Shown here: piece after piece, positions 1 to 64,000 of the stretch
Numbering within the stretch: the stretch's first letter is position 1
Layout: each line of letters starts with the position of its first letter
Source: an uncultured Pelagibacteraceae bacterium
Lineage (GTDB): Bacteria; Pseudomonadota; Alphaproteobacteria; Pelagibacterales; Pelagibacteraceae
DNA length: 64,000 bases
Direction of reading: 5' to 3'
Assembly (NCBI GenBank): GCA_902536085.1
Contig: CACAWF010000001.1
Coordinates: 1-64,000, forward strand
The notes under the pieces: generated by a model
Told to the model about the DNA's origin: nothing
The model's database searches: none
Seen by the model: only the letters and a program-made list of their open reading frames with translations
Program-made: the position numbers and the translations under genes

Positions 1-1128
1 CTTTATATAAGTTAGCAGCTTCGGTCATCAATTTAACCCAACCATCTGAGTTTAAAGTTTTAAAAGGCAGGTTAACGTATTGTTTATTAGTTGAAATACT
101 CTTGACTTTTTAGCTTCACTAGGAATATGCCTCATGCAATCAATAAATCTTCCTTGTCTATAAAAAAGCAGACCATTATGCTCTCTTAAGATTTTTTGTC
201 TTATAGAACTGTTTCTACCTACAGGTGGGTTTTGACCATCTTTTGATCCAAATCTAGGTGGAAACCTGGACATTCTTACTTCTGCATTAATAGTTTTCTC
301 TTCACCCTCTGATGAAACTTTAAAGGGCCATTGCCAAGTTTCATATTCAATTGCCTTTGTGTTATTTGGCCCACAACTTTCAACGTGTTCACATGAACTA
401 TCTATAAATAAAGGATCTATTGGTTTAACTTGATTTCCTAAAACGTTTATTATTAAACCATTCTTAAGATTCCTCCAGTAAGACATAGAAACTCTCCAAC
501 CTAAATTATTTCTAATTGCTTCATCAGTTTTCCATGTCATTCGATCACACTTGTTCCAAACGACTATTGTCCCCGTTTTATCTTCAGAAAAATTTTCATC
601 TAGGCACTCTTGAACAAAATCTGGAAGACTATTTGCTTCTTTTTCTAAAGGGAGTTGAGTGGTATTTAACTTTATAAGTTCATCAATATCTACTGTTATA
701 GTTCTCCATTTATTATCCTCCTCATTCTTTGTAAAGACTGAGAACGATCTTGTTTGACTAATTGAAGATTTAGGTAATCCATGACCAAATCTTCCATAAC
801 CTTTTCTTTTGAGAGGCGTATTAGCTGATGGTCTATGTGTTCCTCCAATTTTACACGCTGTATGTAAAAAATCTTTAGGCATACCTGTCCCATTATCAAT
901 TACTGCTAAAGACTCTGGTTGATTTGTTCCTTCCTTGTTTTTTGCAGCTATAAAAATCTTAGAAGCATTAGCTTCATAAGCATTATCAATTATTTCATAT
1001 AAAGCGTTTCCAGTGTTTTTATAACCAGAGTTTCGTTCACTTTCATAAAAATTAGCTGGATCTATAAATGATCTATCGTTTTTATTTTTTTCTGCAATTA
1101 CTGTTTGTGCTTTTAGTTCTGGGTGCAT
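1..1128 (-). CDS. MORC/Hsp90-like GHKL ATPase; ORF 52..1128 appears frameshifted near 107..111 and may continue off the left edge
   Basis: GHKL motifs: ALYEIIDNAYEANA (N box), VIDNGTGMP (G1), KGYGRFGHGLPKSSI (G2). A second open frame reads VKSISTNKQYVNLPFKTLNSDGWVKLMTEAANLYK to the window edge. Confidence 0.7.
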
Positions 1129-1142
1129 TTTTTCTCCTATAG

Positions 1143-1643
1143 TTATGCTGCTACAAAGTAGCTTTGTTTATCGTTATTGGGTTTAGTTAATAAAATTACG
1201 TTATTACTATTAGGAGCAGAGGATTTCTCCTCTGCTGCTATTAATAGTTTTTCTGGATTAAACGCTTCTTCGCATAATGTATGCGCATATCGCGTCATAG
1301 CCTCAAGCTGTCTTTTACAACTTCTAAAATAATTAGAAATTTTAGTTCTAAAAACTTTAAAGATAAAAGTTGCAAAACCAGTTATCTTCGATAACCCGCT
1401 TGCTTCTGGCTTATATTGTATGTTTGAAGTTAAATATTTGCTGTAAGTTTCACTCTTAAGCAAATACTCAGTTACTGAAGAAAAGATATCTTCAGCGTCT
1501 TCTACACCAACGCCTCTTTTGACCATATGGCCAATCCAACCATTTCGGTAATTTTTATAAAAATCACCAATTAGTGATTGGTACTCATTTACTGACGCTA
1601 ATCTTGAATTTTGACAAGATGCATCGATACGTTCTCGTGACAT
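1143..1643 (-). CDS. Sigma-70/ECF region-2-like protein without an evident region 4
   Basis: Pattern ...GVEDAEDIFSSVTEYLLK...ITGFATFIFKVFRTKISNYFRSCKRQ resembles sigma region 2 (EDAEDL.Q..F...F..WLF.I.RN...D..R); AAAGGAGG ribosome binding site upstream. Confidence 0.5.
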   Translation of the reverse strand: MSRERIDASCQNSRLASVNEYQSLIGDFYKNYRNGWIGHMVKRGVGVEDAEDIFSSVTEYLLKSETYSKYLTSNIQYKPEASGLSKITGFATFIFKVFRTKISNYFRSCKRQLEAMTRYAHTLCEEAFNPEKLLIAAEEKSSAPNSNNVILLTKPNNDKQSYFVAA

Positions 1644-1729
1644 ATTTCCTCCTTTTGTTCACGACATCAGAGGAACTTCACAAGTGTATCAATTACATCT
1701 TTTAGGAACATCGGTGGCTCCTGTTGTGC

Positions 1730-1748
1730 AAAGATCACTCTGATCTTT
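1730..1748 (-). other. Perfect 8-bp stem-loop in the 5' leader of the sigma-like gene
   Basis: AAAGATCA-CTC-TGATCTTT, just downstream of element A. Confidence 0.55.
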
Positions 1749-1754
1749 ATTTCT

Positions 1755-1773
1755 TATATATATATACTCCGGC
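1755..1773 (-). promoter_or_regulatory. Promoter/operator element A: CCGGAGTATATATATATAA, preceded by TTGACT
   Basis: Reverse strand TTGACTTTTTTTGCCGGAGTATATATATATAA; the GGAGTATA core is shared with elements at 2316..2325 and 2343..2357. Confidence 0.5.
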
Positions 1774-1805
1774 AAAAAAAGTCAATGATTTAGCCAATTA
1801 TTTAG

Positions 1806-2309
1806 CTATTTTTTATGATGATTTACTGAAAACCAATAACAAAATGCGTTTACAAATTTACCTTTCGAGTCAGTAATAACGTTTAAAAAACAAAGCATAC
1901 AATCTTTCGTTGAATTTTTTTTATACCTCAAAACTTGTTTAAGAATCCTCTTATTAAATGGATCAGGCTTACTCCACACACATTTGAGCTCAACGATTAA
2001 ACCGTTTTTTTTCAGTTTATCTTTTGAAAATTCAAAATCATACCTATTAGTAGCTTTTTTGTTTTTGTGAGTCCTTTGGTAATTTACAATTTGGCCTAGG
2101 GTTGAAAGTTCAAAATAACCTCTTTTAATAAGAGACTCTATTTGAAAAAAATAACTTTTTCTTTTGTGATTGTTTAATTTTTTAAATAAATACTTAAAAG
2201 AATATTTCGCATCTATAATAGCTTCTTTTAAACTTAAATTTCCATTCAAAGCATTAAATATGCCGTTTTGAACTACATTTCCTATTTGTGCGTGTAATAA
2301 CTTATTCAT
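1806..2309 (-). CDS. Hypothetical protein, possible PD-(D/E)XK nuclease-like fold
   Basis: ORF of 167 aa; RYDFEFSKDKLKKNGLIVELKCVW resembles a D...ExK core. No firm family recognised. Confidence 0.45.
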   Translation of the reverse strand: MNKLLHAQIGNVVQNGIFNALNGNLSLKEAIIDAKYSFKYLFKKLNNHKRKSYFFQIESLIKRGYFELSTLGQIVNYQRTHKNKKATNRYDFEFSKDKLKKNGLIVELKCVWSKPDPFNKRILKQVLRYKKNSTKDCMLCFLNVITDSKGKFVNAFCYWFSVNHHKK

Positions 2310-2310
2310 A

Positions 2311-2357
2311 TTATATTATACTCCAGAAAATATCTTTTATATCCGGAGTATATATAT
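2311..2357. promoter_or_regulatory. Divergent promoter/operator pair B and C
   Basis: Inverted TATACTCC (2317..2324) and GGAGTATA (2345..2352). Reverse strand reads CTGGAGTATAATATAATATG into ORF 2309..1806; forward reads CCGGAGTATATATATG into the structured RNA. Confidence 0.5.
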
Positions 2358-2358
2358 G

Positions 2359-2483
2359 TGAGCTAGTTAAAGTTCTTTTACTTAGGTGAAGAGAAACAGC
2401 GATGTCTCTTGAGGTATTATAGATTATTTAGCTTCCATACCTGTTGTCCACCTAATCTCCTTTCTTAAATTTTAGCTAGCTCA
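2359..2483 (+). ncRNA. Candidate structured RNA/leader with four nested or branched helices
   Basis: P1 TGAGCTAGTTAAA(2359..2371)/TTTAGCTAGCTCA(2471..2483), 13 bp with one U.G; P2 TTAGGTG(2382..2388)/CACCTAA(2449..2455); P3 AAGAGA(2389..2394)/TCTCTT(2405..2410); P4 AGGTAT(2412..2417)/ATACCT(2437..2442). Confidence 0.6.
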
Positions 2484-2506
2484 ATATAAATTATGAAAGA
2501 TGTAAT

Positions 2507-2755
2507 ATGAAAAAAATAAAAATCACAAACAAAATACTAAAACAGCATGTGCAAAAATTAGCCGAAGACGGCGAGATAAATCGTTTAAATTTATTGTTAA
2601 GAGACTGGATCATAAAAGGCGTAGTATTGGGTTTGATTACAAAAAAATTTGAAATTGATAACTTTAAAAATAAAGCAATAGACAATTTCATAATAAAATC
2701 TTTTAAGGAGGTAGGAGTGGACATGATAAATATTGAAGGAGAAACTTTACATTAA
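2507..2755 (+). CDS. Hypothetical 82-aa protein
   Basis: First ORF of a coupled cluster; TAATG overlap with the next ORF. Confidence 0.55.
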   Translation: MKKIKITNKILKQHVQKLAEDGEINRLNLLLRDWIIKGVVLGLITKKFEIDNFKNKAIDNFIIKSFKEVGVDMINIEGETLH

Positions 2756-3045
2756 TGGATAGAGATTTTGATAAAGCATTACAAATTAGACTAGAAGATA
2801 GAATGGATAGTTTGAATTATTATTCCTGGTATTTTAATCATCTTAAAATTAATAATGAAGTTGAGAAACAAATTTCGAAAGAAAAACCGTTTATGTCTTT
2901 TTTTATGAAGTTCATGAACTTACCTATGAATATCTATAGATTTTTTAAGCATAATATAATGCTATTTGAATTTTATATGTGTGCCAAAGAGGTGGAGTAT
3001 TTAAAAATGAAATTAGGACTTATAAAAAAAAGAATAGAGAAATGA
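2755..3045 (+). CDS. Hypothetical 96-aa protein
   Basis: Start overlaps previous stop; ATGA overlap with next ORF at 3042. Confidence 0.55.
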   Translation: MDRDFDKALQIRLEDRMDSLNYYSWYFNHLKINNEVEKQISKEKPFMSFFMKFMNLPMNIYRFFKHNIMLFEFYMCAKEVEYLKMKLGLIKKRIEK

Positions 3046-3245
3046 ATTGGATTAAAAAAGAAATAAAAAAAAATCTTCCAAAAGCAAAAGATTTAAAAAA
3101 TATTTCTAAAGTTATGCTTGCTCATAATATCGATATTTTAAAAGACGAGCTGAGAGAAATAATTGCAGAAAGAGATTTTATTTATGAAGAAAATAAAAAA
3201 TTAACTAAAAAAAATTTAGAATTGTTAAAAAGATGTTCTCTTTAA
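3042..3245 (+). CDS. Hypothetical 67-aa probable coiled-coil protein
   Basis: MNWIKKEIKKNLPKAKDLKN...; the ATG at 3042 is more likely than the listed start 2979 because of ATGA coupling. Confidence 0.5.
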   Translation: MNWIKKEIKKNLPKAKDLKNISKVMLAHNIDILKDELREIIAERDFIYEENKKLTKKNLELLKRCSL

Positions 3246-3331
3246 TTTGGCAGCTTATTACAAGTTTAATTTTAACGATTATACTAGGATTTGGAATATT
3301 TAGTTTAATAAAGTTTTTTATAGGAATTTAG
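3233..3331 (+). CDS. Single-TM microprotein, 32 aa
   Basis: MFSLIWQLITSLILTIILGFGIFSLIKFFIGI, overlapping the end of the preceding ORF; not in the supplied track. Confidence 0.4.
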   Translation: MFSLIWQLITSLILTIILGFGIFSLIKFFIGI

Positions 3332-3343
3332 TTATGAATTTAT

Positions 3344-3428
3344 GCTCAAATGGCGAAATAGTCAGACGCGACAAGTTTAACTTGTTTCACTACGGTGAGT
3401 ATCAGTGCAAATCTGATTTTGAGCACCA
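3344..3428 (+). tRNA. Divergent class II (Leu-like) tRNA with encoded CCA; 7-nt anticodon loop reads UUA, otherwise a degenerate tRNA-Leu(UAA)
   Basis: Acceptor GCTCAAA/TTTGAGC; TGGCG..GACGC D-arm like tRNA-Leu; GACAA-GTTTAAC-TTGTT; variable arm TCAC-TACG-GTGA; T-arm ATCAG-TGCAAAT-CTGAT; A73-CCA. Confidence 0.65.
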
Positions 3429-3447
3429 TAAGATGACTATATCTTGC

Positions 3448-3470
3448 GGGGAAGGATAGATCCCTTCCCT
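3448..3470 (+). other. Strong stem-loop downstream of the tRNA-like gene
   Basis: GGGGAAGG-ATAGATC-CCTTCCCT, 8 pairs including one G.U, no U-tract. Confidence 0.5.
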
Positions 3471-3484
3471 GTAAAAAATGAATT

Positions 3485-3703
3485 ATGAAAAAAAAGACTA
3501 AAGAAAATAATATTATAGATTTTTCCGAAAAGTTTATGGAAAAAAGAGTTCGTCAAGAAAGAAAAAGCTACTCTAATAAAATTGTAGGGGAGTGTTATGA
3601 GTGCTTAGGTGAAGGTATAGTTTTAGTGGATGACGAAATTATGGAGTGCATAAGTTGTGAAGGAGTAGGTACAATTTATTATGGAAAAGAAAATATTAAT
3701 TGA
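3485..3703 (+). CDS. Small DnaJ-type zinc-ribbon protein
   Basis: CYECLGEG...CISCEGVG: paired CxxCxGxG motifs. Confidence 0.6.
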   Translation: MKKKTKENNIIDFSEKFMEKRVRQERKSYSNKIVGECYECLGEGIVLVDDEIMECISCEGVGTIYYGKENIN

Positions 3704-3731
3704 AATTTAACAATAGGAGTATAACGTAGAT

Positions 3732-4763
3732 ATGATGGAGTCGATTATAATAATATTAGTAAGTATTTTGCTAGTTTTGAATGTTTTTTTATTTTTAAAA
3801 TTAAAAAATCAGCCAAAAAAAGAAGATGATAATGAACTATCGAAAATTAAAGAGGATATAGGTGGCTTAAAAGAGACTTTTAGTCAGTCCTTTAGCAATA
3901 TGAGCAAAGAGGTCGCCAAAGATATGACTGGGGCTTTAACTCGTGTTGATGAAAAAGTTTCTGTTTTTAATCAGCAAGTGAGTGAAATTAATAAAAGCCA
4001 AGATAATTTTACTAAAATTTTAAGTGGTGTAAAAACTGTCGGTTCATTAGGAGAGTTTGGATTAGAGTCTCTTCTAAAAGATTTACTTCCAGCATCTCAG
4101 TTTATTGCAAATGTTAAAATGAAAGAAGAAACATCTGAAACAGTTGAATTTGCTATAAAACTTCAAGATGTTTTACTACCTATTGACAGTCACTGGCCCG
4201 TTGAAAAATATAAGGCTATTGGAGACGCTTACAATGCGAATGATAAAGAGGCACAAGCAGAAGCAAGAAAAGATTTAGCTTCAGCTTTTAGGTTAAAAGC
4301 TAAAACAGTTAATGCTAAATATATTTCTCCACCGAAAAGTACAGATTTTGCAATTGTCTATGTTCCCACAGAAGGATTATTTGCAGAACTTTCAAGTTAT
4401 AGAGACCCCAAAACTAAAGAACTTTTATTACAAGAATTGAGAACAAAATATAAAGTTACAATTTCAGGACCTAATACTTTATCTGCATTATTACAATCAT
4501 ATTATCTAGGTTTTCAAACGCTAAAAGTTCAACAACATGCAACACAAATCTATAGTGACTTAAGAAATATAAGTTCTAGGTTTGAAAAACATTTTGATGG
4601 AATTAAAGATCTTAGAAAGAAGCTAGAACAAGCCATGACTGCGACGGATGGTTTCGGTCGAGACGCAAGATCTATAATGAATACACTTGGTAACATAAAA
4701 GATCCAGAGCAAGTCACAGACTCCTTGAAAGAAAACCCAGAAAAGATAAAAGTCCTTAAGTAG
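3732..4763 (+). CDS. rmuC: DNA recombination protein RmuC
   Basis: N-terminal TM, coiled coil, then LGEFGLESLLKDLLP...LPIDSHWPVEKY...IVYVPTEGLFAEL. Confidence 0.85.
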   Translation: MMESIIIILVSILLVLNVFLFLKLKNQPKKEDDNELSKIKEDIGGLKETFSQSFSNMSKEVAKDMTGALTRVDEKVSVFNQQVSEINKSQDNFTKILSGVKTVGSLGEFGLESLLKDLLPASQFIANVKMKEETSETVEFAIKLQDVLLPIDSHWPVEKYKAIGDAYNANDKEAQAEARKDLASAFRLKAKTVNAKYISPPKSTDFAIVYVPTEGLFAELSSYRDPKTKELLLQELRTKYKVTISGPNTLSALLQSYYLGFQTLKVQQHATQIYSDLRNISSRFEKHFDGIKDLRKKLEQAMTATDGFGRDARSIMNTLGNIKDPEQVTDSLKENPEKIKVLK

Positions 4764-4768
4764 AAATT

Positions 4769-6187
4769 ATGTCTAACTTTGTCTTTTATGATTTTGAGAC
4801 CAGTTCATCTAATAAATACTGGGGTCAAATCATTCAGATAGGCGCTGTTTTAACAAATGATAAACTTCAAGAGTTAGATCGTTTTGAAGCAAGATGTAAA
4901 TTAAATCCTGGAATTATTCCTGAGGCAATGGCTTTGATAGTTAATCAAACCACACCAAAGATGCTGCAAAGCGCAAACTTATCTCATTATCAAATGATAA
5001 GACAATTTGTTGAAACTTTAAAAAGATGGGGTAAAGCAACTTATATTGGTTTTAATAGTATCGACTTTGACGAGGAGTATCTAAGGAATACTTTGTTTCA
5101 AACTTTAGAGTACCCTTATTTGACAAGCACTAACGGAAATACAAGAGGGGACCTTTTAAGTTTAGCACGAGCTGCTAATTTTTATTATCCAGATACTTTA
5201 AAAAATTCAACCAACGCCAAAGGAAACGCTGTATATAAATTAGATCAAATGGCACCTATTAATGGCATCAAACATGATGCGCATCAAGCCCTAGGAGACT
5301 GTATCGCCACTCTAGAAATTGGAAAAATTATTTTAAACAAAGCACCTAACGTTTGGAGAGCTAGTTTGATGACTACAGATAAAGCTAAAGCTCTCGATTT
5401 AATTAAAAATGAATTATATTTTTGTACAGACGAGTTTTACTATGGAAAGAGTGTTGCTTTTTGCGAGACATTTGTTTGTGAACACCCAATTTATAAATGG
5501 GCTAAGTGTTTTGACTTAAAGCATGACCCAGATATTTATTTAAAAATGAATGTTCAGGATCTTAAAGAAGCCATGGGTAAAAAACCAAAATTTATAAGAA
5601 CGATCAGACACAATAAACATCCTGTGATCATGAACCCATCATATGCGATGAACTTAGATGAATATAAAATACTTGGATCTGAAAAATTAAGGGAAAGAGC
5701 CAACAAGATTAAAAATAATAAAGAATTTTCAGAGAAGGTAGCAATTGTTTTAAGAGAAGAGGTTGAAGAGAAGGAACAAACTAAATCTCAAGAAGACATA
5801 CCAGTTGAGGAAAGTATTTATAAAAAATTCACTCCTACAGAAGATAATAAATTAATGAATAATTTTCATGAGATTGAATGGGAAAAAAAATTTGGTACTC
5901 TTGATAAGTTTCAAGACGAGAGATTAAAATACTTTGGTCATAAGTTATTATATAGAGAGAAACCTGAATTGTTACCTAAAGAACTATTTAATGAAATTCA
6001 TAAAGATGTTGCATCAAAACTTCTGAGTAAAAATTCAGAAAAATGGAATACGATCCCTAAAACTTACGCAGAAATTGATACATTGAGAGTAAAATTTGAA
6101 AAACAAGGTAATAAAGAAAATTTGACTTTTCTTGAAGATATTAACGTATACGTTGAAGATTTAGAAAAAAAATACTCAAGTGTGTAG
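4769..6187 (+). CDS. sbcB: Exodeoxyribonuclease I-like 3'-5' exonuclease
   Basis: FVFYDFETSSSNKYWGQIIQIGAVLTN; HDAHQALGDCIATLEI exonuclease motifs. Confidence 0.8.
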   Translation: MSNFVFYDFETSSSNKYWGQIIQIGAVLTNDKLQELDRFEARCKLNPGIIPEAMALIVNQTTPKMLQSANLSHYQMIRQFVETLKRWGKATYIGFNSIDFDEEYLRNTLFQTLEYPYLTSTNGNTRGDLLSLARAANFYYPDTLKNSTNAKGNAVYKLDQMAPINGIKHDAHQALGDCIATLEIGKIILNKAPNVWRASLMTTDKAKALDLIKNELYFCTDEFYYGKSVAFCETFVCEHPIYKWAKCFDLKHDPDIYLKMNVQDLKEAMGKKPKFIRTIRHNKHPVIMNPSYAMNLDEYKILGSEKLRERANKIKNNKEFSEKVAIVLREEVEEKEQTKSQEDIPVEESIYKKFTPTEDNKLMNNFHEIEWEKKFGTLDKFQDERLKYFGHKLLYREKPELLPKELFNEIHKDVASKLLSKNSEKWNTIPKTYAEIDTLRVKFEKQGNKENLTFLEDINVYVEDLEKKYSSV

Positions 6188-6221
6188 TTGACAATAATTC
6201 AAAAATATTTATTTAGACTGT

Positions 6222-6539
6222 ATGGCATTTAAAGATTCTACAGACGAAAAATTTAGCGATCAAATAGGTGGTAGCAAACTTTCATTAATTCAATTTTCAG
6301 CCTCATGGTGCGGACCATGTCAGCAGCTTAAACCGATAGTAGAGAAGATTTCAAATGAAATGTCAGATAAGATTGATTGTTATTATCATGATATTGAAAG
6401 TCAGCCTAATGAGCCAACTAAGTATTCAGTGAGAGGTGTACCAACAATTCTCTTATTTAAAGAGGGAAAGCTTCTGGGAACAAAAGTTGGTGCTTCAAGT
6501 GAAAAAGACATGCTTGAATTTATTAAACCTCATATTTAA
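6222..6539 (+). CDS. Thioredoxin
   Basis: FSASWCGPCQQLKP and VRGVPTILLFKEGK. Confidence 0.9.
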   Translation: MAFKDSTDEKFSDQIGGSKLSLIQFSASWCGPCQQLKPIVEKISNEMSDKIDCYYHDIESQPNEPTKYSVRGVPTILLFKEGKLLGTKVGASSEKDMLEFIKPHI

Positions 6540-7798
6540 TTTTTATTCAAAATATTTCCACAGTTATAAAGACTACCAAAACAAATAATTAATTTTTGTT
6601 CTTTACTACTTATTTTTTTTAATGCTTCTATAAAGTTATTGCTTTTTTCTACTTTAAATTTATTTTTAATTGCTATTTTGTAAAGTTCGTTAGCTGAGAC
6701 TGAGTTCAATTCATTTTCGATGGGCATTGTAACAACTTTTTTAAATACCCCTTTAAGCTGTTTTAAAAATAAATCTGGATCTTTATTTTTAGTCATAGCC
6801 CAAATTCCATATTTAGGCATTTTTATGTTTTTTAAATATGCCGCTAAGTTCTTAGCATCAGCAGCAGAATGTGCGCCATCAATCATAATTATTTCATTTC
6901 TGTAAAGCTTTTTTTTAATTTTACCCTTATTAAGGTATTGAAAACGACCCTCAAAAGAGAGCTTTGGTAAAGTCTTTTGAATAGTTTTCTTGCTTATATC
7001 AAGATCAAGAGCCACTTTTATAGCTAGGCAAACATTTTCAAACATTCCTTTAGAATAAACATTTTGAGTATTAAGTTTTATTTTATTTTTCCTATCTTGA
7101 TAGTAGTAATGTTTACCCGTTTTAGTAAGTTTCCAAGTATTTGGATATATAATTTTACTTTTGTTTTTTTTCAAAAGCGACTTAATTTTTCTTAAAACAT
7201 ACGGTGACTGTTTACCTATGTAAATATTTGTAAAATTACTTAGAAACCCTACGTCCTCTTTAATAACTTCATTCAAACTTTTTTTTTTCAAAAAATTTAA
7301 ATGTTGCTTGTTGATATTTGTACAAATCTGAAGTTTCGGAAAATCGTTTATATTATTTGAGTCTAACCTCCAGAGAGCACCGGTTTCTTGTATATTGTAA
7401 TCAGCGTTTATTTTTGAGGCATTAATAATATAGATCAACGTAAGACACTCAAAAATTGTAAGAGGGATATTCAACTTTTCTATCTGTCTTATAGTTTTTT
7501 TAATTTCTGTATGACTTAAATATCTATCGCCCATGTAAAATCTTTCTTTTATATCTCGAAGAGAAGGAGAAATATGGGTTGTTACTTTTTGTTTATTAGA
7601 CTCGATGAATGATTTTAAAGAAAATAACGTAGTAAATTTACCAGATTCACCAATTACAGAAACTACATTCTTAAGCTTTTTTTCTGGATGTCCTAGTAAG
7701 TCTAAAGCTAATTTTATTCTTTTGAGACCAAAATTAACAGATTTGTTAAATAGTTTATGATTAGCTAGCTGATTGTAAAGATTGATCGACTGTGACAT
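6536..7798 (-). CDS. folC: Folylpolyglutamate/dihydrofolate synthase
   Basis: VSVIGESGKFTT, THISPSLRDIKERF, EGRFQ, IDGAHSAADAKNL. Confidence 0.85.
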   Translation of the reverse strand: MSQSINLYNQLANHKLFNKSVNFGLKRIKLALDLLGHPEKKLKNVVSVIGESGKFTTLFSLKSFIESNKQKVTTHISPSLRDIKERFYMGDRYLSHTEIKKTIRQIEKLNIPLTIFECLTLIYIINASKINADYNIQETGALWRLDSNNINDFPKLQICTNINKQHLNFLKKKSLNEVIKEDVGFLSNFTNIYIGKQSPYVLRKIKSLLKKNKSKIIYPNTWKLTKTGKHYYYQDRKNKIKLNTQNVYSKGMFENVCLAIKVALDLDISKKTIQKTLPKLSFEGRFQYLNKGKIKKKLYRNEIIMIDGAHSAADAKNLAAYLKNIKMPKYGIWAMTKNKDPDLFLKQLKGVFKKVVTMPIENELNSVSANELYKIAIKNKFKVEKSNNFIEALKKISSKEQKLIICFGSLYNCGNILNKN

Positions 7799-8675
7799 TA
7801 GACTCTTGTTTAGCTTGAGCCTCTGACTTTTTCAATAAAACATTTAATAGAGTTCCGATGGTTGAGTTTAAGTATTGTCTCTCAACAATTAAATCTATTC
7901 CCCCATGATCTTTTACATATTCTGCAGTTTGAAAATCATCAGGTAGAGTTTCTCTAACTGTATCTTGAATAACTCTACGTCCAGCAAAACCTATAACGCT
8001 TTTTGGCTCACTTATTAATATATCTCCAAGCATAGCCCAAGAAGCTGTAACACCACCAGTTGTTGGATTAGTTAAAATTACAATAAATGGAATATTTTTT
8101 TTCTTCAATTCATTTACTGCTAAAGCAGTTCGTGACATTTGCATTAATGCAATAGAGCTTTCGTGCATACGTTGGCCACCAGAACAGCTAAAAAAGATGT
8201 AAGGTATATTATTTTCTATAGCTCGTTGAGCTCCTGCAATAAATGCTTCACCAGAGGCTGCACCAAACGATCCACCAATAAATCGAAAATCTTGGGCTCC
8301 AGCAACAACTTCAATATTTTGAACTTTTCCATTAGCAATTAATACTGCATCATCTTGACCTGTGAGTTTTCTCGCAGCGTTTAATCGGTCGATGTATTTT
8401 TTCTTATCTTCAAAATTTAAAGGATCATCTTTTGGAAGAGGTGTTTCAATTATATCAAATTCTTTATTGTCAAAAAAAGTTTCAAATCTTTCTTTACATG
8501 TAAGTTTATGATGTTCTCCACACTTAGGACAAACTTTTAGATTGGAATTCATATCCTCTGAATAGATTAGGTTTTTGCAACTACATGTAGTCCAAAGGTT
8601 TGTCTCAACTTTGGAAGATTTTTTTTCAAAGAGAGACTTAATTTTAGGTTTAATAAACTTAGTTATCCAATTCAT
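7761..8675 (-). CDS. accD: Acetyl-CoA carboxylase carboxyltransferase subunit beta
   Basis: N-terminal CxxC zinc ribbon; FSCSGGQRMHESSIALMQM; PTTGGVTASWAMLGD. Confidence 0.95.
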   Translation of the reverse strand: MNWITKFIKPKIKSLFEKKSSKVETNLWTTCSCKNLIYSEDMNSNLKVCPKCGEHHKLTCKERFETFFDNKEFDIIETPLPKDDPLNFEDKKKYIDRLNAARKLTGQDDAVLIANGKVQNIEVVAGAQDFRFIGGSFGAASGEAFIAGAQRAIENNIPYIFFSCSGGQRMHESSIALMQMSRTALAVNELKKKNIPFIVILTNPTTGGVTASWAMLGDILISEPKSVIGFAGRRVIQDTVRETLPDDFQTAEYVKDHGGIDLIVERQYLNSTIGTLLNVLLKKSEAQAKQESNVTVDQSLQSAS

Positions 8676-9472
8676 AAAATTTTATTCTTAAGATTGTACA
8701 CAACTTTATCTAACTTTGTGACAGGATTTTGTCTCATTTTGAGCGAATTGGTTATAGTTTTACACAGCATACTACCAATTACAAGCCCATTTGCAGATTT
8801 TAAGGCTGAAATAGTCTTATCTGTTATTCCAAAACCTATTACGAGATTCTTTTTAGGATTGATTTTTTTTATTTTTGAGTAATTTCTTAAGATATTTTTT
8901 GGTGAAACTTTAAGCTTTCCTCCTGTTGTTGACAGCATTGAGATATAGTAAATCATGTCGTGAGAGTCTTTTATGATTTTTTTCATTCTATTTAATGGTG
9001 TTGTTGGAGAAATAAGCTGAATAAAAGTAATTGATTTTTTTTTACATTTATTTGCAAATTTTTTATTTTCTGGATAAGGAAGGTCAACAATAATACATCC
9101 ATCAACTCCAGAAGCCTTACAATTATTTAGAAAGTTATTTTCTCCATTTTGATAAATAAGATTAAAATAGCCCATAAGAATTAAAGGTTTGTCAGGGTTT
9201 TTTTGCTTAAATTTTTTAACAATTTCAAAAACATCTTTGAGTTTCAATCCATTTTTAAGAGCTCGATGTGAACTACCTTGAATTTGACCACCGTCTGCTA
9301 TTGGTGTGTTGTGGGGGAATCCAAGTTCTAAAATATCAGCGTGTTTTGAAATCGTATTTAATATTTTTAAAGAGTTGAGCTTCGTATTGTCTCCAGCTAC
9401 TGTATAAGTTAATAAAGCTGGCCTTTTTTCTTTTTTACATTTCTCAAATATGGAAGCAATTTTAGATTTCAT
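8672..9472 (-). CDS. trpA: Tryptophan synthase alpha
   Basis: LELGFPHNTPIADGGQIQ; GCIIVDLPYPE. Confidence 0.95.
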   Translation of the reverse strand: MKSKIASIFEKCKKEKRPALLTYTVAGDNTKLNSLKILNTISKHADILELGFPHNTPIADGGQIQGSSHRALKNGLKLKDVFEIVKKFKQKNPDKPLILMGYFNLIYQNGENNFLNNCKASGVDGCIIVDLPYPENKKFANKCKKKSITFIQLISPTTPLNRMKKIIKDSHDMIYYISMLSTTGGKLKVSPKNILRNYSKIKKINPKKNLVIGFGITDKTISALKSANGLVIGSMLCKTITNSLKMRQNPVTKLDKVVYNLKNKIL

Positions 9473-10701
9473 CGGATGTATGCCCCCAATTTTTGTTTAA
9501 TAATATCTTTATCTTTAAGGCTGTCTCCACATGAATTTACAACAATAACATCTGATGATTTTAATTTTGGAGCAAGTTTAATTGCTTCAGCGAAAGCGTG
9601 TGAAGGCTCAAGTGAGGGAGAAATATTTTCTAATTTCGAAACTAATTTGTATGCCTCAAGCGCTTCCTCATCACTTGCTGAAGTATATCTCGCTCTCTTT
9701 GTATCTTTTAGAAAACAATGTAATGGCGAAATGCCTGGATAATCTAAGCCTGCAGAAATAGACTCCGTACTACCAATTTGACCTTCTTTGTCTTGAATTA
9801 CATATTGAGCAGCCCCATGTAAAATTCCAACCTTCGATCCATTAGTCAAAGGAGCTGCATGTAATTTACTATTTTTTGGACCACCAGCTTCAACACCAAT
9901 AAATTCGGCATCAGTATCCATGAATTCATTCCAAAAACCCATCGCTGAACTACCTCCACCAACACAATTTAATAATTTCATTTTGCTTGGAATCTTTCCA
10001 AATTCCTCTTTCACCTGTTTAATAAGTTCTCTTGAAATTTGGGCTGTACTCCAAGCACAAATCTTAATAAATATATTGGGACCTACAGTTGAGCCTACAC
10101 ATAAATTTGTAGTATCGTTATTAGCTACCCAGTAGCGCATACACTCACTGACAGCATCAACTAATGTTTGGCTTCCAGAAGTTACAGGAACTATTGACGC
10201 ACCATTTTTTTTTATTGCTTCAACATTAGGCCTTTGTCTTTTGATATCTTTTGCACCCATGAAGATTTTACACTTAAGCCCAAATTTCTTAGCAGCCATT
10301 GAAAGCATTTTTCCTGCGTAGCCTGCACCAGTATCACCAACAATAAATTTTTTTCCTGCTTTTTTGGCGATTAAACAATGAACAGTTGCGTTATAAATTT
10401 TATGAGCACCTCCATTTGCTTCAGAGACAACTTTTGCATATATTTTTGCTCCTCCTAGATAGTCTGATAAATTCTCCAGTTTTATAAATGGAGTTGGTGT
10501 TCCTACATAGTTTTCAAAATAAAAATCTCTTTCTCTTAAAAATTTTTTATCTTTCCTTAGTTTTGAAAATAACCTTGTTAAATCATCGATTGGTTTTTTT
10601 AAAGTTTCAGGAATAAAATTTCCTCCAAATTTTCCCCCGTACATGAAATTTTTATCGTGCTGATCAATTAAGGGTATACCTTTTTTAATTTTTAAGCTCA
10701 T
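9469..10701 (-). CDS. trpB: Tryptophan synthase beta
   Basis: GGAHKIYNATVH; GGGSSAMGFW; SAGLDYPGISP. Confidence 0.97.
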   Translation of the reverse strand: MSLKIKKGIPLIDQHDKNFMYGGKFGGNFIPETLKKPIDDLTRLFSKLRKDKKFLRERDFYFENYVGTPTPFIKLENLSDYLGGAKIYAKVVSEANGGAHKIYNATVHCLIAKKAGKKFIVGDTGAGYAGKMLSMAAKKFGLKCKIFMGAKDIKRQRPNVEAIKKNGASIVPVTSGSQTLVDAVSECMRYWVANNDTTNLCVGSTVGPNIFIKICAWSTAQISRELIKQVKEEFGKIPSKMKLLNCVGGGSSAMGFWNEFMDTDAEFIGVEAGGPKNSKLHAAPLTNGSKVGILHGAAQYVIQDKEGQIGSTESISAGLDYPGISPLHCFLKDTKRARYTSASDEEALEAYKLVSKLENISPSLEPSHAFAEAIKLAPKLKSSDVIVVNSCGDSLKDKDIIKQKLGAYIR

Positions 10702-11299
10702 TTACCTTCTTTATAAATTTTTTTATTTTTAGATGATCTTTAATACCTATTTCATTATCGGATTCCAAGTTGCTCGACAAATCAAAAAAGTTAACTCCTA
10801 AATTCGCTATATTTTCAATATTATTGATAGATATTGATCCTGCTAGAGCATATCTGTCACCTTTAGGAAGTTTTGATATTAAGTTCATTGGAAAATCTAT
10901 TGATTTTTCCATACCTGGAGTGTCAAATAATATAATATCCGCATCATTATATTTTTTATATTCATTTATATCTGACTCTTTAATAATTTTTATAGCTTTA
11001 ATAATTTTAAGTCCTGTCGATTTTAATTCTTTCACTCTTTCTTTAGTTTCTGATCCATGAAGTTGAATATAGTCGAAATTTCCTGTTACAACATTTTCAA
11101 CAAATTGATCGCTTGGATCGACTGTAACAGCAACATATTTAGAATTACATTTGTTATAAGTCTTTAATTTTTCAATTTCATTAAATTTAATATTTCGTGG
11201 AGATTTTTCATAAAATACAAAACCTAAAAAATTAACTCCTAAATTAATACAGAGCTGAACATCTCTTGCTGGGTTTAAGCCGCAAATTTTAATATTCAT
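10685..11299 (-). CDS. trpF: Phosphoribosylanthranilate isomerase
   Basis: IKICGLNPARDV; LGFVFYEKSPRN; DYIQLHGSE. Confidence 0.93.
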   Translation of the reverse strand: MNIKICGLNPARDVQLCINLGVNFLGFVFYEKSPRNIKFNEIEKLKTYNKCNSKYVAVTVDPSDQFVENVVTGNFDYIQLHGSETKERVKELKSTGLKIIKAIKIIKESDINEYKKYNDADIILFDTPGMEKSIDFPMNLISKLPKGDRYALAGSISINNIENIANLGVNFFDLSSNLESDNEIGIKDHLKIKKFIKKVNELKN

Positions 11300-11300
11300 C

Positions 11301-11975
11301 TTATTTAAATTCTTTAATAAGTTTTTTGATATTATTTTTTATGTCACCAATTATGATACTTCGACCCATTACTAATGATGTTGCTCCATTTTGAAATGCC
11401 TCTTTTGGTGTCATCACGCGTTTTTGATCTCCCTTCTTATCCTTTAGAAACCTTATTCCAGGGGTAATTATTTCTTTTTTAAAAACTTTTCTTACAATTT
11501 TTATTTCTTGAGGACTACACACAATTGCATCTAATTTTGCTTTAGCTGCTAATTTTGCTTGGTGCAAAACTACTTTTTTAACATCTTTATTAAATCCTAT
11601 TTCTTTTAAAGATTTATTATTTAGCGAAGTAAGTACAGTAACTCCAATCAATTTTATCTTACCTGATACTTTTTTGGCAGCCTTTATTGCTTCTAAACCA
11701 GAACTTATATGAATTGTTAAATAATTTAATTTTAAATCTTTAACAGCTCTAATAGCTGATGAACAAGTGTTTGGTATATCTGCTAATTTGTAATCTCCAA
11801 ATGTTATTTCATTCTTTAATCCTGCTACAAATTTTCTACCATGTTTAGAGTTTAAAAATTGTAATCCAAATTTATAGCCAAACTTTATTTTTGATATCCG
11901 TGTTTCTTTTATTATCTTACTTGCTTTATTTATATTTGTTGTATCAATGGCAATAAAGATTTTAGGAATTCTCAT
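11301..11975 (-). CDS. pyrF: Orotidine 5'-phosphate decarboxylase
   Basis: FGDYKLADIPNT; ITPGIR; LVMGRSI. Confidence 0.93.
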   Translation of the reverse strand: MRIPKIFIAIDTTNINKASKIIKETRISKIKFGYKFGLQFLNSKHGRKFVAGLKNEITFGDYKLADIPNTCSSAIRAVKDLKLNYLTIHISSGLEAIKAAKKVSGKIKLIGVTVLTSLNNKSLKEIGFNKDVKKVVLHQAKLAAKAKLDAIVCSPQEIKIVRKVFKKEIITPGIRFLKDKKGDQKRVMTPKEAFQNGATSLVMGRSIIIGDIKNNIKKLIKEFK

Positions 11976-12253
11976 TTATTTAAAATTTCTTTTAACTTTT
12001 TACTTGGTTTAAATCTTACCCTATTTTTTGCAGGAACATAAATAATTTCACCTGTTTTTGGATTTCTAGCGGAGTATTTTTCCTTAACTCTTTTTATAAA
12101 AAAAGTTCCAAACCCTCTTAACTCTACTTTTTTATTAGATTTAAGAGCTTTTTCTATACTTTCACAAAAAATATCTATTATGTCTTCGAGGTCTGATTGG
12201 TTAAGGTTAGGATTTTTCTCTTTAAGATGCTTAATTAGACTTGGACGAGACAA
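11972..12253 (-). CDS. ihfB: Integration host factor beta
   Basis: HU/IHF fold: KVELRGFGTFFIKRVKEKYSARNPKTGEIIYVPAKNRVRFKPSKKLKE. Confidence 0.9.
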   Translation of the reverse strand: MSRPSLIKHLKEKNPNLNQSDLEDIIDIFCESIEKALKSNKKVELRGFGTFFIKRVKEKYSARNPKTGEIIYVPAKNRVRFKPSKKLKEILNK

Positions 12254-13975
12254 TTATTTATCTTTTTTTCCTTTTTTTCCTATAGCTTTTTCAAAAATTC
12301 CTTTAAGTGTTGCACCTGATTTTGTTGCACCTTCTCCAAATTTAGCGATAAGAGATTTTTCTTCATCAATTTGCGCAGCTTTAACACTTAATTTAATTCT
12401 TCTATTTTTTAATTCTAATTCAGTAATCTTCGCATCAAGTGCGTTTCCGGGTGAAAATACTTCTGGTCTAGCATCTGCTGCATCTTTTGCTAAGTCTGCT
12501 TTTCGGATTGTTACGATCAGTTTTTTTTCTCTATCTATTGAAACTTTTACTCCTGTTTTCAAGACTTCGTGAATTCTAGTTGTAACTATATCTCCTACAC
12601 TTTTCTTATTATCTTTAAACCAATCTAAAGGATCTTTATCTAAAGCTCTTTTAGAAAATTTAATCTTGTCATCCTTAATTTCTATAATTTTAGCCTTAAT
12701 TACGTCGTTCTTTTTATACTTTTTTAAGTCCTCTAAGTTTTCATCATATGAAATTTCTTTATAATGTAACATTCCTGATAATCCTGACTCCACTAATTCT
12801 GCAAATATAGCTTTATCAGTAATATTATTTACTTTAATTTTTACTTCTTGATTAATTTGGTCCTTAATTTTATCCCAAGGATTTTTCAATGTCGCCTTGT
12901 AAGAAAGAGATATTCTTTTCGTATCTTTATCAATGTTAACAATTTTAAATTTTATCTTCTGCGAAACAGCTAATACTTTGCTTGGCTTGATATTCCTATT
13001 AGCCCAGTCGAGTTCAGAATTATGTATTAAACCCTCTATACCATCTTCAATTTTTACAAAACAACCGTAGTCCATAATTTTAGTGACTGTTCCTTCGTGT
13101 ATTTCACCAACTTTATATTTTTTTTCAATATTTGCGTAAGGGTCTTCAGTCAAAGCTTTAACAGACGCAGAAACTCTATTAGTTTTTTCATCTATTTTAG
13201 TAATTTTTACTTTTAATTTTTGACCTATATTAACTAAGTCAGAAGGTTTTTTTACTCTTCCGTGGCTTAAATCTGAAACATGCAAAAGCGCATCTATACC
13301 TTTAATGTCTAAAAATATTCCCCAGTCTGTAGTTGCTTTAACAATTGCGTCTTCTACTATATCTCCTTCTTTAATATTTTTGAGCGCTTCAGTGATTTCT
13401 GCGTTTTTACTTTTCTCAAGAACAGCTCTTCTTGATACACATACGTTACCTCGATTTTTATCAATTCTTGTAGCTATAACTTTAACCGGTGTATTCATTA
13501 AATGATCTATTTTCTTTAATGGTCTAACATCAATTTGAGAAGATGGCATGAAACAAGGCAAACCTTCGACGTTTGCGATAAATCCGCCTTTAACTTTACC
13601 AGTTATATACCCTGTCATCTCTTCTTGAGTTTCAAAAACTTTTTCCATCTTCTTCCAAGCTTTCATTTTTCTGGCTTTATCTCGTGAAACTATTATTTCT
13701 CCTCTACCTGACTCAATTCTCTCTAAGAAAACATCTATTGTAGATCCAACTTTCAATTTTTTAAGCTCATCATCATTTTTAAATTCCTCAATAGGTATCA
13801 TCGCTTCCATTTTAAGTTTTGCATCTGCAACAATAAATTTTGTTGTGATTTCAGTTACTGTGGCCTTAATTATTTCACCTTCTTTTACTTTTCTGTCTTT
13901 AAAATCTTTATCTAATAAATTTTGGAATTCTTTGTGGAGAGGATTTGTATTTTTTAGCTCTTGTTCAATCGTCAT
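12254..13975 (-). CDS. rpsA: 30S ribosomal protein S1
   Basis: Multiple S1 repeats; likely start MTIEQELKN at 13975 inside the listed ORF. Confidence 0.93.
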   Translation of the reverse strand: MTIEQELKNTNPLHKEFQNLLDKDFKDRKVKEGEIIKATVTEITTKFIVADAKLKMEAMIPIEEFKNDDELKKLKVGSTIDVFLERIESGRGEIIVSRDKARKMKAWKKMEKVFETQEEMTGYITGKVKGGFIANVEGLPCFMPSSQIDVRPLKKIDHLMNTPVKVIATRIDKNRGNVCVSRRAVLEKSKNAEITEALKNIKEGDIVEDAIVKATTDWGIFLDIKGIDALLHVSDLSHGRVKKPSDLVNIGQKLKVKITKIDEKTNRVSASVKALTEDPYANIEKKYKVGEIHEGTVTKIMDYGCFVKIEDGIEGLIHNSELDWANRNIKPSKVLAVSQKIKFKIVNIDKDTKRISLSYKATLKNPWDKIKDQINQEVKIKVNNITDKAIFAELVESGLSGMLHYKEISYDENLEDLKKYKKNDVIKAKIIEIKDDKIKFSKRALDKDPLDWFKDNKKSVGDIVTTRIHEVLKTGVKVSIDREKKLIVTIRKADLAKDAADARPEVFSPGNALDAKITELELKNRRIKLSVKAAQIDEEKSLIAKFGEGATKSGATLKGIFEKAIGKKGKKDK

Positions 13976-14621
13976 ATTTTTGTTTAATTGCTTTATCAAC
14001 GTATTTTGACATTTTTGCTATCATCGCTTGTTTATTTAATTTTCCGGTGTCGATTTCTATCGAATCTCTATGTTTAAGTAAAGGGGAGTTTTTCCTATTT
14101 GTATCTAATAAATTTCTTATTCTTAGGGCCTTTTTGACATCTTTATATTTTAATTTTTGATTATATTTTTTTAACTCTTTGAAACGTCTTAATGAAGCTA
14201 TATTAAGATTACATTTAAAAAAAAATTTTACATCAGATTTTGGTAGAATTTTTGTTGATATATCTCTTCCCTCAATACAACAATTTTTATATTTTTTTGA
14301 AAATTTCACTTGGAACTTTTTTAAAATATTTCTCACGCTACTCTTTTTTGCTATTTTTGCACTAAATTCTGAAATTTTAAGCGAGTGAAGGTTGATTTTT
14401 TTTAAATGATTATAATTCAGTTTTTTGAAACTTTTAATAAGAAAAGAGGTTTCTTTCTTCGGTTTATATTTTAGTAATAAATAGCTTGCATATCGATAAA
14501 GTAAACCAGAGGATAAAAATTTTAGTTTATATTTTTTTGAAATCATCCTGGCTCCAGTTGACTTTCCAGTAGCTGCCCCACCGTCACAAGAAATTTGTAT
14601 TGATTTACTTTTTAATTTCAA
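13965..14621 (-). CDS. cmk: Cytidylate kinase
   Basis: QISCDGGAATGKST; EGRDISTKILPKSDVKFF. Confidence 0.92.
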   Translation of the reverse strand: MKLKSKSIQISCDGGAATGKSTGARMISKKYKLKFLSSGLLYRYASYLLLKYKPKKETSFLIKSFKKLNYNHLKKINLHSLKISEFSAKIAKKSSVRNILKKFQVKFSKKYKNCCIEGRDISTKILPKSDVKFFFKCNLNIASLRRFKELKKYNQKLKYKDVKKALRIRNLLDTNRKNSPLLKHRDSIEIDTGKLNKQAMIAKMSKYVDKAIKQKYDD

Positions 14622-15951
14622 ATTTTGCTCCTAATGATCTCATAATTTTTAAAAAAGAGGGTGAGGATGTGTTCACCGTTTCAAAATTTTTGATTTCAGT
14701 TTTTGCACCGGTTATAATTCCCAGAATAAAAGATGACATACATATACGATGATCTCCAAGATTTGGAACTCTAATTTTTATTTTATCAATATTTAATTTT
14801 TCTTTTCCATATATTTTCAAGCTATTTTTTGAAGCTATACTTTTAATTCCAATTTGTTTTAAAATTTTTTGCATTTCAGTAATTCTGTTACTTTCTTTAT
14901 TTGCCAAATCTTTTATCCCTTTAAAAATTGAAATACCCTTGGTTAATGCGGCAATAACAAATAAAATTGGATATTCATCAGTGGAGTTTACATAGTATTT
15001 TTCAGATGCTTTAATTGGTTTTAGTTTAGAATTGAAAACAATAATATCTCCTCTTTTTTCATTATTTAATACTTTTAAATTTGTAAACTTTATTTTTGCA
15101 CCATGTCTTTTTAAAATTTCAAAAAATCCAATTCTAGTAGGATTTAATCCAATATTTTTAATTCTTAAAGACGAATTTTTACTTAAAAGAACTAAAGCGG
15201 TAAAAAAAGCAGCAGATGATGGATCGCCTGGAACAAAAATTTTCAAGGGATTTAAATAGTTTTTACCGTAAACTTTGATCAACCTTTTACCGTTGTTTTG
15301 AATTTTAATAGTTTGATTGTTACTTTTTATCATTCTCTCTGTATGATCTCTACTTTTTTTATCCTCTGTAATTTCTGTTACACCATCAGCGTTCATTCCA
15401 GCAAGCAAAACTGCACTTTTGAGTTGAGCTGAAACCCCAGCTTTATAATTAATTCCAATAGGCATTTCTGATGAGATCATCTTTAAAGGAAAATTAAATT
15501 TATTTTTAGGAAGAAAAAAAGCTCCAAATTCTGACATTAAATTAATAAGTTTTTTCATACTTCTTTTTTTTAAAGAGTGATCACCGTTTAATATAACCTC
15601 TATATTAGGAGTAGTAGATAGTATCCCTATCATCAATCGCGCTAATGTTCCTGAATTTCCAAAGTTTAATTTTAAATTTTTTTTTGAGGCAAGTGAACCT
15701 AAACCTTTCCCAAAAATGTAATAATCTTTATTTTTAATTTTATCAATTTTTACACCCAATTTTCTTAAGCATTTAATTGTGGAAAATACATCATCGGATT
15801 CAAGAACATTTTTTACAAAAGAAATATTTTGACTAATAGACCCGATAAGAAAACTTCTTATAGATATAGATTTATCGGAGTCGACAATTATTGATTTTTT
15901 AAAAGGTTTTATTTTTTTCTGGATTAAAACGCTATAACTGCTCAATGACAT
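14605..15951 (-). CDS. aroA: 3-phosphoshikimate 1-carboxyvinyltransferase
   Basis: LNFGNSGTLARLMIG; PGDPSSAAFF; LGDHRICMSSFI. Confidence 0.95.
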   Translation of the reverse strand: MSLSSYSVLIQKKIKPFKKSIIVDSDKSISIRSFLIGSISQNISFVKNVLESDDVFSTIKCLRKLGVKIDKIKNKDYYIFGKGLGSLASKKNLKLNFGNSGTLARLMIGILSTTPNIEVILNGDHSLKKRSMKKLINLMSEFGAFFLPKNKFNFPLKMISSEMPIGINYKAGVSAQLKSAVLLAGMNADGVTEITEDKKSRDHTERMIKSNNQTIKIQNNGKRLIKVYGKNYLNPLKIFVPGDPSSAAFFTALVLLSKNSSLRIKNIGLNPTRIGFFEILKRHGAKIKFTNLKVLNNEKRGDIIVFNSKLKPIKASEKYYVNSTDEYPILFVIAALTKGISIFKGIKDLANKESNRITEMQKILKQIGIKSIASKNSLKIYGKEKLNIDKIKIRVPNLGDHRICMSSFILGIITGAKTEIKNFETVNTSSPSFLKIMRSLGAKFEIKK

Positions 15952-15956
15952 TACTT

Positions 15957-16712
15957 TTAAGAAAATTGTGATCCGAAGTAATGCTCTATAGCTTTTGATG
16001 ACTTCAATAACTCACGGGATGTTCCTTGCGCTATAACCGTATGTTCCCCCAAAACATAACTTCTGTCAGTAATATCAAATAAATTTTTAACATTATGATC
16101 TGTTACTAAAATTGCTGTACCGCTTGCTTGTATTTTTAAAATGTATTTTTGAATATCTTGAATTACAAGAGGGTCTAATGCAGCTAATGGCTCATCAAGA
16201 AGTACAATTTTTGGTTTGTTTATCATTACTCTTGCCATCATCAACCTTCTAATTTCTCCCCCAGATAAAACTGATGCATTTAAAGTTCTTAAGTGTTGTA
16301 AATTAAATTCGTCTAAAAGTTTTTCAGTTACCGCTTTTTGATTTTCCGAACTTTTAATTGAAATTTGTGCAATACCTAAAATATTGTCATAAACAGACAT
16401 ATTAAAAACGCTTCTTTGTTGTGGCAAATATCCAAGACCCTCTTTTGACCTCAAATGAATTGGTATCTGCTCTATTGACTTATTATTTAAATAAATTTTT
16501 CCACCCTCTACGTTTTGTTCACCAATACACATGGAGAACAAAGTAGTTTTTCCACAACCATTTGGGCCTAAAACACCAACACATTCTCCTGGAAAAACTT
16601 TCAAAGAGAGTTTTTTTAATATTGGTCGCCCATCGAATGATTTATTAACGTCTCTAACCTCAAATATGGGTTTATCTTTTTTAAATTTTAAAATTCTAAA
16701 ACCTTTTTTCAT
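15957..16712 (-). CDS. lptB: LPS export ABC transporter ATPase LptB
   Basis: GPNGCGKTT; SVFNMSVYDNI; LSGGEIRRLMMARVM. Confidence 0.9.
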   Translation of the reverse strand: MKKGFRILKFKKDKPIFEVRDVNKSFDGRPILKKLSLKVFPGECVGVLGPNGCGKTTLFSMCIGEQNVEGGKIYLNNKSIEQIPIHLRSKEGLGYLPQQRSVFNMSVYDNILGIAQISIKSSENQKAVTEKLLDEFNLQHLRTLNASVLSGGEIRRLMMARVMINKPKIVLLDEPLAALDPLVIQDIQKYILKIQASGTAILVTDHNVKNLFDITDRSYVLGEHTVIAQGTSRELLKSSKAIEHYFGSQFS

Positions 16713-17311
16713 TTCAAATTTATATTAGCATTCACTTTATTTTCTTCGTTTGATGCAATACTCAACGTCTGCTTTTTTATATCAAAATAAAGTTTATCTG
16801 CAAGCATAGACCCACGAATATCATTTACTTTCACTTTTTCTGATATTATGAGAAAACTTTTAGAATTAGAATATTCAGCTTTTTGAGCTAAAAGCTCGCT
16901 TCCTTCATAAGTGGCTTTAACATTTCTATTAAATTGCATATCAAGTGTCTTATTATTATAAATTCCGTCCTCAGACTGTACGTTTAAAATAGTTCCATCT
17001 TTAAAATAAAAAATTGCTTCTACTGCTTTCATATAAACTATTTCTTGATTATCTTTACTATTTTTAGCTTCTTTTGATTTAAGTATATATCTATTACCAG
17101 CTAGATCTAGGCCTGAATACTCTATATTAAAAAAAACATCTCCAGCAGAGGATTGATCTGCTAATTGTTTCTTAATCTTTTTTTGAGTTTCAGAAGAAAT
17201 TATTTTTTCTTCAGTGATTTTTTCATTATTTATATAAGTAAAAAAAATTATTAAAATACCTAAGAATAAAAGGGAAAATTGATAGATTCTTAATTTTTTT
17301 TTTCTATTCAC
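16709..17311 (-). CDS. lptC: LPS export periplasmic protein LptC
   Basis: N-terminal TM plus LptC/OstA-like beta repeats; between kdsD and lptB. Confidence 0.75.
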   Translation of the reverse strand: MNRKKKLRIYQFSLLFLGILIIFFTYINNEKITEEKIISSETQKKIKKQLADQSSAGDVFFNIEYSGLDLAGNRYILKSKEAKNSKDNQEIVYMKAVEAIFYFKDGTILNVQSEDGIYNNKTLDMQFNRNVKATYEGSELLAQKAEYSNSKSFLIISEKVKVNDIRGSMLADKLYFDIKKQTLSIASNEENKVNANINLK

Positions 17312-18288
17312 TATTTTATTCCAGTTTGTAAGAGAAAATGTATATGAATTATTCCTTTTAAAACGCGATTGGCCTTTGAAAAATCTTTATCAGAAACCAC
17401 TAATAAACTTGTTATTTTTTTTTCATTCATTATCGCTAGCGCTTTCGATGCTGGCATATTTTCATTCACCACATATGGTTTTTTCGTCATGAATTTACTC
17501 AAATAATCATTATTAGAATAATTTTTTAATTCTCTTCTTAAGTCTCCATCAGTTACAAGTCCTTTAATAAATCTATTTTTTTGGATTACTACTATTCCAA
17601 GTTTTTTTTGATTCATAATTTTCAAAGCATCCTTAAATTTTTTTTTATGATTAATAATTGGCATTTTTTTGCCAGAGACCATGATATCTTTTGCAAGAAG
17701 AAGTGAGTTACCTATATTTCCTCCTGGATGGAAAATTTTAAATTTTTCTTTAGAAAATTTTTTTTGGTGAATAACCGTTGTTGCCAATGTATCACCCAAT
17801 AGTAGCGTGATCGAAGTGCTTGAGGTTGGGACCATACCAGTGACATCTGACTCTTTTACTTTTGGCAATAAAAGTTTGATGTCACTTGCTTTTAATAAGA
17901 TGCTATCAGGCCTCGATGCAACTCCTATAATTTTTATTCTGTACCTGTTAGCATATCTCAACATATTATTTAGTTCAGAGGTATTCCCAGAATAAGAAAT
18001 AATTAATAATATATCTCCTTTTTCTATTTGACCCATATCGCCATGTAAAGCCTGCGCAGGATCACAAAAAAAACTCGGAATGCCAACACTAGAAAAAGTA
18101 GCTGAAATCTTTCTGGCTATTAAACCAGATTTACCTATCCCAGCTAAAATAACTTTTCCTTTAGAATTTAATATCAAATCAACAGCTTTGATAAATGATT
18201 TATTAAATATTTTTTTAATTTTTTTTAATTCATTAATTTGGATGCTAGCCGACTTTTTTGCTACTGCTATATAATTATTTTTATTCAT
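17311..18288 (-). CDS. kdsD: Arabinose-5-phosphate isomerase (SIS + CBS)
   Basis: GIGKSGLIARKISATFSSVGIPSFF; LHGDMGQIEKGD; CBS pair. Confidence 0.93.
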   Translation of the reverse strand: MNKNNYIAVAKKSASIQINELKKIKKIFNKSFIKAVDLILNSKGKVILAGIGKSGLIARKISATFSSVGIPSFFCDPAQALHGDMGQIEKGDILLIISYSGNTSELNNMLRYANRYRIKIIGVASRPDSILLKASDIKLLLPKVKESDVTGMVPTSSTSITLLLGDTLATTVIHQKKFSKEKFKIFHPGGNIGNSLLLAKDIMVSGKKMPIINHKKKFKDALKIMNQKKLGIVVIQKNRFIKGLVTDGDLRRELKNYSNNDYLSKFMTKKPYVVNENMPASKALAIMNEKKITSLLVVSDKDFSKANRVLKGIIHIHFLLQTGIK

Positions 18289-18911
18289 TAATGTTCAAAT
18301 ATATCTTCTTTGAAACCCTTTTGGTCTAATTCTACTCTAGTATCTAAGAAAGCTAAACATTTTTTAAATATATCTAATCTTTTTTCTCTCACTAACATTT
18401 TTTCTAGTTCAGATTTTATTTTATGTAAATATATCACATCGTTAGCTGCATACTCTAATTGCTTATCACTTAAATCATTAATATCTTTATTCCAATCACT
18501 GCTACCTTGTCTTTTATCAAGAGATTTATTACAAAATTCTTGAACAAGATTTTTTAGTCCATGAGCATCTGTGTATGTCCTAACAATTTTAGATGCGATT
18601 TTGGTATCGAAAATATTTTTAACCTTACATTTTAAAAAAAACTCTAGTGAACTTTTATCAAATCGTAAAAAATGTCCGATTTTTAAAATTTTTTCATTTT
18701 CTAAAATAGAGACTAAATTAGGTGCTTTATAATCATTTTTATTAGGTTGAATAATATAAACATTACCGCTTTCGTCACAAATTTGTATCAAGCTCAGCTT
18801 ATCTCTTTCGGGTATTTGAAGACCAGTTGCCTCTGTATCTATTGCGATACTATTCTTGAATGAACCTGCTATTTCTGAATTTATGTCCTCTTTAAACTTA
18901 GTTATTTTCAT
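18288..18911 (-). CDS. Ribonuclease D-like 3'-5' exonuclease
   Basis: IAIDTEATGLQIPERDKLSLIQI; DTKIASKIVRTY; YAANDVIYL. Start MKITKFKED likely, which reduces overlap with the divergent gene. Confidence 0.85.
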   Translation of the reverse strand: MKITKFKEDINSEIAGSFKNSIAIDTEATGLQIPERDKLSLIQICDESGNVYIIQPNKNDYKAPNLVSILENEKILKIGHFLRFDKSSLEFFLKCKVKNIFDTKIASKIVRTYTDAHGLKNLVQEFCNKSLDKRQGSSDWNKDINDLSDKQLEYAANDVIYLHKIKSELEKMLVREKRLDIFKKCLAFLDTRVELDQKGFKEDIFEH

Positions 18912-18928
18912 ATATAAATCTAAATACC

Positions 18929-19870
18929 ATGAAAAATCAAATTTGCACAATCTTAGGTGGTGGTGGATTTATAGGAAGATATCTTGTTCGAAATTTGACC
19001 AAGAAAAACTTTAGATGCATTATCACAACCAGAAAAGCCTTCCAAAAAGGGTATTTAAAGACTCAAGCAACACCAGGTGCTATCGAACTCCTAGACTGGA
19101 ATCCAAACAATTTTTCAGATTTGAAAGAAGCTATTAGAAGTTCAGATGTAGTCGTGAATTTAATCGGTATTCTCTTTGAAAATAGAAAACAGAAATTTTA
19201 TAATATCCACTCAAAAATTCCTGAAGCCGTCGCTAAGATTTGCTCAGAGTCGGATGTAAAGAAATTTATTCAAGTCAGCGCAATTGGCGCAAATGATAAA
19301 TCAAAATCTCTTTATCAAAAATCAAAATTTCTTGGAGAACAAAAAGCACTAGAGAATTTTAAAAAAACAGTAATTATAAGACCAAGCGTTGTCTGTGGAC
19401 CTGAAGATAACTTTACTAATCTTTTTTCAAAATTAAGTATACTGCCCGTTATTCCAGTTGTAGGTAAAAATTATAAGTTTCAACCAATCTTAGTTTCAGA
19501 TGTTGTTCGCTCTATTTTAAAAGCAATTGAAACTAAAAATAACGAAAGTAAAATTTATGAAATTGGAGGACCAAAGATAATTAGTTTTGGAGATATGGTT
19601 AAATCAATTTTATCAACTATTAACAAAAAAAGGTTTGTTGTTGAAATGCCTATGTCTATTGCAAAAATACAGAGCACTATAACGGATTTACTTCCTCTTC
19701 CTCCTATTTTAACTAGAGACCAATGCGAAATTTTGTCTGAAGCAGATAATATTGTTTCCAATAACCATTTAACACTTAAAGATCTTGATATAGACCCAAC
19801 AGATGTTGAAGAGGAGATGAAAAAATGGTTATGGAGATTTAAAGATGGAGGGCAATTTGCTAAAGCCTGA
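18929..19870 (+). CDS. NAD-dependent epimerase (complex I NDUFA9-like)
   Basis: TILGGGGFIGRYLVRNLTKK Rossmann start; SDR-like. Confidence 0.8.
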   Translation: MKNQICTILGGGGFIGRYLVRNLTKKNFRCIITTRKAFQKGYLKTQATPGAIELLDWNPNNFSDLKEAIRSSDVVVNLIGILFENRKQKFYNIHSKIPEAVAKICSESDVKKFIQVSAIGANDKSKSLYQKSKFLGEQKALENFKKTVIIRPSVVCGPEDNFTNLFSKLSILPVIPVVGKNYKFQPILVSDVVRSILKAIETKNNESKIYEIGGPKIISFGDMVKSILSTINKKRFVVEMPMSIAKIQSTITDLLPLPPILTRDQCEILSEADNIVSNNHLTLKDLDIDPTDVEEEMKKWLWRFKDGGQFAKA

Positions 19871-20214
19871 TGAAAAGTATTAGCTTATTTTCTGGATACA
19901 TTTATTTAATTCTTGCGATAATTACGGGTATTGCGTCTAACGGATTTTTAAAAACAACAGAAAGTTTTACTAAAATAACACCAACTATTTTTTGCATAAC
20001 AAGTATTATTATATGTATTTTTTGTTTATCTAGAGCGATGACTATAATACCCGTTGGATTTACTTATGCTACTTACGGAGCATTAACGATAACCGCAGTT
20101 ACATTATTTGGAATATTCAAATATAACCAAACTCCCAACCTTTATGGAACCTTAGGTTTAATATTAATTATCTCTGGAGTTATAATTTTAAATACATTTG
20201 GCAAGGTAAAATAA
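19870..20214 (+). CDS. Small multidrug resistance family transporter
   Basis: Four TM, YLILAIITGIASNGFLKTTESFTK...VGFTYATYGALTI. Confidence 0.8.
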   Translation: MKSISLFSGYIYLILAIITGIASNGFLKTTESFTKITPTIFCITSIIICIFCLSRAMTIIPVGFTYATYGALTITAVTLFGIFKYNQTPNLYGTLGLILIISGVIILNTFGKVK

Positions 20215-20307
20215 AACCCTAGGTAGAAATTAATTTTTTTAGACTGACTCCTCTTTATATACAAATTGTGTTAGCTTTTTTCTTTTTAAAGAAAACGGGG
20301 GAAATCT

Positions 20308-21621
20308 ATGAAACATTTAAAAGCAATAATTGCTTCGATTGCACTTTTCGCAATGTTTGCGGGAACGTCGCTTCAAGCAAAAGTAGAAATACAATGGTGG
20401 CATGCTTTTGGTGGTAGACTTGGTGAACTGCTTGACGAACAAGTAAACAAGTTTAACGCAAGCCAAAACAAATACACTGTTGTTCATACTAGAAAAGGAA
20501 ACTATTCGGAAACTCTTAACGCAGGGATTGCTGCATTTAGAGCTGGACAACATCCTAATATCTTAATGGTATTTGAAGTCGGTACTGCTAGTTTAATGGC
20601 AGCCAAAGGAGCTTACGTTCCTATGTACCAACTTATGAAAGATGCTGGTCAAAGTTTTAATCCAAAAGGATTTGTGTCAGCGGTAAGCGGTTATTACACT
20701 ACAACAGATGGCAAAATGCTATCTATGCCATATAACTCATCAACGCCTGTTCTTTGGGTAAATAAAGACCTAATGAAAAAAGCAGGTTTAGATCCAGAGA
20801 TGGACCTAAGTACTTGGAAGAGAGTTGGAAATGCACTTGATGCAGCAAAAGCAAAAAATATTGAAATGCCTTTCTGCACTTGTTGGCATTCATGGGTACA
20901 TTTAGAAAACTTTTCAGCGTATCACAATATACCATTCGCAACTAAAGCTAATGGATTTGCTGGTTTAGACACTGAGTTGTCATTTAACAGCCCAGTTCAC
21001 ATTAAGCACATTCAAACTTTAGGAAAATGGGCGCAAGAAGGTAAATTTAAATACATGGGTAGAAGAAATGAAGCTGGTAAAAATTTTAGAGCCGGTGAAT
21101 GTATGTTAATGACAGAGTCTTCTGCTGGTTATGCTGGTATCAAAAAAGAAGCAAAATTCGAATTTGGTATTAGACATTTACCTTACTATGGAGGAACTGA
21201 AGCACCTCAAAACACAATTATTGGTGGTTCATCTCTATGGGCATTATCTGGAAAATCTAAAGAAGAGAACAAAGCAACAGCTGCATTCTTAGCTTTCTTA
21301 TCTAAAACTGATATTCAAGCTAAGTGGCACCAAGATACAGGTTATTTAGGTGTAACAACTGCTGCTGCTAAAAAAACTAAAAGTTCAGGTTTCTACAAAG
21401 CAAATCCTGGAACTGATTTAGCAGGAATACAGATGATGAGAAATAAAGTTACTCAAAACTCTAAAGGCTTACGTCTTGGATCTTTTGATCAGATAAGAGG
21501 TATTATCGATGAAGAGATGGAAGGAGTTTATAGCGGTAAGAAAACTGCTCAAGTAGCTTTAGACAGCGCTGTAAGAAGAGGTAATGTTCTTTTAAGAAGA
21601 TTTGAAAGAGCAAATAAATAA
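20308..21621 (+). CDS. ugpB: sn-glycerol-3-phosphate ABC transporter substrate-binding protein
   Basis: Signal peptide; VEIQWWHAFGGRLGELLDEQVNKFN; operon with ugpAECQ. Confidence 0.9.
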   Translation: MKHLKAIIASIALFAMFAGTSLQAKVEIQWWHAFGGRLGELLDEQVNKFNASQNKYTVVHTRKGNYSETLNAGIAAFRAGQHPNILMVFEVGTASLMAAKGAYVPMYQLMKDAGQSFNPKGFVSAVSGYYTTTDGKMLSMPYNSSTPVLWVNKDLMKKAGLDPEMDLSTWKRVGNALDAAKAKNIEMPFCTCWHSWVHLENFSAYHNIPFATKANGFAGLDTELSFNSPVHIKHIQTLGKWAQEGKFKYMGRRNEAGKNFRAGECMLMTESSAGYAGIKKEAKFEFGIRHLPYYGGTEAPQNTIIGGSSLWALSGKSKEENKATAAFLAFLSKTDIQAKWHQDTGYLGVTTAAAKKTKSSGFYKANPGTDLAGIQMMRNKVTQNSKGLRLGSFDQIRGIIDEEMEGVYSGKKTAQVALDSAVRRGNVLLRRFERANK

Positions 21622-21634
21622 ATCAATTTAATTT

Positions 21635-21656
21635 ACTAGGGGCGAAAGCCCCTAGT
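21635..21656 (+). other. Intercistronic GNRA-capped stem-loop between ugpB and ugpA
   Basis: ACTAGGGGC-GAAA-GCCCCTAGT, perfect 9 bp, GAAA tetraloop, no U-tract. Confidence 0.75.
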
Positions 21657-21673
21657 GACATTCTTAAGATCAA

Positions 21674-22555
21674 ATGGAAAAAAGAGTTTTTTTTAAAGGC
21701 TGGTGGTTACCAGCACTACTAGTTGCACCTCAACTACTAATTTCTTTTGTTTTCTTTTTTTACCCGTCAGGCCAAGCCATTTGGAATTCTTTATTTTTAC
21801 CGGATCCTTTTGGATTGAAAACAGAATTTGTTGGCTTAGATAATTTTAGATTTTTATTATCTGACCCTTATTATTTAGCAAGTTTTAAAACGACAGTAAT
21901 TTTTTCAACTGCAGTATCAGTTTCATCTATGGCTTTAGGTTTATACTTAGCAGCATTAGCAGATAGGTTAATTAAAGGAGCAGGCGTTTATCAAACATTA
22001 TTAATTTGGCCTTACGCTATTGCGCCAGCTATCGCAGGTGTTCTATGGTTATTTATGTTTAATGGAAATATTGGTTTAGCTTCTTATTATCTTAAAGCTT
22101 TAGGTTATGAATGGAACCATACTTTAAAAGGTGACCAAGCAATGTTTCTTGTTATTCTAGCCTCATCATGGGGAAGAATAAGCTATAACTTTTTATTTTT
22201 TTTAGCAGGACTTCAAGCTATTCCAAAATCAATTATTGAGGCAGCAGCAATAGATGGCGCTAGTTTTTGGAAAAGATTTGGAACGATTGTAATACCTCTG
22301 CTTTCACCCATCACATTCTTTTTATTAGTCGTAAATATTGTTTATGCTTTCTTTGATACCTTTGGAGTAATACATACAATTACTTCCGGTGGACCTGAAC
22401 AATCGACCACTATATTAGTATATAAAGTATTCTCCGATGGTTTCGTGAGCCAAGATCTTGGATCAAGTGCAGCGCAGTCCGTAATCCTACTTGTTTTAGT
22501 CGGAATTTTAACCGTCATTCAATTTAAATATATAGAGAGAAAGGTGCATTATTAA
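21674..22555 (+). CDS. ugpA: Glycerol-3-phosphate ABC transporter permease
   Basis: AAAIDGASFWKRFGTIVIPLLSP EAA loop; operon position. Confidence 0.9.
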   Translation: MEKRVFFKGWWLPALLVAPQLLISFVFFFYPSGQAIWNSLFLPDPFGLKTEFVGLDNFRFLLSDPYYLASFKTTVIFSTAVSVSSMALGLYLAALADRLIKGAGVYQTLLIWPYAIAPAIAGVLWLFMFNGNIGLASYYLKALGYEWNHTLKGDQAMFLVILASSWGRISYNFLFFLAGLQAIPKSIIEAAAIDGASFWKRFGTIVIPLLSPITFFLLVVNIVYAFFDTFGVIHTITSGGPEQSTTILVYKVFSDGFVSQDLGSSAAQSVILLVLVGILTVIQFKYIERKVHY

Positions 22556-23409
22556 TGGTTGAGAAAAAAAGATCGGGATATTGGTTAACTCATCTGGGTT
22601 TAATTCTTGGGGTGTTATTTATATTTTTTCCAGTTTGGTTAACTTTTGTTGCATCCACTGTAACACAAGATGCAATTATTTATCCTCCGCTACCAATGTT
22701 ACCAGGTACAGAGTTCTTTGAAAATTACGCTAATGCATTATTTAGAGGTTCACCAGAGGGTTATGGAGCTAAAGTTCCTGTAATAAAGATGATGATGAAC
22801 TCTGCAATTATGGCAATCGGAATTACAGTTGGAAAAATTATTATCTCATTATTGTCAGCTTTTGCATTTGTTTATTTCAGATTTCCTTTCAGGAATTTAT
22901 GTTTTTGGTTAATTTTTATTACTCTAATGCTACCAGTAGAAGTAAGAATAGTGCCAACTTATGAAGTTGTTGCAAATTTAAACTTATTAAACTCTTACAC
23001 AGGATTAATCTTCCCGTTAATTGCATCAGCTACGGCAACTTTTTTATTTAGACAATTTTTTATGACCATACCTGATGAAATGGTTGAAGCAGCTAGAATG
23101 GACGGATGTAGTCCAATGCGTTTCTTTTTTGATATATTAGTTCCAATTAGCAAAACTAATATTGCAGCATTGTTTGTTATTTTATTTATTTTTGGTTGGA
23201 ATCAATATTTATGGCCACTATTAATGACTACCGATCCTGACATGAGAACTATTGTGATGGCTATTGACTCAATGATACCGACAGGCGATGATTATGCACA
23301 CTGGCCAACGGTTATGGCAACAGCGATGTTAGCTATGGTACCACCAGTAATAGTAGTAATAAGTATGCAAAAGTTTTTTGTTAAAGGATTATTAGAAAGC
23401 GATAAATAA
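22555..23409 (+). CDS. ugpE: Glycerol-3-phosphate ABC transporter permease
   Basis: EAARMDGCSPMRFFFDILVPISKTN. Confidence 0.9.
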   Translation: MVEKKRSGYWLTHLGLILGVLFIFFPVWLTFVASTVTQDAIIYPPLPMLPGTEFFENYANALFRGSPEGYGAKVPVIKMMMNSAIMAIGITVGKIIISLLSAFAFVYFRFPFRNLCFWLIFITLMLPVEVRIVPTYEVVANLNLLNSYTGLIFPLIASATATFLFRQFFMTIPDEMVEAARMDGCSPMRFFFDILVPISKTNIAALFVILFIFGWNQYLWPLLMTTDPDMRTIVMAIDSMIPTGDDYAHWPTVMATAMLAMVPPVIVVISMQKFFVKGLLESDK

Positions 23410-24464
23410 TGTCTCAAATTAGTTTACAAAATTTAAAGAAATCTTTCGGAAAAACGCAGGTTATTCATGATCTTAGTATTGACGTTAAAGATGGTGAGCT
23501 GATTGTAATAGTTGGACCATCAGGATGCGGAAAATCAACTCTGTTAAGAATGGTGGCAGGCTTAGAAGATGCTAATGAAGGAAATATTTTAATTGATAAT
23601 AAAAAAGTAAACGAACTTGAACCCATGGAGCGAAATATTGCAATGGTATTTCAAAATTACGCTCTTTATCCGCATATGACTGTCTTTGGTAACATGGCTT
23701 ATGGTTTAAAGATTGCAAAAGTACCGAAAGAAGAAATTGAATCTAGAGTTCAAAAAGCTGCTGAAATTTTAGAGCTTGGAGAATTATTAGAGAGAAAACC
23801 TAATCAATTATCTGGCGGACAAAGACAAAGAGTTGCAATGGGAAGAGCCATTGTAAGAAATCCTGTGGCTTTTTTATTTGATGAACCTTTATCAAACCTA
23901 GATGCCAAATTAAGAGTTCAAATGAGATTAGAGATTAAAAAACTTCAAACTCAATTAAAAACTACTTCTCTTTATGTAACACATGATCAAGTTGAAGCCA
24001 TGACTTTAGCTGATCGAATGATTGTAATGAACGAAGGTAACGTAGAACATATTGGAACACCTTTAGAAGTTTATACGAAACCTAAAACTTTATTCACGGC
24101 TCAATTTATCGGAAGCCCAGCAATGAATATTTTAAAAGGTAATTGTGGAGGTAACCAATTGATTTTGGCAAACAAAGCTTCACTTTCAGTGAATTCAAAA
24201 TTTAATGGACCTGTTAATATTGGTATGCGACCTGAAGATTTTGAATTAGATCAAAATGGTCCAATTAAGTTAAAAGTTGAACTTGTAGAGTTGATCGGAG
24301 CTAATACACTTATTCATGGTAAACTTGAAAATAGTAATGAAATTTTAGTTGCAAGTATCTCAGGTGTTGTTAAAGAAGATACTATTGGAAAAAATATTAA
24401 TCTTTCCATTCAAGATGACAAACTACACCTGTTTGATACTAATACTGATTTGAGGATTAATTGA
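23409..24464 (+). CDS. ugpC: Glycerol-3-phosphate ABC transporter ATPase
   Basis: GPSGCGKSTLLRMVAGLE; LSGGQRQRVAMGRAIVR; C-terminal TOBE region. Confidence 0.92.
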   Translation: MSQISLQNLKKSFGKTQVIHDLSIDVKDGELIVIVGPSGCGKSTLLRMVAGLEDANEGNILIDNKKVNELEPMERNIAMVFQNYALYPHMTVFGNMAYGLKIAKVPKEEIESRVQKAAEILELGELLERKPNQLSGGQRQRVAMGRAIVRNPVAFLFDEPLSNLDAKLRVQMRLEIKKLQTQLKTTSLYVTHDQVEAMTLADRMIVMNEGNVEHIGTPLEVYTKPKTLFTAQFIGSPAMNILKGNCGGNQLILANKASLSVNSKFNGPVNIGMRPEDFELDQNGPIKLKVELVELIGANTLIHGKLENSNEILVASISGVVKEDTIGKNINLSIQDDKLHLFDTNTDLRIN

Positions 24465-25393
24465 TCAATCCATTTTTAACGAAACCTAACTACATAAGAA
24501 TTTACGGCCACAGAGGAGCTAGAGGTGATATTGTTGAAAACTCAATCTCTGGTTTTAAATATACTTTTGATCTTGGTATCAAAGCTGTTGAGTTTGATGT
24601 TGTAATTTCAAAAGATAATATTCCAACAATATTTCATGATTACAGACTAAACCCTGATTTAGTTAAAGATGCTTCAGGGAACTGGATCACAGATAAAAGT
24701 ATGAAATTAGTAGAACTGACTTATGAGGAAATTAGCAAGTATACTATTGGAAGTGTAAAGCCCGAAACAAAGTACGCAAAAAGATTTAAAGATCAAAAAC
24801 CTATTACAGGTGAAAAAATACCAAAATTAACTGATTTCTTTAAATTAGTGACGGAAGATAAATATAAAGATGTATTTTTAAATTTAGAAATTAAATCAAC
24901 TCCAACACAAGAAAACGTAACACCAGACCCAGAAAAAATGGTTTCCTTGATCCTTAAAGATATAAAAGATTTTAAACTTGAGGACAGAACTTTAATCACT
25001 TCTTATGATTTTAGAATTTTGTATGCGCTTAAAAAACAAAACCCAAATATCCTAAGAGGATTTATTACCCTGCAACAAGGACTTTCAATAACTAAAAAGA
25101 ATATTTATGAGAACTCTCCCTGGATGGTTAAAAACTATCCTTTGGAAGAATTATTTTTGCTACCAAATATTATTAAATCGCTAGAGGGACATGTATGGAG
25201 TGTTTTCTACCGTGACGTCACTAAACAAAATGTAGAATTAGCACACAAACATGGTTTAGCTACTTGTGTTTGGACAGTGAATAGAGAAAAAGATATTATC
25301 AGAATGATTGAGTACGGAGTTGATGGAATTATCACTGACTACCCAAAAAAAGTTCAAGAAATTTGTAAATCCAAAAATATCTCTTGGTTTTAA
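24461..25393 (+). CDS. ugpQ: Glycerophosphodiester phosphodiesterase
   Basis: IYGHRGARGDIVENSISGF; VEFDVVISKDNIPTIFHD; TTG start overlapping ugpC. Confidence 0.9.
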   Translation: MINPFLTKPNYIRIYGHRGARGDIVENSISGFKYTFDLGIKAVEFDVVISKDNIPTIFHDYRLNPDLVKDASGNWITDKSMKLVELTYEEISKYTIGSVKPETKYAKRFKDQKPITGEKIPKLTDFFKLVTEDKYKDVFLNLEIKSTPTQENVTPDPEKMVSLILKDIKDFKLEDRTLITSYDFRILYALKKQNPNILRGFITLQQGLSITKKNIYENSPWMVKNYPLEELFLLPNIIKSLEGHVWSVFYRDVTKQNVELAHKHGLATCVWTVNREKDIIRMIEYGVDGIITDYPKKVQEICKSKNISWF

Positions 25394-25437
25394 GCCTGAA
25401 AACTTGAAAATATATTTATCATCGTGTAAATAAACTC

Positions 25438-25575
25438 ATGGCAAAAAAAAAATATCAAAGAAACTGGTTAGAGAGAAAACTTGATGAATATAACCATACA
25501 ATGGAGCTTATTAGAACTATTTTACCTTTCTTAATTCTACTGCTACAAATTTACATACTAACGAAACTCATTTAA
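25438..25575 (+). CDS. Single-TM microprotein, 45 aa
   Basis: MAKKKYQRNWLERKLDEYNHTMELIRTILPFLILLLQIYILTKLI; not in the supplied ORF track. Confidence 0.45.
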   Translation: MAKKKYQRNWLERKLDEYNHTMELIRTILPFLILLLQIYILTKLI

Positions 25576-25606
25576 CACTTCATCAAATATCAGGTATAAC
25601 TCAATA

Positions 25607-25843
25607 ATGACTTTATTGTTTTTATCACTAGCTGGTATCATTGCTATCATTGTTATTCTTGTATCAGCCAAATTTATTAAAGCAGGGTTTGATGCTAGAG
25701 GTGAGGTTAAAGAAGAACAAAGAAAAGAGAAACTCAAGCAAGAGGATGAAGATATTTTAGATGAATTAAAAAGAAAAAATTTGTCCGAAAAAGATTTGAA
25801 AGACTTATACGATAAAATTCAAGATAAAAACAAAGATAACTAA
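25607..25843 (+). CDS. Hypothetical membrane protein with charged C-terminus
   Basis: N-terminal TM and charged helix. Confidence 0.55.
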   Translation: MTLLFLSLAGIIAIIVILVSAKFIKAGFDARGEVKEEQRKEKLKQEDEDILDELKRKNLSEKDLKDLYDKIQDKNKDN

Positions 25844-26820
25844 AATAGTCCTCGTGGAATAATGAAATAGTGAATCACTAGAACTATTGCCACTGAAACA
25901 CTCAAACCAAAAAACATTTTTACAAAATCCTTACCAATTAATGGGAACACATATTTGAATTTATATTCTTTGTTCATTGTTGAAATAGCAAGCTCCCTTC
26001 CACACAATAAACCTACAAACACCCATGTTGTCGACATTGGTAAATCATTTAACTCCTTAAAATAATACAAAACTGCTGCATAGATTACATTTATAATTGT
26101 TGCTGATCTTGCGTATCTAGTTCCAGTTTTTTCTAATACAACTTTTTGAATTGGCCCTCCGTGAATATAAAAGATATAAAATAGTAAGGCTGTAAAATAC
26201 GCCATAACAATTAATAACAATGTTAGATCCAACTGCCTCGGTAGAAATACCGCAATATTAGCAACGTCGTGAGATAACCAAACCCACCATAACCATCCAG
26301 ACGTTACCCAAACTGAATTACGCCAAAAAGAAATCCATGTATCTCCTTTTACCTCATCGAGTTTTTCATTGATAAATTTGGAAACTACAATCCAGCATAT
26401 GTAGGCAACTGTGGCTGCAATACCGTAGCCAACAATACTTTTTACTAGCATTTTTTCCAAAACAATTGTTGAAGCAAATGCAGATAGAACTAAAAAAGTA
26501 GTCGAAACTGGAATACCAATTCTTGTTAACAATAAAAGAATAGCTGGTGCAACAGCGTGGTACCACTGAATTTCTTGATATGGAATTCTCGTTAATCTGC
26601 CATAAGAAATATCTCCATCATAATTATACCATCCCCAAGCTAGGGCAAAAATCATAACTAATGAAGCTGATCCCGCTAGAATATACCATGCAAACCACTT
26701 TTTCTTAGATGCAATAAATGTCCCTAAAGTTTGTATAGAGTCATTTGCTATTACACTGTAACCAGCAAGACCGAAACCAATTATTGTATATACTAAAGTT
26801 ATATCCATTAGATGATTCAC
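25840..26820 (-). CDS. PiT-family-like inorganic phosphate permease
   Basis: Duplicated motifs ANDSIQTLGTFIAS and SHDVANIAVFLPR; PVSTT / PMSTTWVFVG. Confidence 0.65.
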   Translation of the reverse strand: MNHLMDITLVYTIIGFGLAGYSVIANDSIQTLGTFIASKKKWFAWYILAGSASLVMIFALAWGWYNYDGDISYGRLTRIPYQEIQWYHAVAPAILLLLTRIGIPVSTTFLVLSAFASTIVLEKMLVKSIVGYGIAATVAYICWIVVSKFINEKLDEVKGDTWISFWRNSVWVTSGWLWWVWLSHDVANIAVFLPRQLDLTLLLIVMAYFTALLFYIFYIHGGPIQKVVLEKTGTRYARSATIINVIYAAVLYYFKELNDLPMSTTWVFVGLLCGRELAISTMNKEYKFKYVFPLIGKDFVKMFFGLSVSVAIVLVIHYFIIPRGLF

Positions 26821-26988
26821 TTTATAACTTTCTAAAAAAGATTGTCTACTGGGAAAATTTATTTTTTTTTTTTTGATTTGGGCCTTGGATCGTTTATAAA
26901 AATTTTTTTTTAAAAATCAAATTTTAAAAATTTAACTCACAAATTATCTTATATAATTAAATTTCACAGCTTAATTTCACGGGGTTAT

Positions 26989-27216
26989 TTAATGAAATAT
27001 AATTTGATAAAACCCTATTAAAAATAAAGGAATTTGTAATCCGAAGTTTGTAAGAATAGCTTTATCTTTTGAGAGAAAACCAGCAATCGTCCAGCCTACA
27101 ACTCCAGCACCATGGAACATTATATTTACTGGATAAATATTTAAGTTAGTTAATAGTATTCCCGTTAAGACTAAAAAAGTACTTAACCACTTAAGGTATT
27201 TTTTAATAAATTCCAT
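26989..27216 (-). CDS. Small membrane protein, hypothetical
   Basis: 75 aa, multiple TM segments. Confidence 0.6.
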   Translation of the reverse strand: MEFIKKYLKWLSTFLVLTGILLTNLNIYPVNIMFHGAGVVGWTIAGFLSKDKAILTNFGLQIPLFLIGFYQIIFH

Positions 27217-27227
27217 TTCTACTTAAA

Positions 27228-27719
27228 TTACCCTGAGGCCTTAACTTTTTTCTCGATAAATTCTGGTATCTCATCACCAAGATCATCGTCTTTTTGATTT
27301 TTAGGTTGAAACGCATACAAAACATGAAGTTTGCAATAAGGAAAATCTCCTTCAGGTTTTCTGCCGCAAAAATAGAACTTTTCCTCATTTGGATGACCGA
27401 TAGGCCACTTGCAAGTTTCGTCTGTAAGTTCCTCTAGAGATTTAGGGTTTTCTGGCTCGAAGTTTTTATCTAATAATATTGATTGAAATTTAGCTTTTCT
27501 TGATGTTGGCGCTGGTCCTCTTCTAATCTGCTTATTATCATTGGTTCTAGGTGAATTAGATTGTTTAGAAGGGGCTCTAGCTTCTAAATTTAATCTATGA
27601 GCTTTCCCAATTACTGCGTTTCTAGTGGTGTCACCCAATGCTTCGGCTATCTGACTTGCAGTATGCCCTTTAGACCAGAGTTCTTTTAATTTAGCGACTT
27701 TTTCTTCTGTCCAACTCAT
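27228..27719 (-). CDS. gcrA: GcrA cell cycle regulator family
   Basis: MSWTEEKVAKLKELWSKGHTASQIAEALGDTTRNAVIGKAHRLNL; C-terminal CKWPIGHP..FCGR. Confidence 0.93.
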   Translation of the reverse strand: MSWTEEKVAKLKELWSKGHTASQIAEALGDTTRNAVIGKAHRLNLEARAPSKQSNSPRTNDNKQIRRGPAPTSRKAKFQSILLDKNFEPENPKSLEELTDETCKWPIGHPNEEKFYFCGRKPEGDFPYCKLHVLYAFQPKNQKDDDLGDEIPEFIEKKVKASG

Positions 27720-27855
27720 AGTATATAATTACAATATTTAGTAATTATTTAAAACTTAGGGCATAATATTGGGGTTTAAAACATTAAAACGCATTAAAGC
27801 TGTGAGTAGATTTAGTTTTGCACAGTTTTTTTAATAACAGGTTATAAGACTATCA

Positions 27856-28668
27856 ATGGTTGAAATTTCGAAAAAATATAAAATTGGAAAAAGAAGATTT
27901 GGGTTAGTTAATTGGTACGGAACGTGGACTTTATATAAAAAAGAAGTTCTAAGATTTTTAATTGTGTGGATACAAACTATTTTTTCCCCACTAATTTCAT
28001 CTTTACTCTTTTTACTTGTTTTATCTTTAGCCATTGGTGCTGATAGAGGAGATGTTCTTGGAGTGCCTTTTATAACTTTTTTAGCGCCAGGGTTGATTTC
28101 AATGCAGGTAATTCAACAATCTTTTTCTCATTCTTCTTCATCTTTTATGATTAAAAAAATTGATGGAACTATCGTTGATTTATTATTTGCTCCCTTATCT
28201 GCAGGAGAAGTTACCATCTCAGTTTCACTTGCAGCTGTAACAAGAAGCGTCGTAATTGGAATAGTTTCGATTATTGTATTTCATTTAATTATTGATATTG
28301 AAATCAAAAACTATTTAACGCTTATAGCATTCACCTTACTTTCTTCTTTTGTTTTAGGAAATATAGGAATAATTGCTGGACTATGGGCTGAAAAATTCGA
28401 TCATATGGCAACAGTCACCAATTTTGTAATAGTTCCATTATCTTTCTTATCAGGCACTTTTTATTCAATAGAGAGACTACCTGACTTTTTGCAAGCAGTA
28501 AGTAAAGTAAATCCATTTTTTTATATGATTGATGGTTTTAGATATAGTTTTATTGGCACTTCAGACGGCTCAATCTCTGTTGGTTTAGTATATTTAACTG
28601 CCTTAAGCTTTGTTAGCTGGCTTGTTTGTTATTTATTGTATAAAAAAGGTTATAAAATAAAATCATGA
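27856..28668 (+). CDS. ABC-2 type transporter permease
   Basis: TM protein with FLAPGLISMQVIQQSF and PLSFLSGTFYSIERLPDFLQ. Confidence 0.8.
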   Translation: MVEISKKYKIGKRRFGLVNWYGTWTLYKKEVLRFLIVWIQTIFSPLISSLLFLLVLSLAIGADRGDVLGVPFITFLAPGLISMQVIQQSFSHSSSSFMIKKIDGTIVDLLFAPLSAGEVTISVSLAAVTRSVVIGIVSIIVFHLIIDIEIKNYLTLIAFTLLSSFVLGNIGIIAGLWAEKFDHMATVTNFVIVPLSFLSGTFYSIERLPDFLQAVSKVNPFFYMIDGFRYSFIGTSDGSISVGLVYLTALSFVSWLVCYLLYKKGYKIKS

Positions 28669-29828
28669 GTAAAATTTTAAATACTTATAATAGGAAGAAA
28701 ATCTCTTTTTCTAAGGGAAAAGGAACTTTTTTGTATGCAACAAATGGAAAGAAATATTTAGATTTTGTCCAAGGAATCGCTGTTAACTGCCTTGGTCATG
28801 CTAATGACTATTTAATAAGATCAATTAATAAACAATCTAAAAAATTATGGCATGTTTCAAACGTTTTTACTATCCCTGAGCAAGAGAGACTTGCAAAAAG
28901 ACTAGCCCAAAAAACATTTGCAGATTATGTAACTTTTCAAAATTCTGGCGCTGAAGCAACAGAAGCAGCTATCAAATTTGCTAGAAGATATTTTTATTCA
29001 AAAGGTCAACCAAGAAAAAATAGAGTTCTTTGCATCAACAACAGTTTTCATGGAAGAACTATCGCAGCTATTTTTGCTAGTAATAGTAAAAAAGCTATTG
29101 AAGGTTTTAAACCTAAAGTAGATGGTTTTGATCATTTTAACTTTGGTGATCATAAAGGTTTAGAAAAAGCGATAACTAGTAGAACTGCTGCTATCATGGT
29201 TGAGACAATCATGGGAGAAGGGGGAATAAAAGTTATTCCAGATATTTGCCTCAAAGGATTAAGAAAACTATGTAATAAGAAAAAAATTTTATTAATTCTT
29301 GATGAAGTACAATGCGGTATTGGAAGAAGTGGCAAATTTTTCGCTTTTGAATATGCAAAAATAAAACCAGATATTGTTCCAATAGCAAAAGGTATCGGTG
29401 GTGGCTTTCCAATAGGTGCAGTTTTAGTTAATAAAAAAGTAGCTTCAGGCATGAAGCCGGGAACCCATGGATCAACGTTCGGAGGGAACCCTTTAGCAAT
29501 GAGCGCTGGAAACGCAGTTATGGATGTGATGTTTAAAAAAGGTTTTTTAAATAATGTAAGTAAAAATGGAAAATATTTTTTAAATCAACTTGATAAAATT
29601 AAAAATAAGTATCCTAAGATTATTAAAGAAGTTAGAGGCAAAGGATTACTGATTGGACTTTGTCTTCATGTAAATCATGCTAAATTTATTCAAAAACTTT
29701 TAGATAATAATTTATTGACAGTAAGAGCTGCTGAAAATGTTGTCAGACTTTTGCCTCCTTTAAATGTAACAAAGAGCGAAATAAACTTAGGTTTAAAAAT
29801 AATAGAGAAAGTTTGCAAAAAATTTTAA
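28665..29828 (+). CDS. argD: Acetylornithine aminotransferase
   Basis: NSGAEATEAAIKFAR; LDEVQCGIGRSGK; HGSTFGGNPLAMSAG. Confidence 0.93.
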   Translation: MSKILNTYNRKKISFSKGKGTFLYATNGKKYLDFVQGIAVNCLGHANDYLIRSINKQSKKLWHVSNVFTIPEQERLAKRLAQKTFADYVTFQNSGAEATEAAIKFARRYFYSKGQPRKNRVLCINNSFHGRTIAAIFASNSKKAIEGFKPKVDGFDHFNFGDHKGLEKAITSRTAAIMVETIMGEGGIKVIPDICLKGLRKLCNKKKILLILDEVQCGIGRSGKFFAFEYAKIKPDIVPIAKGIGGGFPIGAVLVNKKVASGMKPGTHGSTFGGNPLAMSAGNAVMDVMFKKGFLNNVSKNGKYFLNQLDKIKNKYPKIIKEVRGKGLLIGLCLHVNHAKFIQKLLDNNLLTVRAAENVVRLLPPLNVTKSEINLGLKIIEKVCKKF

Positions 29829-30755
29829 ATGAAAAACTTTATAAATATCTCTGACTGTTCTTCAGTAGAGCTTAGAGCGATTATTGAAGAAGCAAAAAAG
29901 AGAAAACAAAATAGATCTGGATTAAATAAATCTGCGCCTGACGAAGATAAGCCTTTTGAAGGCAAGTCGATGGCTATGATTTTTGAGAAACCCTCAACAA
30001 GGACAAGAATGTCATTTGACATCGCTGTTAAACAACTAGGAGGATCATCAATTATTTTAAATCCAGATGGCATACATTACGGCAAGGGAGAGGAAACTTT
30101 AAAAGATACAGCTAAAGTTCTATCGGAGTATGTTGATATTGTTATGTTGAGAACTTCATCTCACAAAAATTTAGAGGAGTTCGGAAAGCATTTAGATGTC
30201 CCTATTATTAATGGCCTTTCAGATTTAAGCCATCCATGTCAGATAATGTCTGACATTCTTACTTATGAGGAAAGCAACGGTTCTATCGAGGGTAAAACTG
30301 TTTCTTGGATTGGAGATGGTAATAATAATATGTCAAATTCCTTAATAGAAGCTGCTGGGAAATTTAATTTTAAACTAAATATTGGTTGTCCAAAAAAATA
30401 TTCTCCAAATAAAAGTATATTGAAGCTAGCGAAAAAGGAGAAAGTAAAATTAACAATTACTTCGAAACCTCTAGAAGCGGCTACAGGTGCTGATTGTGTA
30501 ATGACTGATAAATGGATCTCAATGAATGATAAAGTAAATAAAATTTCTAAAAAGAAAACTTTAAAACCTTATCAAGTTAATAAGAAAATTATGAGCAAGG
30601 CAAATTCAGACGCTATTTTTATGCATTGTCTTCCAGTCGGTAGAGGAGAAGAGGTTACAAATGAAGTAATAGATGGAAAGCAATCAGCTGTTTGGAGACA
30701 AGCACTAAATAGAGTGCACGCTCAAAAAAGTATTATTAAATGGTGTCTCGATTAG
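29829..30755 (+). CDS. argF: Ornithine carbamoyltransferase
   Basis: EKPSTRTRMSFD; HPCQIMSD; FMHCLPVGRGEEV. Confidence 0.95.
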   Translation: MKNFINISDCSSVELRAIIEEAKKRKQNRSGLNKSAPDEDKPFEGKSMAMIFEKPSTRTRMSFDIAVKQLGGSSIILNPDGIHYGKGEETLKDTAKVLSEYVDIVMLRTSSHKNLEEFGKHLDVPIINGLSDLSHPCQIMSDILTYEESNGSIEGKTVSWIGDGNNNMSNSLIEAAGKFNFKLNIGCPKKYSPNKSILKLAKKEKVKLTITSKPLEAATGADCVMTDKWISMNDKVNKISKKKTLKPYQVNKKIMSKANSDAIFMHCLPVGRGEEVTNEVIDGKQSAVWRQALNRVHAQKSIIKWCLD

Positions 30756-31297
30756 GGTAAAGGTTTTGGATTATCACCTTTTGAATTCATATATAAAATA
30801 ACTGATGCTCTGTCCTTTTCTTTTCTAAGTCCGGCAAAAGCCATTTTAGTTCCTTTAATATATGCTTGCGGTTTAATTAAGTAACTATTCATTTCTTCAA
30901 AAGACCATTCTTTCGCGTAAGCAACCATTGCTTTGGAATATTTATAATCACTAACTGAACCGGCTGTTCTTCCAATTACATTCCATAAATTTGGTCCTAT
31001 CATATTTTTTCCACCAGCTGCAATCATGTGGCAAGCGCTACATTTTTTAAAAACTTTTTCTCCATGAGCCAAGTCTCCCATAGCCAACAGAGCTTTTATA
31101 TCCACTATTTCAGGAACCTTTTCAGTAGATTCAGTCGTACTACTAGTTGAGGCAACTTCTAATCCTTCAACTTTATAGGCTGTTTGTTCAGGTTTCTCTA
31201 CGTGGAATAATATGTCTGTGAATTTTCCAATACCAATAACAATTAGGGCTGTTAGAAGGACTGCAGCTATTATTTTATTTAATTCAAAACTATCCAT
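30752..31297 (-). CDS. cycM: Membrane-anchored cytochrome c (CycM-like)
   Basis: N-terminal TM; KKCSACHMIAAGGKNMIGPNLWNVIGR; GTKMAFAGL. Confidence 0.88.
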   Translation of the reverse strand: MDSFELNKIIAAVLLTALIVIGIGKFTDILFHVEKPEQTAYKVEGLEVASTSSTTESTEKVPEIVDIKALLAMGDLAHGEKVFKKCSACHMIAAGGKNMIGPNLWNVIGRTAGSVSDYKYSKAMVAYAKEWSFEEMNSYLIKPQAYIKGTKMAFAGLRKEKDRASVILYMNSKGDNPKPLP

Positions 31298-31390
31298 AAT
31301 TTTGGTAAATACTAATCAGACGTATAACATGAGTTTTTAAAAAAAAACTTAAAATTACCAAATTTTTTTGCGTCTCTAGGACGCATAATT

Positions 31391-32128
31391 ATGAATAAAA
31401 CTGCAGTAATAATACCCTCCAGGTTGGACGCAATGCGATTGCCCAACAAACCTCTTAAACTTATAAACAATAAAGAGATGATTCTACATGTTTATGAGGC
31501 AGCAATTAAGTCGAATGTTGGGGAGGTTTATGTAGCAACACCTGATCAAAAAATAATTGATACTGTAAAAAAAATTGGAGGAAACGCATTTTTAACAGAA
31601 GAAAATCATCAAACTGGAACCGATAGGGTGTTTGAGGTCTTTAAAAAAAATTTAAATTCTAATCCAAAAATAATTGTCAATTTACAAGGCGACATGCCAA
31701 ATATTCTACCAGAAACTATAAATAATTTAGTAGAATATATGGATAAAGGTCATTGTGAAATAGGAACTTTAGCAAGTAAATTAAGTTCAAATGAAGAACT
31801 TGAGGACGAAAATGTTGTAAAAGTATTAGTTAAAGAAAAGTTAAAAACAGGCATATACGCCAAAGCTTTAGATTTTGTTAGACTTAAAAATATCCAAGGT
31901 CTTAAAGCTTACCATCATATCGGTATTTATGCCTTTACTAATAATGCGTTATCGCGTTATGTAGGTCTTAAAAGATCAAAACTTGAACTTGAAAGAAAAT
32001 TAGAACAATTAAGAGCGATGGAAAACGGAATGTCTATTCATGTTGGCTATGTAAACTCATCACCTTTAAGTGTAGATACGAAAAAAGATTTAGAAGAAAT
32101 TAAAAAAATAATGAGAACGAATGAGTAA
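31391..32128 (+). CDS. kdsB: 3-deoxy-manno-octulosonate cytidylyltransferase
   Basis: IIPSRLDAMRLPNKPL; NLQGDMP; HHIGIYAF. Confidence 0.95.
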   Translation: MNKTAVIIPSRLDAMRLPNKPLKLINNKEMILHVYEAAIKSNVGEVYVATPDQKIIDTVKKIGGNAFLTEENHQTGTDRVFEVFKKNLNSNPKIIVNLQGDMPNILPETINNLVEYMDKGHCEIGTLASKLSSNEELEDENVVKVLVKEKLKTGIYAKALDFVRLKNIQGLKAYHHIGIYAFTNNALSRYVGLKRSKLELERKLEQLRAMENGMSIHVGYVNSSPLSVDTKKDLEEIKKIMRTNE

Positions 32129-32963
32129 AAAAAAAATTGCTATACAAGGTGAGCTTGGAGCTTACTCACATATCGCTGTTGAAAATCTTTACAAAGATGC
32201 TGAAATAAAAACTTGCACCACTTTTGAGGAAACTTTTAAACAAGCTTATAACGACCCAAGTTGTAAGATAGTTATTCCTATTGAAAACTCTCTTGCTGGA
32301 AGGGTGGCTGATATACACTATCTTCTTCCAAAATATAAATTGCAAATTCATGGAGAACATTTCCAAGCAGTAGAGCATAACTTGTTATGCAAGCATGATG
32401 CAAATATTAATGATATAAAATTTGTTAGAAGTCATGCACAGGCTATAGGTCAATGTCAAAATTTGATAACTAAAAAAAAATATAAACCAATAATCTCAGC
32501 AGATACAGCTGGATCTGCAAAAGATTTGGCAGAAGGAAAAGATAAATCTATAGCGGCGATTGCGTCCGAGCTTTCTGCAAAGATCTATAATTTAAAAATC
32601 TTAGAAAAAAATATTGAAGATGAAAAAGGAAATGTTACTCGTTTTTTGATAATGGGTAAAAATATTGAACAACCAGAGTATAAGAAAGAAAAAAGTTTCA
32701 TAACGAGTTGTATATTCAGAGTAAAAAGTGAACCCTCTGCACTTTATAAGTGTCTAGGAGGCTTTGCCACTAATCAGGTTAATTTAACAAAGCTAGAAAG
32801 TTTCTCAGTTAAGAATACTTTTGATCAAGCAAACTTCTATTTAGATCTTGAGGGACATTTAGAACAACCTGGAGTAAAAAAGGCTTTAGAAGAACTAGGT
32901 TTTCATACTGAAACTTTGGATATTTTGGGAGTTTATGAAGCCTCATCATTTAGACGAAAATAG
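32121..32963 (+). CDS. pheA: Prephenate dehydratase
   Basis: IAIQGELGAYSHIA; VIPIENSLAGRVADIHYLL; NVTRFLIMG; ACT domain. Confidence 0.93.
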   Translation: MSKKKIAIQGELGAYSHIAVENLYKDAEIKTCTTFEETFKQAYNDPSCKIVIPIENSLAGRVADIHYLLPKYKLQIHGEHFQAVEHNLLCKHDANINDIKFVRSHAQAIGQCQNLITKKKYKPIISADTAGSAKDLAEGKDKSIAAIASELSAKIYNLKILEKNIEDEKGNVTRFLIMGKNIEQPEYKKEKSFITSCIFRVKSEPSALYKCLGGFATNQVNLTKLESFSVKNTFDQANFYLDLEGHLEQPGVKKALEELGFHTETLDILGVYEASSFRRK

Positions 32964-33020
32964 TCCACAAATTTCAATTCTACCCTTGTAGTATTTAAAT
33001 TGATCTTGATATACTCATAA

Positions 33021-33113
33021 TGAGGTTGGCATCAGGTGGATGTTTCATAAACCCGGTCAGGTCTGAAAAGAAGCAGCCGTAGTGAAAATTGTTCAGGTTG
33101 TTGCCTGCCTCTT
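33021..33113 (+). ncRNA. ffs: Signal recognition particle RNA, small bacterial type
   Basis: GGTCAGGTCTGAAAAGAAGCAGCCGTAGTG core with terminal pairing GAGGTTGGC...GCCTGCCTC; directly upstream of dnaX. Confidence 0.85.
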
Positions 33114-33117
33114 TTAA

Positions 33118-34788
33118 ATGACAAATAAAATACTAGCTTTAAAATACAGACCGCAAGAATTCAAAGACTTGATTGGTCAAGAAGTAATGGCACAAACAAT
33201 AATTAACGCCATCAAACTTAACAAAACGCCTAATGCTTATCTTTTGACAGGAATAAGAGGTATTGGAAAAACTACAACAGCAAGACTTATAGCAAAAGCT
33301 CTTAATTGTGAAAAAAATAAAAATCAAAAAATAAAATGCTCTAGTGAAAATTTTTGCAGTAGTTGTAAAGAAATTATCAGGTCTAGTCATATTGATGTAT
33401 TAGAAATGGACGCTGCATCTAAAACAGGAATTGACGATGTGAGAGAACTAATAGAAAATTCTAAATATAGCCCTACAAGCGCAAATTATAAAATATTTAT
33501 AATCGACGAAGTTCACATGCTTTCTAAACAAGCTTTTAACGGACTACTCAAAACCCTAGAGGAACCACCTCCAAGTTTGAAATTTATTCTTGCGACTACA
33601 GAGGTAAGGAAAATACCAGTGACTATTCTATCTAGGTGTCAACGTTTTGATCTAAAACGTGTTAGTATTGACAAGCTTTGCTTACATTTAAAAAATATAT
33701 CAAATAAGGAAAATGGGAAAATAACCGATAATGCAATTAAATTAATTGCAAGAGCATCAGAAGGTTCAGTAAGAGACTCAATTTCTTTATTAGATCGTGC
33801 TTTAATTTCTCAAACAATAAAAGATAATCAACAAATTGAGGAAAAAGACGTGAGAGAAATGTTAGGACTTGCTGATAAAAGTAAAATTATTTTATTATTT
33901 AAAGAAGTGTTATGCGGAAATGAAAAGGAAGCATTAAAAAATCTTGATGAACTAATTATAAATGGTTTAGATGCTAAAAATTTTTTAAATGATATTCTAG
34001 AGGTTTTATATCTCTTTAGTAGAAAAATTAATTTAGGCCCGATCGAGAAAGATTTATCAATTTCCGAAGGAGAATTGAAACTTATTGATCAATACTCAAA
34101 AAATATTGATATGCAAGATGTTGGTTTATTTTGGCAACTTACAATAAAAACAATTGAAGACTTAAAGGTAGTCGGAAACGAAAATTTAACTCTAGAGATG
34201 TATATAATGCAATTAGTTCATTTAAAAACTTTAGACTACAATGCAGATAAATTAGTTGAAAAAGGCATACCGATTAAACAGGATGTAAATCAATCTGAAA
34301 TTAAAACTATTGAAAAAACTACAGATATTAATACACCCGATAGAGTCAAAAGTCAGCTAAAAAATACAAATCAAATTAAAACAAGTCCTATTAAAAATCT
34401 AAACAATCAAAATGAAAAAACAAAAATAGAAATTACAAGTTTTCAGGATTTAATTGATCGATCAAATTTAGAAAAAGAAATAGAACTAAAATTTGACTTA
34501 GAAAGAAATGTAAAACTAGTTAGTTTTAATAAAGGTAAAATCGATATAAGCTTTAATGACAAACTAAATAAAAACTTTATCAAAAATTTAACTGATAAAT
34601 TGCTCCAATGGACTGGAGAAAGATGGATAATTTCCTTAAGTAAAAATAATGAGGCTAAGAGTGTATTTGAGAAAAATTTGGAAAATAAAAAAAATGAAAT
34701 TAATGAATTTAAAAAAAGTAAGATTGCAAAAGAATTTGAGTCTATTTTTCCAGATGCAGAATTAATTGATATTGAAAAACAGGAGTAA
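33118..34788 (+). CDS. dnaX: DNA polymerase III subunits gamma/tau
   Basis: LTGIRGIGKTTTARLIAKALNC; Cys zinc site; LEEPPPSLKFILATTE. Confidence 0.95.
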   Translation: MTNKILALKYRPQEFKDLIGQEVMAQTIINAIKLNKTPNAYLLTGIRGIGKTTTARLIAKALNCEKNKNQKIKCSSENFCSSCKEIIRSSHIDVLEMDAASKTGIDDVRELIENSKYSPTSANYKIFIIDEVHMLSKQAFNGLLKTLEEPPPSLKFILATTEVRKIPVTILSRCQRFDLKRVSIDKLCLHLKNISNKENGKITDNAIKLIARASEGSVRDSISLLDRALISQTIKDNQQIEEKDVREMLGLADKSKIILLFKEVLCGNEKEALKNLDELIINGLDAKNFLNDILEVLYLFSRKINLGPIEKDLSISEGELKLIDQYSKNIDMQDVGLFWQLTIKTIEDLKVVGNENLTLEMYIMQLVHLKTLDYNADKLVEKGIPIKQDVNQSEIKTIEKTTDINTPDRVKSQLKNTNQIKTSPIKNLNNQNEKTKIEITSFQDLIDRSNLEKEIELKFDLERNVKLVSFNKGKIDISFNDKLNKNFIKNLTDKLLQWTGERWIISLSKNNEAKSVFEKNLENKKNEINEFKKSKIAKEFESIFPDAELIDIEKQE

Positions 34789-34791
34789 TTA

Positions 34792-35112
34792 ATGACTAAT
34801 TTTTCAGATATGTTATCAAAGGCTAAGGCAATGCAAGAAAAAATGAAAGAGGTTCAAGATCAAATTAAAAAAATAGAAGTTGAGGGAATGTCTGGCGGAA
34901 ATTTAGTTAAAGTAAGACTCACTGGAGACTATGAGCTTAAATCAATAGAAATCAATGAGTCGGCAAAAAAAGAAAGCCAAGAGATAATAAATGATTTAAT
35001 TATTGCTGCATATAACAATGCAAAGGAAAATTTAAAAAAAAAATCTGCAGAGGAATTATCTAAAGTTACAGGCGGATTGAATTTGCCATTAGATTTTAAA
35101 CTACCTTTTTAA
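34792..35112 (+). CDS. ybaB: YbaB/EbfC nucleoid-associated protein
   Basis: MLSKAKAMQEKMKEVQDQIKKIEVEG; dnaX-ybaB-recR order. Confidence 0.93.
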   Translation: MTNFSDMLSKAKAMQEKMKEVQDQIKKIEVEGMSGGNLVKVRLTGDYELKSIEINESAKKESQEIINDLIIAAYNNAKENLKKKSAEELSKVTGGLNLPLDFKLPF

Positions 35113-35717
35113 TGGATAACGAAATTCCAGAAATAAATGAATTAATTCAACAATTTTCTAAACTTCCCGGTTTAGGCCCGAAATCAGCAAAAAGAATAAT
35201 TTTAAAATTGATTAATAATAAAGAAAATATGGTAAAGCCTTTAGCAAAATCTTTAGCTCAGGTTTATAAAAAAGTTGTTCGTTGCGTTGATTGTGGAAAT
35301 TTAAAGATAATTGATAAAATCTGTATTTGTGCTTCAGATAATTCTTACGATAAAATATGTGTGGTAGAAAATCTAGCGGATATGTGGGTTATAGACTCTG
35401 CTAATATTTATAAAGGCCACTACCATATTTTAGGTGGTACATTAAGTTCAAATGAAAATTATGAGCAAAAAAATCTATTAATAGAATCTCTTGTCAAAAG
35501 AATTAAAAAAAATAACCTAAAAGAGGTAATCATTGCTACAAGCGCAACTATTGAAGGTCAAACAACTGCTCATTATATTGAAGATACAATTAAAAACGAT
35601 AGAATAAAGATTACTAAGTTGGCCCAAGGCCTTCCAGTTGGTGGCGAGATTGAACAATTAGATGATGGAACTTTATTTTCAGCTTTTAAAAACAGAGTTC
35701 CAGTTACTGATAATTAG
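35112..35717 (+). CDS. recR: Recombination protein RecR
   Basis: [20 protein letters not shown] zinc finger; [12 protein letters not shown] Toprim. Confidence 0.93.
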
Positions 35718-37858
35718 CTAGCTGCTTTTTTTTCTAACCTTTTTTTATGAAGTAAAGGTTCTGTGTATCCAGAAGGCTGTGTTCTTCCCATAAATACAAG
35801 GTCACAAGCTGTTTTAAAAGCTATCGAATTCTCAAAATTTTCTGACATTTTCTGATAGTTAGGATCATTTTTGTTTTGTTCATCAACAGTCCTAGCCATT
35901 TTTTTTAATATATCCATTACTTGATTTTTGTCACAAATACCATGGTGCAACCAATTTGCAATGTGTTGTGATGAAATTCTTAGCGTTGCTCTATCTTCCA
36001 TTAAACCGATATTATTTATATCAGGCACTTTAGAACATCCTACTCCTTGATCAATCCATCTTACCACATACCCTAAAATACCCTGGGCATTATTTTCAAG
36101 TTCTCGATTGATATCATCAACCGACCAATTAGGTCTATCTGCTATAGGAATCTCTAAAATATCCTCAACTTTAGCTTTATTTCTGGATGATATCTTATCT
36201 TGTTCATCGAAAACATTTATCTTATGGTAATGAATAGAGTGTAAAGTTGCTGCTGTTGGTGAAGGTACCCAAGCACAATTTGCACCAGATTTCGGATGGC
36301 TAATTTTCTGTTCCATCATATTATCCATCTGATCTGGCATAGCCCACATCCCTTTACCAATCTGCGCTTTACCTGAAAAACCACATTTCAATCCTATATC
36401 TACATTCCAATTTTCGTATGAATTTAACCAAACCGATTTTTTCATATCTCCTTTAAAAACCATCGGACCAGACTCAAAGGATGTATGCATCTCATCTCCA
36501 GTTCGATCTAAGAAGCCTGTATTGATAAAAACTATTCTATTTTTTACTTGTCTAATACATTCCTTTAAATTTACTGTAGTTCTTCTCTCCTCATCCATAA
36601 TACCTACTTTGATTGAATATTTTTTCATACCTAAAGTTTCCTCAACTTTCTCAAACAAAGTATTTGTAAAAGAAACCTCTTCAGGCCCGTGCATTTTTGG
36701 TTTAACAATGTAAATTGAGCCAGTTCTTGAATTTTTTTTATTTTTAAAATCATGAAGAGCACACAAACTTGATATAAATGCATCTAAAATACCTTCAGGT
36801 ATTTCTGATCCATCTTTTAGGATAATAGAGGGATTAGTCATTAAGTGACCTACGTTTCTATTTAAAAGAAGAGCTCTACCATGCAGAGAAATTTTTTCTC
36901 CAGACTTTGAAATATAAATCCTATCAGGATTTAACTTCCTAACAAATTTTTTCCCATTTTTTTCTACATTTGCTTTAAGATCACCTTTCATTAAACCTAG
37001 CCAATTCCGATAACATTTGACCTTATCTTCCGCATCAACAGCCGCAACGGAGTCTTCGTTGTCTACTATTGTAGATAGAGCGGACTCTAGTAAAATATCC
37101 GAAATAGACGCTTTATCGTTTTTACCAACCTCACTGTTTGGATTAAACACAATTTCAATATGTAAATTATTATTTTTCAATAATATATTTTTTGGGCTTT
37201 TTTTGTCTCCATTAAAACCAATAAATTGATCAGGATTAATTAGTTTAAATATTTTTGATCCATCAAAAAAAATTAATTGATCTTCGTCAATTTGAATTTT
37301 TGTAATTTTTTTCCAACTTATTTTCTCTAGTGAAAAACATTTATCTAAAAAATCTCTTACGTAGTTTACAACTTTTGTAGCCCTTTCTTTATCATACCCT
37401 TTTTCTTTTTTACCAGGTATGACATTTGTACCATACAAAGCATCATACAAACTTCCCCATCTTGCATTAGCAGCATTTAAAGCATATCTTGCATTATCAA
37501 CAGGAACAACGAGTTGCGGACCAGCAATAGAAGAAATTTCTTTATCAACATTTGAAGTATTTATTTGAAAATCTTCTTTTTCTTCTAATAAATAATTAAT
37601 TGATTTTAAAAAATCAATATATTCCTCTTTTTTTAATTCTTGACCCGTGTTTGATTTATGCCATTCATCAATTTTTTTTTGAATAATTTCTCGTTTTTCA
37701 ATTAATTTTTTGTTTACTGGAGCAAGTTCATGAACTACTTTTGAAAAGTTATTCCAAAATTCATTTAAATTGACATTAGTTCCTGGAATAGCCTCATTGT
37801 TAATAAACTCAAAGAGAGCTGAACTTATTTTTAGCCCATTTTTATCTATAATTTTCAT
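35714..37858 (-). CDS. glcB: Malate synthase G
   Basis: [47 protein letters not shown]. Confidence 0.96.
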
Positions 37859-37891
37859 ACAACTGCCGACCTTTACAATATTTTATATTAT

Positions 37892-37909
37892 AATAATACT
37901 AGTATTATT
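37892..37909. promoter_or_regulatory. 18-bp perfect palindrome in the glcB/accA divergent intergenic region
   Basis: AATAATACT|AGTATTATT, flanked by further ATA/TAT pairing. Confidence 0.45.
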
Positions 37910-37921
37910 GTATCATTTTTT

Positions 37922-39028
37922 ATGAAAAATTATTTAGATTTTGAAAAAGAAATTAAAGCTTTAGAACAAGAAGTTGACGGATTAAAGAGCCCTTTTGGTG
38001 CAGAGGGAATTTCCGAAGTTGATACAGATAAGATAAAAAATACTCAAGAACAAATAAATCAAAAACTCGAAGAAATTTACTCAAACTTAAATAGCTGGCA
38101 GAAAACTCAAGTTGCAAGACATGAAGATAGACCAAAAGCAAACTTCTACATTAAGAAAATTTTTTCTAAATTCACTTTACTTTCGGGAGATAGATTTTTT
38201 GGAGATGATAAATCAGTTATCGCTGGATTTGGCTTAATAGAAAATAAATCTGTATTAATAATCGGGCAAGAGAAAGGTGAAGATTTAAATAGTAGGATAG
38301 AAAGAAATTTTGGTATGATGCGTCCAGAGGGATATAGAAAATGTATTAGATTGATGAAACTAGCAGATCGATTTAAAATACCTGTTATTAGTTTTATAGA
38401 TACACCTGGAGCATATCCTGGTATAGGAGCTGAACAAAGAGGGCAAGCTTCTGCAATTGCTAATTCTATAGAATGTTGCATGTCATTAACTGTACCAAAC
38501 ATATCAGTAATTATTGGAGAAGGGGGATCAGGTGGTGCAATTGCCTTAGCCTCATCCAATAAAGTTATTATGTTAGAAAATTCAATTTACTCAGTAATTT
38601 CTCCTGAAGGATGTGCCTCTATACTATGGAGAGATCCAAGTAAATCTTTACAAGCTGCTGAAGCAATGAAACTTACAGCAAGAGATCTTTTACAATTAAA
38701 GATTATTGATGAAGTGATTCCAGAACCTCTGGGTGGCGCTCATAGAGATCCAGATAGTATTGCAGCTGACATTAAATACTCAATAATTAAAAATTTGAAG
38801 AGTTTCGAAAATTTCACCAAAGAAGAGATTTATGATCACAGAAAAGCAAAATTCCTGCAAATCGGAAGAGATCAAGGGTTTAGTAAGTCTTCAAACACTC
38901 ATAAGAGCAGTTTAAGTTACAAAGACTCTGCTGTTAAAAAATTACAAGTTCACATTGAGAAACATAAATATATTTATGGAGGGTTAGGATTGGTAGTAAT
39001 TGCAGGGTTAATAACACTTATATCTTAG
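37922..39028 (+). CDS. accA: Acetyl-CoA carboxylase carboxyltransferase alpha with C-terminal TM extension
   Basis: DTPGAYPGIGAEQRGQ; GEGGSGGAIALA; extra C-terminal KHKYIYGGLGLVVIAGLITLIS. Confidence 0.93.
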   Translation: MKNYLDFEKEIKALEQEVDGLKSPFGAEGISEVDTDKIKNTQEQINQKLEEIYSNLNSWQKTQVARHEDRPKANFYIKKIFSKFTLLSGDRFFGDDKSVIAGFGLIENKSVLIIGQEKGEDLNSRIERNFGMMRPEGYRKCIRLMKLADRFKIPVISFIDTPGAYPGIGAEQRGQASAIANSIECCMSLTVPNISVIIGEGGSGGAIALASSNKVIMLENSIYSVISPEGCASILWRDPSKSLQAAEAMKLTARDLLQLKIIDEVIPEPLGGAHRDPDSIAADIKYSIIKNLKSFENFTKEEIYDHRKAKFLQIGRDQGFSKSSNTHKSSLSYKDSAVKKLQVHIEKHKYIYGGLGLVVIAGLITLIS

Positions 39029-39161
39029 TATAGTTGCAAAAAAACAATTATTTAAAATAATATATTTCTACTATTGACTTTTATTAAGCAAATCTATTTA
39101 AGGTTGTTCAAGACTAACTTTTAGTTAGTTAAAGTTAATAAATAAAAGGAAATAAGTAAAT

Positions 39162-39374
39162 ATGAGTACACTAAAAGGTAAAGTAAAGTGGTTCAATGGT
39201 ACTAAAGGATATGGTTTCATTGAAAGAGAAGACAAAGAAAAAGACGTGTTCGTCCATTCTTCTGCGGTAAGAGAAGCTGGTTTAAAATATTTAAACGAGG
39301 GTGATGAGTTAACGTTTGAAGTGGAGAGCACGGAAAAAGGTCCTTCAGCAGTAAAACTGCAGAAAACATCTTAA
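39162..39374 (+). CDS. cspA: Cold-shock protein
   Basis: [27 protein letters not shown]. Confidence 0.96.
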
Positions 39375-39401
39375 TCTAAATTTCCAAAAATCACTGGTTA
39401 A

Positions 39402-39439
39402 CGGGGCATTAAGATAAGCTTTGCTTTTTTATTGTCCCG
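39402..39439 (+). terminator. Stem-loop downstream of cspA, candidate terminator or small structured RNA
   Basis: CGGGGCA(39402..39408)/TGTCCCG(39433..39439) enclosing AAGC-TTT-GCTT and a T6 tract. Confidence 0.45.
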
Positions 39440-39611
39440 CTAATTCCTTCTTGAAAAAGACACATTTTTTTTCTAAATAATAATTATGATTATAAAAAAG
39501 ACATTATCTACTCTAAGATCTCATTCTCACAGAATGCATGCTAGGCTATTGCTTAGCTTATAATCAAAAATATATAAATTTAACTAAAATTAAGATAAAT
39601 ATAATAAGGGA

Positions 39612-39688
39612 GCAGCAGTAGCTCAGTTGGTTAGAGCACTAGTTTGTGGAACTAGGGGTCGGTGGTTCGAATCCACCCTGCTGTACCA
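39612..39688 (+). tRNA. tRNA-His (GUG)
   Basis: GCAGCAG...CTGCTGT-A-CCA; anticodon loop TTGTGGA; T-arm GGTGG-TTCGAAT-CCACC; directly upstream of hisS. Confidence 0.93.
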
Positions 39689-39692
39689 AACA

Positions 39693-40745
39693 ATGACAAA
39701 AGAAAAAAACAACAAACCTTCTAAAGAACTTCCATTAGGTTTTGTAGACAGACAAGAAAAAGAATTACTCGTACGAGATTTCATAATTTCAAACATTAAA
39801 GAGGTTATGATTAAATACGGTTTTCAATATCTTGAAACTCCTAGTTTTGAGTATTCAGATAGTATTGGAAAATTTTTACCAGATAAAGAGAGACCAGACG
39901 AAGGCGTTTTTTCATTTAAAGATGAAAACAAATGGCTATCTTTGAGGTATGATCTTACAGCACCACTAGCAAGGTATGTTGCAAAAAATTATTTAGAAAT
40001 TCCTAAACCATTTAAAAGATATCAACTAGGTACTGTTTGGAGAAATGAAAAGCCAGGACCGGGAAGGTTTAGAGAGTTTTTACAATTTGATGCAGATTAT
40101 GTTGGAACAAAAAGTTTACAAGCAGATGCAGAATTATGTGTCATGATTTCAGAAATTCTTGAAAAATGCGGCCTTGCAAAATCAGAATATATAATCAAAA
40201 TTTCATCTAGAAAAATTACTGAAGAATTATTTAAAAAGATAAATATTAAAGATAATCAACAAAGACTAACCGCACTTAGAGCTCTAGATAAAATAGATAG
40301 ACTTGGTTGGATTGGAGTAAAAGAATTATTGGGTGGGGGAAGATACGATAATTTGGTAAATAACTTTGGCAATTATGATGCTCCTGCTACAGGAATATCA
40401 ATTGGCATAGATCGTTTAGTTTATGCTTTGATGCAAAAAAAAGAATTTAAAGTAAAACAATCAAAACCAGTCGTGATTTGTGTTTTTGATAAAAATTCAA
40501 TGAAAGATTATATAGAAGTTCAAACAATATTAAGAAAGGCTGGTGTAAGTACCGAAATTTATCCTGGAGAAAGTAAATTGAAAAAACAAATGGAGTATGC
40601 AAATAAAATAAAATCTCCAGTAGTTATTTTATATGGTGAGAATGAAATTAAATTAGGAAAGCCAACTTTAAGGAACCTAAGCACAGGTGAAGAAAAATCA
40701 ATTGAAATAAAAGAATTAGTTAATGAAATCAAAAAAATTATCTGA
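39693..40745 (+). CDS. hisS: Histidyl-tRNA synthetase, apparently internally deleted
   Basis: LSLRYDLTAPLARYVA; YQLGTVWRNEKPGPGRFREFLQFDADYVG; but GVKELLG joins directly to GGRYDNLV. Start MTKEKNN at 39693; the listed 39627 start lies in the tRNA. Confidence 0.85.
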   Translation: MTKEKNNKPSKELPLGFVDRQEKELLVRDFIISNIKEVMIKYGFQYLETPSFEYSDSIGKFLPDKERPDEGVFSFKDENKWLSLRYDLTAPLARYVAKNYLEIPKPFKRYQLGTVWRNEKPGPGRFREFLQFDADYVGTKSLQADAELCVMISEILEKCGLAKSEYIIKISSRKITEELFKKINIKDNQQRLTALRALDKIDRLGWIGVKELLGGGRYDNLVNNFGNYDAPATGISIGIDRLVYALMQKKEFKVKQSKPVVICVFDKNSMKDYIEVQTILRKAGVSTEIYPGESKLKKQMEYANKIKSPVVILYGENEIKLGKPTLRNLSTGEEKSIEIKELVNEIKKII

Positions 40746-41760
40746 AGCAATAATTAAAACTTTTAAGACTAATGGTTTTGTTTTATCCGAACCAGATGTT
40801 CTTTTAGACTCAGATTACATAATCGAGAGGTCTGGTGAAAAATTTAGAAGTTCTATGTTTACTTTTGATAGAGAAGATGGAAAAAAGATGTGCCTTAGAC
40901 CTGACTTAACAGTAGCATCATGTATAAGCTTCTTACAAAAAAAAACTTCCTCAAAAATTTATTACTCTGGTCAGGCTTATAGAAGATCAGGAGGTAAAGG
41001 TGCAAATTTTATTAATGATCAATTAGGTATCGAAATTCTAGGTTCAAAAAATCTTATTAAAGATGATTTTAAAGTGATCAGCACAATTTTAAACTCAGCA
41101 AAAAAAATTAAAATGAAAAAAATTAAAATTAAAGTAGGCGATATTGGTTTTTTTAAGAGCTTGATCAGTGCTCTTGAGATGCCCGAGAGATGGAAACTAA
41201 GATTAATAAGACACTTTTGGAGACCAGGTTACTTTGAAGAACTTTTAAAGAGGCTAGAAAAAAATACAGATATTGATGCTGTAACCTTTGATGCAGATAA
41301 GAAAAGATTTTACGAAATGAAAAAATTTGATCAAAATAAAGTAATCGCTGGTAGATCAATCTCAGAAATTTTAAAAAGATTTGATAAAAAAATTAAAGAT
41401 CCAAGGTCATTTGTAGATGGAAAAAAAATTGTAAAAATTATTAGAGCTTTTTTAAAAATTAATTGCAAACTTTCAAAACTAGATGATGAGTTATTAAATT
41501 TTGCAAAAAAAAATAACCTTAAAATCAAAATATTTAAAAATTTTAAATCTATTCAAAATTTAAAAAAACTTAATCAAGATATAAATTTTGTTACCAATTT
41601 TGGCAGAGACGTTGAGTATTATACAGGAATTGTGTTTGAAGTATTTTCGGGCACAAAAGAAATCGCTTCAGGTGGTCGTTATGATGATTTATTAAAAAGT
41701 TTAGGAGCCAAAAAGAGCATTCCTGCTGTTGGAGCAGCAATAAACTTAAAAAATATATGA
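40723..41760 (+). CDS. hisZ: ATP phosphoribosyltransferase regulatory subunit
   Basis: HisRS-like: CLRPDLTVA; GQAYRRSGGKGANFINDQLGIEIL; GRDVEYYTGIVFEVF; adjacent to hisG. Confidence 0.9.
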   Translation: MKSKKLSEAIIKTFKTNGFVLSEPDVLLDSDYIIERSGEKFRSSMFTFDREDGKKMCLRPDLTVASCISFLQKKTSSKIYYSGQAYRRSGGKGANFINDQLGIEILGSKNLIKDDFKVISTILNSAKKIKMKKIKIKVGDIGFFKSLISALEMPERWKLRLIRHFWRPGYFEELLKRLEKNTDIDAVTFDADKKRFYEMKKFDQNKVIAGRSISEILKRFDKKIKDPRSFVDGKKIVKIIRAFLKINCKLSKLDDELLNFAKKNNLKIKIFKNFKSIQNLKKLNQDINFVTNFGRDVEYYTGIVFEVFSGTKEIASGGRYDDLLKSLGAKKSIPAVGAAINLKNI

Positions 41761-42434
41761 AAGATTTAATTACTATAGGCTTACCTAGTAAAGGGCGATT
41801 AAAAGAAAAATCAATATCATTTTTTAATGATAGAGGATTAAAAATTATACAAAGTGAAAAAGAAAGAAATTATTTTGGCACTTTCGAAAATAAACCTAAC
41901 TTTAAAATTATATTTCTACACGCTAAAGAAATTATTCAAAGACTAGGAGACGGAACACTAGATATTGGTGTATCTGGTCTTGATCTTTTGAAAGAGTCAG
42001 ACTTAAACTTACAAAGTAAAATAAATATTCAAAAAAAACTTGATTACGGAAATGCGAACTTAGTGATCGCTGTGCCAGATGATTGGATAGATGTGCAGAC
42101 CATTGCTGATCTTGAAGAGGTATCATTTGATATAAGATCAAAAAGAAATACCAGATTGAGGGTAGCAACTAAGTATCCGAATTTAACCAACGATTTTTTA
42201 ATTTCAAAAGGTGTTACCCAATACAAATTAATACCTAGTCTTGGTGCTACAGAAACATATCCTTTTATCGGTTCTTCAGAAATAATTATTGATATTACTT
42301 CTACAGGGAAAACTTTGGCTGATAACAATCTTAGAGTTCTTAAGGATGGATTGATACTTAGCTCTAGAGCATGTTTATTTATTGCAAAAAAAAAGGCTGC
42401 AAAACTGCAGCCTTTTTTAAAATCTTTTGTGTAG
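41757..42434 (+). CDS. hisG: ATP phosphoribosyltransferase (short form)
   Basis: GLPSKGRLKEKSISFF; GDGTLDIGVSGLDLL; VDI-like ITSTGKTLADNNL. Confidence 0.93.
   Translation: MKDLITIGLPSKGRLKEKSISFFNDRGLKIIQSEKERNYFGTFENKPNFKIIFLHAKEIIQRLGDGTLDIGVSGLDLLKESDLNLQSKINIQKKLDYGNANLVIAVPDDWIDVQTIADLEEVSFDIRSKRNTRLRVATKYPNLTNDFLISKGVTQYKLIPSLGATETYPFIGSSEIIIDITSTGKTLADNNLRVLKDGLILSSRACLFIAKKKAAKLQPFLKSFV
42386..42418. terminator. Bidirectional intrinsic terminator embedded in the hisG 3' coding end
   Basis: A9-GGCTGCA-AAAC-TGCAGCC-T6 between convergent hisG and groL. Confidence 0.8.
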
Positions 42435-42440
42435 GTGAAA

Positions 42441-44108
<1,668 letters not shown>

Positions 44109-44117
44109 CTATAAAAG

Positions 44118-44414
44118 TTATTTTTTACTTTTTGAAATTCCCATTATGTCTGACTCTTTCATAATGCTGTATTCTTTACCGTCTATTTTGACTTCAGTTC
44201 CAGACCACTTCCCGAAAAGAACTATATCTCCAATTTTTACATCCATTGCAGAAACTTTTCCGTCTTCGTTTTTGGCACCTGGACCTACAGCTACAACCTC
44301 ACCTTCTTGAGGTTTTTCTTTAGCAGTGTCTGGGATAATGATTCCGCCAGCAGTTTTTTCTTCACTGTCCAGCACTTTAATAAGTACACGATCGTGTAAA
44401 GGTCTAAATTTCAT
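44118..44414 (-). CDS. groS: Co-chaperonin GroES
   Basis: [40 protein letters not shown]. Confidence 0.98.
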
Positions 44415-44449
44415 ATATATTTTCTCCTATAAATTATTACTTAGTCCTG

Positions 44450-44477
44450 ATATGGTATGTTTTGACTATATTTCAAG
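44450..44477 (-). promoter_or_regulatory. Sigma-32 (RpoH)-type heat shock promoter of groSL
   Basis: Reverse strand CTTGAAA-N15-CCATAT upstream of groS. Confidence 0.65.
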
Positions 44478-44544
44478 AGGCAAAATCATTAAAAAAACCA
44501 TTAAATACGATATTAATAAGCTTTAAAAGGAGAAAAACAGTAGA

Positions 44545-45351
44545 TTGAAAGAACTAAAACACCTATCAGATATATTCAAAAATTACGATACCTTTATCAT
44601 CGACCTATGGGGGGTAATGCATAATGGAGTTGCTCTTAATCCCAACGCTATAGAAGCAGTAGACAAACTGAATAAAAATTCGAAAAAAATAGTATTTTTA
44701 TCTAATGCTCCTAGGCCAAGTTCGAAAGTAATTAATTTTTTACTTAAAATGAAAATGGATAAAAAATATTTAGAGCATGTCATGACTTCAGGTGAGGCAG
44801 CAATGCGCGCAATTAATCAAAAAAAATTTGGAAAAACATTTTACCACCTTGGTCCGGAAAGAGATATTTCTGTGTTTGAAAAAGTAAAAGATAACAGAAC
44901 TGATCTTCAGAGTTGCGACTTTATTTTATGCACAGGATTATTTGATGATCATGACAATGATTTAGATTACTATAAAAATTTTTTATTAAAGCACGTATCA
45001 AAAAAATTAATTTGTACAAATCCAGATTTAATAGTTCATAGGGGCAATATTGAAGAATTCTGCGCAGGTTCAGTAGCGAAAGTTTTTGAGGAACTTGGAG
45101 GCGAAGTTATCTATTTTGGTAAACCACATAAAGAGGTTTATGATATGTGTTTTGGCTCCAATGAAAAAGTTATAGCCATTGGGGACAATTTAAGAACAGA
45201 TATTAAAGGAGCGAATAATTTAAACATAGATTGTATATTTATATCTGAAGGTGTGCATAGAAAAGAATTCAATAGCTTTGCTGAACTTAATAAACTTTTA
45301 GAAAAATATGATGTAAAAGCAAATTTTTTTCAAAGAGAATTAAAATGGTAA
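44545..45351 (+). CDS. HAD superfamily class IIA hydrolase (NagD-like)
   Basis: FIIDLWGVMHNGVALNPNAIEAV; IAIGDNLRTDIKGANN. Confidence 0.88.
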   Translation: MKELKHLSDIFKNYDTFIIDLWGVMHNGVALNPNAIEAVDKLNKNSKKIVFLSNAPRPSSKVINFLLKMKMDKKYLEHVMTSGEAAMRAINQKKFGKTFYHLGPERDISVFEKVKDNRTDLQSCDFILCTGLFDDHDNDLDYYKNFLLKHVSKKLICTNPDLIVHRGNIEEFCAGSVAKVFEELGGEVIYFGKPHKEVYDMCFGSNEKVIAIGDNLRTDIKGANNLNIDCIFISEGVHRKEFNSFAELNKLLEKYDVKANFFQRELKW

Positions 45352-45352
45352 A

Positions 45353-46261
45353 ATGAAGATTTACAAAAATCCAAATTTAAATAAAAAACATTGTAACGGC
45401 GTAATAGCCATAGGTAACTTTGACGGTCTACATTTAGGTCATCAAAAAGTTATCAAAGAGGCAAAACAAAAAGCTAAAAAAAATAAAATACCTTTTGGGG
45501 TTATGACTTTTGAACCTGTACCAGTAATGTTTTTTAATAAAAAAATTAAAAATCACAGAATAAACTCTTTGGAACAAAAAAAAACACAATTGAAAAAATT
45601 TAAATTAGATTTCTTAATTATTATAAAATTTAATAAAAATTTTTCATCTCAATCAGCAGAAGAGTTTATAAAAAAAATAATTTTTAAAAAAACAAAATGT
45701 AAGTATTTGTATGTTAGTAAAAATTTCAAGTTTGGTTTTAAACGTCAGGGAAATATAAAAACACTTAAAAATTGTGAGAAAAAATATAATTTTAAAAATA
45801 TTGTTACTAAACCCTATACAAAAAGTAATAAAACAATTTCTTCAACATTTTTAAGAAAGAAAATTAGACTCGGTAAAATAGATGAAGTAAATAAATTATT
45901 AAACCGTAATTGGTGCATTAACGGCAAAGTAATAAAAGGACAAAGAAGAGGACATAAAATTGGTTTTCCAACATGTAATTTAAAATTAAGTAATTATGTA
46001 GTCCCTAAGCTTGGAGTCTATGCTGTTAAAGTCAAAACTAAGAATTTTTATAAAAACGGTATAGCTAATATAGGTTATAGACCAACATTTAATGGAAAAA
46101 ATTTATTATTGGAGACAAATATATTTGGAATTAATAAAAATTTATATAATAAGGTAATTAGTGTAAACTTTAAGAAATTTATAAGACCAGAAATAAAATT
46201 TAAAAATTTGAAACATTTAAAACAACAAATCAAGCTTGATATAAAAAAGGCAAAAAAATAA
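45353..46261 (+). CDS. ribF: Bifunctional riboflavin kinase/FAD synthetase
   Basis: IAIGNFDGLHLGHQKVI; ISSTFLRKKI; GHKIGFPTCNL. Confidence 0.93.
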   Translation: MKIYKNPNLNKKHCNGVIAIGNFDGLHLGHQKVIKEAKQKAKKNKIPFGVMTFEPVPVMFFNKKIKNHRINSLEQKKTQLKKFKLDFLIIIKFNKNFSSQSAEEFIKKIIFKKTKCKYLYVSKNFKFGFKRQGNIKTLKNCEKKYNFKNIVTKPYTKSNKTISSTFLRKKIRLGKIDEVNKLLNRNWCINGKVIKGQRRGHKIGFPTCNLKLSNYVVPKLGVYAVKVKTKNFYKNGIANIGYRPTFNGKNLLLETNIFGINKNLYNKVISVNFKKFIRPEIKFKNLKHLKQQIKLDIKKAKK

Positions 46262-48990
46262 TGTCCAAAGATACCTTACAACTCCCTAAGACAGCTTTTT
46301 CTATGAAAGCTGGTTTACCACTTAAAGAGCCTGAGATTTTGAAGATGTGGGAAAAAAATAAAATCTTCGAAAAGCTTAGAAAAAAATCTAAAGGAAAAGA
46401 AAAATTTATTCTTCATGATGGCCCACCTTATGCGAATGGTCATATACATATGGGCACTGCTTTAAACAAAATTTTAAAAGATATGATCACTCGTTTTCAT
46501 CAGATGAACGGGAAAGACTCTGTTTACGTTCCAGGTTGGGATTGCCACGGCCTCCCAATAGAATGGAAGATAGAAGAGCAGTACAAAAAAAAGAAAAAAA
46601 ACAAAGATGAAATACCTATTAAAGATTTTAGGCAAGAATGTAGGGAGTTTGCAAAAAGTTGGATCGAGGTTCACATCAAAGAGTTTAAGCGATTAGGGGT
46701 AGTTGGGGATTTTGAAAATTATTACTCTACGATGAGCTTTGAGGCGGAAGCTCAAATTGTAAGAGAGTTAGGTAAATTTCTTTTAGATGGAAGTTTATAT
46801 CAAGGGTTTAAACCAGTTCTTTGGTCTACTGTTGAAAAAACTGCTTTAGCTGACGCAGAAGTAGAATATTTAGACCATACTTCAAATACAATTTATGCAG
46901 CATTTAAAGTTAAGAGAACTGCCAAAGATTTTCTAAAAGACTCAAGTATAATAATTTGGACTACTACACCCTGGACTATACCAGCTAACAAAGCATTAGC
47001 CTTTAACAGTAATATTGAATATGCAGTTTTAGAAATTGATCAGCTTGAGCACTTTAAAAATAAGAGAATTGTAGTTGCAAAAAATCTAATTGAGTCAATT
47101 ACCAAAGATTGTGAAATTAAAAACTATAAAGAATTAAAGGTTTTCAAGGGTTCTGAATTTAAAGGAACAATATGCAATCATCCATTTGTAAAAATGGATT
47201 TTAACTATGATGTTCCAATGTTGGATGCTCAATTTGTTAATTTGGAACAGGGAACAGGAATCGTTCATTGCGCTCCAAGTCACGGTCCGGATGACTTTAA
47301 TTTGTGTTTGAAAAATAATATACCATCACTTTATACGATTGATAACTCAGGTGTTTATACTAAAGAGGTACCTTATTTTACAAATACACATGTGTTTAAG
47401 GCTGATCCGATTGTTATAGAAAAACTAAAAGAACAAAAGCAATTACTTAAAAATGATAAACTTAATCATAGCTATCCTCATTCTTGGAGATCTAAGGCTC
47501 CATTGATTTATAGAGCGACACCTCAATGGTTTATCTCTATGCAAAAAAATAAATTGAGAGATAAAGCAGTTAAAGCAATAAATGAAACCATCTTCTATCC
47601 CAACAAAGGTAAGGACAGGCTTTTATCAATGATTGAAGGAAGACCGGATTGGTGTGTTTCAAGACAACGAGTTTGGGGAGTACCTTTGCCAATCTTTATT
47701 AATAAAAAAACAAAAGAACCACTAAGAGATCAAAAAATTATAGATAGGATCGCATCTATTTATGAAAAGCAAGGATCTGACTGCTGGTTCACAGATGATA
47801 TAAAAATTTTTTTAGGTGATGATTATGATGTCAAAGATTATGAAAAACTAAACGATATTGTTGAAGTTTGGTTCGATAGCGGCTCAACACATAGTTTTGT
47901 TTTGGAAAAAAGAAAAGATTTGAAATGGCCTGCAGACATGTATTTAGAAGGATCTGACCAACATAGAGGTTGGTTCCACTCGTCTTTATTAGAGTCTTGT
48001 GGAACTAGAGGAAAAGCACCCTTCAAAAGTATTCTTTCACATGGTTTCGTTGTAGACGGAAAAGGTATGAAAATGTCTAAATCGATGGGCAATGTTATCT
48101 CTCCAGAGGATATATTGAAGAATTATGGAGCAGACATACTTAGAGTTTGGGCTTCAGCATCTGATTATGCTGAAGATTTGAGAATAGATAAAAATATTTT
48201 AGTGCAACATGCAGAGTCTTACAGAAAAATTAGAAATACTTTCAGATTCATGCTTGGAAATTTAAAAGATAATTTTGAAAAACAAAACTTTGAAAAAGTT
48301 AAACTAAAAGAATTAGATGAATTGGAGCAATTTATCTTACATAAATTATTTATATTAAATAAATCTGTTGATGAAAATTTGAAAAATTATAATTTTCATA
48401 AGTTATATAAAGATCTTCTGAATTTTTGCACACTAGATCTTTCTTCTTTTTATTTTGATATAAGAAAAGATGTTCTTTACTGTGATAGCATAAATTCAAA
48501 AAAAAGAAAAAATTGTGTAGTTGTTTTAAACATAATTTTAGAAAGTTTATTAAAATGGTTTGCTCCAATTTTAGTTTTCACTACAGAGGAAATCTATAGT
48601 TTAGTGAATAAAGATAACTCTGAAAGTATTCATGAAAGTAATTTTGTAATAATTCCATCTAATTGGAAGAATGAAATGTTAAACGAGAAATGGTCAAATC
48701 TATTTAAAATAAAACAAGTCGCGAATATAGCAATTGAAGAGAAAAGGGCCAATAAAGAAATTGGGTCAAGTTTAGAGGCTGAAATTAAATTATTTTTAAA
48801 AAAAGATAAATTTGAAATTCTTGATAAATTAGATTTAGAAGATTACTTTATCGTTTCAAAAGCGGAAAAAGAATTGTCAAATGAAGATGATATTAAAGTT
48901 GAAGTAAAAAAAGCTCAAGGACAAAAATGTGAAAGATGTTGGAAAATTTTAGAGAAAAAATGTCAAAGAGAAAGTTGCCCAATTAAATAG
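46261..48990 (+). CDS. ileS: Isoleucyl-tRNA synthetase
   Basis: DGPPYANGHIHMGTALNKILKD; KMSKSMGN; CERCWK C-terminal zinc motif. Confidence 0.97.
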   Translation: MSKDTLQLPKTAFSMKAGLPLKEPEILKMWEKNKIFEKLRKKSKGKEKFILHDGPPYANGHIHMGTALNKILKDMITRFHQMNGKDSVYVPGWDCHGLPIEWKIEEQYKKKKKNKDEIPIKDFRQECREFAKSWIEVHIKEFKRLGVVGDFENYYSTMSFEAEAQIVRELGKFLLDGSLYQGFKPVLWSTVEKTALADAEVEYLDHTSNTIYAAFKVKRTAKDFLKDSSIIIWTTTPWTIPANKALAFNSNIEYAVLEIDQLEHFKNKRIVVAKNLIESITKDCEIKNYKELKVFKGSEFKGTICNHPFVKMDFNYDVPMLDAQFVNLEQGTGIVHCAPSHGPDDFNLCLKNNIPSLYTIDNSGVYTKEVPYFTNTHVFKADPIVIEKLKEQKQLLKNDKLNHSYPHSWRSKAPLIYRATPQWFISMQKNKLRDKAVKAINETIFYPNKGKDRLLSMIEGRPDWCVSRQRVWGVPLPIFINKKTKEPLRDQKIIDRIASIYEKQGSDCWFTDDIKIFLGDDYDVKDYEKLNDIVEVWFDSGSTHSFVLEKRKDLKWPADMYLEGSDQHRGWFHSSLLESCGTRGKAPFKSILSHGFVVDGKGMKMSKSMGNVISPEDILKNYGADILRVWASASDYAEDLRIDKNILVQHAESYRKIRNTFRFMLGNLKDNFEKQNFEKVKLKELDELEQFILHKLFILNKSVDENLKNYNFHKLYKDLLNFCTLDLSSFYFDIRKDVLYCDSINSKKRKNCVVVLNIILESLLKWFAPILVFTTEEIYSLVNKDNSESIHESNFVIIPSNWKNEMLNEKWSNLFKIKQVANIAIEEKRANKEIGSSLEAEIKLFLKKDKFEILDKLDLEDYFIVSKAEKELSNEDDIKVEVKKAQGQKCERCWKILEKKCQRESCPIK

Positions 48991-49002
48991 AAAGTCAACA
49001 TT

Positions 49003-49503
49003 TTGATTGATCTTAAAGAGATAAAAAACAAAATTTTTAAAAAAGAAAATTTTTATTGTCTAATAATTATTCTATCAATTTTTATTATTGACAGATATTC
49101 AAAAATTGAAATTATAAAAAATTTTGCCGATACAAGTTTTTATCTAAATGATTTTTTGAATTTCAATTTAGTATGGAATACTGGAATAGGTTTTGGTTTA
49201 TTAAGCAGTAATGATGTATTTTTTTATAATATTTTTACACTTCTAATTTTATCAGTAATCTCTATTTTAATTTATTTAGCATTAAAATCAGAATTTAAAG
49301 AAAAGTTTATTTACTCCATTATTATCGGAGGGGCCCTTGGAAACCTCTATGATAGATTGATTTTTAAAGCAGTGCCTGATTTTATAGATATACATTATCA
49401 TAATTTCCACTGGTTTACATTTAATATCGCAGATGTTTTTATAACTATAGGAGTTTTATCTTTTTTAGGCCATGGTTTATTTATAAAAGAAAATAATAAA
49501 TGA
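49003..49503 (+). CDS. lspA: Signal peptidase II
   Basis: IIDRYSK; NTGIGFGLL; GGALGNLYDRL; FNIADVFITIG. Confidence 0.92.
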   Translation: MIDLKEIKNKIFKKENFYCLIIILSIFIIDRYSKIEIIKNFADTSFYLNDFLNFNLVWNTGIGFGLLSSNDVFFYNIFTLLILSVISILIYLALKSEFKEKFIYSIIIGGALGNLYDRLIFKAVPDFIDIHYHNFHWFTFNIADVFITIGVLSFLGHGLFIKENNK

Positions 49504-49808
49504 GAAAAATATTTCTTGTAATACATCTGACAATCTTTCTCACCTCTTGCCAAGGATTTAGCGATGCTGGAAAAGTTTTAAGAAACGAAAAAACTAAAAC
49601 CACAGATGAGTTTTTAGTAAAAAAAAGAAAACCTTTAGTATTGCCACCCGATTACAATGAGCTTCCACAACCAGGAAAACTTCCATCAAATCAGGAGGAG
49701 GAAGATAACTTAAAAAAAATTCTTAAGGGAAACAAAGCAAAAAGTAAAAAAAATGCAAATAACAATTCTTCTGTTGAAGAGTCAATTTTAAATAAAATTA
49801 AAAACTGA
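49500..49808 (+). CDS. DUF3035-like lipoprotein
   Basis: Lipobox FLTSC; DEFLVKKRKPLVLPPDYNELPQPG. Confidence 0.75.
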   Translation: MRKIFLVIHLTIFLTSCQGFSDAGKVLRNEKTKTTDEFLVKKRKPLVLPPDYNELPQPGKLPSNQEEEDNLKKILKGNKAKSKKNANNNSSVEESILNKIKN

Positions 49809-51022
49809 TGAGAATAAGTTTTGATAAGAAGAATTTTATTAACAATACTTTTCTAAATAAAAAAATTGAAAAAAAACTATCAAAAAATTTCCCAAAAATA
49901 ATGCAAAGCATTATCTCAGATATAGATAACTCTAAGAAAACTTATAATGTTTTAAGTGAAACTTTTAAATTGAATATAAATATCAAAGATCTTAAAAAAT
50001 TTAAAAAATTTAAAAGTATAGCGATAATTGGTATGGGAGGATCTATATTAGGCATTGAAGCAATTTACGACTTTTTAAAATATAAATTAAAAAAAAAAAT
50101 TTATTTTTTCGATGACATAAACGTAGAAAAATTTAATTTTTTTAGAAAAAATATCTCAAAAAGTAAAACTCTTTTCATTGTAATCTCAAAATCTGGAAAT
50201 ACGATTGAAACCTTATCGAATTTTATTTCTTTAAACATTATACAAAAAAATAAAAAAAATATTATTTTAATTTCTGAAAAGAAAAATAATACTTTGTACC
50301 AATTATCTAAAAAATTTAATTTATTTTATATAGAGCATAAAAGTTATATTGGTGGAAGATATTCTGTTTTATCTGAAGTAGGAATAGTTCCTGCATATCT
50401 TATGGGAATTAATATATTTAAACTCAGAAAAAATTTAAAAAGATATTTGATTGGTAAAGATAAAAATTATTTAAAAGATAGTGTAACAAAAATCTCAAAT
50501 ATATTATTAAGTAAGAAATTATCAAATATTGTTTTTTTAAATTATTCTCCAAACTTAAATAAATTTCTTTTCTGGTGCCAGCAACTTATTGCAGAAAGTT
50601 TAGGAAAAAAGGGTTATGGTTTTTTTCCTGTGATTTCAAAAGTTCCAAAAGATCATCATAGTCTACTTCAACTTTATCTAGATGGTCCAAGAGATAAAAT
50701 ATTTTATATTTTTAGTAGTAAAGAAAAATCTTCCCCAAAAATAAATTCTAAAAAATTTACTAATCATTTAAATTATATAAATAATAAAAATTTAGATCAG
50801 ATAAAGACCGCTCAAAAAAAAGCTCTTATCAACTCTTTTAGAAAAAAAAAAATTCCTTACAGGGAATTTTCAATAAATAATTTTGAAGAGGAAACAATAG
50901 GAGAATTATTTTCATATTTTATTCTTGAGATAATTTTTGTTGGAAAACTATCTAAAATTAATCCATTTGACCAACCTTCTGTCGAGCAAGTGAAGAAAAG
51001 TACAATTAAAATTCTTAATTGA
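49808..51022 (+). CDS. pgi: Glucose-6-phosphate isomerase
   Basis: IAIIGMGGSILGIEAI; VISKSGNTIET; YIGGRYSVLSEVG. Confidence 0.87.
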   Translation: MRISFDKKNFINNTFLNKKIEKKLSKNFPKIMQSIISDIDNSKKTYNVLSETFKLNINIKDLKKFKKFKSIAIIGMGGSILGIEAIYDFLKYKLKKKIYFFDDINVEKFNFFRKNISKSKTLFIVISKSGNTIETLSNFISLNIIQKNKKNIILISEKKNNTLYQLSKKFNLFYIEHKSYIGGRYSVLSEVGIVPAYLMGINIFKLRKNLKRYLIGKDKNYLKDSVTKISNILLSKKLSNIVFLNYSPNLNKFLFWCQQLIAESLGKKGYGFFPVISKVPKDHHSLLQLYLDGPRDKIFYIFSSKEKSSPKINSKKFTNHLNYINNKNLDQIKTAQKKALINSFRKKKIPYREFSINNFEEETIGELFSYFILEIIFVGKLSKINPFDQPSVEQVKKSTIKILN

Positions 51023-51575
51023 ACTTTCCAAAGATAATTTTTGATCTTCCGTATACTCTTGTAGCAACTTTTTGAAAGTAGCTACCAAAAGTTTCCTCTG
51101 TTTTAATTTCTCTATGTATTACAATAATGTGATTATTTTCATGAATTTCTTTTTTTTTTATTTTCTCCAAATTTTTTATAAAATTTTTGTCTGCAAAGGG
51201 AGGGTCGAAAAAAAATATATTAAACTTTTCTTTTTGATTAGAAAAATTTAAATCTTCCATTTTACTTTTAATAATTTTACATTGATTCAAAATTGATAAT
51301 TCAATTAAATTTTTCTGTAATTTTTTTAAAGCATTTTCATCTTGCTCAATAAATGTAACTTTACAAGCCCCTCTTGAAATACATTCTAGTCCAAAAGAAC
51401 CTATTCCTGAATAAGCATCGAGTATATAAGAATCTTTAACTCTAATATTAATTTCATTAGAATGATTTAAAATGTTAAAAATATTTTCTCTTACTGAATC
51501 TTTTAAAGGTCTTGTAACGGTGTTTTTTAAAAATTGAATCTTCTTTCCCTTAAACTTTCCACTAATTATTCTCAT
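51015..51575 (-). CDS. rsmD: 16S rRNA (guanine966-N2)-methyltransferase
   Basis: MRIISGKFKGKKI; TRPLKDSVRENIFNIL; ILDAYSGIGSFGLECISRGA; FFDPPF. Confidence 0.92.
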   Translation of the reverse strand: MRIISGKFKGKKIQFLKNTVTRPLKDSVRENIFNILNHSNEINIRVKDSYILDAYSGIGSFGLECISRGACKVTFIEQDENALKKLQKNLIELSILNQCKIIKSKMEDLNFSNQKEKFNIFFFDPPFADKNFIKNLEKIKKKEIHENNHIIVIHREIKTEETFGSYFQKVATRVYGRSKIIFGKFN

Positions 51576-52839
51576 TTTTATTAATAACTCTCCAGCCAAT
51601 ATCTTTTCTAAAAAAACCGTCCTTCCACTTTATTTTTTTAATCACTTTTATTATTTCTTGTCTAACATTCATTAAATTTTTACCATAAGAAGTAATATTA
51701 AGAACTCTACCTCCTGTTGATAAAAGTTTTTTATCTTTGAACTTTGTACCTGCATGAAAGATGAAAGTATTTTTTTTTATTTTAAGATTGCCTAGATTTT
51801 TTATTATACTTTGTTTTTTATACTTACCTGGATATCCTTTTGAACATAACACAATAGTCATACATTTTTTTGAAGACCATTTAATATTAATATTTTTTAG
51901 ATTATTATTTACTGTATTTTTTATAATTTTTATTAAATCAGTTTTTAATCTAGGTAATATTACTTGACATTCAGGATCGCCCATTCTCACATTAAATTCA
52001 ATTAAATAAGGCTCATTATTTTTAATCATCAGTCCTACGTATAAAAACCCTTTATAAGGATTTCTGTTTTGTCTTAGGTATGATAGAGTTGGTTTTACGA
52101 TCTTTTTAATTATTTTTTTTTCTAATTCAAAGTTGACTATTGGCGCTGGTGAATAAGCTCCCATACCACCTGTGTTAGGTCCTAAATCTCCCTCTTTTAC
52201 TCTTTTATGATCTTGCGCGGTTCCAAAAATTTTGAAATGATATTTATCTGCAATAATAAAAAAACTAGCTTCCTCACCTTCTAAAAATTCTTCTAAAACT
52301 ACTTTTTTTGATGATTTAAATTTTCCTTTGAATATTTCTTTCGAAATATTTAAAACTTGTTTTTTAGTTTTACAAATTGTGACCCCCTTACCTGCAGCTA
52401 ATCCATCAGCTTTGACCACAAGGGGTAACTCATTTTTTTTGAGAAACTTTAAAACTTGTGTTGTATTATTACAAATTTGAAAATTGGCAGTTGGAATATT
52501 TTTTTCCTTACATAACTTTTTCATAAAAGCTTTTGAACCTTCCAGCTTAGAGGCAAATTTATTTGGTCCAAAGGCTTTAATTTTATTTTTATTTAAAAAA
52601 TCAACAAGTCCTTTCACCAAAGGTTCTTCAGGACCAACTATCACAAGTTGAATTTTATAAAGCTTTAAAAGTCTTAAAAGGTTATTAAAATTTAAAATAT
52701 TAGTGTCTATATTTGTTGCTATTTTTGATGTACCTGCGTTTCCAGGAAAACAAAAAATTTTATTTTTAATTTTTGAATTAGATATTTTTTCGCAAAGAGC
52801 ATGCTCTCTTCCACCACTACCAATTAATGCAATATTCAT
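51562..52839 (-). CDS. purD: Phosphoribosylamine-glycine ligase
   Basis: MNIALIGSGGREHALCEKI; VVKADGLAAGKGV; FNVRMGDPECQVILPRL; start inside listed ORF. Confidence 0.95.
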   Translation of the reverse strand: MNIALIGSGGREHALCEKISNSKIKNKIFCFPGNAGTSKIATNIDTNILNFNNLLRLLKLYKIQLVIVGPEEPLVKGLVDFLNKNKIKAFGPNKFASKLEGSKAFMKKLCKEKNIPTANFQICNNTTQVLKFLKKNELPLVVKADGLAAGKGVTICKTKKQVLNISKEIFKGKFKSSKKVVLEEFLEGEEASFFIIADKYHFKIFGTAQDHKRVKEGDLGPNTGGMGAYSPAPIVNFELEKKIIKKIVKPTLSYLRQNRNPYKGFLYVGLMIKNNEPYLIEFNVRMGDPECQVILPRLKTDLIKIIKNTVNNNLKNINIKWSSKKCMTIVLCSKGYPGKYKKQSIIKNLGNLKIKKNTFIFHAGTKFKDKKLLSTGGRVLNITSYGKNLMNVRQEIIKVIKKIKWKDGFFRKDIGWRVINKNENN

Positions 52840-52866
52840 TTTAATGTTATATTGTATAGATAATAG

Positions 52867-53058
52867 ATGAATAAAAAAAAAGCTAAAGTTATTTTTAAAC
52901 ACAACTCATTCGAGATTGTTGAAGCTGGAGACCATGTTTTGTGTGCAGTCTCTGGTAGAGAAATAAAGTTAGAAAACTTAAATTATTGGAATGTAGACTT
53001 ACAAGAGGCTTATTATTCTCCAATAGAAGTAAAAAAAAAAATCAAAGACTTAAAATAA
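52867..53058 (+). CDS. DUF2093 family protein
   Basis: GDHVLCAVSGREIKLENLNYWNVDLQEAYYSP. Confidence 0.8.
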   Translation: MNKKKAKVIFKHNSFEIVEAGDHVLCAVSGREIKLENLNYWNVDLQEAYYSPIEVKKKIKDLK

Positions 53059-53061
53059 AAT

Positions 53062-53919
53062 TTATTTCCACCTATTATGACTCCAAATCCACTCATTTGG
53101 ATTAGACTTTATCATCATCTCTAAAATATTATTCAATTTTTTACTTAAATCAAACTTATCATTAAATTTCAATGGATCGATTTCTTCTAAAAACTTTATT
53201 CTAAAATCATTTTTTTTATCTCTCTCAATAAAAACTGGAACAATTTTTAAATTATATTTAATTGCAAGTTGTGCAGGTAAAGTTGTAGTTAAAGCGGGTT
53301 TTCCAAAAAAATTTATTTTTTCACCCTCACTGACACGCTGATCTATCATCAATGCTATACTGACACCTTTGTTTATAAAATCAATTGCTTCTCTAACTCC
53401 ATTAATTCCTTTTTTAATTTGATTTTTACAAACATATTTTTTTCTTAAATATTCCATGAATGGATTTAAAAAGTAATTATTTAAAGGTCTATAAATAGCA
53501 GCTAATGAAATATCTGTTTTAGTAATTTGCATTGACATTAATTCAAAATTTGAAAAATGACCTGAAATAAAAATAACTGGTTTTGCTTTTGTAGATATAT
53601 TCTTGACAATTGTTTCTCCCTCAACTTTTACATGTCCAGAATTTTTTCTAAAGTAATTTAAAAAAACATATTCAATAAAAGTATAACCATAATTTTTCCA
53701 CATGTTCGAAACTATTTTTTCTTTTTCAGAAGGAGAAAGGTTACTTTTATAATTTTCGAGGTTTTGAAATATTATTTTTTTTGATTTAAAAAAAGGGCCT
53801 ATTTTTAAAAAAACAAAAGAAAACAGTTTTCTACTAAAGTTTAGACCAATTAATTTACCAATTAAAAAAAATAAATACACAATGAGGGCTTGAAAAAAAT
53901 AATTAATAAATTTAATCAT
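53062..53919 (-). CDS. lpxL: Lipid A lauroyl-type acyltransferase
   Basis: ISGHFSNFELM; SIALMIDQRVSEGEKINFFGKPA. Confidence 0.88.
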   Translation of the reverse strand: MIKFINYFFQALIVYLFFLIGKLIGLNFSRKLFSFVFLKIGPFFKSKKIIFQNLENYKSNLSPSEKEKIVSNMWKNYGYTFIEYVFLNYFRKNSGHVKVEGETIVKNISTKAKPVIFISGHFSNFELMSMQITKTDISLAAIYRPLNNYFLNPFMEYLRKKYVCKNQIKKGINGVREAIDFINKGVSIALMIDQRVSEGEKINFFGKPALTTTLPAQLAIKYNLKIVPVFIERDKKNDFRIKFLEEIDPLKFNDKFDLSKKLNNILEMMIKSNPNEWIWSHNRWK

Positions 53920-54844
53920 AAATCTGATTTATCTTTCTAAAAAAATCCTCGCCGTTTTCTATTTCGAGTTTTAGTTTTATATAATTTATCTTATCAATTT
54001 TAAATTTTTTAATTCTAAAATAATCTTTTTCAGTTGTTATAATCTTTAAGTTTTTATTTTTTGCTACTTCTATGATATTTAAGATTTCTTTTTCAGTAAA
54101 ATCATAATGATCGGGAAAAGAAATTTTTTCTGAGACTATCAAATCGTTATTCTCTAGCAAACTAAAGAAATTTACTGGATTTCCAATACCTGCAAAAGCT
54201 AAGAGTTTTTGGTTTTTAAAATTATCAAGATTTATAGGTTTGTATTTTGAGTAAAAAATACTTAATTTACCGTTTACTTTAAAAAGTTTTTTTTCGAATT
54301 CGATATCTTTTTCTCCATTGATCACAACAATTTGAGAATTTTTTAGTGCACTTAGACTTTCTCTTAAAGGTCCTGCAGGAAAAACATAACCATTTCCAAT
54401 AAGTTGTTTTTGATTAAAGCAAGTAATATTCAAATTTTTTTTTATCTTGTAATCTTGAAATCCATCATCAAGTATCACAGTATCAAAATTTTTATCTTTA
54501 GCGATTTTAATCCCTGTAACTCTATCTTTATCTAATATGAAATTTTTGAAGTTATTTTTAATAAAATCATTTTCATCTGAGTGCTTTTTGTAATATTTTT
54601 TTAAAATTGCGGGTTTTTTACCAGCTTCTAGAAGTTGTTTAGCTATATAAACTGTTAAAGGTGTTTTACCTGTACCACCAATATAAATATTTCCCACACA
54701 AATAACTGGAATATTGAAGTATTGAGGTTTTAAAATTTTTTTTTTAATACTTATAATTATCTCAATTACATAACTTAAGGGCAAAAGAAAAGAAGATATA
54801 AAACCTTTTTTTGAGTCCCAAAATTTAGGCTTATTTATTTTCAT
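53912..54844 (-). CDS. lpxK: Tetraacyldisaccharide 4'-kinase
   Basis: VGNIYIGGTGKTPLTVYIA; ILDDGFQ; FAGIGNP. Confidence 0.93.
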   Translation of the reverse strand: MKINKPKFWDSKKGFISSFLLPLSYVIEIIISIKKKILKPQYFNIPVICVGNIYIGGTGKTPLTVYIAKQLLEAGKKPAILKKYYKKHSDENDFIKNNFKNFILDKDRVTGIKIAKDKNFDTVILDDGFQDYKIKKNLNITCFNQKQLIGNGYVFPAGPLRESLSALKNSQIVVINGEKDIEFEKKLFKVNGKLSIFYSKYKPINLDNFKNQKLLAFAGIGNPVNFFSLLENNDLIVSEKISFPDHYDFTEKEILNIIEVAKNKNLKIITTEKDYFRIKKFKIDKINYIKLKLEIENGEDFFRKINQIYD

Positions 54845-56114
54845 TAAACAAAAAACTATTAATTTTATTCATAGTATTTTCTAAAGTATCTTGCTCTAAT
54901 TTATACATTAAATTAGTAAATTTATTGTTATCTTTTGTAAAAGATATCAAGTCTTTTTCTATGTTTTGAGCCAGTTCATCAGCGGAGTTAATTGTAAAAG
55001 ATATTTTATGTTTTTTTAGCAAGTCATAAATTTCCTCAAAATTATAAACATATTGGCCATGGTAAATTCGACATCCTAATTTTGCAGCATCTATAGGACT
55101 TTGCCCTCCTTCTTTCTCTAATTTCTTTATTGTTGATTTTCCTATAAATACACTTTTTGAAAATTTTAAAAACTTCGGCAGTACACCGAAAGAGTTAATT
55201 AGCACTACCTCTTTATTTTCTAAAATTGTCTCATTTTCATTTAAAATTTGAGTCGATAAATTACGTTTTTTGCAAATTAATTCAATCTGCTTAATTCTTT
55301 CAATATGTCTAGGAGCAATTATTGTTATTAAATCTTTAAATTTTTGTTTAAGCAAAACATGAGACTCTAGACAGAGAGCCTCTTCGGTGAGGTGAGTACT
55401 AATTGCTAACCAAAATCTATTTTTTTTTAAAATATTTTCGCTTGGATTAGTTATTTTACTTGTATCTATCTTTCCAATGAGCTTTAAGTTTCCAGGATTA
55501 AAGATATTTTTTGCCCCTAGTTTCTGAAGATGAAAGAAAGTTTCTTTATTTGCCGTTAAACATAAATCAAAACAATTAAAAATTTTTTTTGATGTGACTG
55601 GGACTAGCTTCCACCTATCAAATGTTTTTTGTGTAATTCTTGCATTAATAATTGCAATTGGAATTTTGTTTTTTTTTGCATTCAAAACTAAATTTGGCCA
55701 AATTTCAGAGTCTACTAAAAAAATTATAGATGGATTCCATAACAATAAAAATTTTTTTATTAGAAACTCAACATCGACTGGAAAAAATCTATGAAATACG
55801 TTATCATATTTTTTAAATTCTTCTTTAGATAGGGTAGCTGAGCTTAAGGTAACTGTAGTAACAAGAAATTGTAAATTTTCTTTTTCTTTATTCAATTTTT
55901 CAATTAATGGTAAAATACTTTTTAATTCACCAATACTAGCAACATGAAACCAAATTAACTTTTTATATTTTTTTTTAACAACATTAAAATCTTTTGAGAA
56001 AATTTTTTCTTTGTATCTAATTGCATCCTCTTTATTTAAAAGTTTCCGAAGAAAAATGATTAGAATAATTAATGGATAAAATATTAGTGTTAAGATCCGA
56101 TATAATGGAATCAT
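54831..56114 (-). CDS. waaA: KDO transferase
   Basis: IWFHVASIGELKSILPLI; VDSEIWPNLV; GGQSPIDAAKLG. Confidence 0.92.
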   Translation of the reverse strand: MIPLYRILTLIFYPLIILIIFLRKLLNKEDAIRYKEKIFSKDFNVVKKKYKKLIWFHVASIGELKSILPLIEKLNKEKENLQFLVTTVTLSSATLSKEEFKKYDNVFHRFFPVDVEFLIKKFLLLWNPSIIFLVDSEIWPNLVLNAKKNKIPIAIINARITQKTFDRWKLVPVTSKKIFNCFDLCLTANKETFFHLQKLGAKNIFNPGNLKLIGKIDTSKITNPSENILKKNRFWLAISTHLTEEALCLESHVLLKQKFKDLITIIAPRHIERIKQIELICKKRNLSTQILNENETILENKEVVLINSFGVLPKFLKFSKSVFIGKSTIKKLEKEGGQSPIDAAKLGCRIYHGQYVYNFEEIYDLLKKHKISFTINSADELAQNIEKDLISFTKDNNKFTNLMYKLEQDTLENTMNKINSFLFNENK

Positions 56115-56119
56115 CCCGA

Positions 56120-57862
56120 TTATTTCAATTGCTTCTCATATAGTGATTTGTACTCTTCACAATTGTTTATTAAAAAATCATGATTTCCTGAATTTTCAAT
56201 TTCTCCGTTCTTTAATACAAATATTGTGTCAGCGTTATGAATAGTTGAAAGTCTATGTGCAATTACAAGAGTAGTTTTATTTTTTGTTAAATTTAAGATT
56301 GCATTCTGAACAATTTCCTCAGATTCAGCGTCAAGGGAGGATGTAGCCTCATCCAACAAAATAATTGGTGACTCTTTTAAAATTGCTCTAGCAATAGAAA
56401 TTCTTTGTTTTTGACCACCAGATAGCCTTACACCATTCTCCCCAATGATAGTATTATAACCATGAGGTAATTTTTTAATAAATTCATCTGCTGCCGAATA
56501 TTTACACGCTTTTTCTATTTCATTTTGATTTGCATTTTCTTTTGCGTATGCAATGTTGTTTTTAATAGTATCATCAAATAAAATTACATCTTGACTGACT
56601 AAAGATAGATTCTTTCTTAATGACTCTAACGAAATTTCTTTTATATTTTGATTATCAATTTTAATTTCACCCTCTTGAGGATCATAAAATCTTGGTAACA
56701 AGTTTATAATTGTACTTTTCCCAGCACCACTGTGACCTACAAAGGCAGCCATTGTATTTCCTTTGATATCAAAAGATATATTTTTAATGGCTTTACTATT
56801 TGTTGTTTTATATTTGAAACCAATATTTTCAAATTTTATATCTGAATTTTTTAAAATAAGTTCTGGAAAATTTTTATTATGTTTGATTTCAATTCTCTTA
56901 TCTACAATATCGCTTATTCTTTTAAATGCTGCCGCTCCTTGGTAGGCTGACATGTTTATGGTCGCTAGCGATCTTATAGGTTGGTAAGCCAGCATCATAG
57001 CAGCTAGAAATGAAAAAAAATTATTTACACCAAGTTCATCATTGGCGATTAATCTTCCAGAATAAACTATAAACCCTGCAATCATAAATCCAGTTAAAGT
57101 CTCCATTATTGGTGCAGCTCTTATCAGCACGCTCCCAATTTTAATATTTTTTTCAACTAGGTCATTAATTACCTTTTGGGCCTTTTCATTTTCTCGGTCC
57201 TCTTTTTGATAAATTCTAATCATTTTTGAACCTTTAAATATTTCAGATAAAAAGGCTGCAACTTTTCCAGAAGATTCGCCTGCTTTGGTTGTAGCTTTTC
57301 CCATTCTTTTACCAAGAGATTTTGCAAGTCCTGCAGCTAAAGGCATCATCAAAATTGCAAATAAAGCAAGTTTCCAATTTTGATAAAACATTAAAGAAAC
57401 AAGAGCTATTACTGAGAAAGTATCTTTCATTAAATTTAAAACACCTGTGCCTACAAGATTTTGCACATGATGAGCATCAAACATCACATTTGAAATATAC
57501 TTTCCAGAGTGTCTATTTTCTAAAGTTTGTATATCTGTCAATAAAATATTTTCAGCAATCTTTTTCTGAAGTTCTCCTGCAACCTCTTCTCCAACTCTAA
57601 TGATATTTATCCTTGCAAAATAAAGTGATAGTCCTTTGCTGGAAAATGCTAATACAATTAGCGCAGGTATAGACCAAGCAAATATTTTATTTTGTTCAAT
57701 AAATATTTTTTTTACCGCTGGATCAAGTAACCAAGCTATACCAGCGGTACTACCAGCAACCACTAAAGATAAAATTAAAGCTAAAAGAATTCTATTAATA
57801 TGTTTTTTAACATATTCAAAATATAGTCTTTTTAAAATAAATTTTAGCTCTTCAAATTTCAT
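56120..57862 (-). CDS. msbA: MsbA-type ABC transporter
   Basis: Fused TM-ABC; GHSGAGKSTIINLLPRFYDP; LSGGQKQRISIARAIL. Confidence 0.9.
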   Translation of the reverse strand: MKFEELKFILKRLYFEYVKKHINRILLALILSLVVAGSTAGIAWLLDPAVKKIFIEQNKIFAWSIPALIVLAFSSKGLSLYFARINIIRVGEEVAGELQKKIAENILLTDIQTLENRHSGKYISNVMFDAHHVQNLVGTGVLNLMKDTFSVIALVSLMFYQNWKLALFAILMMPLAAGLAKSLGKRMGKATTKAGESSGKVAAFLSEIFKGSKMIRIYQKEDRENEKAQKVINDLVEKNIKIGSVLIRAAPIMETLTGFMIAGFIVYSGRLIANDELGVNNFFSFLAAMMLAYQPIRSLATINMSAYQGAAAFKRISDIVDKRIEIKHNKNFPELILKNSDIKFENIGFKYKTTNSKAIKNISFDIKGNTMAAFVGHSGAGKSTIINLLPRFYDPQEGEIKIDNQNIKEISLESLRKNLSLVSQDVILFDDTIKNNIAYAKENANQNEIEKACKYSAADEFIKKLPHGYNTIIGENGVRLSGGQKQRISIARAILKESPIILLDEATSSLDAESEEIVQNAILNLTKNKTTLVIAHRLSTIHNADTIFVLKNGEIENSGNHDFLINNCEEYKSLYEKQLK

Positions 57863-57863
57863 A

Positions 57864-58724
57864 TTAATAATTGAGTGACAAAATTCCTAAAAATAAAATA
57901 AATCCAGAAAAATTATTCAATTTGAATAATTTTAAACAACTCTCTTGATCCTCTTTTTTAAAAAAATATATTTGGTAAAATAAACTAAAAATAAAAAATA
58001 TAAACAAAATAGAAAAAATATTGAAATCGATGTTTTCTTTAAATAAAAAAAGCATTAAAGATATTGTTATTAAATATGTGATTGATACAAACAACTTTAT
58101 ATTTTTTTTGAATTTAATCGCAGTAGATTTAAGACCTATGATTTCATCATCAGACATATCTTGAGCCCCATAAATAGTGTCATAGCCCAATGTCCAAAAT
58201 ATGGCTGAAAAATAAAGTAATATTATTTCGAAGGAAACTTCATTATTTAGAGCAGATCCTGCCATTATAATCCCCCAATTAAAAGTAAGTCCTAAGAACA
58301 GTTGTGGCCAATAAGTAATTCTCTTCATAAAAGGATATGCAAAAGCCAGAAACATTGATCCTATACCCAAAAGAATTGTTTTATTGTTAAATTGAATTAA
58401 AATTAGAAAAGATAAAAAACAGAGAATAATTACGTATAAAAGTGATCTTTTAATCGATATTTTTCCTGATGCTAAAGGTCTTTGGTTTGTTCTTTTAACC
58501 TTTTTATCGAAGTCTTTATCAACAATATCATTTACAATACATCCCGCGCTTCTCATTAAGACTGAACCTAAAAAAAACAAAATTAAATAAAGAACGTAAG
58601 AATTTATATTTTGATTTAATAAGTATGCATAAGAGAGACCCCAGGAGCAAGGCCAAAATAATAACATATAACCAGTTGGTTTATTTAATCTTGTTAAATC
58701 AATAAAAATTTTAAGGTTAGTCAT
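57864..58724 (-). CDS. ubiA: 4-hydroxybenzoate polyprenyltransferase
   Basis: NDIVDKDFDKKVKRTNQRPLASG; YDTIYGAQDMSDD. Confidence 0.93.
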   Translation of the reverse strand: MTNLKIFIDLTRLNKPTGYMLLFWPCSWGLSYAYLLNQNINSYVLYLILFFLGSVLMRSAGCIVNDIVDKDFDKKVKRTNQRPLASGKISIKRSLLYVIILCFLSFLILIQFNNKTILLGIGSMFLAFAYPFMKRITYWPQLFLGLTFNWGIIMAGSALNNEVSFEIILLYFSAIFWTLGYDTIYGAQDMSDDEIIGLKSTAIKFKKNIKLFVSITYLITISLMLFLFKENIDFNIFSILFIFFIFSLFYQIYFFKKEDQESCLKLFKLNNFSGFILFLGILSLNY

Positions 58725-58777
58725 GAAATATTACTTGTAAATATCAAACACTATCTACATAATCAATTTGATTCGAA

Positions 58778-59188
58778 ATGGATATAGATTACACAGTAGC
58801 AGCTTTGATGTTCCCTGCGATTCCTTTAATGATGACAATGTATAGTAACCGTTTTCATACTTTAAGCGCATTAATTAGGCAACTACATGATAAATTTACT
58901 TTCGAAAAAAAAGTTCCACCGGAGTTAGAAAAACAACTTCATGTTTTAAATAAAAGAACTAATTACCTTAAATATGTAATGGGTTTCTCTTCATTTGGAT
59001 TTCTTTTCAACATGCTTACAGTATTATTATTATATTTAGACTTAACCTTTTATGCTAGGTTAAGTTTTGCATTTTGTTGTGTATGCATGATAATTTCAAT
59101 TTTCTTATTTTTACAGGAAGTCAGAATGTCAAATGAGGCATTAAAATATCACCTAAGTGATATGGACTCTATGAAAAAGGATTTATAG
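58778..59188 (+). CDS. DUF2721 family membrane protein
   Basis: MFPAIPLMMTMYSNRFHTLSALIRQLHDKF, TM segments. Confidence 0.75.
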   Translation: MDIDYTVAALMFPAIPLMMTMYSNRFHTLSALIRQLHDKFTFEKKVPPELEKQLHVLNKRTNYLKYVMGFSSFGFLFNMLTVLLLYLDLTFYARLSFAFCCVCMIISIFLFLQEVRMSNEALKYHLSDMDSMKKDL

Positions 59189-59189
59189 A

Positions 59190-59450
59190 TCAACCTTCTA
59201 AAAGTTTTTTTTTAAAAAGTGAAATTCCTTGACTAATTTTATGATTGTAAGACTCTTCAAAAGTACTTAATTGCCATCCTTTCATTCGCGATTTTATTTT
59301 TTTAAGATTTTCTAACTTCCATTCTTCACTAATATTTTCATCTTTCCATTGCTTTTTTTCTTCATTAGTTCTCGCACATCCATAACAGTAGCCTGTTACA
59401 GGGTCAGTTTTACAAATACTAATACAAGGAGAAATTATTTTTTTTGACAT
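59190..59450 (-). CDS. DUF1289 family protein
   Basis: SPCISICKTDPVTGYCYGCARTNEEKKQW. Confidence 0.88.
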   Translation of the reverse strand: MSKKIISPCISICKTDPVTGYCYGCARTNEEKKQWKDENISEEWKLENLKKIKSRMKGWQLSTFEESYNHKISQGISLFKKKLLEG

Positions 59451-60424
59451 TAAGGAAGTATAATTGCTGGACCAATTAATTTTCTTGCCTCAAGATCTGT
59501 ATGAGCGTCTTTTGCGTCTGCAAGTTTATATTTTTTTGAAATTCTAATTTTTATTTTTCCAAATTTAACTTTTTCAAAAATTTGATCAGCTCCAGCTTGA
59601 AGCTCTTTTCTATTAGTAAAATACTGACCTATTGAAGGTCTTGTTAAGTATAACCCCTTGGGTTGGATTTCTTTTGGAACATTAACAGGGTCTAAAGGTC
59701 CAGATGCGTTTCCAAAACTTATCATCATACCTCTTGTTGAAAGACATTCTAATGATCCGTGAAATGTTTTTTTTCCTACCCCATCAAAAACTGCAGGCAC
59801 TCCTTTATTATTAGTAATTTTCATCACTTCTTTAGCAAAATTATCTTTTGTATAATTAATTACATGAGAGTAACCGTTTTCTTCAGCTATTTTGATTTTA
59901 TCATCTGAGCCAACTGTTCCAATTACTTTTGCTCCAATACTATTAGCCCATTGTGCAAAAATTTGACCAACTCCCCCAGCCGCTGCATGAAAAAGGACTG
60001 TTTCACCAGCTTTAAGTTTGTAGGTTTTAGAGAGTAAATAATTCGTAGTTAAACCTTTCGTCATTAGAGTAGCAGCCAACTCATGTGAAATTCCATCAGG
60101 AACTTTTACAGCTATCTTTGCTGGAATAACTCTTTTTTGTGCATAAGCTCCTAAAGGAATTGAGGCGTAAGCAATGTTATCGCCCTTATTAAATTCAGTT
60201 ACATTTGAACCAACTTCATCAATTTTTCCTGCAGCCTCTAAACCGATTCCACTTGGCAACTTAATGGGGTACAAACCAGATCTATGGTAAGTGTCAATAT
60301 AATTTAGACCAATCGCGTGATTAGTAACTTTAATTTCATCTGGTCCTGGAGAACCAACATTTACATCTTGAAGTTCTAATACATCAGGTCCTCCACTTTT
60401 TTTAATTACAATAGATTTAGGCAT
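59450..60424 (-). CDS. Quinone oxidoreductase (zeta-crystallin type)
   Basis: HAAAGGVGQIFAQWANSIGAKVIGTV; MDR family. Confidence 0.9.
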   Translation of the reverse strand: MPKSIVIKKSGGPDVLELQDVNVGSPGPDEIKVTNHAIGLNYIDTYHRSGLYPIKLPSGIGLEAAGKIDEVGSNVTEFNKGDNIAYASIPLGAYAQKRVIPAKIAVKVPDGISHELAATLMTKGLTTNYLLSKTYKLKAGETVLFHAAAGGVGQIFAQWANSIGAKVIGTVGSDDKIKIAEENGYSHVINYTKDNFAKEVMKITNNKGVPAVFDGVGKKTFHGSLECLSTRGMMISFGNASGPLDPVNVPKEIQPKGLYLTRPSIGQYFTNRKELQAGADQIFEKVKFGKIKIRISKKYKLADAKDAHTDLEARKLIGPAIILP

Positions 60425-60447
60425 TTTACGGAAACGTACTTTAACTT

Positions 60448-61290
60448 TTAATATTTAGCAAATGTTCCGTTATTATAATCTTGAATAGCTTCAAGTATTT
60501 CAGCTTTTGTATTCATTACAAACGGTCCACCCCTTGCAATAGGTTCACCGATTGGCTTACCAGCTATAAATAAAAACTCAGATTTCTTGCTTGCTTTAAT
60601 TTTTAATTTAGTGCCTCGCTGTAGTAATATTAAGTTTGAGTCAGTTGTTTTATTGTGGTCTTTTTCTCCTATTTTTAATTCCCCTTTTAATAGATAAATA
60701 AAAGAATTATGTCCTGAAGGTACATCACAATTGAATTCTTTTTCTTCATTTAAAATTACATGAAAATAAATTGGGTCAACGTTATGATTTTTTTCCGGCC
60801 CTTCCGCTTTTTTGTATTTACCCGCAATTACTTTTATGATTTTATCATTATCTTTGTGTTCTCCAAGTTCGTTTCCTTTAATATATAAGTATTCTGGCTT
60901 ATTCTTTTTCATTTTAGCCGGCATGTTTATCCAAAGTTGAAAACCTAATAATTTACCTTCTTTCATTGCAGGCATTTCGGAATGAATAATTCCTCTTCCA
61001 GTTTTCATCCATTGCACATCTCCAGATGCCATAATACCTTTAGCCCCAGTGCTATCTTGATGTTCAAACTCTCCGTTTAACATATAAGTTACTGTTTCTA
61101 TCCCTCTATGTGGATGGGGAGGAAAGCCAGCGACATAATCATCTTTATTTTCAGAACCAAATTCGTCAAGCATTAAGAATGGGTCAATATAATCTGCTTC
61201 CGGAGTTCCTATGCTTCTTTTTAATTTTACACCTGCACCATCGGAGGCGTTTAAGGCTTTAATGATTTTTTTTACTTCAATTTGAGACAT
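60448..61290 (-). CDS. Pirin family protein
   Basis: FPPHPHRGIETVTYMLNGEFEHQDSTGAKGIM; GRGIIHSEMP. Confidence 0.93.
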   Translation of the reverse strand: MSQIEVKKIIKALNASDGAGVKLKRSIGTPEADYIDPFLMLDEFGSENKDDYVAGFPPHPHRGIETVTYMLNGEFEHQDSTGAKGIMASGDVQWMKTGRGIIHSEMPAMKEGKLLGFQLWINMPAKMKKNKPEYLYIKGNELGEHKDNDKIIKVIAGKYKKAEGPEKNHNVDPIYFHVILNEEKEFNCDVPSGHNSFIYLLKGELKIGEKDHNKTTDSNLILLQRGTKLKIKASKKSEFLFIAGKPIGEPIARGGPFVMNTKAEILEAIQDYNNGTFAKY

Positions 61291-61311
61291 AGAAATATTT
61301 ATAATGAAACT

Positions 61312-61974
61312 TTAAACTTTATCAAGTAGGTGCGTTAAATTATTGATTTCATTTTTGGGTTGAAAATCGAGTATATCGAATACTGAGTTATTCCTATTAA
61401 CCCAGATGGAATTATATCCAAAGTTTCCACCTCCTGAAACATCCCATGTATTCGCACTTAAAAAAGTAATTTCACCAGATTTAATTTTATATTTTTTAAC
61501 GGGTAGTTCATAAACGCTTGGATCGGGTTTATAAATTTTTACTTCTTCAATAGAAAAAAGATCATCAAATAAATTATTTAATTTATTATTTTCAACCAAT
61601 TCATTTAATAGATCAGGGGTCCCATTAGAAAGTATGGCAAGTTTTAAGTTTCTCTTTTTTAAATCTTCCAGAACTCCTCTTACTTCAGGATAAGGAGATA
61701 AAATTTTGTAAAGACTAAGCAACTCATTTTTCATATTATTGTTAACGTTGAATACTTTCATTGATTTATCCAAACTGTCCTCAGTAATATCCCAAAAATT
61801 TTTATGCCTTTTCATTAAACTTCTAAGCCAAGTATATTCAAGCTGAGTAGTTCTCCAAAAATTTGCAAATGCTTCCCACTTTGCTCCAATTTTATCTTTA
61901 CATTTTTCAGCAGCTGAATTTACATCGAACAACGTACCGTAAGCATCAAACACTACTACTTTTGTTTTCATCAT
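61312..61974 (-). CDS. Haloacid dehalogenase, type II
   Basis: VVFDAYGTLFDVNSA; ILSNGTPDLL; YKPDPSVYEL. Confidence 0.9.
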   Translation of the reverse strand: MMKTKVVVFDAYGTLFDVNSAAEKCKDKIGAKWEAFANFWRTTQLEYTWLRSLMKRHKNFWDITEDSLDKSMKVFNVNNNMKNELLSLYKILSPYPEVRGVLEDLKKRNLKLAILSNGTPDLLNELVENNKLNNLFDDLFSIEEVKIYKPDPSVYELPVKKYKIKSGEITFLSANTWDVSGGGNFGYNSIWVNRNNSVFDILDFQPKNEINNLTHLLDKV

Positions 61975-61977
61975 TTA

Positions 61978-62217
61978 TTAAATGTTATGCGAACCATCAC
62001 ATAATGGTTGATCATTTGTTTGTTTACATGAGCAGAAAAAAACTTTTTTAGTTTGATCGGCTAAATATTTTAAAGGTGCAAATTCAGTTCCTTTATGTGA
62101 ACCGTCACAAAAAGGCTGCTTAGAACTAACCCCACAAGTACACCAAAAATATGATTTTCCTTCAATCACATTAATGCCTATTGGGGATTCCCCAGCTCTT
62201 TTACCTTTTTTCATCAA
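61978..62217 (-). CDS. CDGSH iron-sulfur protein (two motifs)
   Basis: WCTCGVSSKQPFCDGSH and FCSCKQTNDQPLCDGSH. Confidence 0.93.
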   Translation of the reverse strand: MMKKGKRAGESPIGINVIEGKSYFWCTCGVSSKQPFCDGSHKGTEFAPLKYLADQTKKVFFCSCKQTNDQPLCDGSHNI

Positions 62218-62260
62218 AGCTCCTTTATATCTTCAACATTTGTTTATATTATAGATAATA

Positions 62261-62971
62261 ATGAATATTAGATTATATCATCCAGACAGTATACTAGAAA
62301 ATAATACAAGTTTGTTAAGCAAAGAGCACACTCATTACATTGTTAATGTTATGCGACTTAAAAGGGGCTCAAAATTAAATTTTTTTAATAAAAACGGAGA
62401 ATGGAAAAGTGAAATAATTTTTTTAAACAAAGATAGAGTTGAAGTTAGGTTTTTAGAAAAAATTAAAGAAGTTAATAATTTATCTAAAACCGAGCTAGCT
62501 ATTTGCCTAGTAAAAAAAAATCCAATGGATACTATTTTACAAAAAGCCACAGAACTTGGTATAAATAAAATTATTCCAATAGTTTCAGAAAGAACAGAAG
62601 TTAAAGAATTAAATCTTGATAGAGCCAAAAAAATAGTTATTGAAGCGACTGAACAATCTAATCAACTTGTACCTCCCGAGATTGCAGATGTAATTAAATT
62701 AAAAGATTTTTTACAAACTTTTGACGAAAACTCAAAAATTTTATTTGCTGATGTCAATTCAAAAGAAAATTTAAAAACTGAAGATTTTAAAAATGTTAAA
62801 TCTTTTTGTATATTAATTGGTCCTGAGGGTGACTTTTCTACAGCTGAACGCGAGTTAATCCTACAAAATAGAGCTGTAAAACCTTTTACGTTATCTAAAA
62901 ACATTCTAAGGTCAGATACTGCTGTAATAAGCGCTATTTCATTAGTGAATTTTATCAATAACTTTCATTAA
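62261..62971 (+). CDS. rsmE: 16S rRNA (uracil1498-N3)-methyltransferase
   Basis: HYIVNVMRLKRGSKLNFFN; ATELGINKIIPI; LIGPEGDFSTAE. Confidence 0.93.
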   Translation: MNIRLYHPDSILENNTSLLSKEHTHYIVNVMRLKRGSKLNFFNKNGEWKSEIIFLNKDRVEVRFLEKIKEVNNLSKTELAICLVKKNPMDTILQKATELGINKIIPIVSERTEVKELNLDRAKKIVIEATEQSNQLVPPEIADVIKLKDFLQTFDENSKILFADVNSKENLKTEDFKNVKSFCILIGPEGDFSTAERELILQNRAVKPFTLSKNILRSDTAVISAISLVNFINNFH

Positions 62972-63022
62972 TTGTCGCATTAATTGAAATTGTGAAATTG
63001 TCTAAAAGCTGTATAAAAACTC

Positions 63023-63847
63023 ATGATAAAAAAAATTGCTTATACACTTTTCTTAGCTTGGCCAATAGCGCTTTTTGCTAATGAGCCTAGGGATTGGCAA
63101 CTAAGTTTCCAAAAATCAGCTTCAAAAAGTATGGATGATATTGTTTGGTTTCACGACTACATGCTTGTGCCAATAATTACTGCTATTACTGCTTTTGTTT
63201 TATTTTTACTTTTATATGTCTGTGTAAGATACAGGGCCTCTAAGAATCAAATTCCATCAACAACAAGTCACAACACCTTCATTGAGGTTATTTGGACATT
63301 GGTTCCTTGTTTAATTTTGATTGTAATGGCAGTACCTTCATTTAAAGTTTTATACTCACAAGATGAAATCCCTAAAGCAGATGTTACCATTAAAGCTATA
63401 GGTTATCAGTGGTATTGGGGATATGAATACCCAGATGAAAATATCATTTTTGACTCTTATATGATTGATGAGAAGGATTTAAAAGAAAATCAACCAAGAT
63501 TACTAGCCGTTGATAATGAAGTTTACGTACCAGTGAATAAAGTTGTAAAAGTTATGATAACAGCGAATGATGTGTTACATGCGTGGGCGCTCCCATCTTT
63601 TGGAGTTAAAAGAGATGCAATTCCTGGAAGAATAAATGAGACATGGTTTAAAGCTGACCGAACTGGAACTTTCTACGGCCAGTGTTCTGAGCTTTGTGGA
63701 ATAAAGCATGCTTTCATGCCAATCACAGTGAACGTTGTGTCCGAAGAAGAGTATAATAAGTGGTTAGAAGAGGCTAAAGTTAAATTTGCCAAAGAAGAAA
63801 TCAATAATAATATTAAAGTAGCAAAAAAAATTAAGGAGATAAAGTAA
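63023..63847 (+). CDS. coxB: Cytochrome c oxidase subunit II
   Basis: [43 protein letters not shown]. Confidence 0.97.
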
Positions 63848-64000
63848 TGTCAGCAACAACTGCAGATCACGAGCATCATCAAAATCCAACAGGTTGGAAG
63901 AGATGGGCTTACTCAACAAATCATAAAGATATAGGAACAATGTATCTTATCTTTGCAATTATCGCTGGGATAATTGGATCTGCTTTTTCAGTTTTAATGA
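63847..64000 (+). CDS. coxA: Cytochrome c oxidase subunit I, truncated at window edge
   Basis: [51 protein letters not shown]... Confidence 0.92.

What the first reader, a model, noticed from the sequence alone, without database searches (positions are those of the whole stretch)
2359..2483. Undescribed-looking multi-helix RNA directly downstream of a promoter element
A 13-bp closing helix (one U.G) encloses a 7-bp helix, which encloses two 6-bp hairpins, giving a clean branched fold in about 125 nt. The U.G pair is only valid on the + strand, matching the + strand promoter at 2343..2357. It sits 24 nt before the first tiny ORF, so it may be a leader/riboswitch or a processed RNA. I do not recognise it as a known class.
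Basis: partly seen in the sequence, partly recalled or inferred. Interest (0 to 1): 0.82.

Follow-up and report, generated by a model that had tools for sequence, protein, structure and literature searches.

The report
Structured RNA of a DruA-type module
In a few relatives of the ocean bacterium SAR11, a folded RNA of about 125 letters, matching no catalogued RNA family, sits beside a four-gene cluster that looks like an anti-virus defence system, and appears to be switched on by the same dedicated start signal as those genes, so it is probably a working part of that system.

Summary
In detail: 2359-2483 (+) folds as described (-33.2 kcal/mol, z about -3), and it is a real RNA. Homologues occur in five other SAR11-type genomes, with 11 base pairs showing compensatory changes. 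A covariance model built without the window's lineage finds the window copy (E = 6e-13). No Rfam family matches. The RNA is not tied to the downstream tiny ORFs, which are unrelated between lineages. It belongs to an adjacent divergent module: PD-(D/E)XK-like protein, sigma-70/ECF-like protein, GHKL ATPase, DruA (PADLOC DruA, E = 1e-121). RNA, nuclease-like gene and sigma operon each start with the same promoter motif, exactly three per module. The motif's sequence follows the sigma type, not the RNA body. I read this as a new noncoding RNA of a putative DruA-GHKL defence module, made under the module's own sigma-like factor and probably acting in trans. A cis-acting leader role is not excluded: an ORF always starts 9-23 nt after the RNA and there is no terminator. 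Neither transcription nor function was tested. Two more diverged modules have positional-counterpart RNAs. Module, promoter regulon and associated RNA together look new; the RNA's biochemical role is open.

The parts
2343..2357 (+). Module promoter motif CCGGAGTATATATAT driving the RNA (RNA 5' end expected about 2358-2361)
   Evidence: One of exactly three copies per module, one per transcription unit, in six genomes; 4 matches with up to 1 mismatch in the window against 0.98 expected. Start site inferred.
2358..2483 (+). Conserved structured RNA (P1-P4), the finding
   Evidence: Six homologues, 41 modelled pairs, 90.3% of cells paired, 11 pairs with changes on both sides; leave-out model E = 6e-13; single copy, only in genomes with the module
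2359..2374 (+). P1 5' strand, pairs with 2468-2483
2382..2388 (+). P2 5' strand, pairs with 2449-2455; 4 of 8 model pairs with compensatory changes
2389..2410 (+). P3 hairpin; loop GCGA here, GUGA or GCAA in relatives (GNRA). Its ACAGC can alternatively pair with GUUGU of J4/2
2412..2442 (+). P4 hairpin with a variable, mostly pyrimidine-rich loop
2468..2483 (+). P1 3' strand
1806..2309 (-). PD-(D/E)XK-like protein (167 aa), divergent from the RNA, first gene of the module
   Evidence: RxDFEF...VELK pattern conserved; weak DpnII-MboI hit in the L068 homologue, E = 0.01; own copy of the promoter motif at 2317-2326 (-). Nuclease assignment tentative.
1644..1757 (-). Structured leader of the sigma-like gene; its last hairpin sequesters the Shine-Dalgarno GGAGG
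   Evidence: Conserved in 5 genomes, two compensatory pairs in that hairpin; individual folds
1763..1772 (-). Promoter motif of the sigma-GHKL-DruA operon
1143..1643 (-). Sigma-70/ECF-like protein (166 aa)
   Evidence: TIGR02937 E = 0.003 here; positional homologues in diverged modules E = 2e-7 and 4e-6; same role annotated in Roseivivax
52..1128 (-). GHKL (HATPase_c_3) ATPase, truncated at the contig end; 601 aa in the near-identical relative
   Evidence: The module's DruA gene lies on contig C32 of the same assembly

Best explanation
2358-2483 is a noncoding structured RNA that belongs to a four-gene DruA-GHKL module. Shown by comparison: its fold is conserved with compensatory changes; it occurs only with the module; and it shares a three-copy promoter motif with the module's nuclease-like gene and its sigma operon. 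Inferred: the module's sigma-70/ECF-like protein reads that motif, so nuclease-like protein, sigma-GHKL-DruA and RNA are made together as one regulon. The RNA starts at the 5' strand of P1 and is cut out of, or ends at, the base of P1. It then acts in trans as an RNA partner or regulator of the module's proteins, most likely in phage defence. The sigma gene's own leader hides its ribosome site, so the regulon is probably off by default and opened by a trigger not yet known.
For: Six homologues, 90.3% of pair cells kept, 11 pairs changed on both sides, 0/500 shuffles as high, slid controls 29-49%. Leave-out model finds the window at E = 6e-13. Presence: a scan of 17 whole genomes hits only the 5 that carry the module core, once each; rmuC loci without the module give nothing better than E = 0.09. 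RNA identity L068 to L075-77 is 80-87% nt while the sigma-like protein is 40-44% and the nuclease-like protein 49%; the immediate downstream ORFs are unrelated. Window against G145: near-identical up to about 2490, then divergence jumps just after the RNA. Exactly three motif copies per module, CCGGAG in window/G145/L068 and CCGGGG in L075-77; L068 has a genus-g4-like RNA body but a window-like sigma and window-like motif, so the motif follows the sigma. Analogous shared promoters in diverged modules L093/L094 and, on Roseobacter plasmids, TGCACA-N16-CC[GT]ATACT at three units with an annotated sigma gene. DruA E = 1e-121 in PADLOC. No terminator, and no consensus sigma-70 promoter on the + strand at the RNA.
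Against: No transcript, no protein-RNA contact and no phage phenotype was tested. In all eight loci examined an ORF starts 9-23 nt after P1, as a leader would have it. The window's sigma-like protein has only a weak profile match and its model was poor (pLDDT 53). The defence role rests on homology of DruA and GHKL to defence proteins. The two diverged modules carry RNAs that the covariance model does not recognise.
Confidence: 0.55

Rival explanations
1. Cis-acting leader: the RNA is the 5' UTR of the small-ORF operon and controls its translation or stability, as part of the module's regulon, without a separate trans product.
For: An ORF follows within 9-23 nt in every locus, mostly with a purine-rich ribosome site, and no terminator separates them. 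The sigma gene of the same module also has a structured leader. In L094 the RNA loop CCUUUCUUU is complementary to AAAGAAAGG just upstream of the next start codon (sequence).
Against: The ORFs are unrelated between lineages while the RNA stays 58-87% identical; no conserved sequestration of their ribosome sites seen; sequence divergence jumps right after the RNA.
Confidence: 0.32
2. Antisense-type small RNA that controls translation of the sigma-like gene: its single-stranded GUUGU and UCCUUUCU segments pair with RCAAC and the AAGGAG ribosome site in the sigma leader.
For: Both RNA segments and the leader segment are conserved in most of the five loci compared; both RNAs come from the same promoter type.
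Against: In L075 the RNA changed to GUUAU while its leader stayed RCAAC, so that pairing is not compensated; the same change keeps the internal pair with the P3 loop. CU-rich to SD complementarity is common by chance.
Confidence: 0.1
3. Chance inverted repeat or DNA element (for example the end of a mobile element) and not an RNA.
For: AT-rich region; a long inverted repeat at the edge of a mobile-looking module.
Against: Compensatory changes in all four helices, G.U pairs valid on one strand only, start at a promoter motif, one copy per module and not at both ends.
Confidence: 0.03

Closest known systems
Druantia (type I), DruA
   Same: The module's last gene is a DruA/DUF4338 protein (Pfam PF14236, PADLOC DruA)
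   Different: No DruB-E among the neighbouring genes; instead a GHKL ATPase, an ECF-like sigma, a PD-(D/E)XK-like protein and an RNA
MZA system, MzaB
   Same: GHKL ATPase domain of the 601-aa protein matches MzaB over about 200 residues
   Different: Score far below the family cut-off (56 against 850 bits); no other MZA genes seen
Defence systems with a dedicated ncRNA (retrons, CRISPR-Cas, type III toxin-antitoxin)
   Same: A structured RNA encoded beside, and apparently co-regulated with, putative defence proteins
   Different: No reverse transcriptase, no CRISPR repeats, no tandem-repeat RNA; fold matches no Rfam family
ECF sigma regulons
   Same: A small sigma-70-like protein whose own operon and neighbours share a dedicated promoter
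   Different: The regulon includes a structured RNA, and the sigma leader hides its own ribosome site; no anti-sigma factor recognised

Membership tests
Any Rfam 15 RNA family | Covariance-model match at or above gathering score | tested here: not met
   No match for the RNA in the window or in L001/L068/L075 even at E up to 1
Conserved structured RNA (new family) | Compensatory changes supporting one fold in homologues | tested here: met
   11 pairs with changes on both sides, 0/500 shuffles; leave-out model
Riboswitch / cis leader | Conserved type of downstream gene | tested here: not met
   Downstream ORFs unrelated between lineages
Riboswitch / cis leader | Immediately upstream of an ORF | tested here: met
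   9-23 nt in 8 loci
Riboswitch / cis leader | Recognisable expression platform (terminator or hidden ribosome site) | tested here: inconclusive
   No terminator-like site; no conserved SD pairing seen, but only by inspection
Riboswitch / cis leader | Ligand-dependent switching | not testable with these tools
   Needs in-line probing or SHAPE
Druantia type I | DruA present | tested here: met
   PADLOC DruA E = 1e-121; Pfam DruA E = 9e-24
Druantia type I | DruB-DruE alongside | tested here: not met
   None of the neighbouring proteins scanned matches DruB-E; neighbours are the GHKL, sigma-like and nuclease-like genes, rmuC-side ORFs and two unrelated ORFs after DruA
MZA | MzaB above NCBIfam cut-off | tested here: not met
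   56.5 against 850 bits
Sigma-70/ECF factor | Sigma-70 family profile match | tested here: inconclusive
   TIGR02937 E = 0.003 for the window protein; 2e-7 and 4e-6 for positional homologues L093/L094, all below the curated cut-off
Retron | Reverse transcriptase next to the RNA | tested here: not met
   No such domain among the neighbouring proteins
Type III toxin-antitoxin RNA | Tandem-repeat antitoxin RNA | tested here: not met
   No tandem repeats at the RNA

The most novel reading that the evidence does not exclude
The RNA is an obligate ribonucleoprotein component (scaffold, guide or sensor) of a DruA-GHKL defence machine, which would make this an RNA-dependent defence system of a new type, switched on by its own sigma factor.
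Probability: 0.2. Interest if true: 0.9.

Novelty: new variant of a known kind. Interest (0 to 1): 0.72.

Why it matters
The mechanism of DruA proteins is open as far as I could find. A conserved RNA made under the same dedicated promoter as DruA, a GHKL ATPase and a nuclease-like protein gives a concrete, testable lead: does the system need an RNA? It also offers a rare case of a putative defence module that carries its own sigma-like factor with a private three-promoter regulon, in one of the most abundant groups of ocean bacteria.

Tried and rejected
Rfam at gathering and permissive thresholds: nothing. Phages by DNA, plasmids and phages by the sigma-like protein, and viral contigs by DNA pattern and protein: no homologue of the RNA or of p166; six viral pattern hits match only the 19-nt P3 segment and look like chance. 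The rncO hit (E = 0.74) lies on the other strand, away from the RNA. Weak family DNA hits G180, G198 and G289: G180 and G289 match only AT-rich sequence beyond the RNA; for G198 the region gave no model match. AlphaFold models of the sigma-like and nuclease-like proteins were poor (pLDDT 53 and 58), so no fold search was run. No solved relative of DruA. Trans pairing of the RNA with the sigma leader was considered; not supported by compensation. One script read wrong records because alignment rows shared locus names; it was repeated correctly, and one search is used only for L079, L080, L093 and L094.

Full report
Observation. The energy is -33.2 kcal/mol, z about -3; 0 of 200 and 1 of 500 dinucleotide shuffles do as well. 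Nothing in Rfam matches. The element at 2343-2357 is not a sigma-70 consensus promoter, but it recurs in two neighbouring intergenic places.

Homologues. DNA search of 397 genomes of the family found one near-identical copy (G145, 98%). A search of GTDB genomes with the neighbouring 166-aa protein found a more distant locus, L068, and a profile search of the family found three more, L075, L076 and L077. In all of them a homologue of the RNA lies at the same place: divergent from the 167-aa gene, directly after the promoter motif. L068 folds with z = -6.0, L075-77 with z about -3.4 to -3.6.

Covariation. On the six-sequence alignment, 90.3% of pair cells form standard pairs and 11 of 41 pairs have changes on both sides; no shuffle of 500 reaches either value, and structures slid by 1-3 columns keep only 29-49%. 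Compensatory pairs occur in all four helices. P4 and the base of P3 are shifted by one column in the window lineage, so these counts are conservative there. A model built only from L068 and L075-77 finds the window RNA at 59.7 bits, E = 6e-13, and nothing else significant in 109 kb apart from the near-identical G145 copy. The P3 loop is GCGA, GUGA or GCAA, all GNRA. An alternative pairing of AYAGC in P3 with GUUGU in J4/2 is kept in all six sequences; a switch or pseudoknot is possible, and the GNRA pattern alone does not decide between the two.

What it belongs to. In each locus the divergent genes are, in order, a PD-(D/E)XK-like protein, a sigma-70/ECF-like protein, a GHKL ATPase of about 600 aa and a 657-658 aa DruA. 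In the window assembly the GHKL gene is broken at the contig end and the DruA gene continues on contig C32. The module lies next to rmuC-side genes. The RNA model hits only genomes with this module core: 5 of 17 whole genomes scanned with permissive filters, once each, and no rmuC locus without the module. The RNA stays 80-87% identical between L068 and L075-77 although the sigma-like proteins are 40-44% and the nuclease-like proteins 49% identical, and the ORF just downstream is a different protein in each lineage. Between window and G145 the near-identical block ends just after the RNA, at about 2490-2500. So the RNA goes with the module and not with the following ORFs.

Promoters. Each module has exactly three copies of the motif, one before the nuclease-like gene, one before the sigma-GHKL-DruA operon and one before the RNA. 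The motif reads CCGGAG/CTGGAG in window, G145 and L068, and CCGGGG in L075-77. L068 is informative: its RNA body resembles L075-77 but its sigma-like protein and its motif resemble the window. The motif therefore tracks the sigma-like protein. Two more diverged modules (L093, L094; DruA 37-38%) have the same gene order, sigma-70 profile matches of 2e-7 and 4e-6, their own shared promoter words, ACCCCATA and TACATA, and a long-stemmed RNA-like element at the same place (z -2.5 and -6.6) that the model does not recognise. On two Roseobacter plasmids GHKL and DruA stand next to a sigma-70 family gene, annotated as such in Roseivivax, and TGCACA-N16-CC[GT]ATACT occurs three times in each locus, before three units. 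That a module-encoded sigma factor drives its own small regulon is inferred from these patterns; it was not assayed.

Sigma leader. The leader of the sigma-like gene is itself structured in five genomes; its last hairpin covers the Shine-Dalgarno sequence and carries two compensatory pairs, and the diverged L093/L094 leaders show the same arrangement in their folds. Translation of the sigma-like protein is therefore probably held off until a trigger opens the hairpin (inference).

Mechanism. Best supported: a co-regulated noncoding RNA of a putative DruA-GHKL defence module. That it acts in trans is inferred from its conservation independent of the downstream ORFs. A leader role is the main rival, because an ORF always starts 9-23 nt downstream and no terminator is seen. 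Pairing with the sigma leader is less likely, because the one informative change is not compensated there but is compatible with the internal pair. One published analysis takes DUF4338 (the DruA Pfam domain) to be a GNAT-like acetyltransferase domain (PMC10853773); what DruA does in this module is unknown.

Novelty. No paper found in the library describes an RNA with DruA or DUF4338; the search for structured RNAs in Cand. P. ubique (PMC2704228) does not mention rmuC. The library lacks most subscription papers and preprints, so absence there is weak evidence.

Noticed in passing
window 3344-3475 (+); also L024:4368, L057:1611(-), L058:1517(-), L068:6789(-), L075:9571, L076:6250(-), L077:5969(-): A tRNA-like RNA with class II shape and encoded CCA, 90% mean column identity over eight loci, but with a changing anticodon loop (read by ARAGORN as UUA, UUU, AAA or UAG), followed by a conserved hairpin. 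Rfam's tRNA model does not accept it. T-arm and 3' hairpin appear to covary. Also present in two rmuC loci without the DruA module.
   Followed up: partly
window 1644-1757 (-): Structured leader of the sigma-like gene whose last hairpin sequesters the ribosome site; same arrangement in seven modules.
   Followed up: partly
L079 and L080 (Roseivivax, Leisingera plasmids): GHKL-DruA pairs next to a sigma-70-like gene with a private promoter TGCACA-N16-CC[GT]ATACT at exactly three units per locus.
   Followed up: partly
region upstream of rmuC (window 1-3700; L056, L057, L058): The rmuC-side region looks like a hotspot for restriction or defence genes: related genomes carry a Vsr-like ORF or a DNA cytosine methyltransferase-like ORF there instead (read from the DNA, not profile-tested).
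   Followed up: no
window 1-100: The contig start does not continue colinearly: 1-99 and 91 onward match the relative L024 about 62 nt apart, so the GHKL frame breaks; likely an assembly-end artefact. The module's DruA end is on contig C32.
   Followed up: partly
window 3485-3703 (+): 72-aa protein with DnaJ-like CxxCxG zinc motifs (weak anti-TRAP/DnaJ central domain hits), conserved beside the tRNA-like RNA.
   Followed up: no

Follow-up and report, generated by a model that had tools for sequence, protein, structure and literature searches.

A tRNA-Leu-Related, Apparently Non-Decoding RNA Linked to a Small Membrane Peptide Gene in Pelagibacteraceae Genomes

The locus and its genomic setting

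The DNA analyzed for this report, referred to below as the window, is a stretch of 64,000 nt from an uncultured member of the Pelagibacteraceae. Near its beginning the window carries three adjoining elements on the same strand: an ORF for a small hydrophobic peptide, a tRNA-like gene that begins 12 nt beyond the end of this ORF and, directly 3' of the CCA encoded by the tRNA-like gene, a tail that consists of AGATGACTATRTCTTG followed by a 12-bp hairpin (Table 1). The original prediction, which dealt with the tRNA-like gene, overlooked the peptide gene, the tail and the hypervariability of the anticodon loop in related genomes.

Table 1. Positions of the features of the window that are discussed in the text
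Feature	Position	Strand	Basis or remarks
HATPase (MORC-like) ORF, 358 aa	52-1128	-	very start of contig
CCGGAGTATATATAT and its inverted form	1640-1810 and 2330-2360		upstream of divergent ORFs around a 167-aa ORF
Strong fold, long stem GAGCTAGTTAAAGTT/AATTTTAGCTAGCTC	2355-2490		z = -3.3
32-codon ORF, hydrophobic single-TM peptide MFSLIWQLITSLILTIILGFGIFSLIKFFIGI	3233-3331	+	homologs in this position at all 16 loci
tRNA-Leu-like RNA, class II, encoded CCA, probably non-decoding	3344-3428	+	ARAGORN, model R1, compensatory pairs
Hypervariable 5-nt anticodon loop TTTAA	3376-3380	+	closed by invariant stem 3371-3375/3381-3385
Variable arm TCAC-TACG-GTGA	3387-3398	+	UNCG-type tetraloop
Conserved 50-nt 3' tail: AGATGACTATATCTTG, then hairpin	3429-3478	+	hairpin 3444-3455/3463-3474
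72-aa CxxC (DnaJ zinc-finger-like) ORF	3485-3703	+	syntenic neighbor; rmuC and sbcB-like genes come next

The tRNA-like gene was found at 16 loci (see below). For 15 of them, the flanking small ORFs, together with rmuC where the contig reaches that far, place these elements in a slot just upstream of rmuC, and in genomes that lack them homology is lost at the start of rmuC. In genome G405, the same elements lie in quite different surroundings. The 72-aa CxxC ORF (family 1) is present at 9 of 10 loci and exhibits a weak match to DnaJ_CXXCXGXG that falls below the Pfam cut-off. The other side of the slot is occupied by changing defense-type genes, often restriction- or Druantia-like: for example, an intact HATPase gene and a DruA relative in G049, a cytosine methylase with HATPase and Vsr in G064, and Vsr-like genes, recognized by eye, in G385 and G419.

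Some further observations can be recorded for this region. The DruA relative of G049 (L030 6773-8746; PADLOC, E 1e-121) adjoins the HATPase gene and a small sigma-factor-like ORF, and no other recognized Druantia genes occur in the stretch read. The C-terminal part of the window HATPase ORF is out of frame relative to its intact 601-aa homolog in G049 (L030 8759-10564), which might reflect a sequence error, since this ORF lies right where the contig begins. The long stem of the strong fold upstream of the peptide gene closes a three-way-junction-like structure that is 98% conserved in G049 and only partially matched in G445. The recurring CCGGAGTATATATAT is possibly an operator, and the first of the two stretches in which it lies is conserved also in G391, G445 and G447.

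Structure of the tRNA-like RNA

A tRNA-like gene with all of its arms had been predicted at this location, and the ARAGORN program bore this out by calling a tRNA-Stop(tta) with exactly the same coordinates. The 7-bp acceptor stem (GCTCAAA/TTTGAGC) is followed by a discriminator A73 and the encoded CCA, the D-stem is GCG/CGC, and the T-arm reads ATCAG-TGCAAAT-CTGAT. In line with the original description, the D-loop has AAATAGTCAGA in place of AAATTGGTAGA, and the T-loop, TGCAAAT, likewise departs from the usual sequence. Also as described, the anticodon arm can be read in two ways, either with a 7-nt loop or, in the register of tRNA-Leu, with the 5-nt loop TTTAA closed by ACAAG/CTTGT plus one G-T pair. 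The predicted fold is more stable than expected by chance (z = -3.2 for the 85 nt, and z = -4.9 when the 50-nt 3' tail is included). The Rfam tRNA model RF00005 did not match this RNA even at E <= 1, which places it far from canonical tRNAs; the ordinary tRNA-His of the window scores 72 bits with the Rfam tRNA model. No tmRNA was called by ARAGORN in the window or in the homologous loci. A protein-coding reading of the same DNA (frame MAKQLDATSK...) was rejected: it is interrupted by stops in 5 of 14 aligned copies, and the changes fall mainly at codon positions 1 and 2 and track the stem pairs.

Homologs in other genomes

Collectively, our searches revealed 16 loci for the tRNA-like gene in Pelagibacteraceae genomes, 15 of them complete. 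A DNA search of 201 genomes detected three copies in addition to that of the window, all in the same genus, and a covariance model (R1) applied to 397 genomes of the family detected ten members in two genera at 82-116 bits, with the canonical-like copy of G405 at 82, the other members at 101-116 and ordinary tRNA-Leu(UAA) at about 59. Five extra loci, one of them truncated, came from a pattern scan of GTDB species genomes, and one more (G575) from a longer model that includes the tail (R2). With R2 the members score at least 140 bits and everything else, including tRNA-Leu, no higher than 73, a two-fold gap between this family and real tRNA-Leu. Going by the record names, the carriers are mostly single-cell assemblies. 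One of the 16 loci is on a contig labeled Micavibrio, which is likely to be mis-binned, since the adjoining genes are of SAR11 type. Phages had been named as another place to look for homologs; no match to the tRNA-like gene was found by pattern searches of viral contigs or in phage records, and no relative of the 32-aa peptide was found in viral contigs.

Evidence for a maintained RNA structure

The pairing and loop statistics reported here are based on an alignment (A6) of 14 complete copies. Standard pairs occupy 99.6% of the stem cells in A6, and in 8 of 36 pairs both partners have changed, so that the compensatory changes which had been proposed as a criterion in other SAR11 genomes do exist, whereas the random decay of stems expected for a pseudogene does not. 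Double-change cells number 31, as compared to 9.9 expected in shuffles, a count that was reached in 0 of 500 shuffles; these shuffles ignore relatedness between the sequences, and the 0/500 is by itself not a probability. Sliding the pairing partners, as a control, abolishes the signal. The compensatory changes are distributed over four separate helices, i.e., the acceptor stem, the variable arm, the T-stem and the hairpin of the tail (3 pairs), and none occur in the D and anticodon arms; since the anticodon stem is invariant, its pairs provide no covariation evidence. In the variable arm, a U-A/C-G double change distinguishes 5 of the 14 sequences at one base pair, and 13 of the 15 complete copies have the UNCG loop. 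The compensatory changes in the stems show that the tRNA-like element is being maintained as an RNA structure rather than decaying as a pseudogene.

The best-scoring canonical relative of this RNA is tRNA-Leu(UAA), and the copy of G405 looks closest to tRNA-Leu. The tRNA-like RNA shares with the tRNA-Leu(UAA) of the same bacteria the class II arm, A73 and CCA, but it differs from it in having, in register, a loop of 5 rather than 7 nt, in the lack of a fixed anticodon and in the loss of G19 and U55.

The anticodon loop and decoding

The anticodon loop is the part of the RNA in which the 15 complete copies are least alike. The loops read TTTAA, TTTTA, TAAAG, TAAAT, TAAAA, CTAGT, CAAAA, TGATA or AAAAA, or are shortened by deletion, and the corresponding "anticodon" in the ARAGORN calls is Stop, Lys, Phe, Leu, Ile or undefined. 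Even the window copy and the three others of its genus, which have near-identical bodies, have the loops TTTAA, TTTTA, TAAAG and TAAAT and would thus be read as Stop, Lys, Phe and Phe, respectively; the nearest relative (G049, 99% identical) has the anticodon TTT, and elsewhere AAA, TAG, GAT or undefined triplets are found. In A6, the mean pairwise difference is 0.464 for the loop columns versus 0.000 for the anticodon stem, and the loop ranks first in variability among 77 five-column windows, the next non-overlapping one being at 0.24. In the close pairs G000/G049 and G064/G065, the sole change within the 85 nt falls in the loop.

These comparisons bear on the original proposal that the gene specifies an ochre suppressor, which did not survive them, the loop being unconserved in homologs that conserve the remainder of the RNA. 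No anticodon is conserved in a 7-nt loop with U33 across the 15 complete copies, some of which lack U33 altogether, and an intact, normal tRNA-Leu(UAA) is present elsewhere in the same genome. That the RNA is non-decoding is well supported by the alignment, because its anticodon loop is free to change, and a tRNA fold that is kept through covariation around a variable loop is what would be expected of a pseudo-tRNA. A role as an aminoacyl-tRNA is unlikely as well. In 14 of the 15 complete copies, G405 being the exception, G19 is replaced by U and U55 by G, and with them are lost the D/T-loop contacts G18-U55 and G19-C56, both of which are required by the leucyl-tRNA synthetase (LeuRS) of E. 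coli (PMC9976931). All complete copies have A73, and all but one of the 15 keep the encoded CCA, features that would be consistent with a charged tRNA-like molecule as well.

The upstream peptide, the tail and the extent of the transcript

The 32-aa peptide gene ends 12-17 nt upstream of the tRNA-like gene in 16 of 16 loci, a linkage that spans two genera and includes G405 with its different surroundings. The peptide is hydrophobic (GRAVY 2.06), with a single transmembrane segment by hydropathy, and nine of its residues (M1, F2, I5, W6, I13, L14, F20, G21 and G31) are invariant in 14 copies. Substitution patterns (mean pS 0.55 versus pN 0.18; dN/dS 0.04-0.36 in unsaturated pairs) indicate that it is under purifying selection. 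Homologs of the peptide without the tRNA-like gene occur in G451 (L125) and G271 (L126), so the peptide does not need the RNA; of the two, it is perhaps the older or the more general one. In G451, the gene next to the peptide homolog resembles a GIY-YIG-type nuclease.

Within the tail the motif GACTAT/TCTTG is invariant. A pseudoknot of 4-6 bp could be formed between GACUAU and the AUAG of the tail loop, a pairing to which compensatory change lends no support. In the region of the three elements promoter-like matches were no more frequent than expected by chance and a search for terminator-like sites found none, so that nothing clearly separates the peptide gene from the tRNA-like gene. The conserved 5' ORF and 3' tail suggest that the tRNA-like RNA may be part of a longer transcript.

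Interpretation and alternatives

The explanation that we favor, with a probability of roughly 0.6, is that positions 3233-3478 constitute one module, in which the gene for a 32-aa membrane peptide, a non-decoding RNA domain derived from tRNA-Leu and a 3' hairpin tail are carried by a larger transcript. With the peptide and the RNA on one transcript, the tRNA fold would serve as an element for recognition or processing, either through a putative RNase P-type cleavage just after the stop codon of the peptide or through binding by another tRNA-handling protein. It might set the 3' end, the stability or the output of the peptide mRNA, and the tail could be a released or downstream regulatory part.

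The location of the module in a turnover-prone slot near restriction and Druantia-like genes, together with the membrane nature of the peptide, suggests a role in the response to stress or phages. The original idea of a tRNA mimic in an accessory island holds up in this setting. We regard as tentative, and on balance unlikely, the more specific proposal of a small defense or stress module whose membrane-active peptide would be gated by a tRNA mimic that senses the state of tRNA processing, for example during phage infection. About as tentative is a module for toxin-antitoxin function or abortive infection, in which the peptide would be a membrane toxin restrained by the tRNA-like and tail RNA. 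Type I toxin-antitoxin systems combine small hydrophobic toxins with antisense RNAs, and the module resembles them in having a tiny, single-TM peptide beside a constant, structured RNA partner in accessory DNA near defense genes; unlike an antisense RNA, however, the SAR11 RNA is encoded downstream on the same strand without overlapping the peptide mRNA, and the peptide exists without it in two genomes.

Two other possibilities appear doubtful to a similar degree, and more so than the preceding ones. One is that the conserved DNA is the core of an attachment site for a tyrosine recombinase, with a variable overlap that marks the insertion point of defense islands. The invariant inverted arms ACAAG/CTTGT around a hypervariable center of 5-7 nt would fit such a site, as would its position at the border of variable and shared genes, with homology to non-carriers from rmuC on. 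However, in the flanks read no second copy or direct repeat was found at the far end of the islands, where short matches were at chance level, no integrase was noted among the genes read, and stems other than that of the anticodon arm show RNA-type covariation, both in the acceptor, whose pairs lie on either side of the proposed crossover, and in the tail hairpin. The other is a leucyl donor for a non-ribosomal purpose, which LeuRS would charge for the modification of a peptide or lipid. Its class II shape, A73, encoded CCA and tRNA-Leu ancestry are compatible with this, the peptide gene is adjacent, and the anticodon is ignored by LeuRS (PMC9976931), but the D/T contacts are lost in nearly all copies, as described above, and no gene for an aminoacyl-tRNA transferase was recognized nearby.

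A tRNA-Leu pseudogene left to decay after island integration might be imagined from the edge of the variable region and the distance from canonical sequences, but it is very improbable in view of the double changes and the conservation of the RNA with peptide and tail at 16 loci, where the loop varies and its stem never does. Least probable of all is an ochre (UAA) suppressor that controls stop readthrough, which the TTA anticodon and U33 of the window copy recommend and the TTT of its 99% identical relative, the loss of U33 elsewhere, the missing Rfam match and the lost loop contacts contradict.

Relation to known systems and significance

Staphylococci use certain tRNA-Gly isoacceptors in cell-wall synthesis and not in translation; these have altered D and T loops, keep their anticodon arm and are aminoacylated. 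The SAR11 element resembles them in its altered D and T loops, but lacks a comparable enzyme context. The nearest described case in kind is the tRNA-Other of Bacillus cereus, a pseudo-tRNA beside an island that is reported to be part of a larger regulatory RNA, with a Trp-type anticodon and a T-box-related role (PMC3399842). The analogy, which implies no shared ancestry, lies in a tRNA-like RNA outside of translation that flanks a genomic island; the SAR11 RNA differs in its tRNA-Leu ancestry, free loop, linked peptide gene and hairpin tail. To our knowledge, functional pseudo-tRNAs have rarely been documented, and then usually in one species. We found nothing relevant in the literature on a tRNA-like RNA of SAR11, and the unit of RNA and peptide is previously undescribed.

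The genomes of SAR11 bacteria are streamlined and shed dispensable DNA. Such genomes keep a family of tRNA-derived RNAs that is backed by covariation and combines an unchanging peptide partner with a freely varying anticodon loop. The family also shows that a non-decoding RNA can lie behind a gene finder's label of "suppressor tRNA", and the module offers a defined unit of 250 nt in which these ideas are testable.
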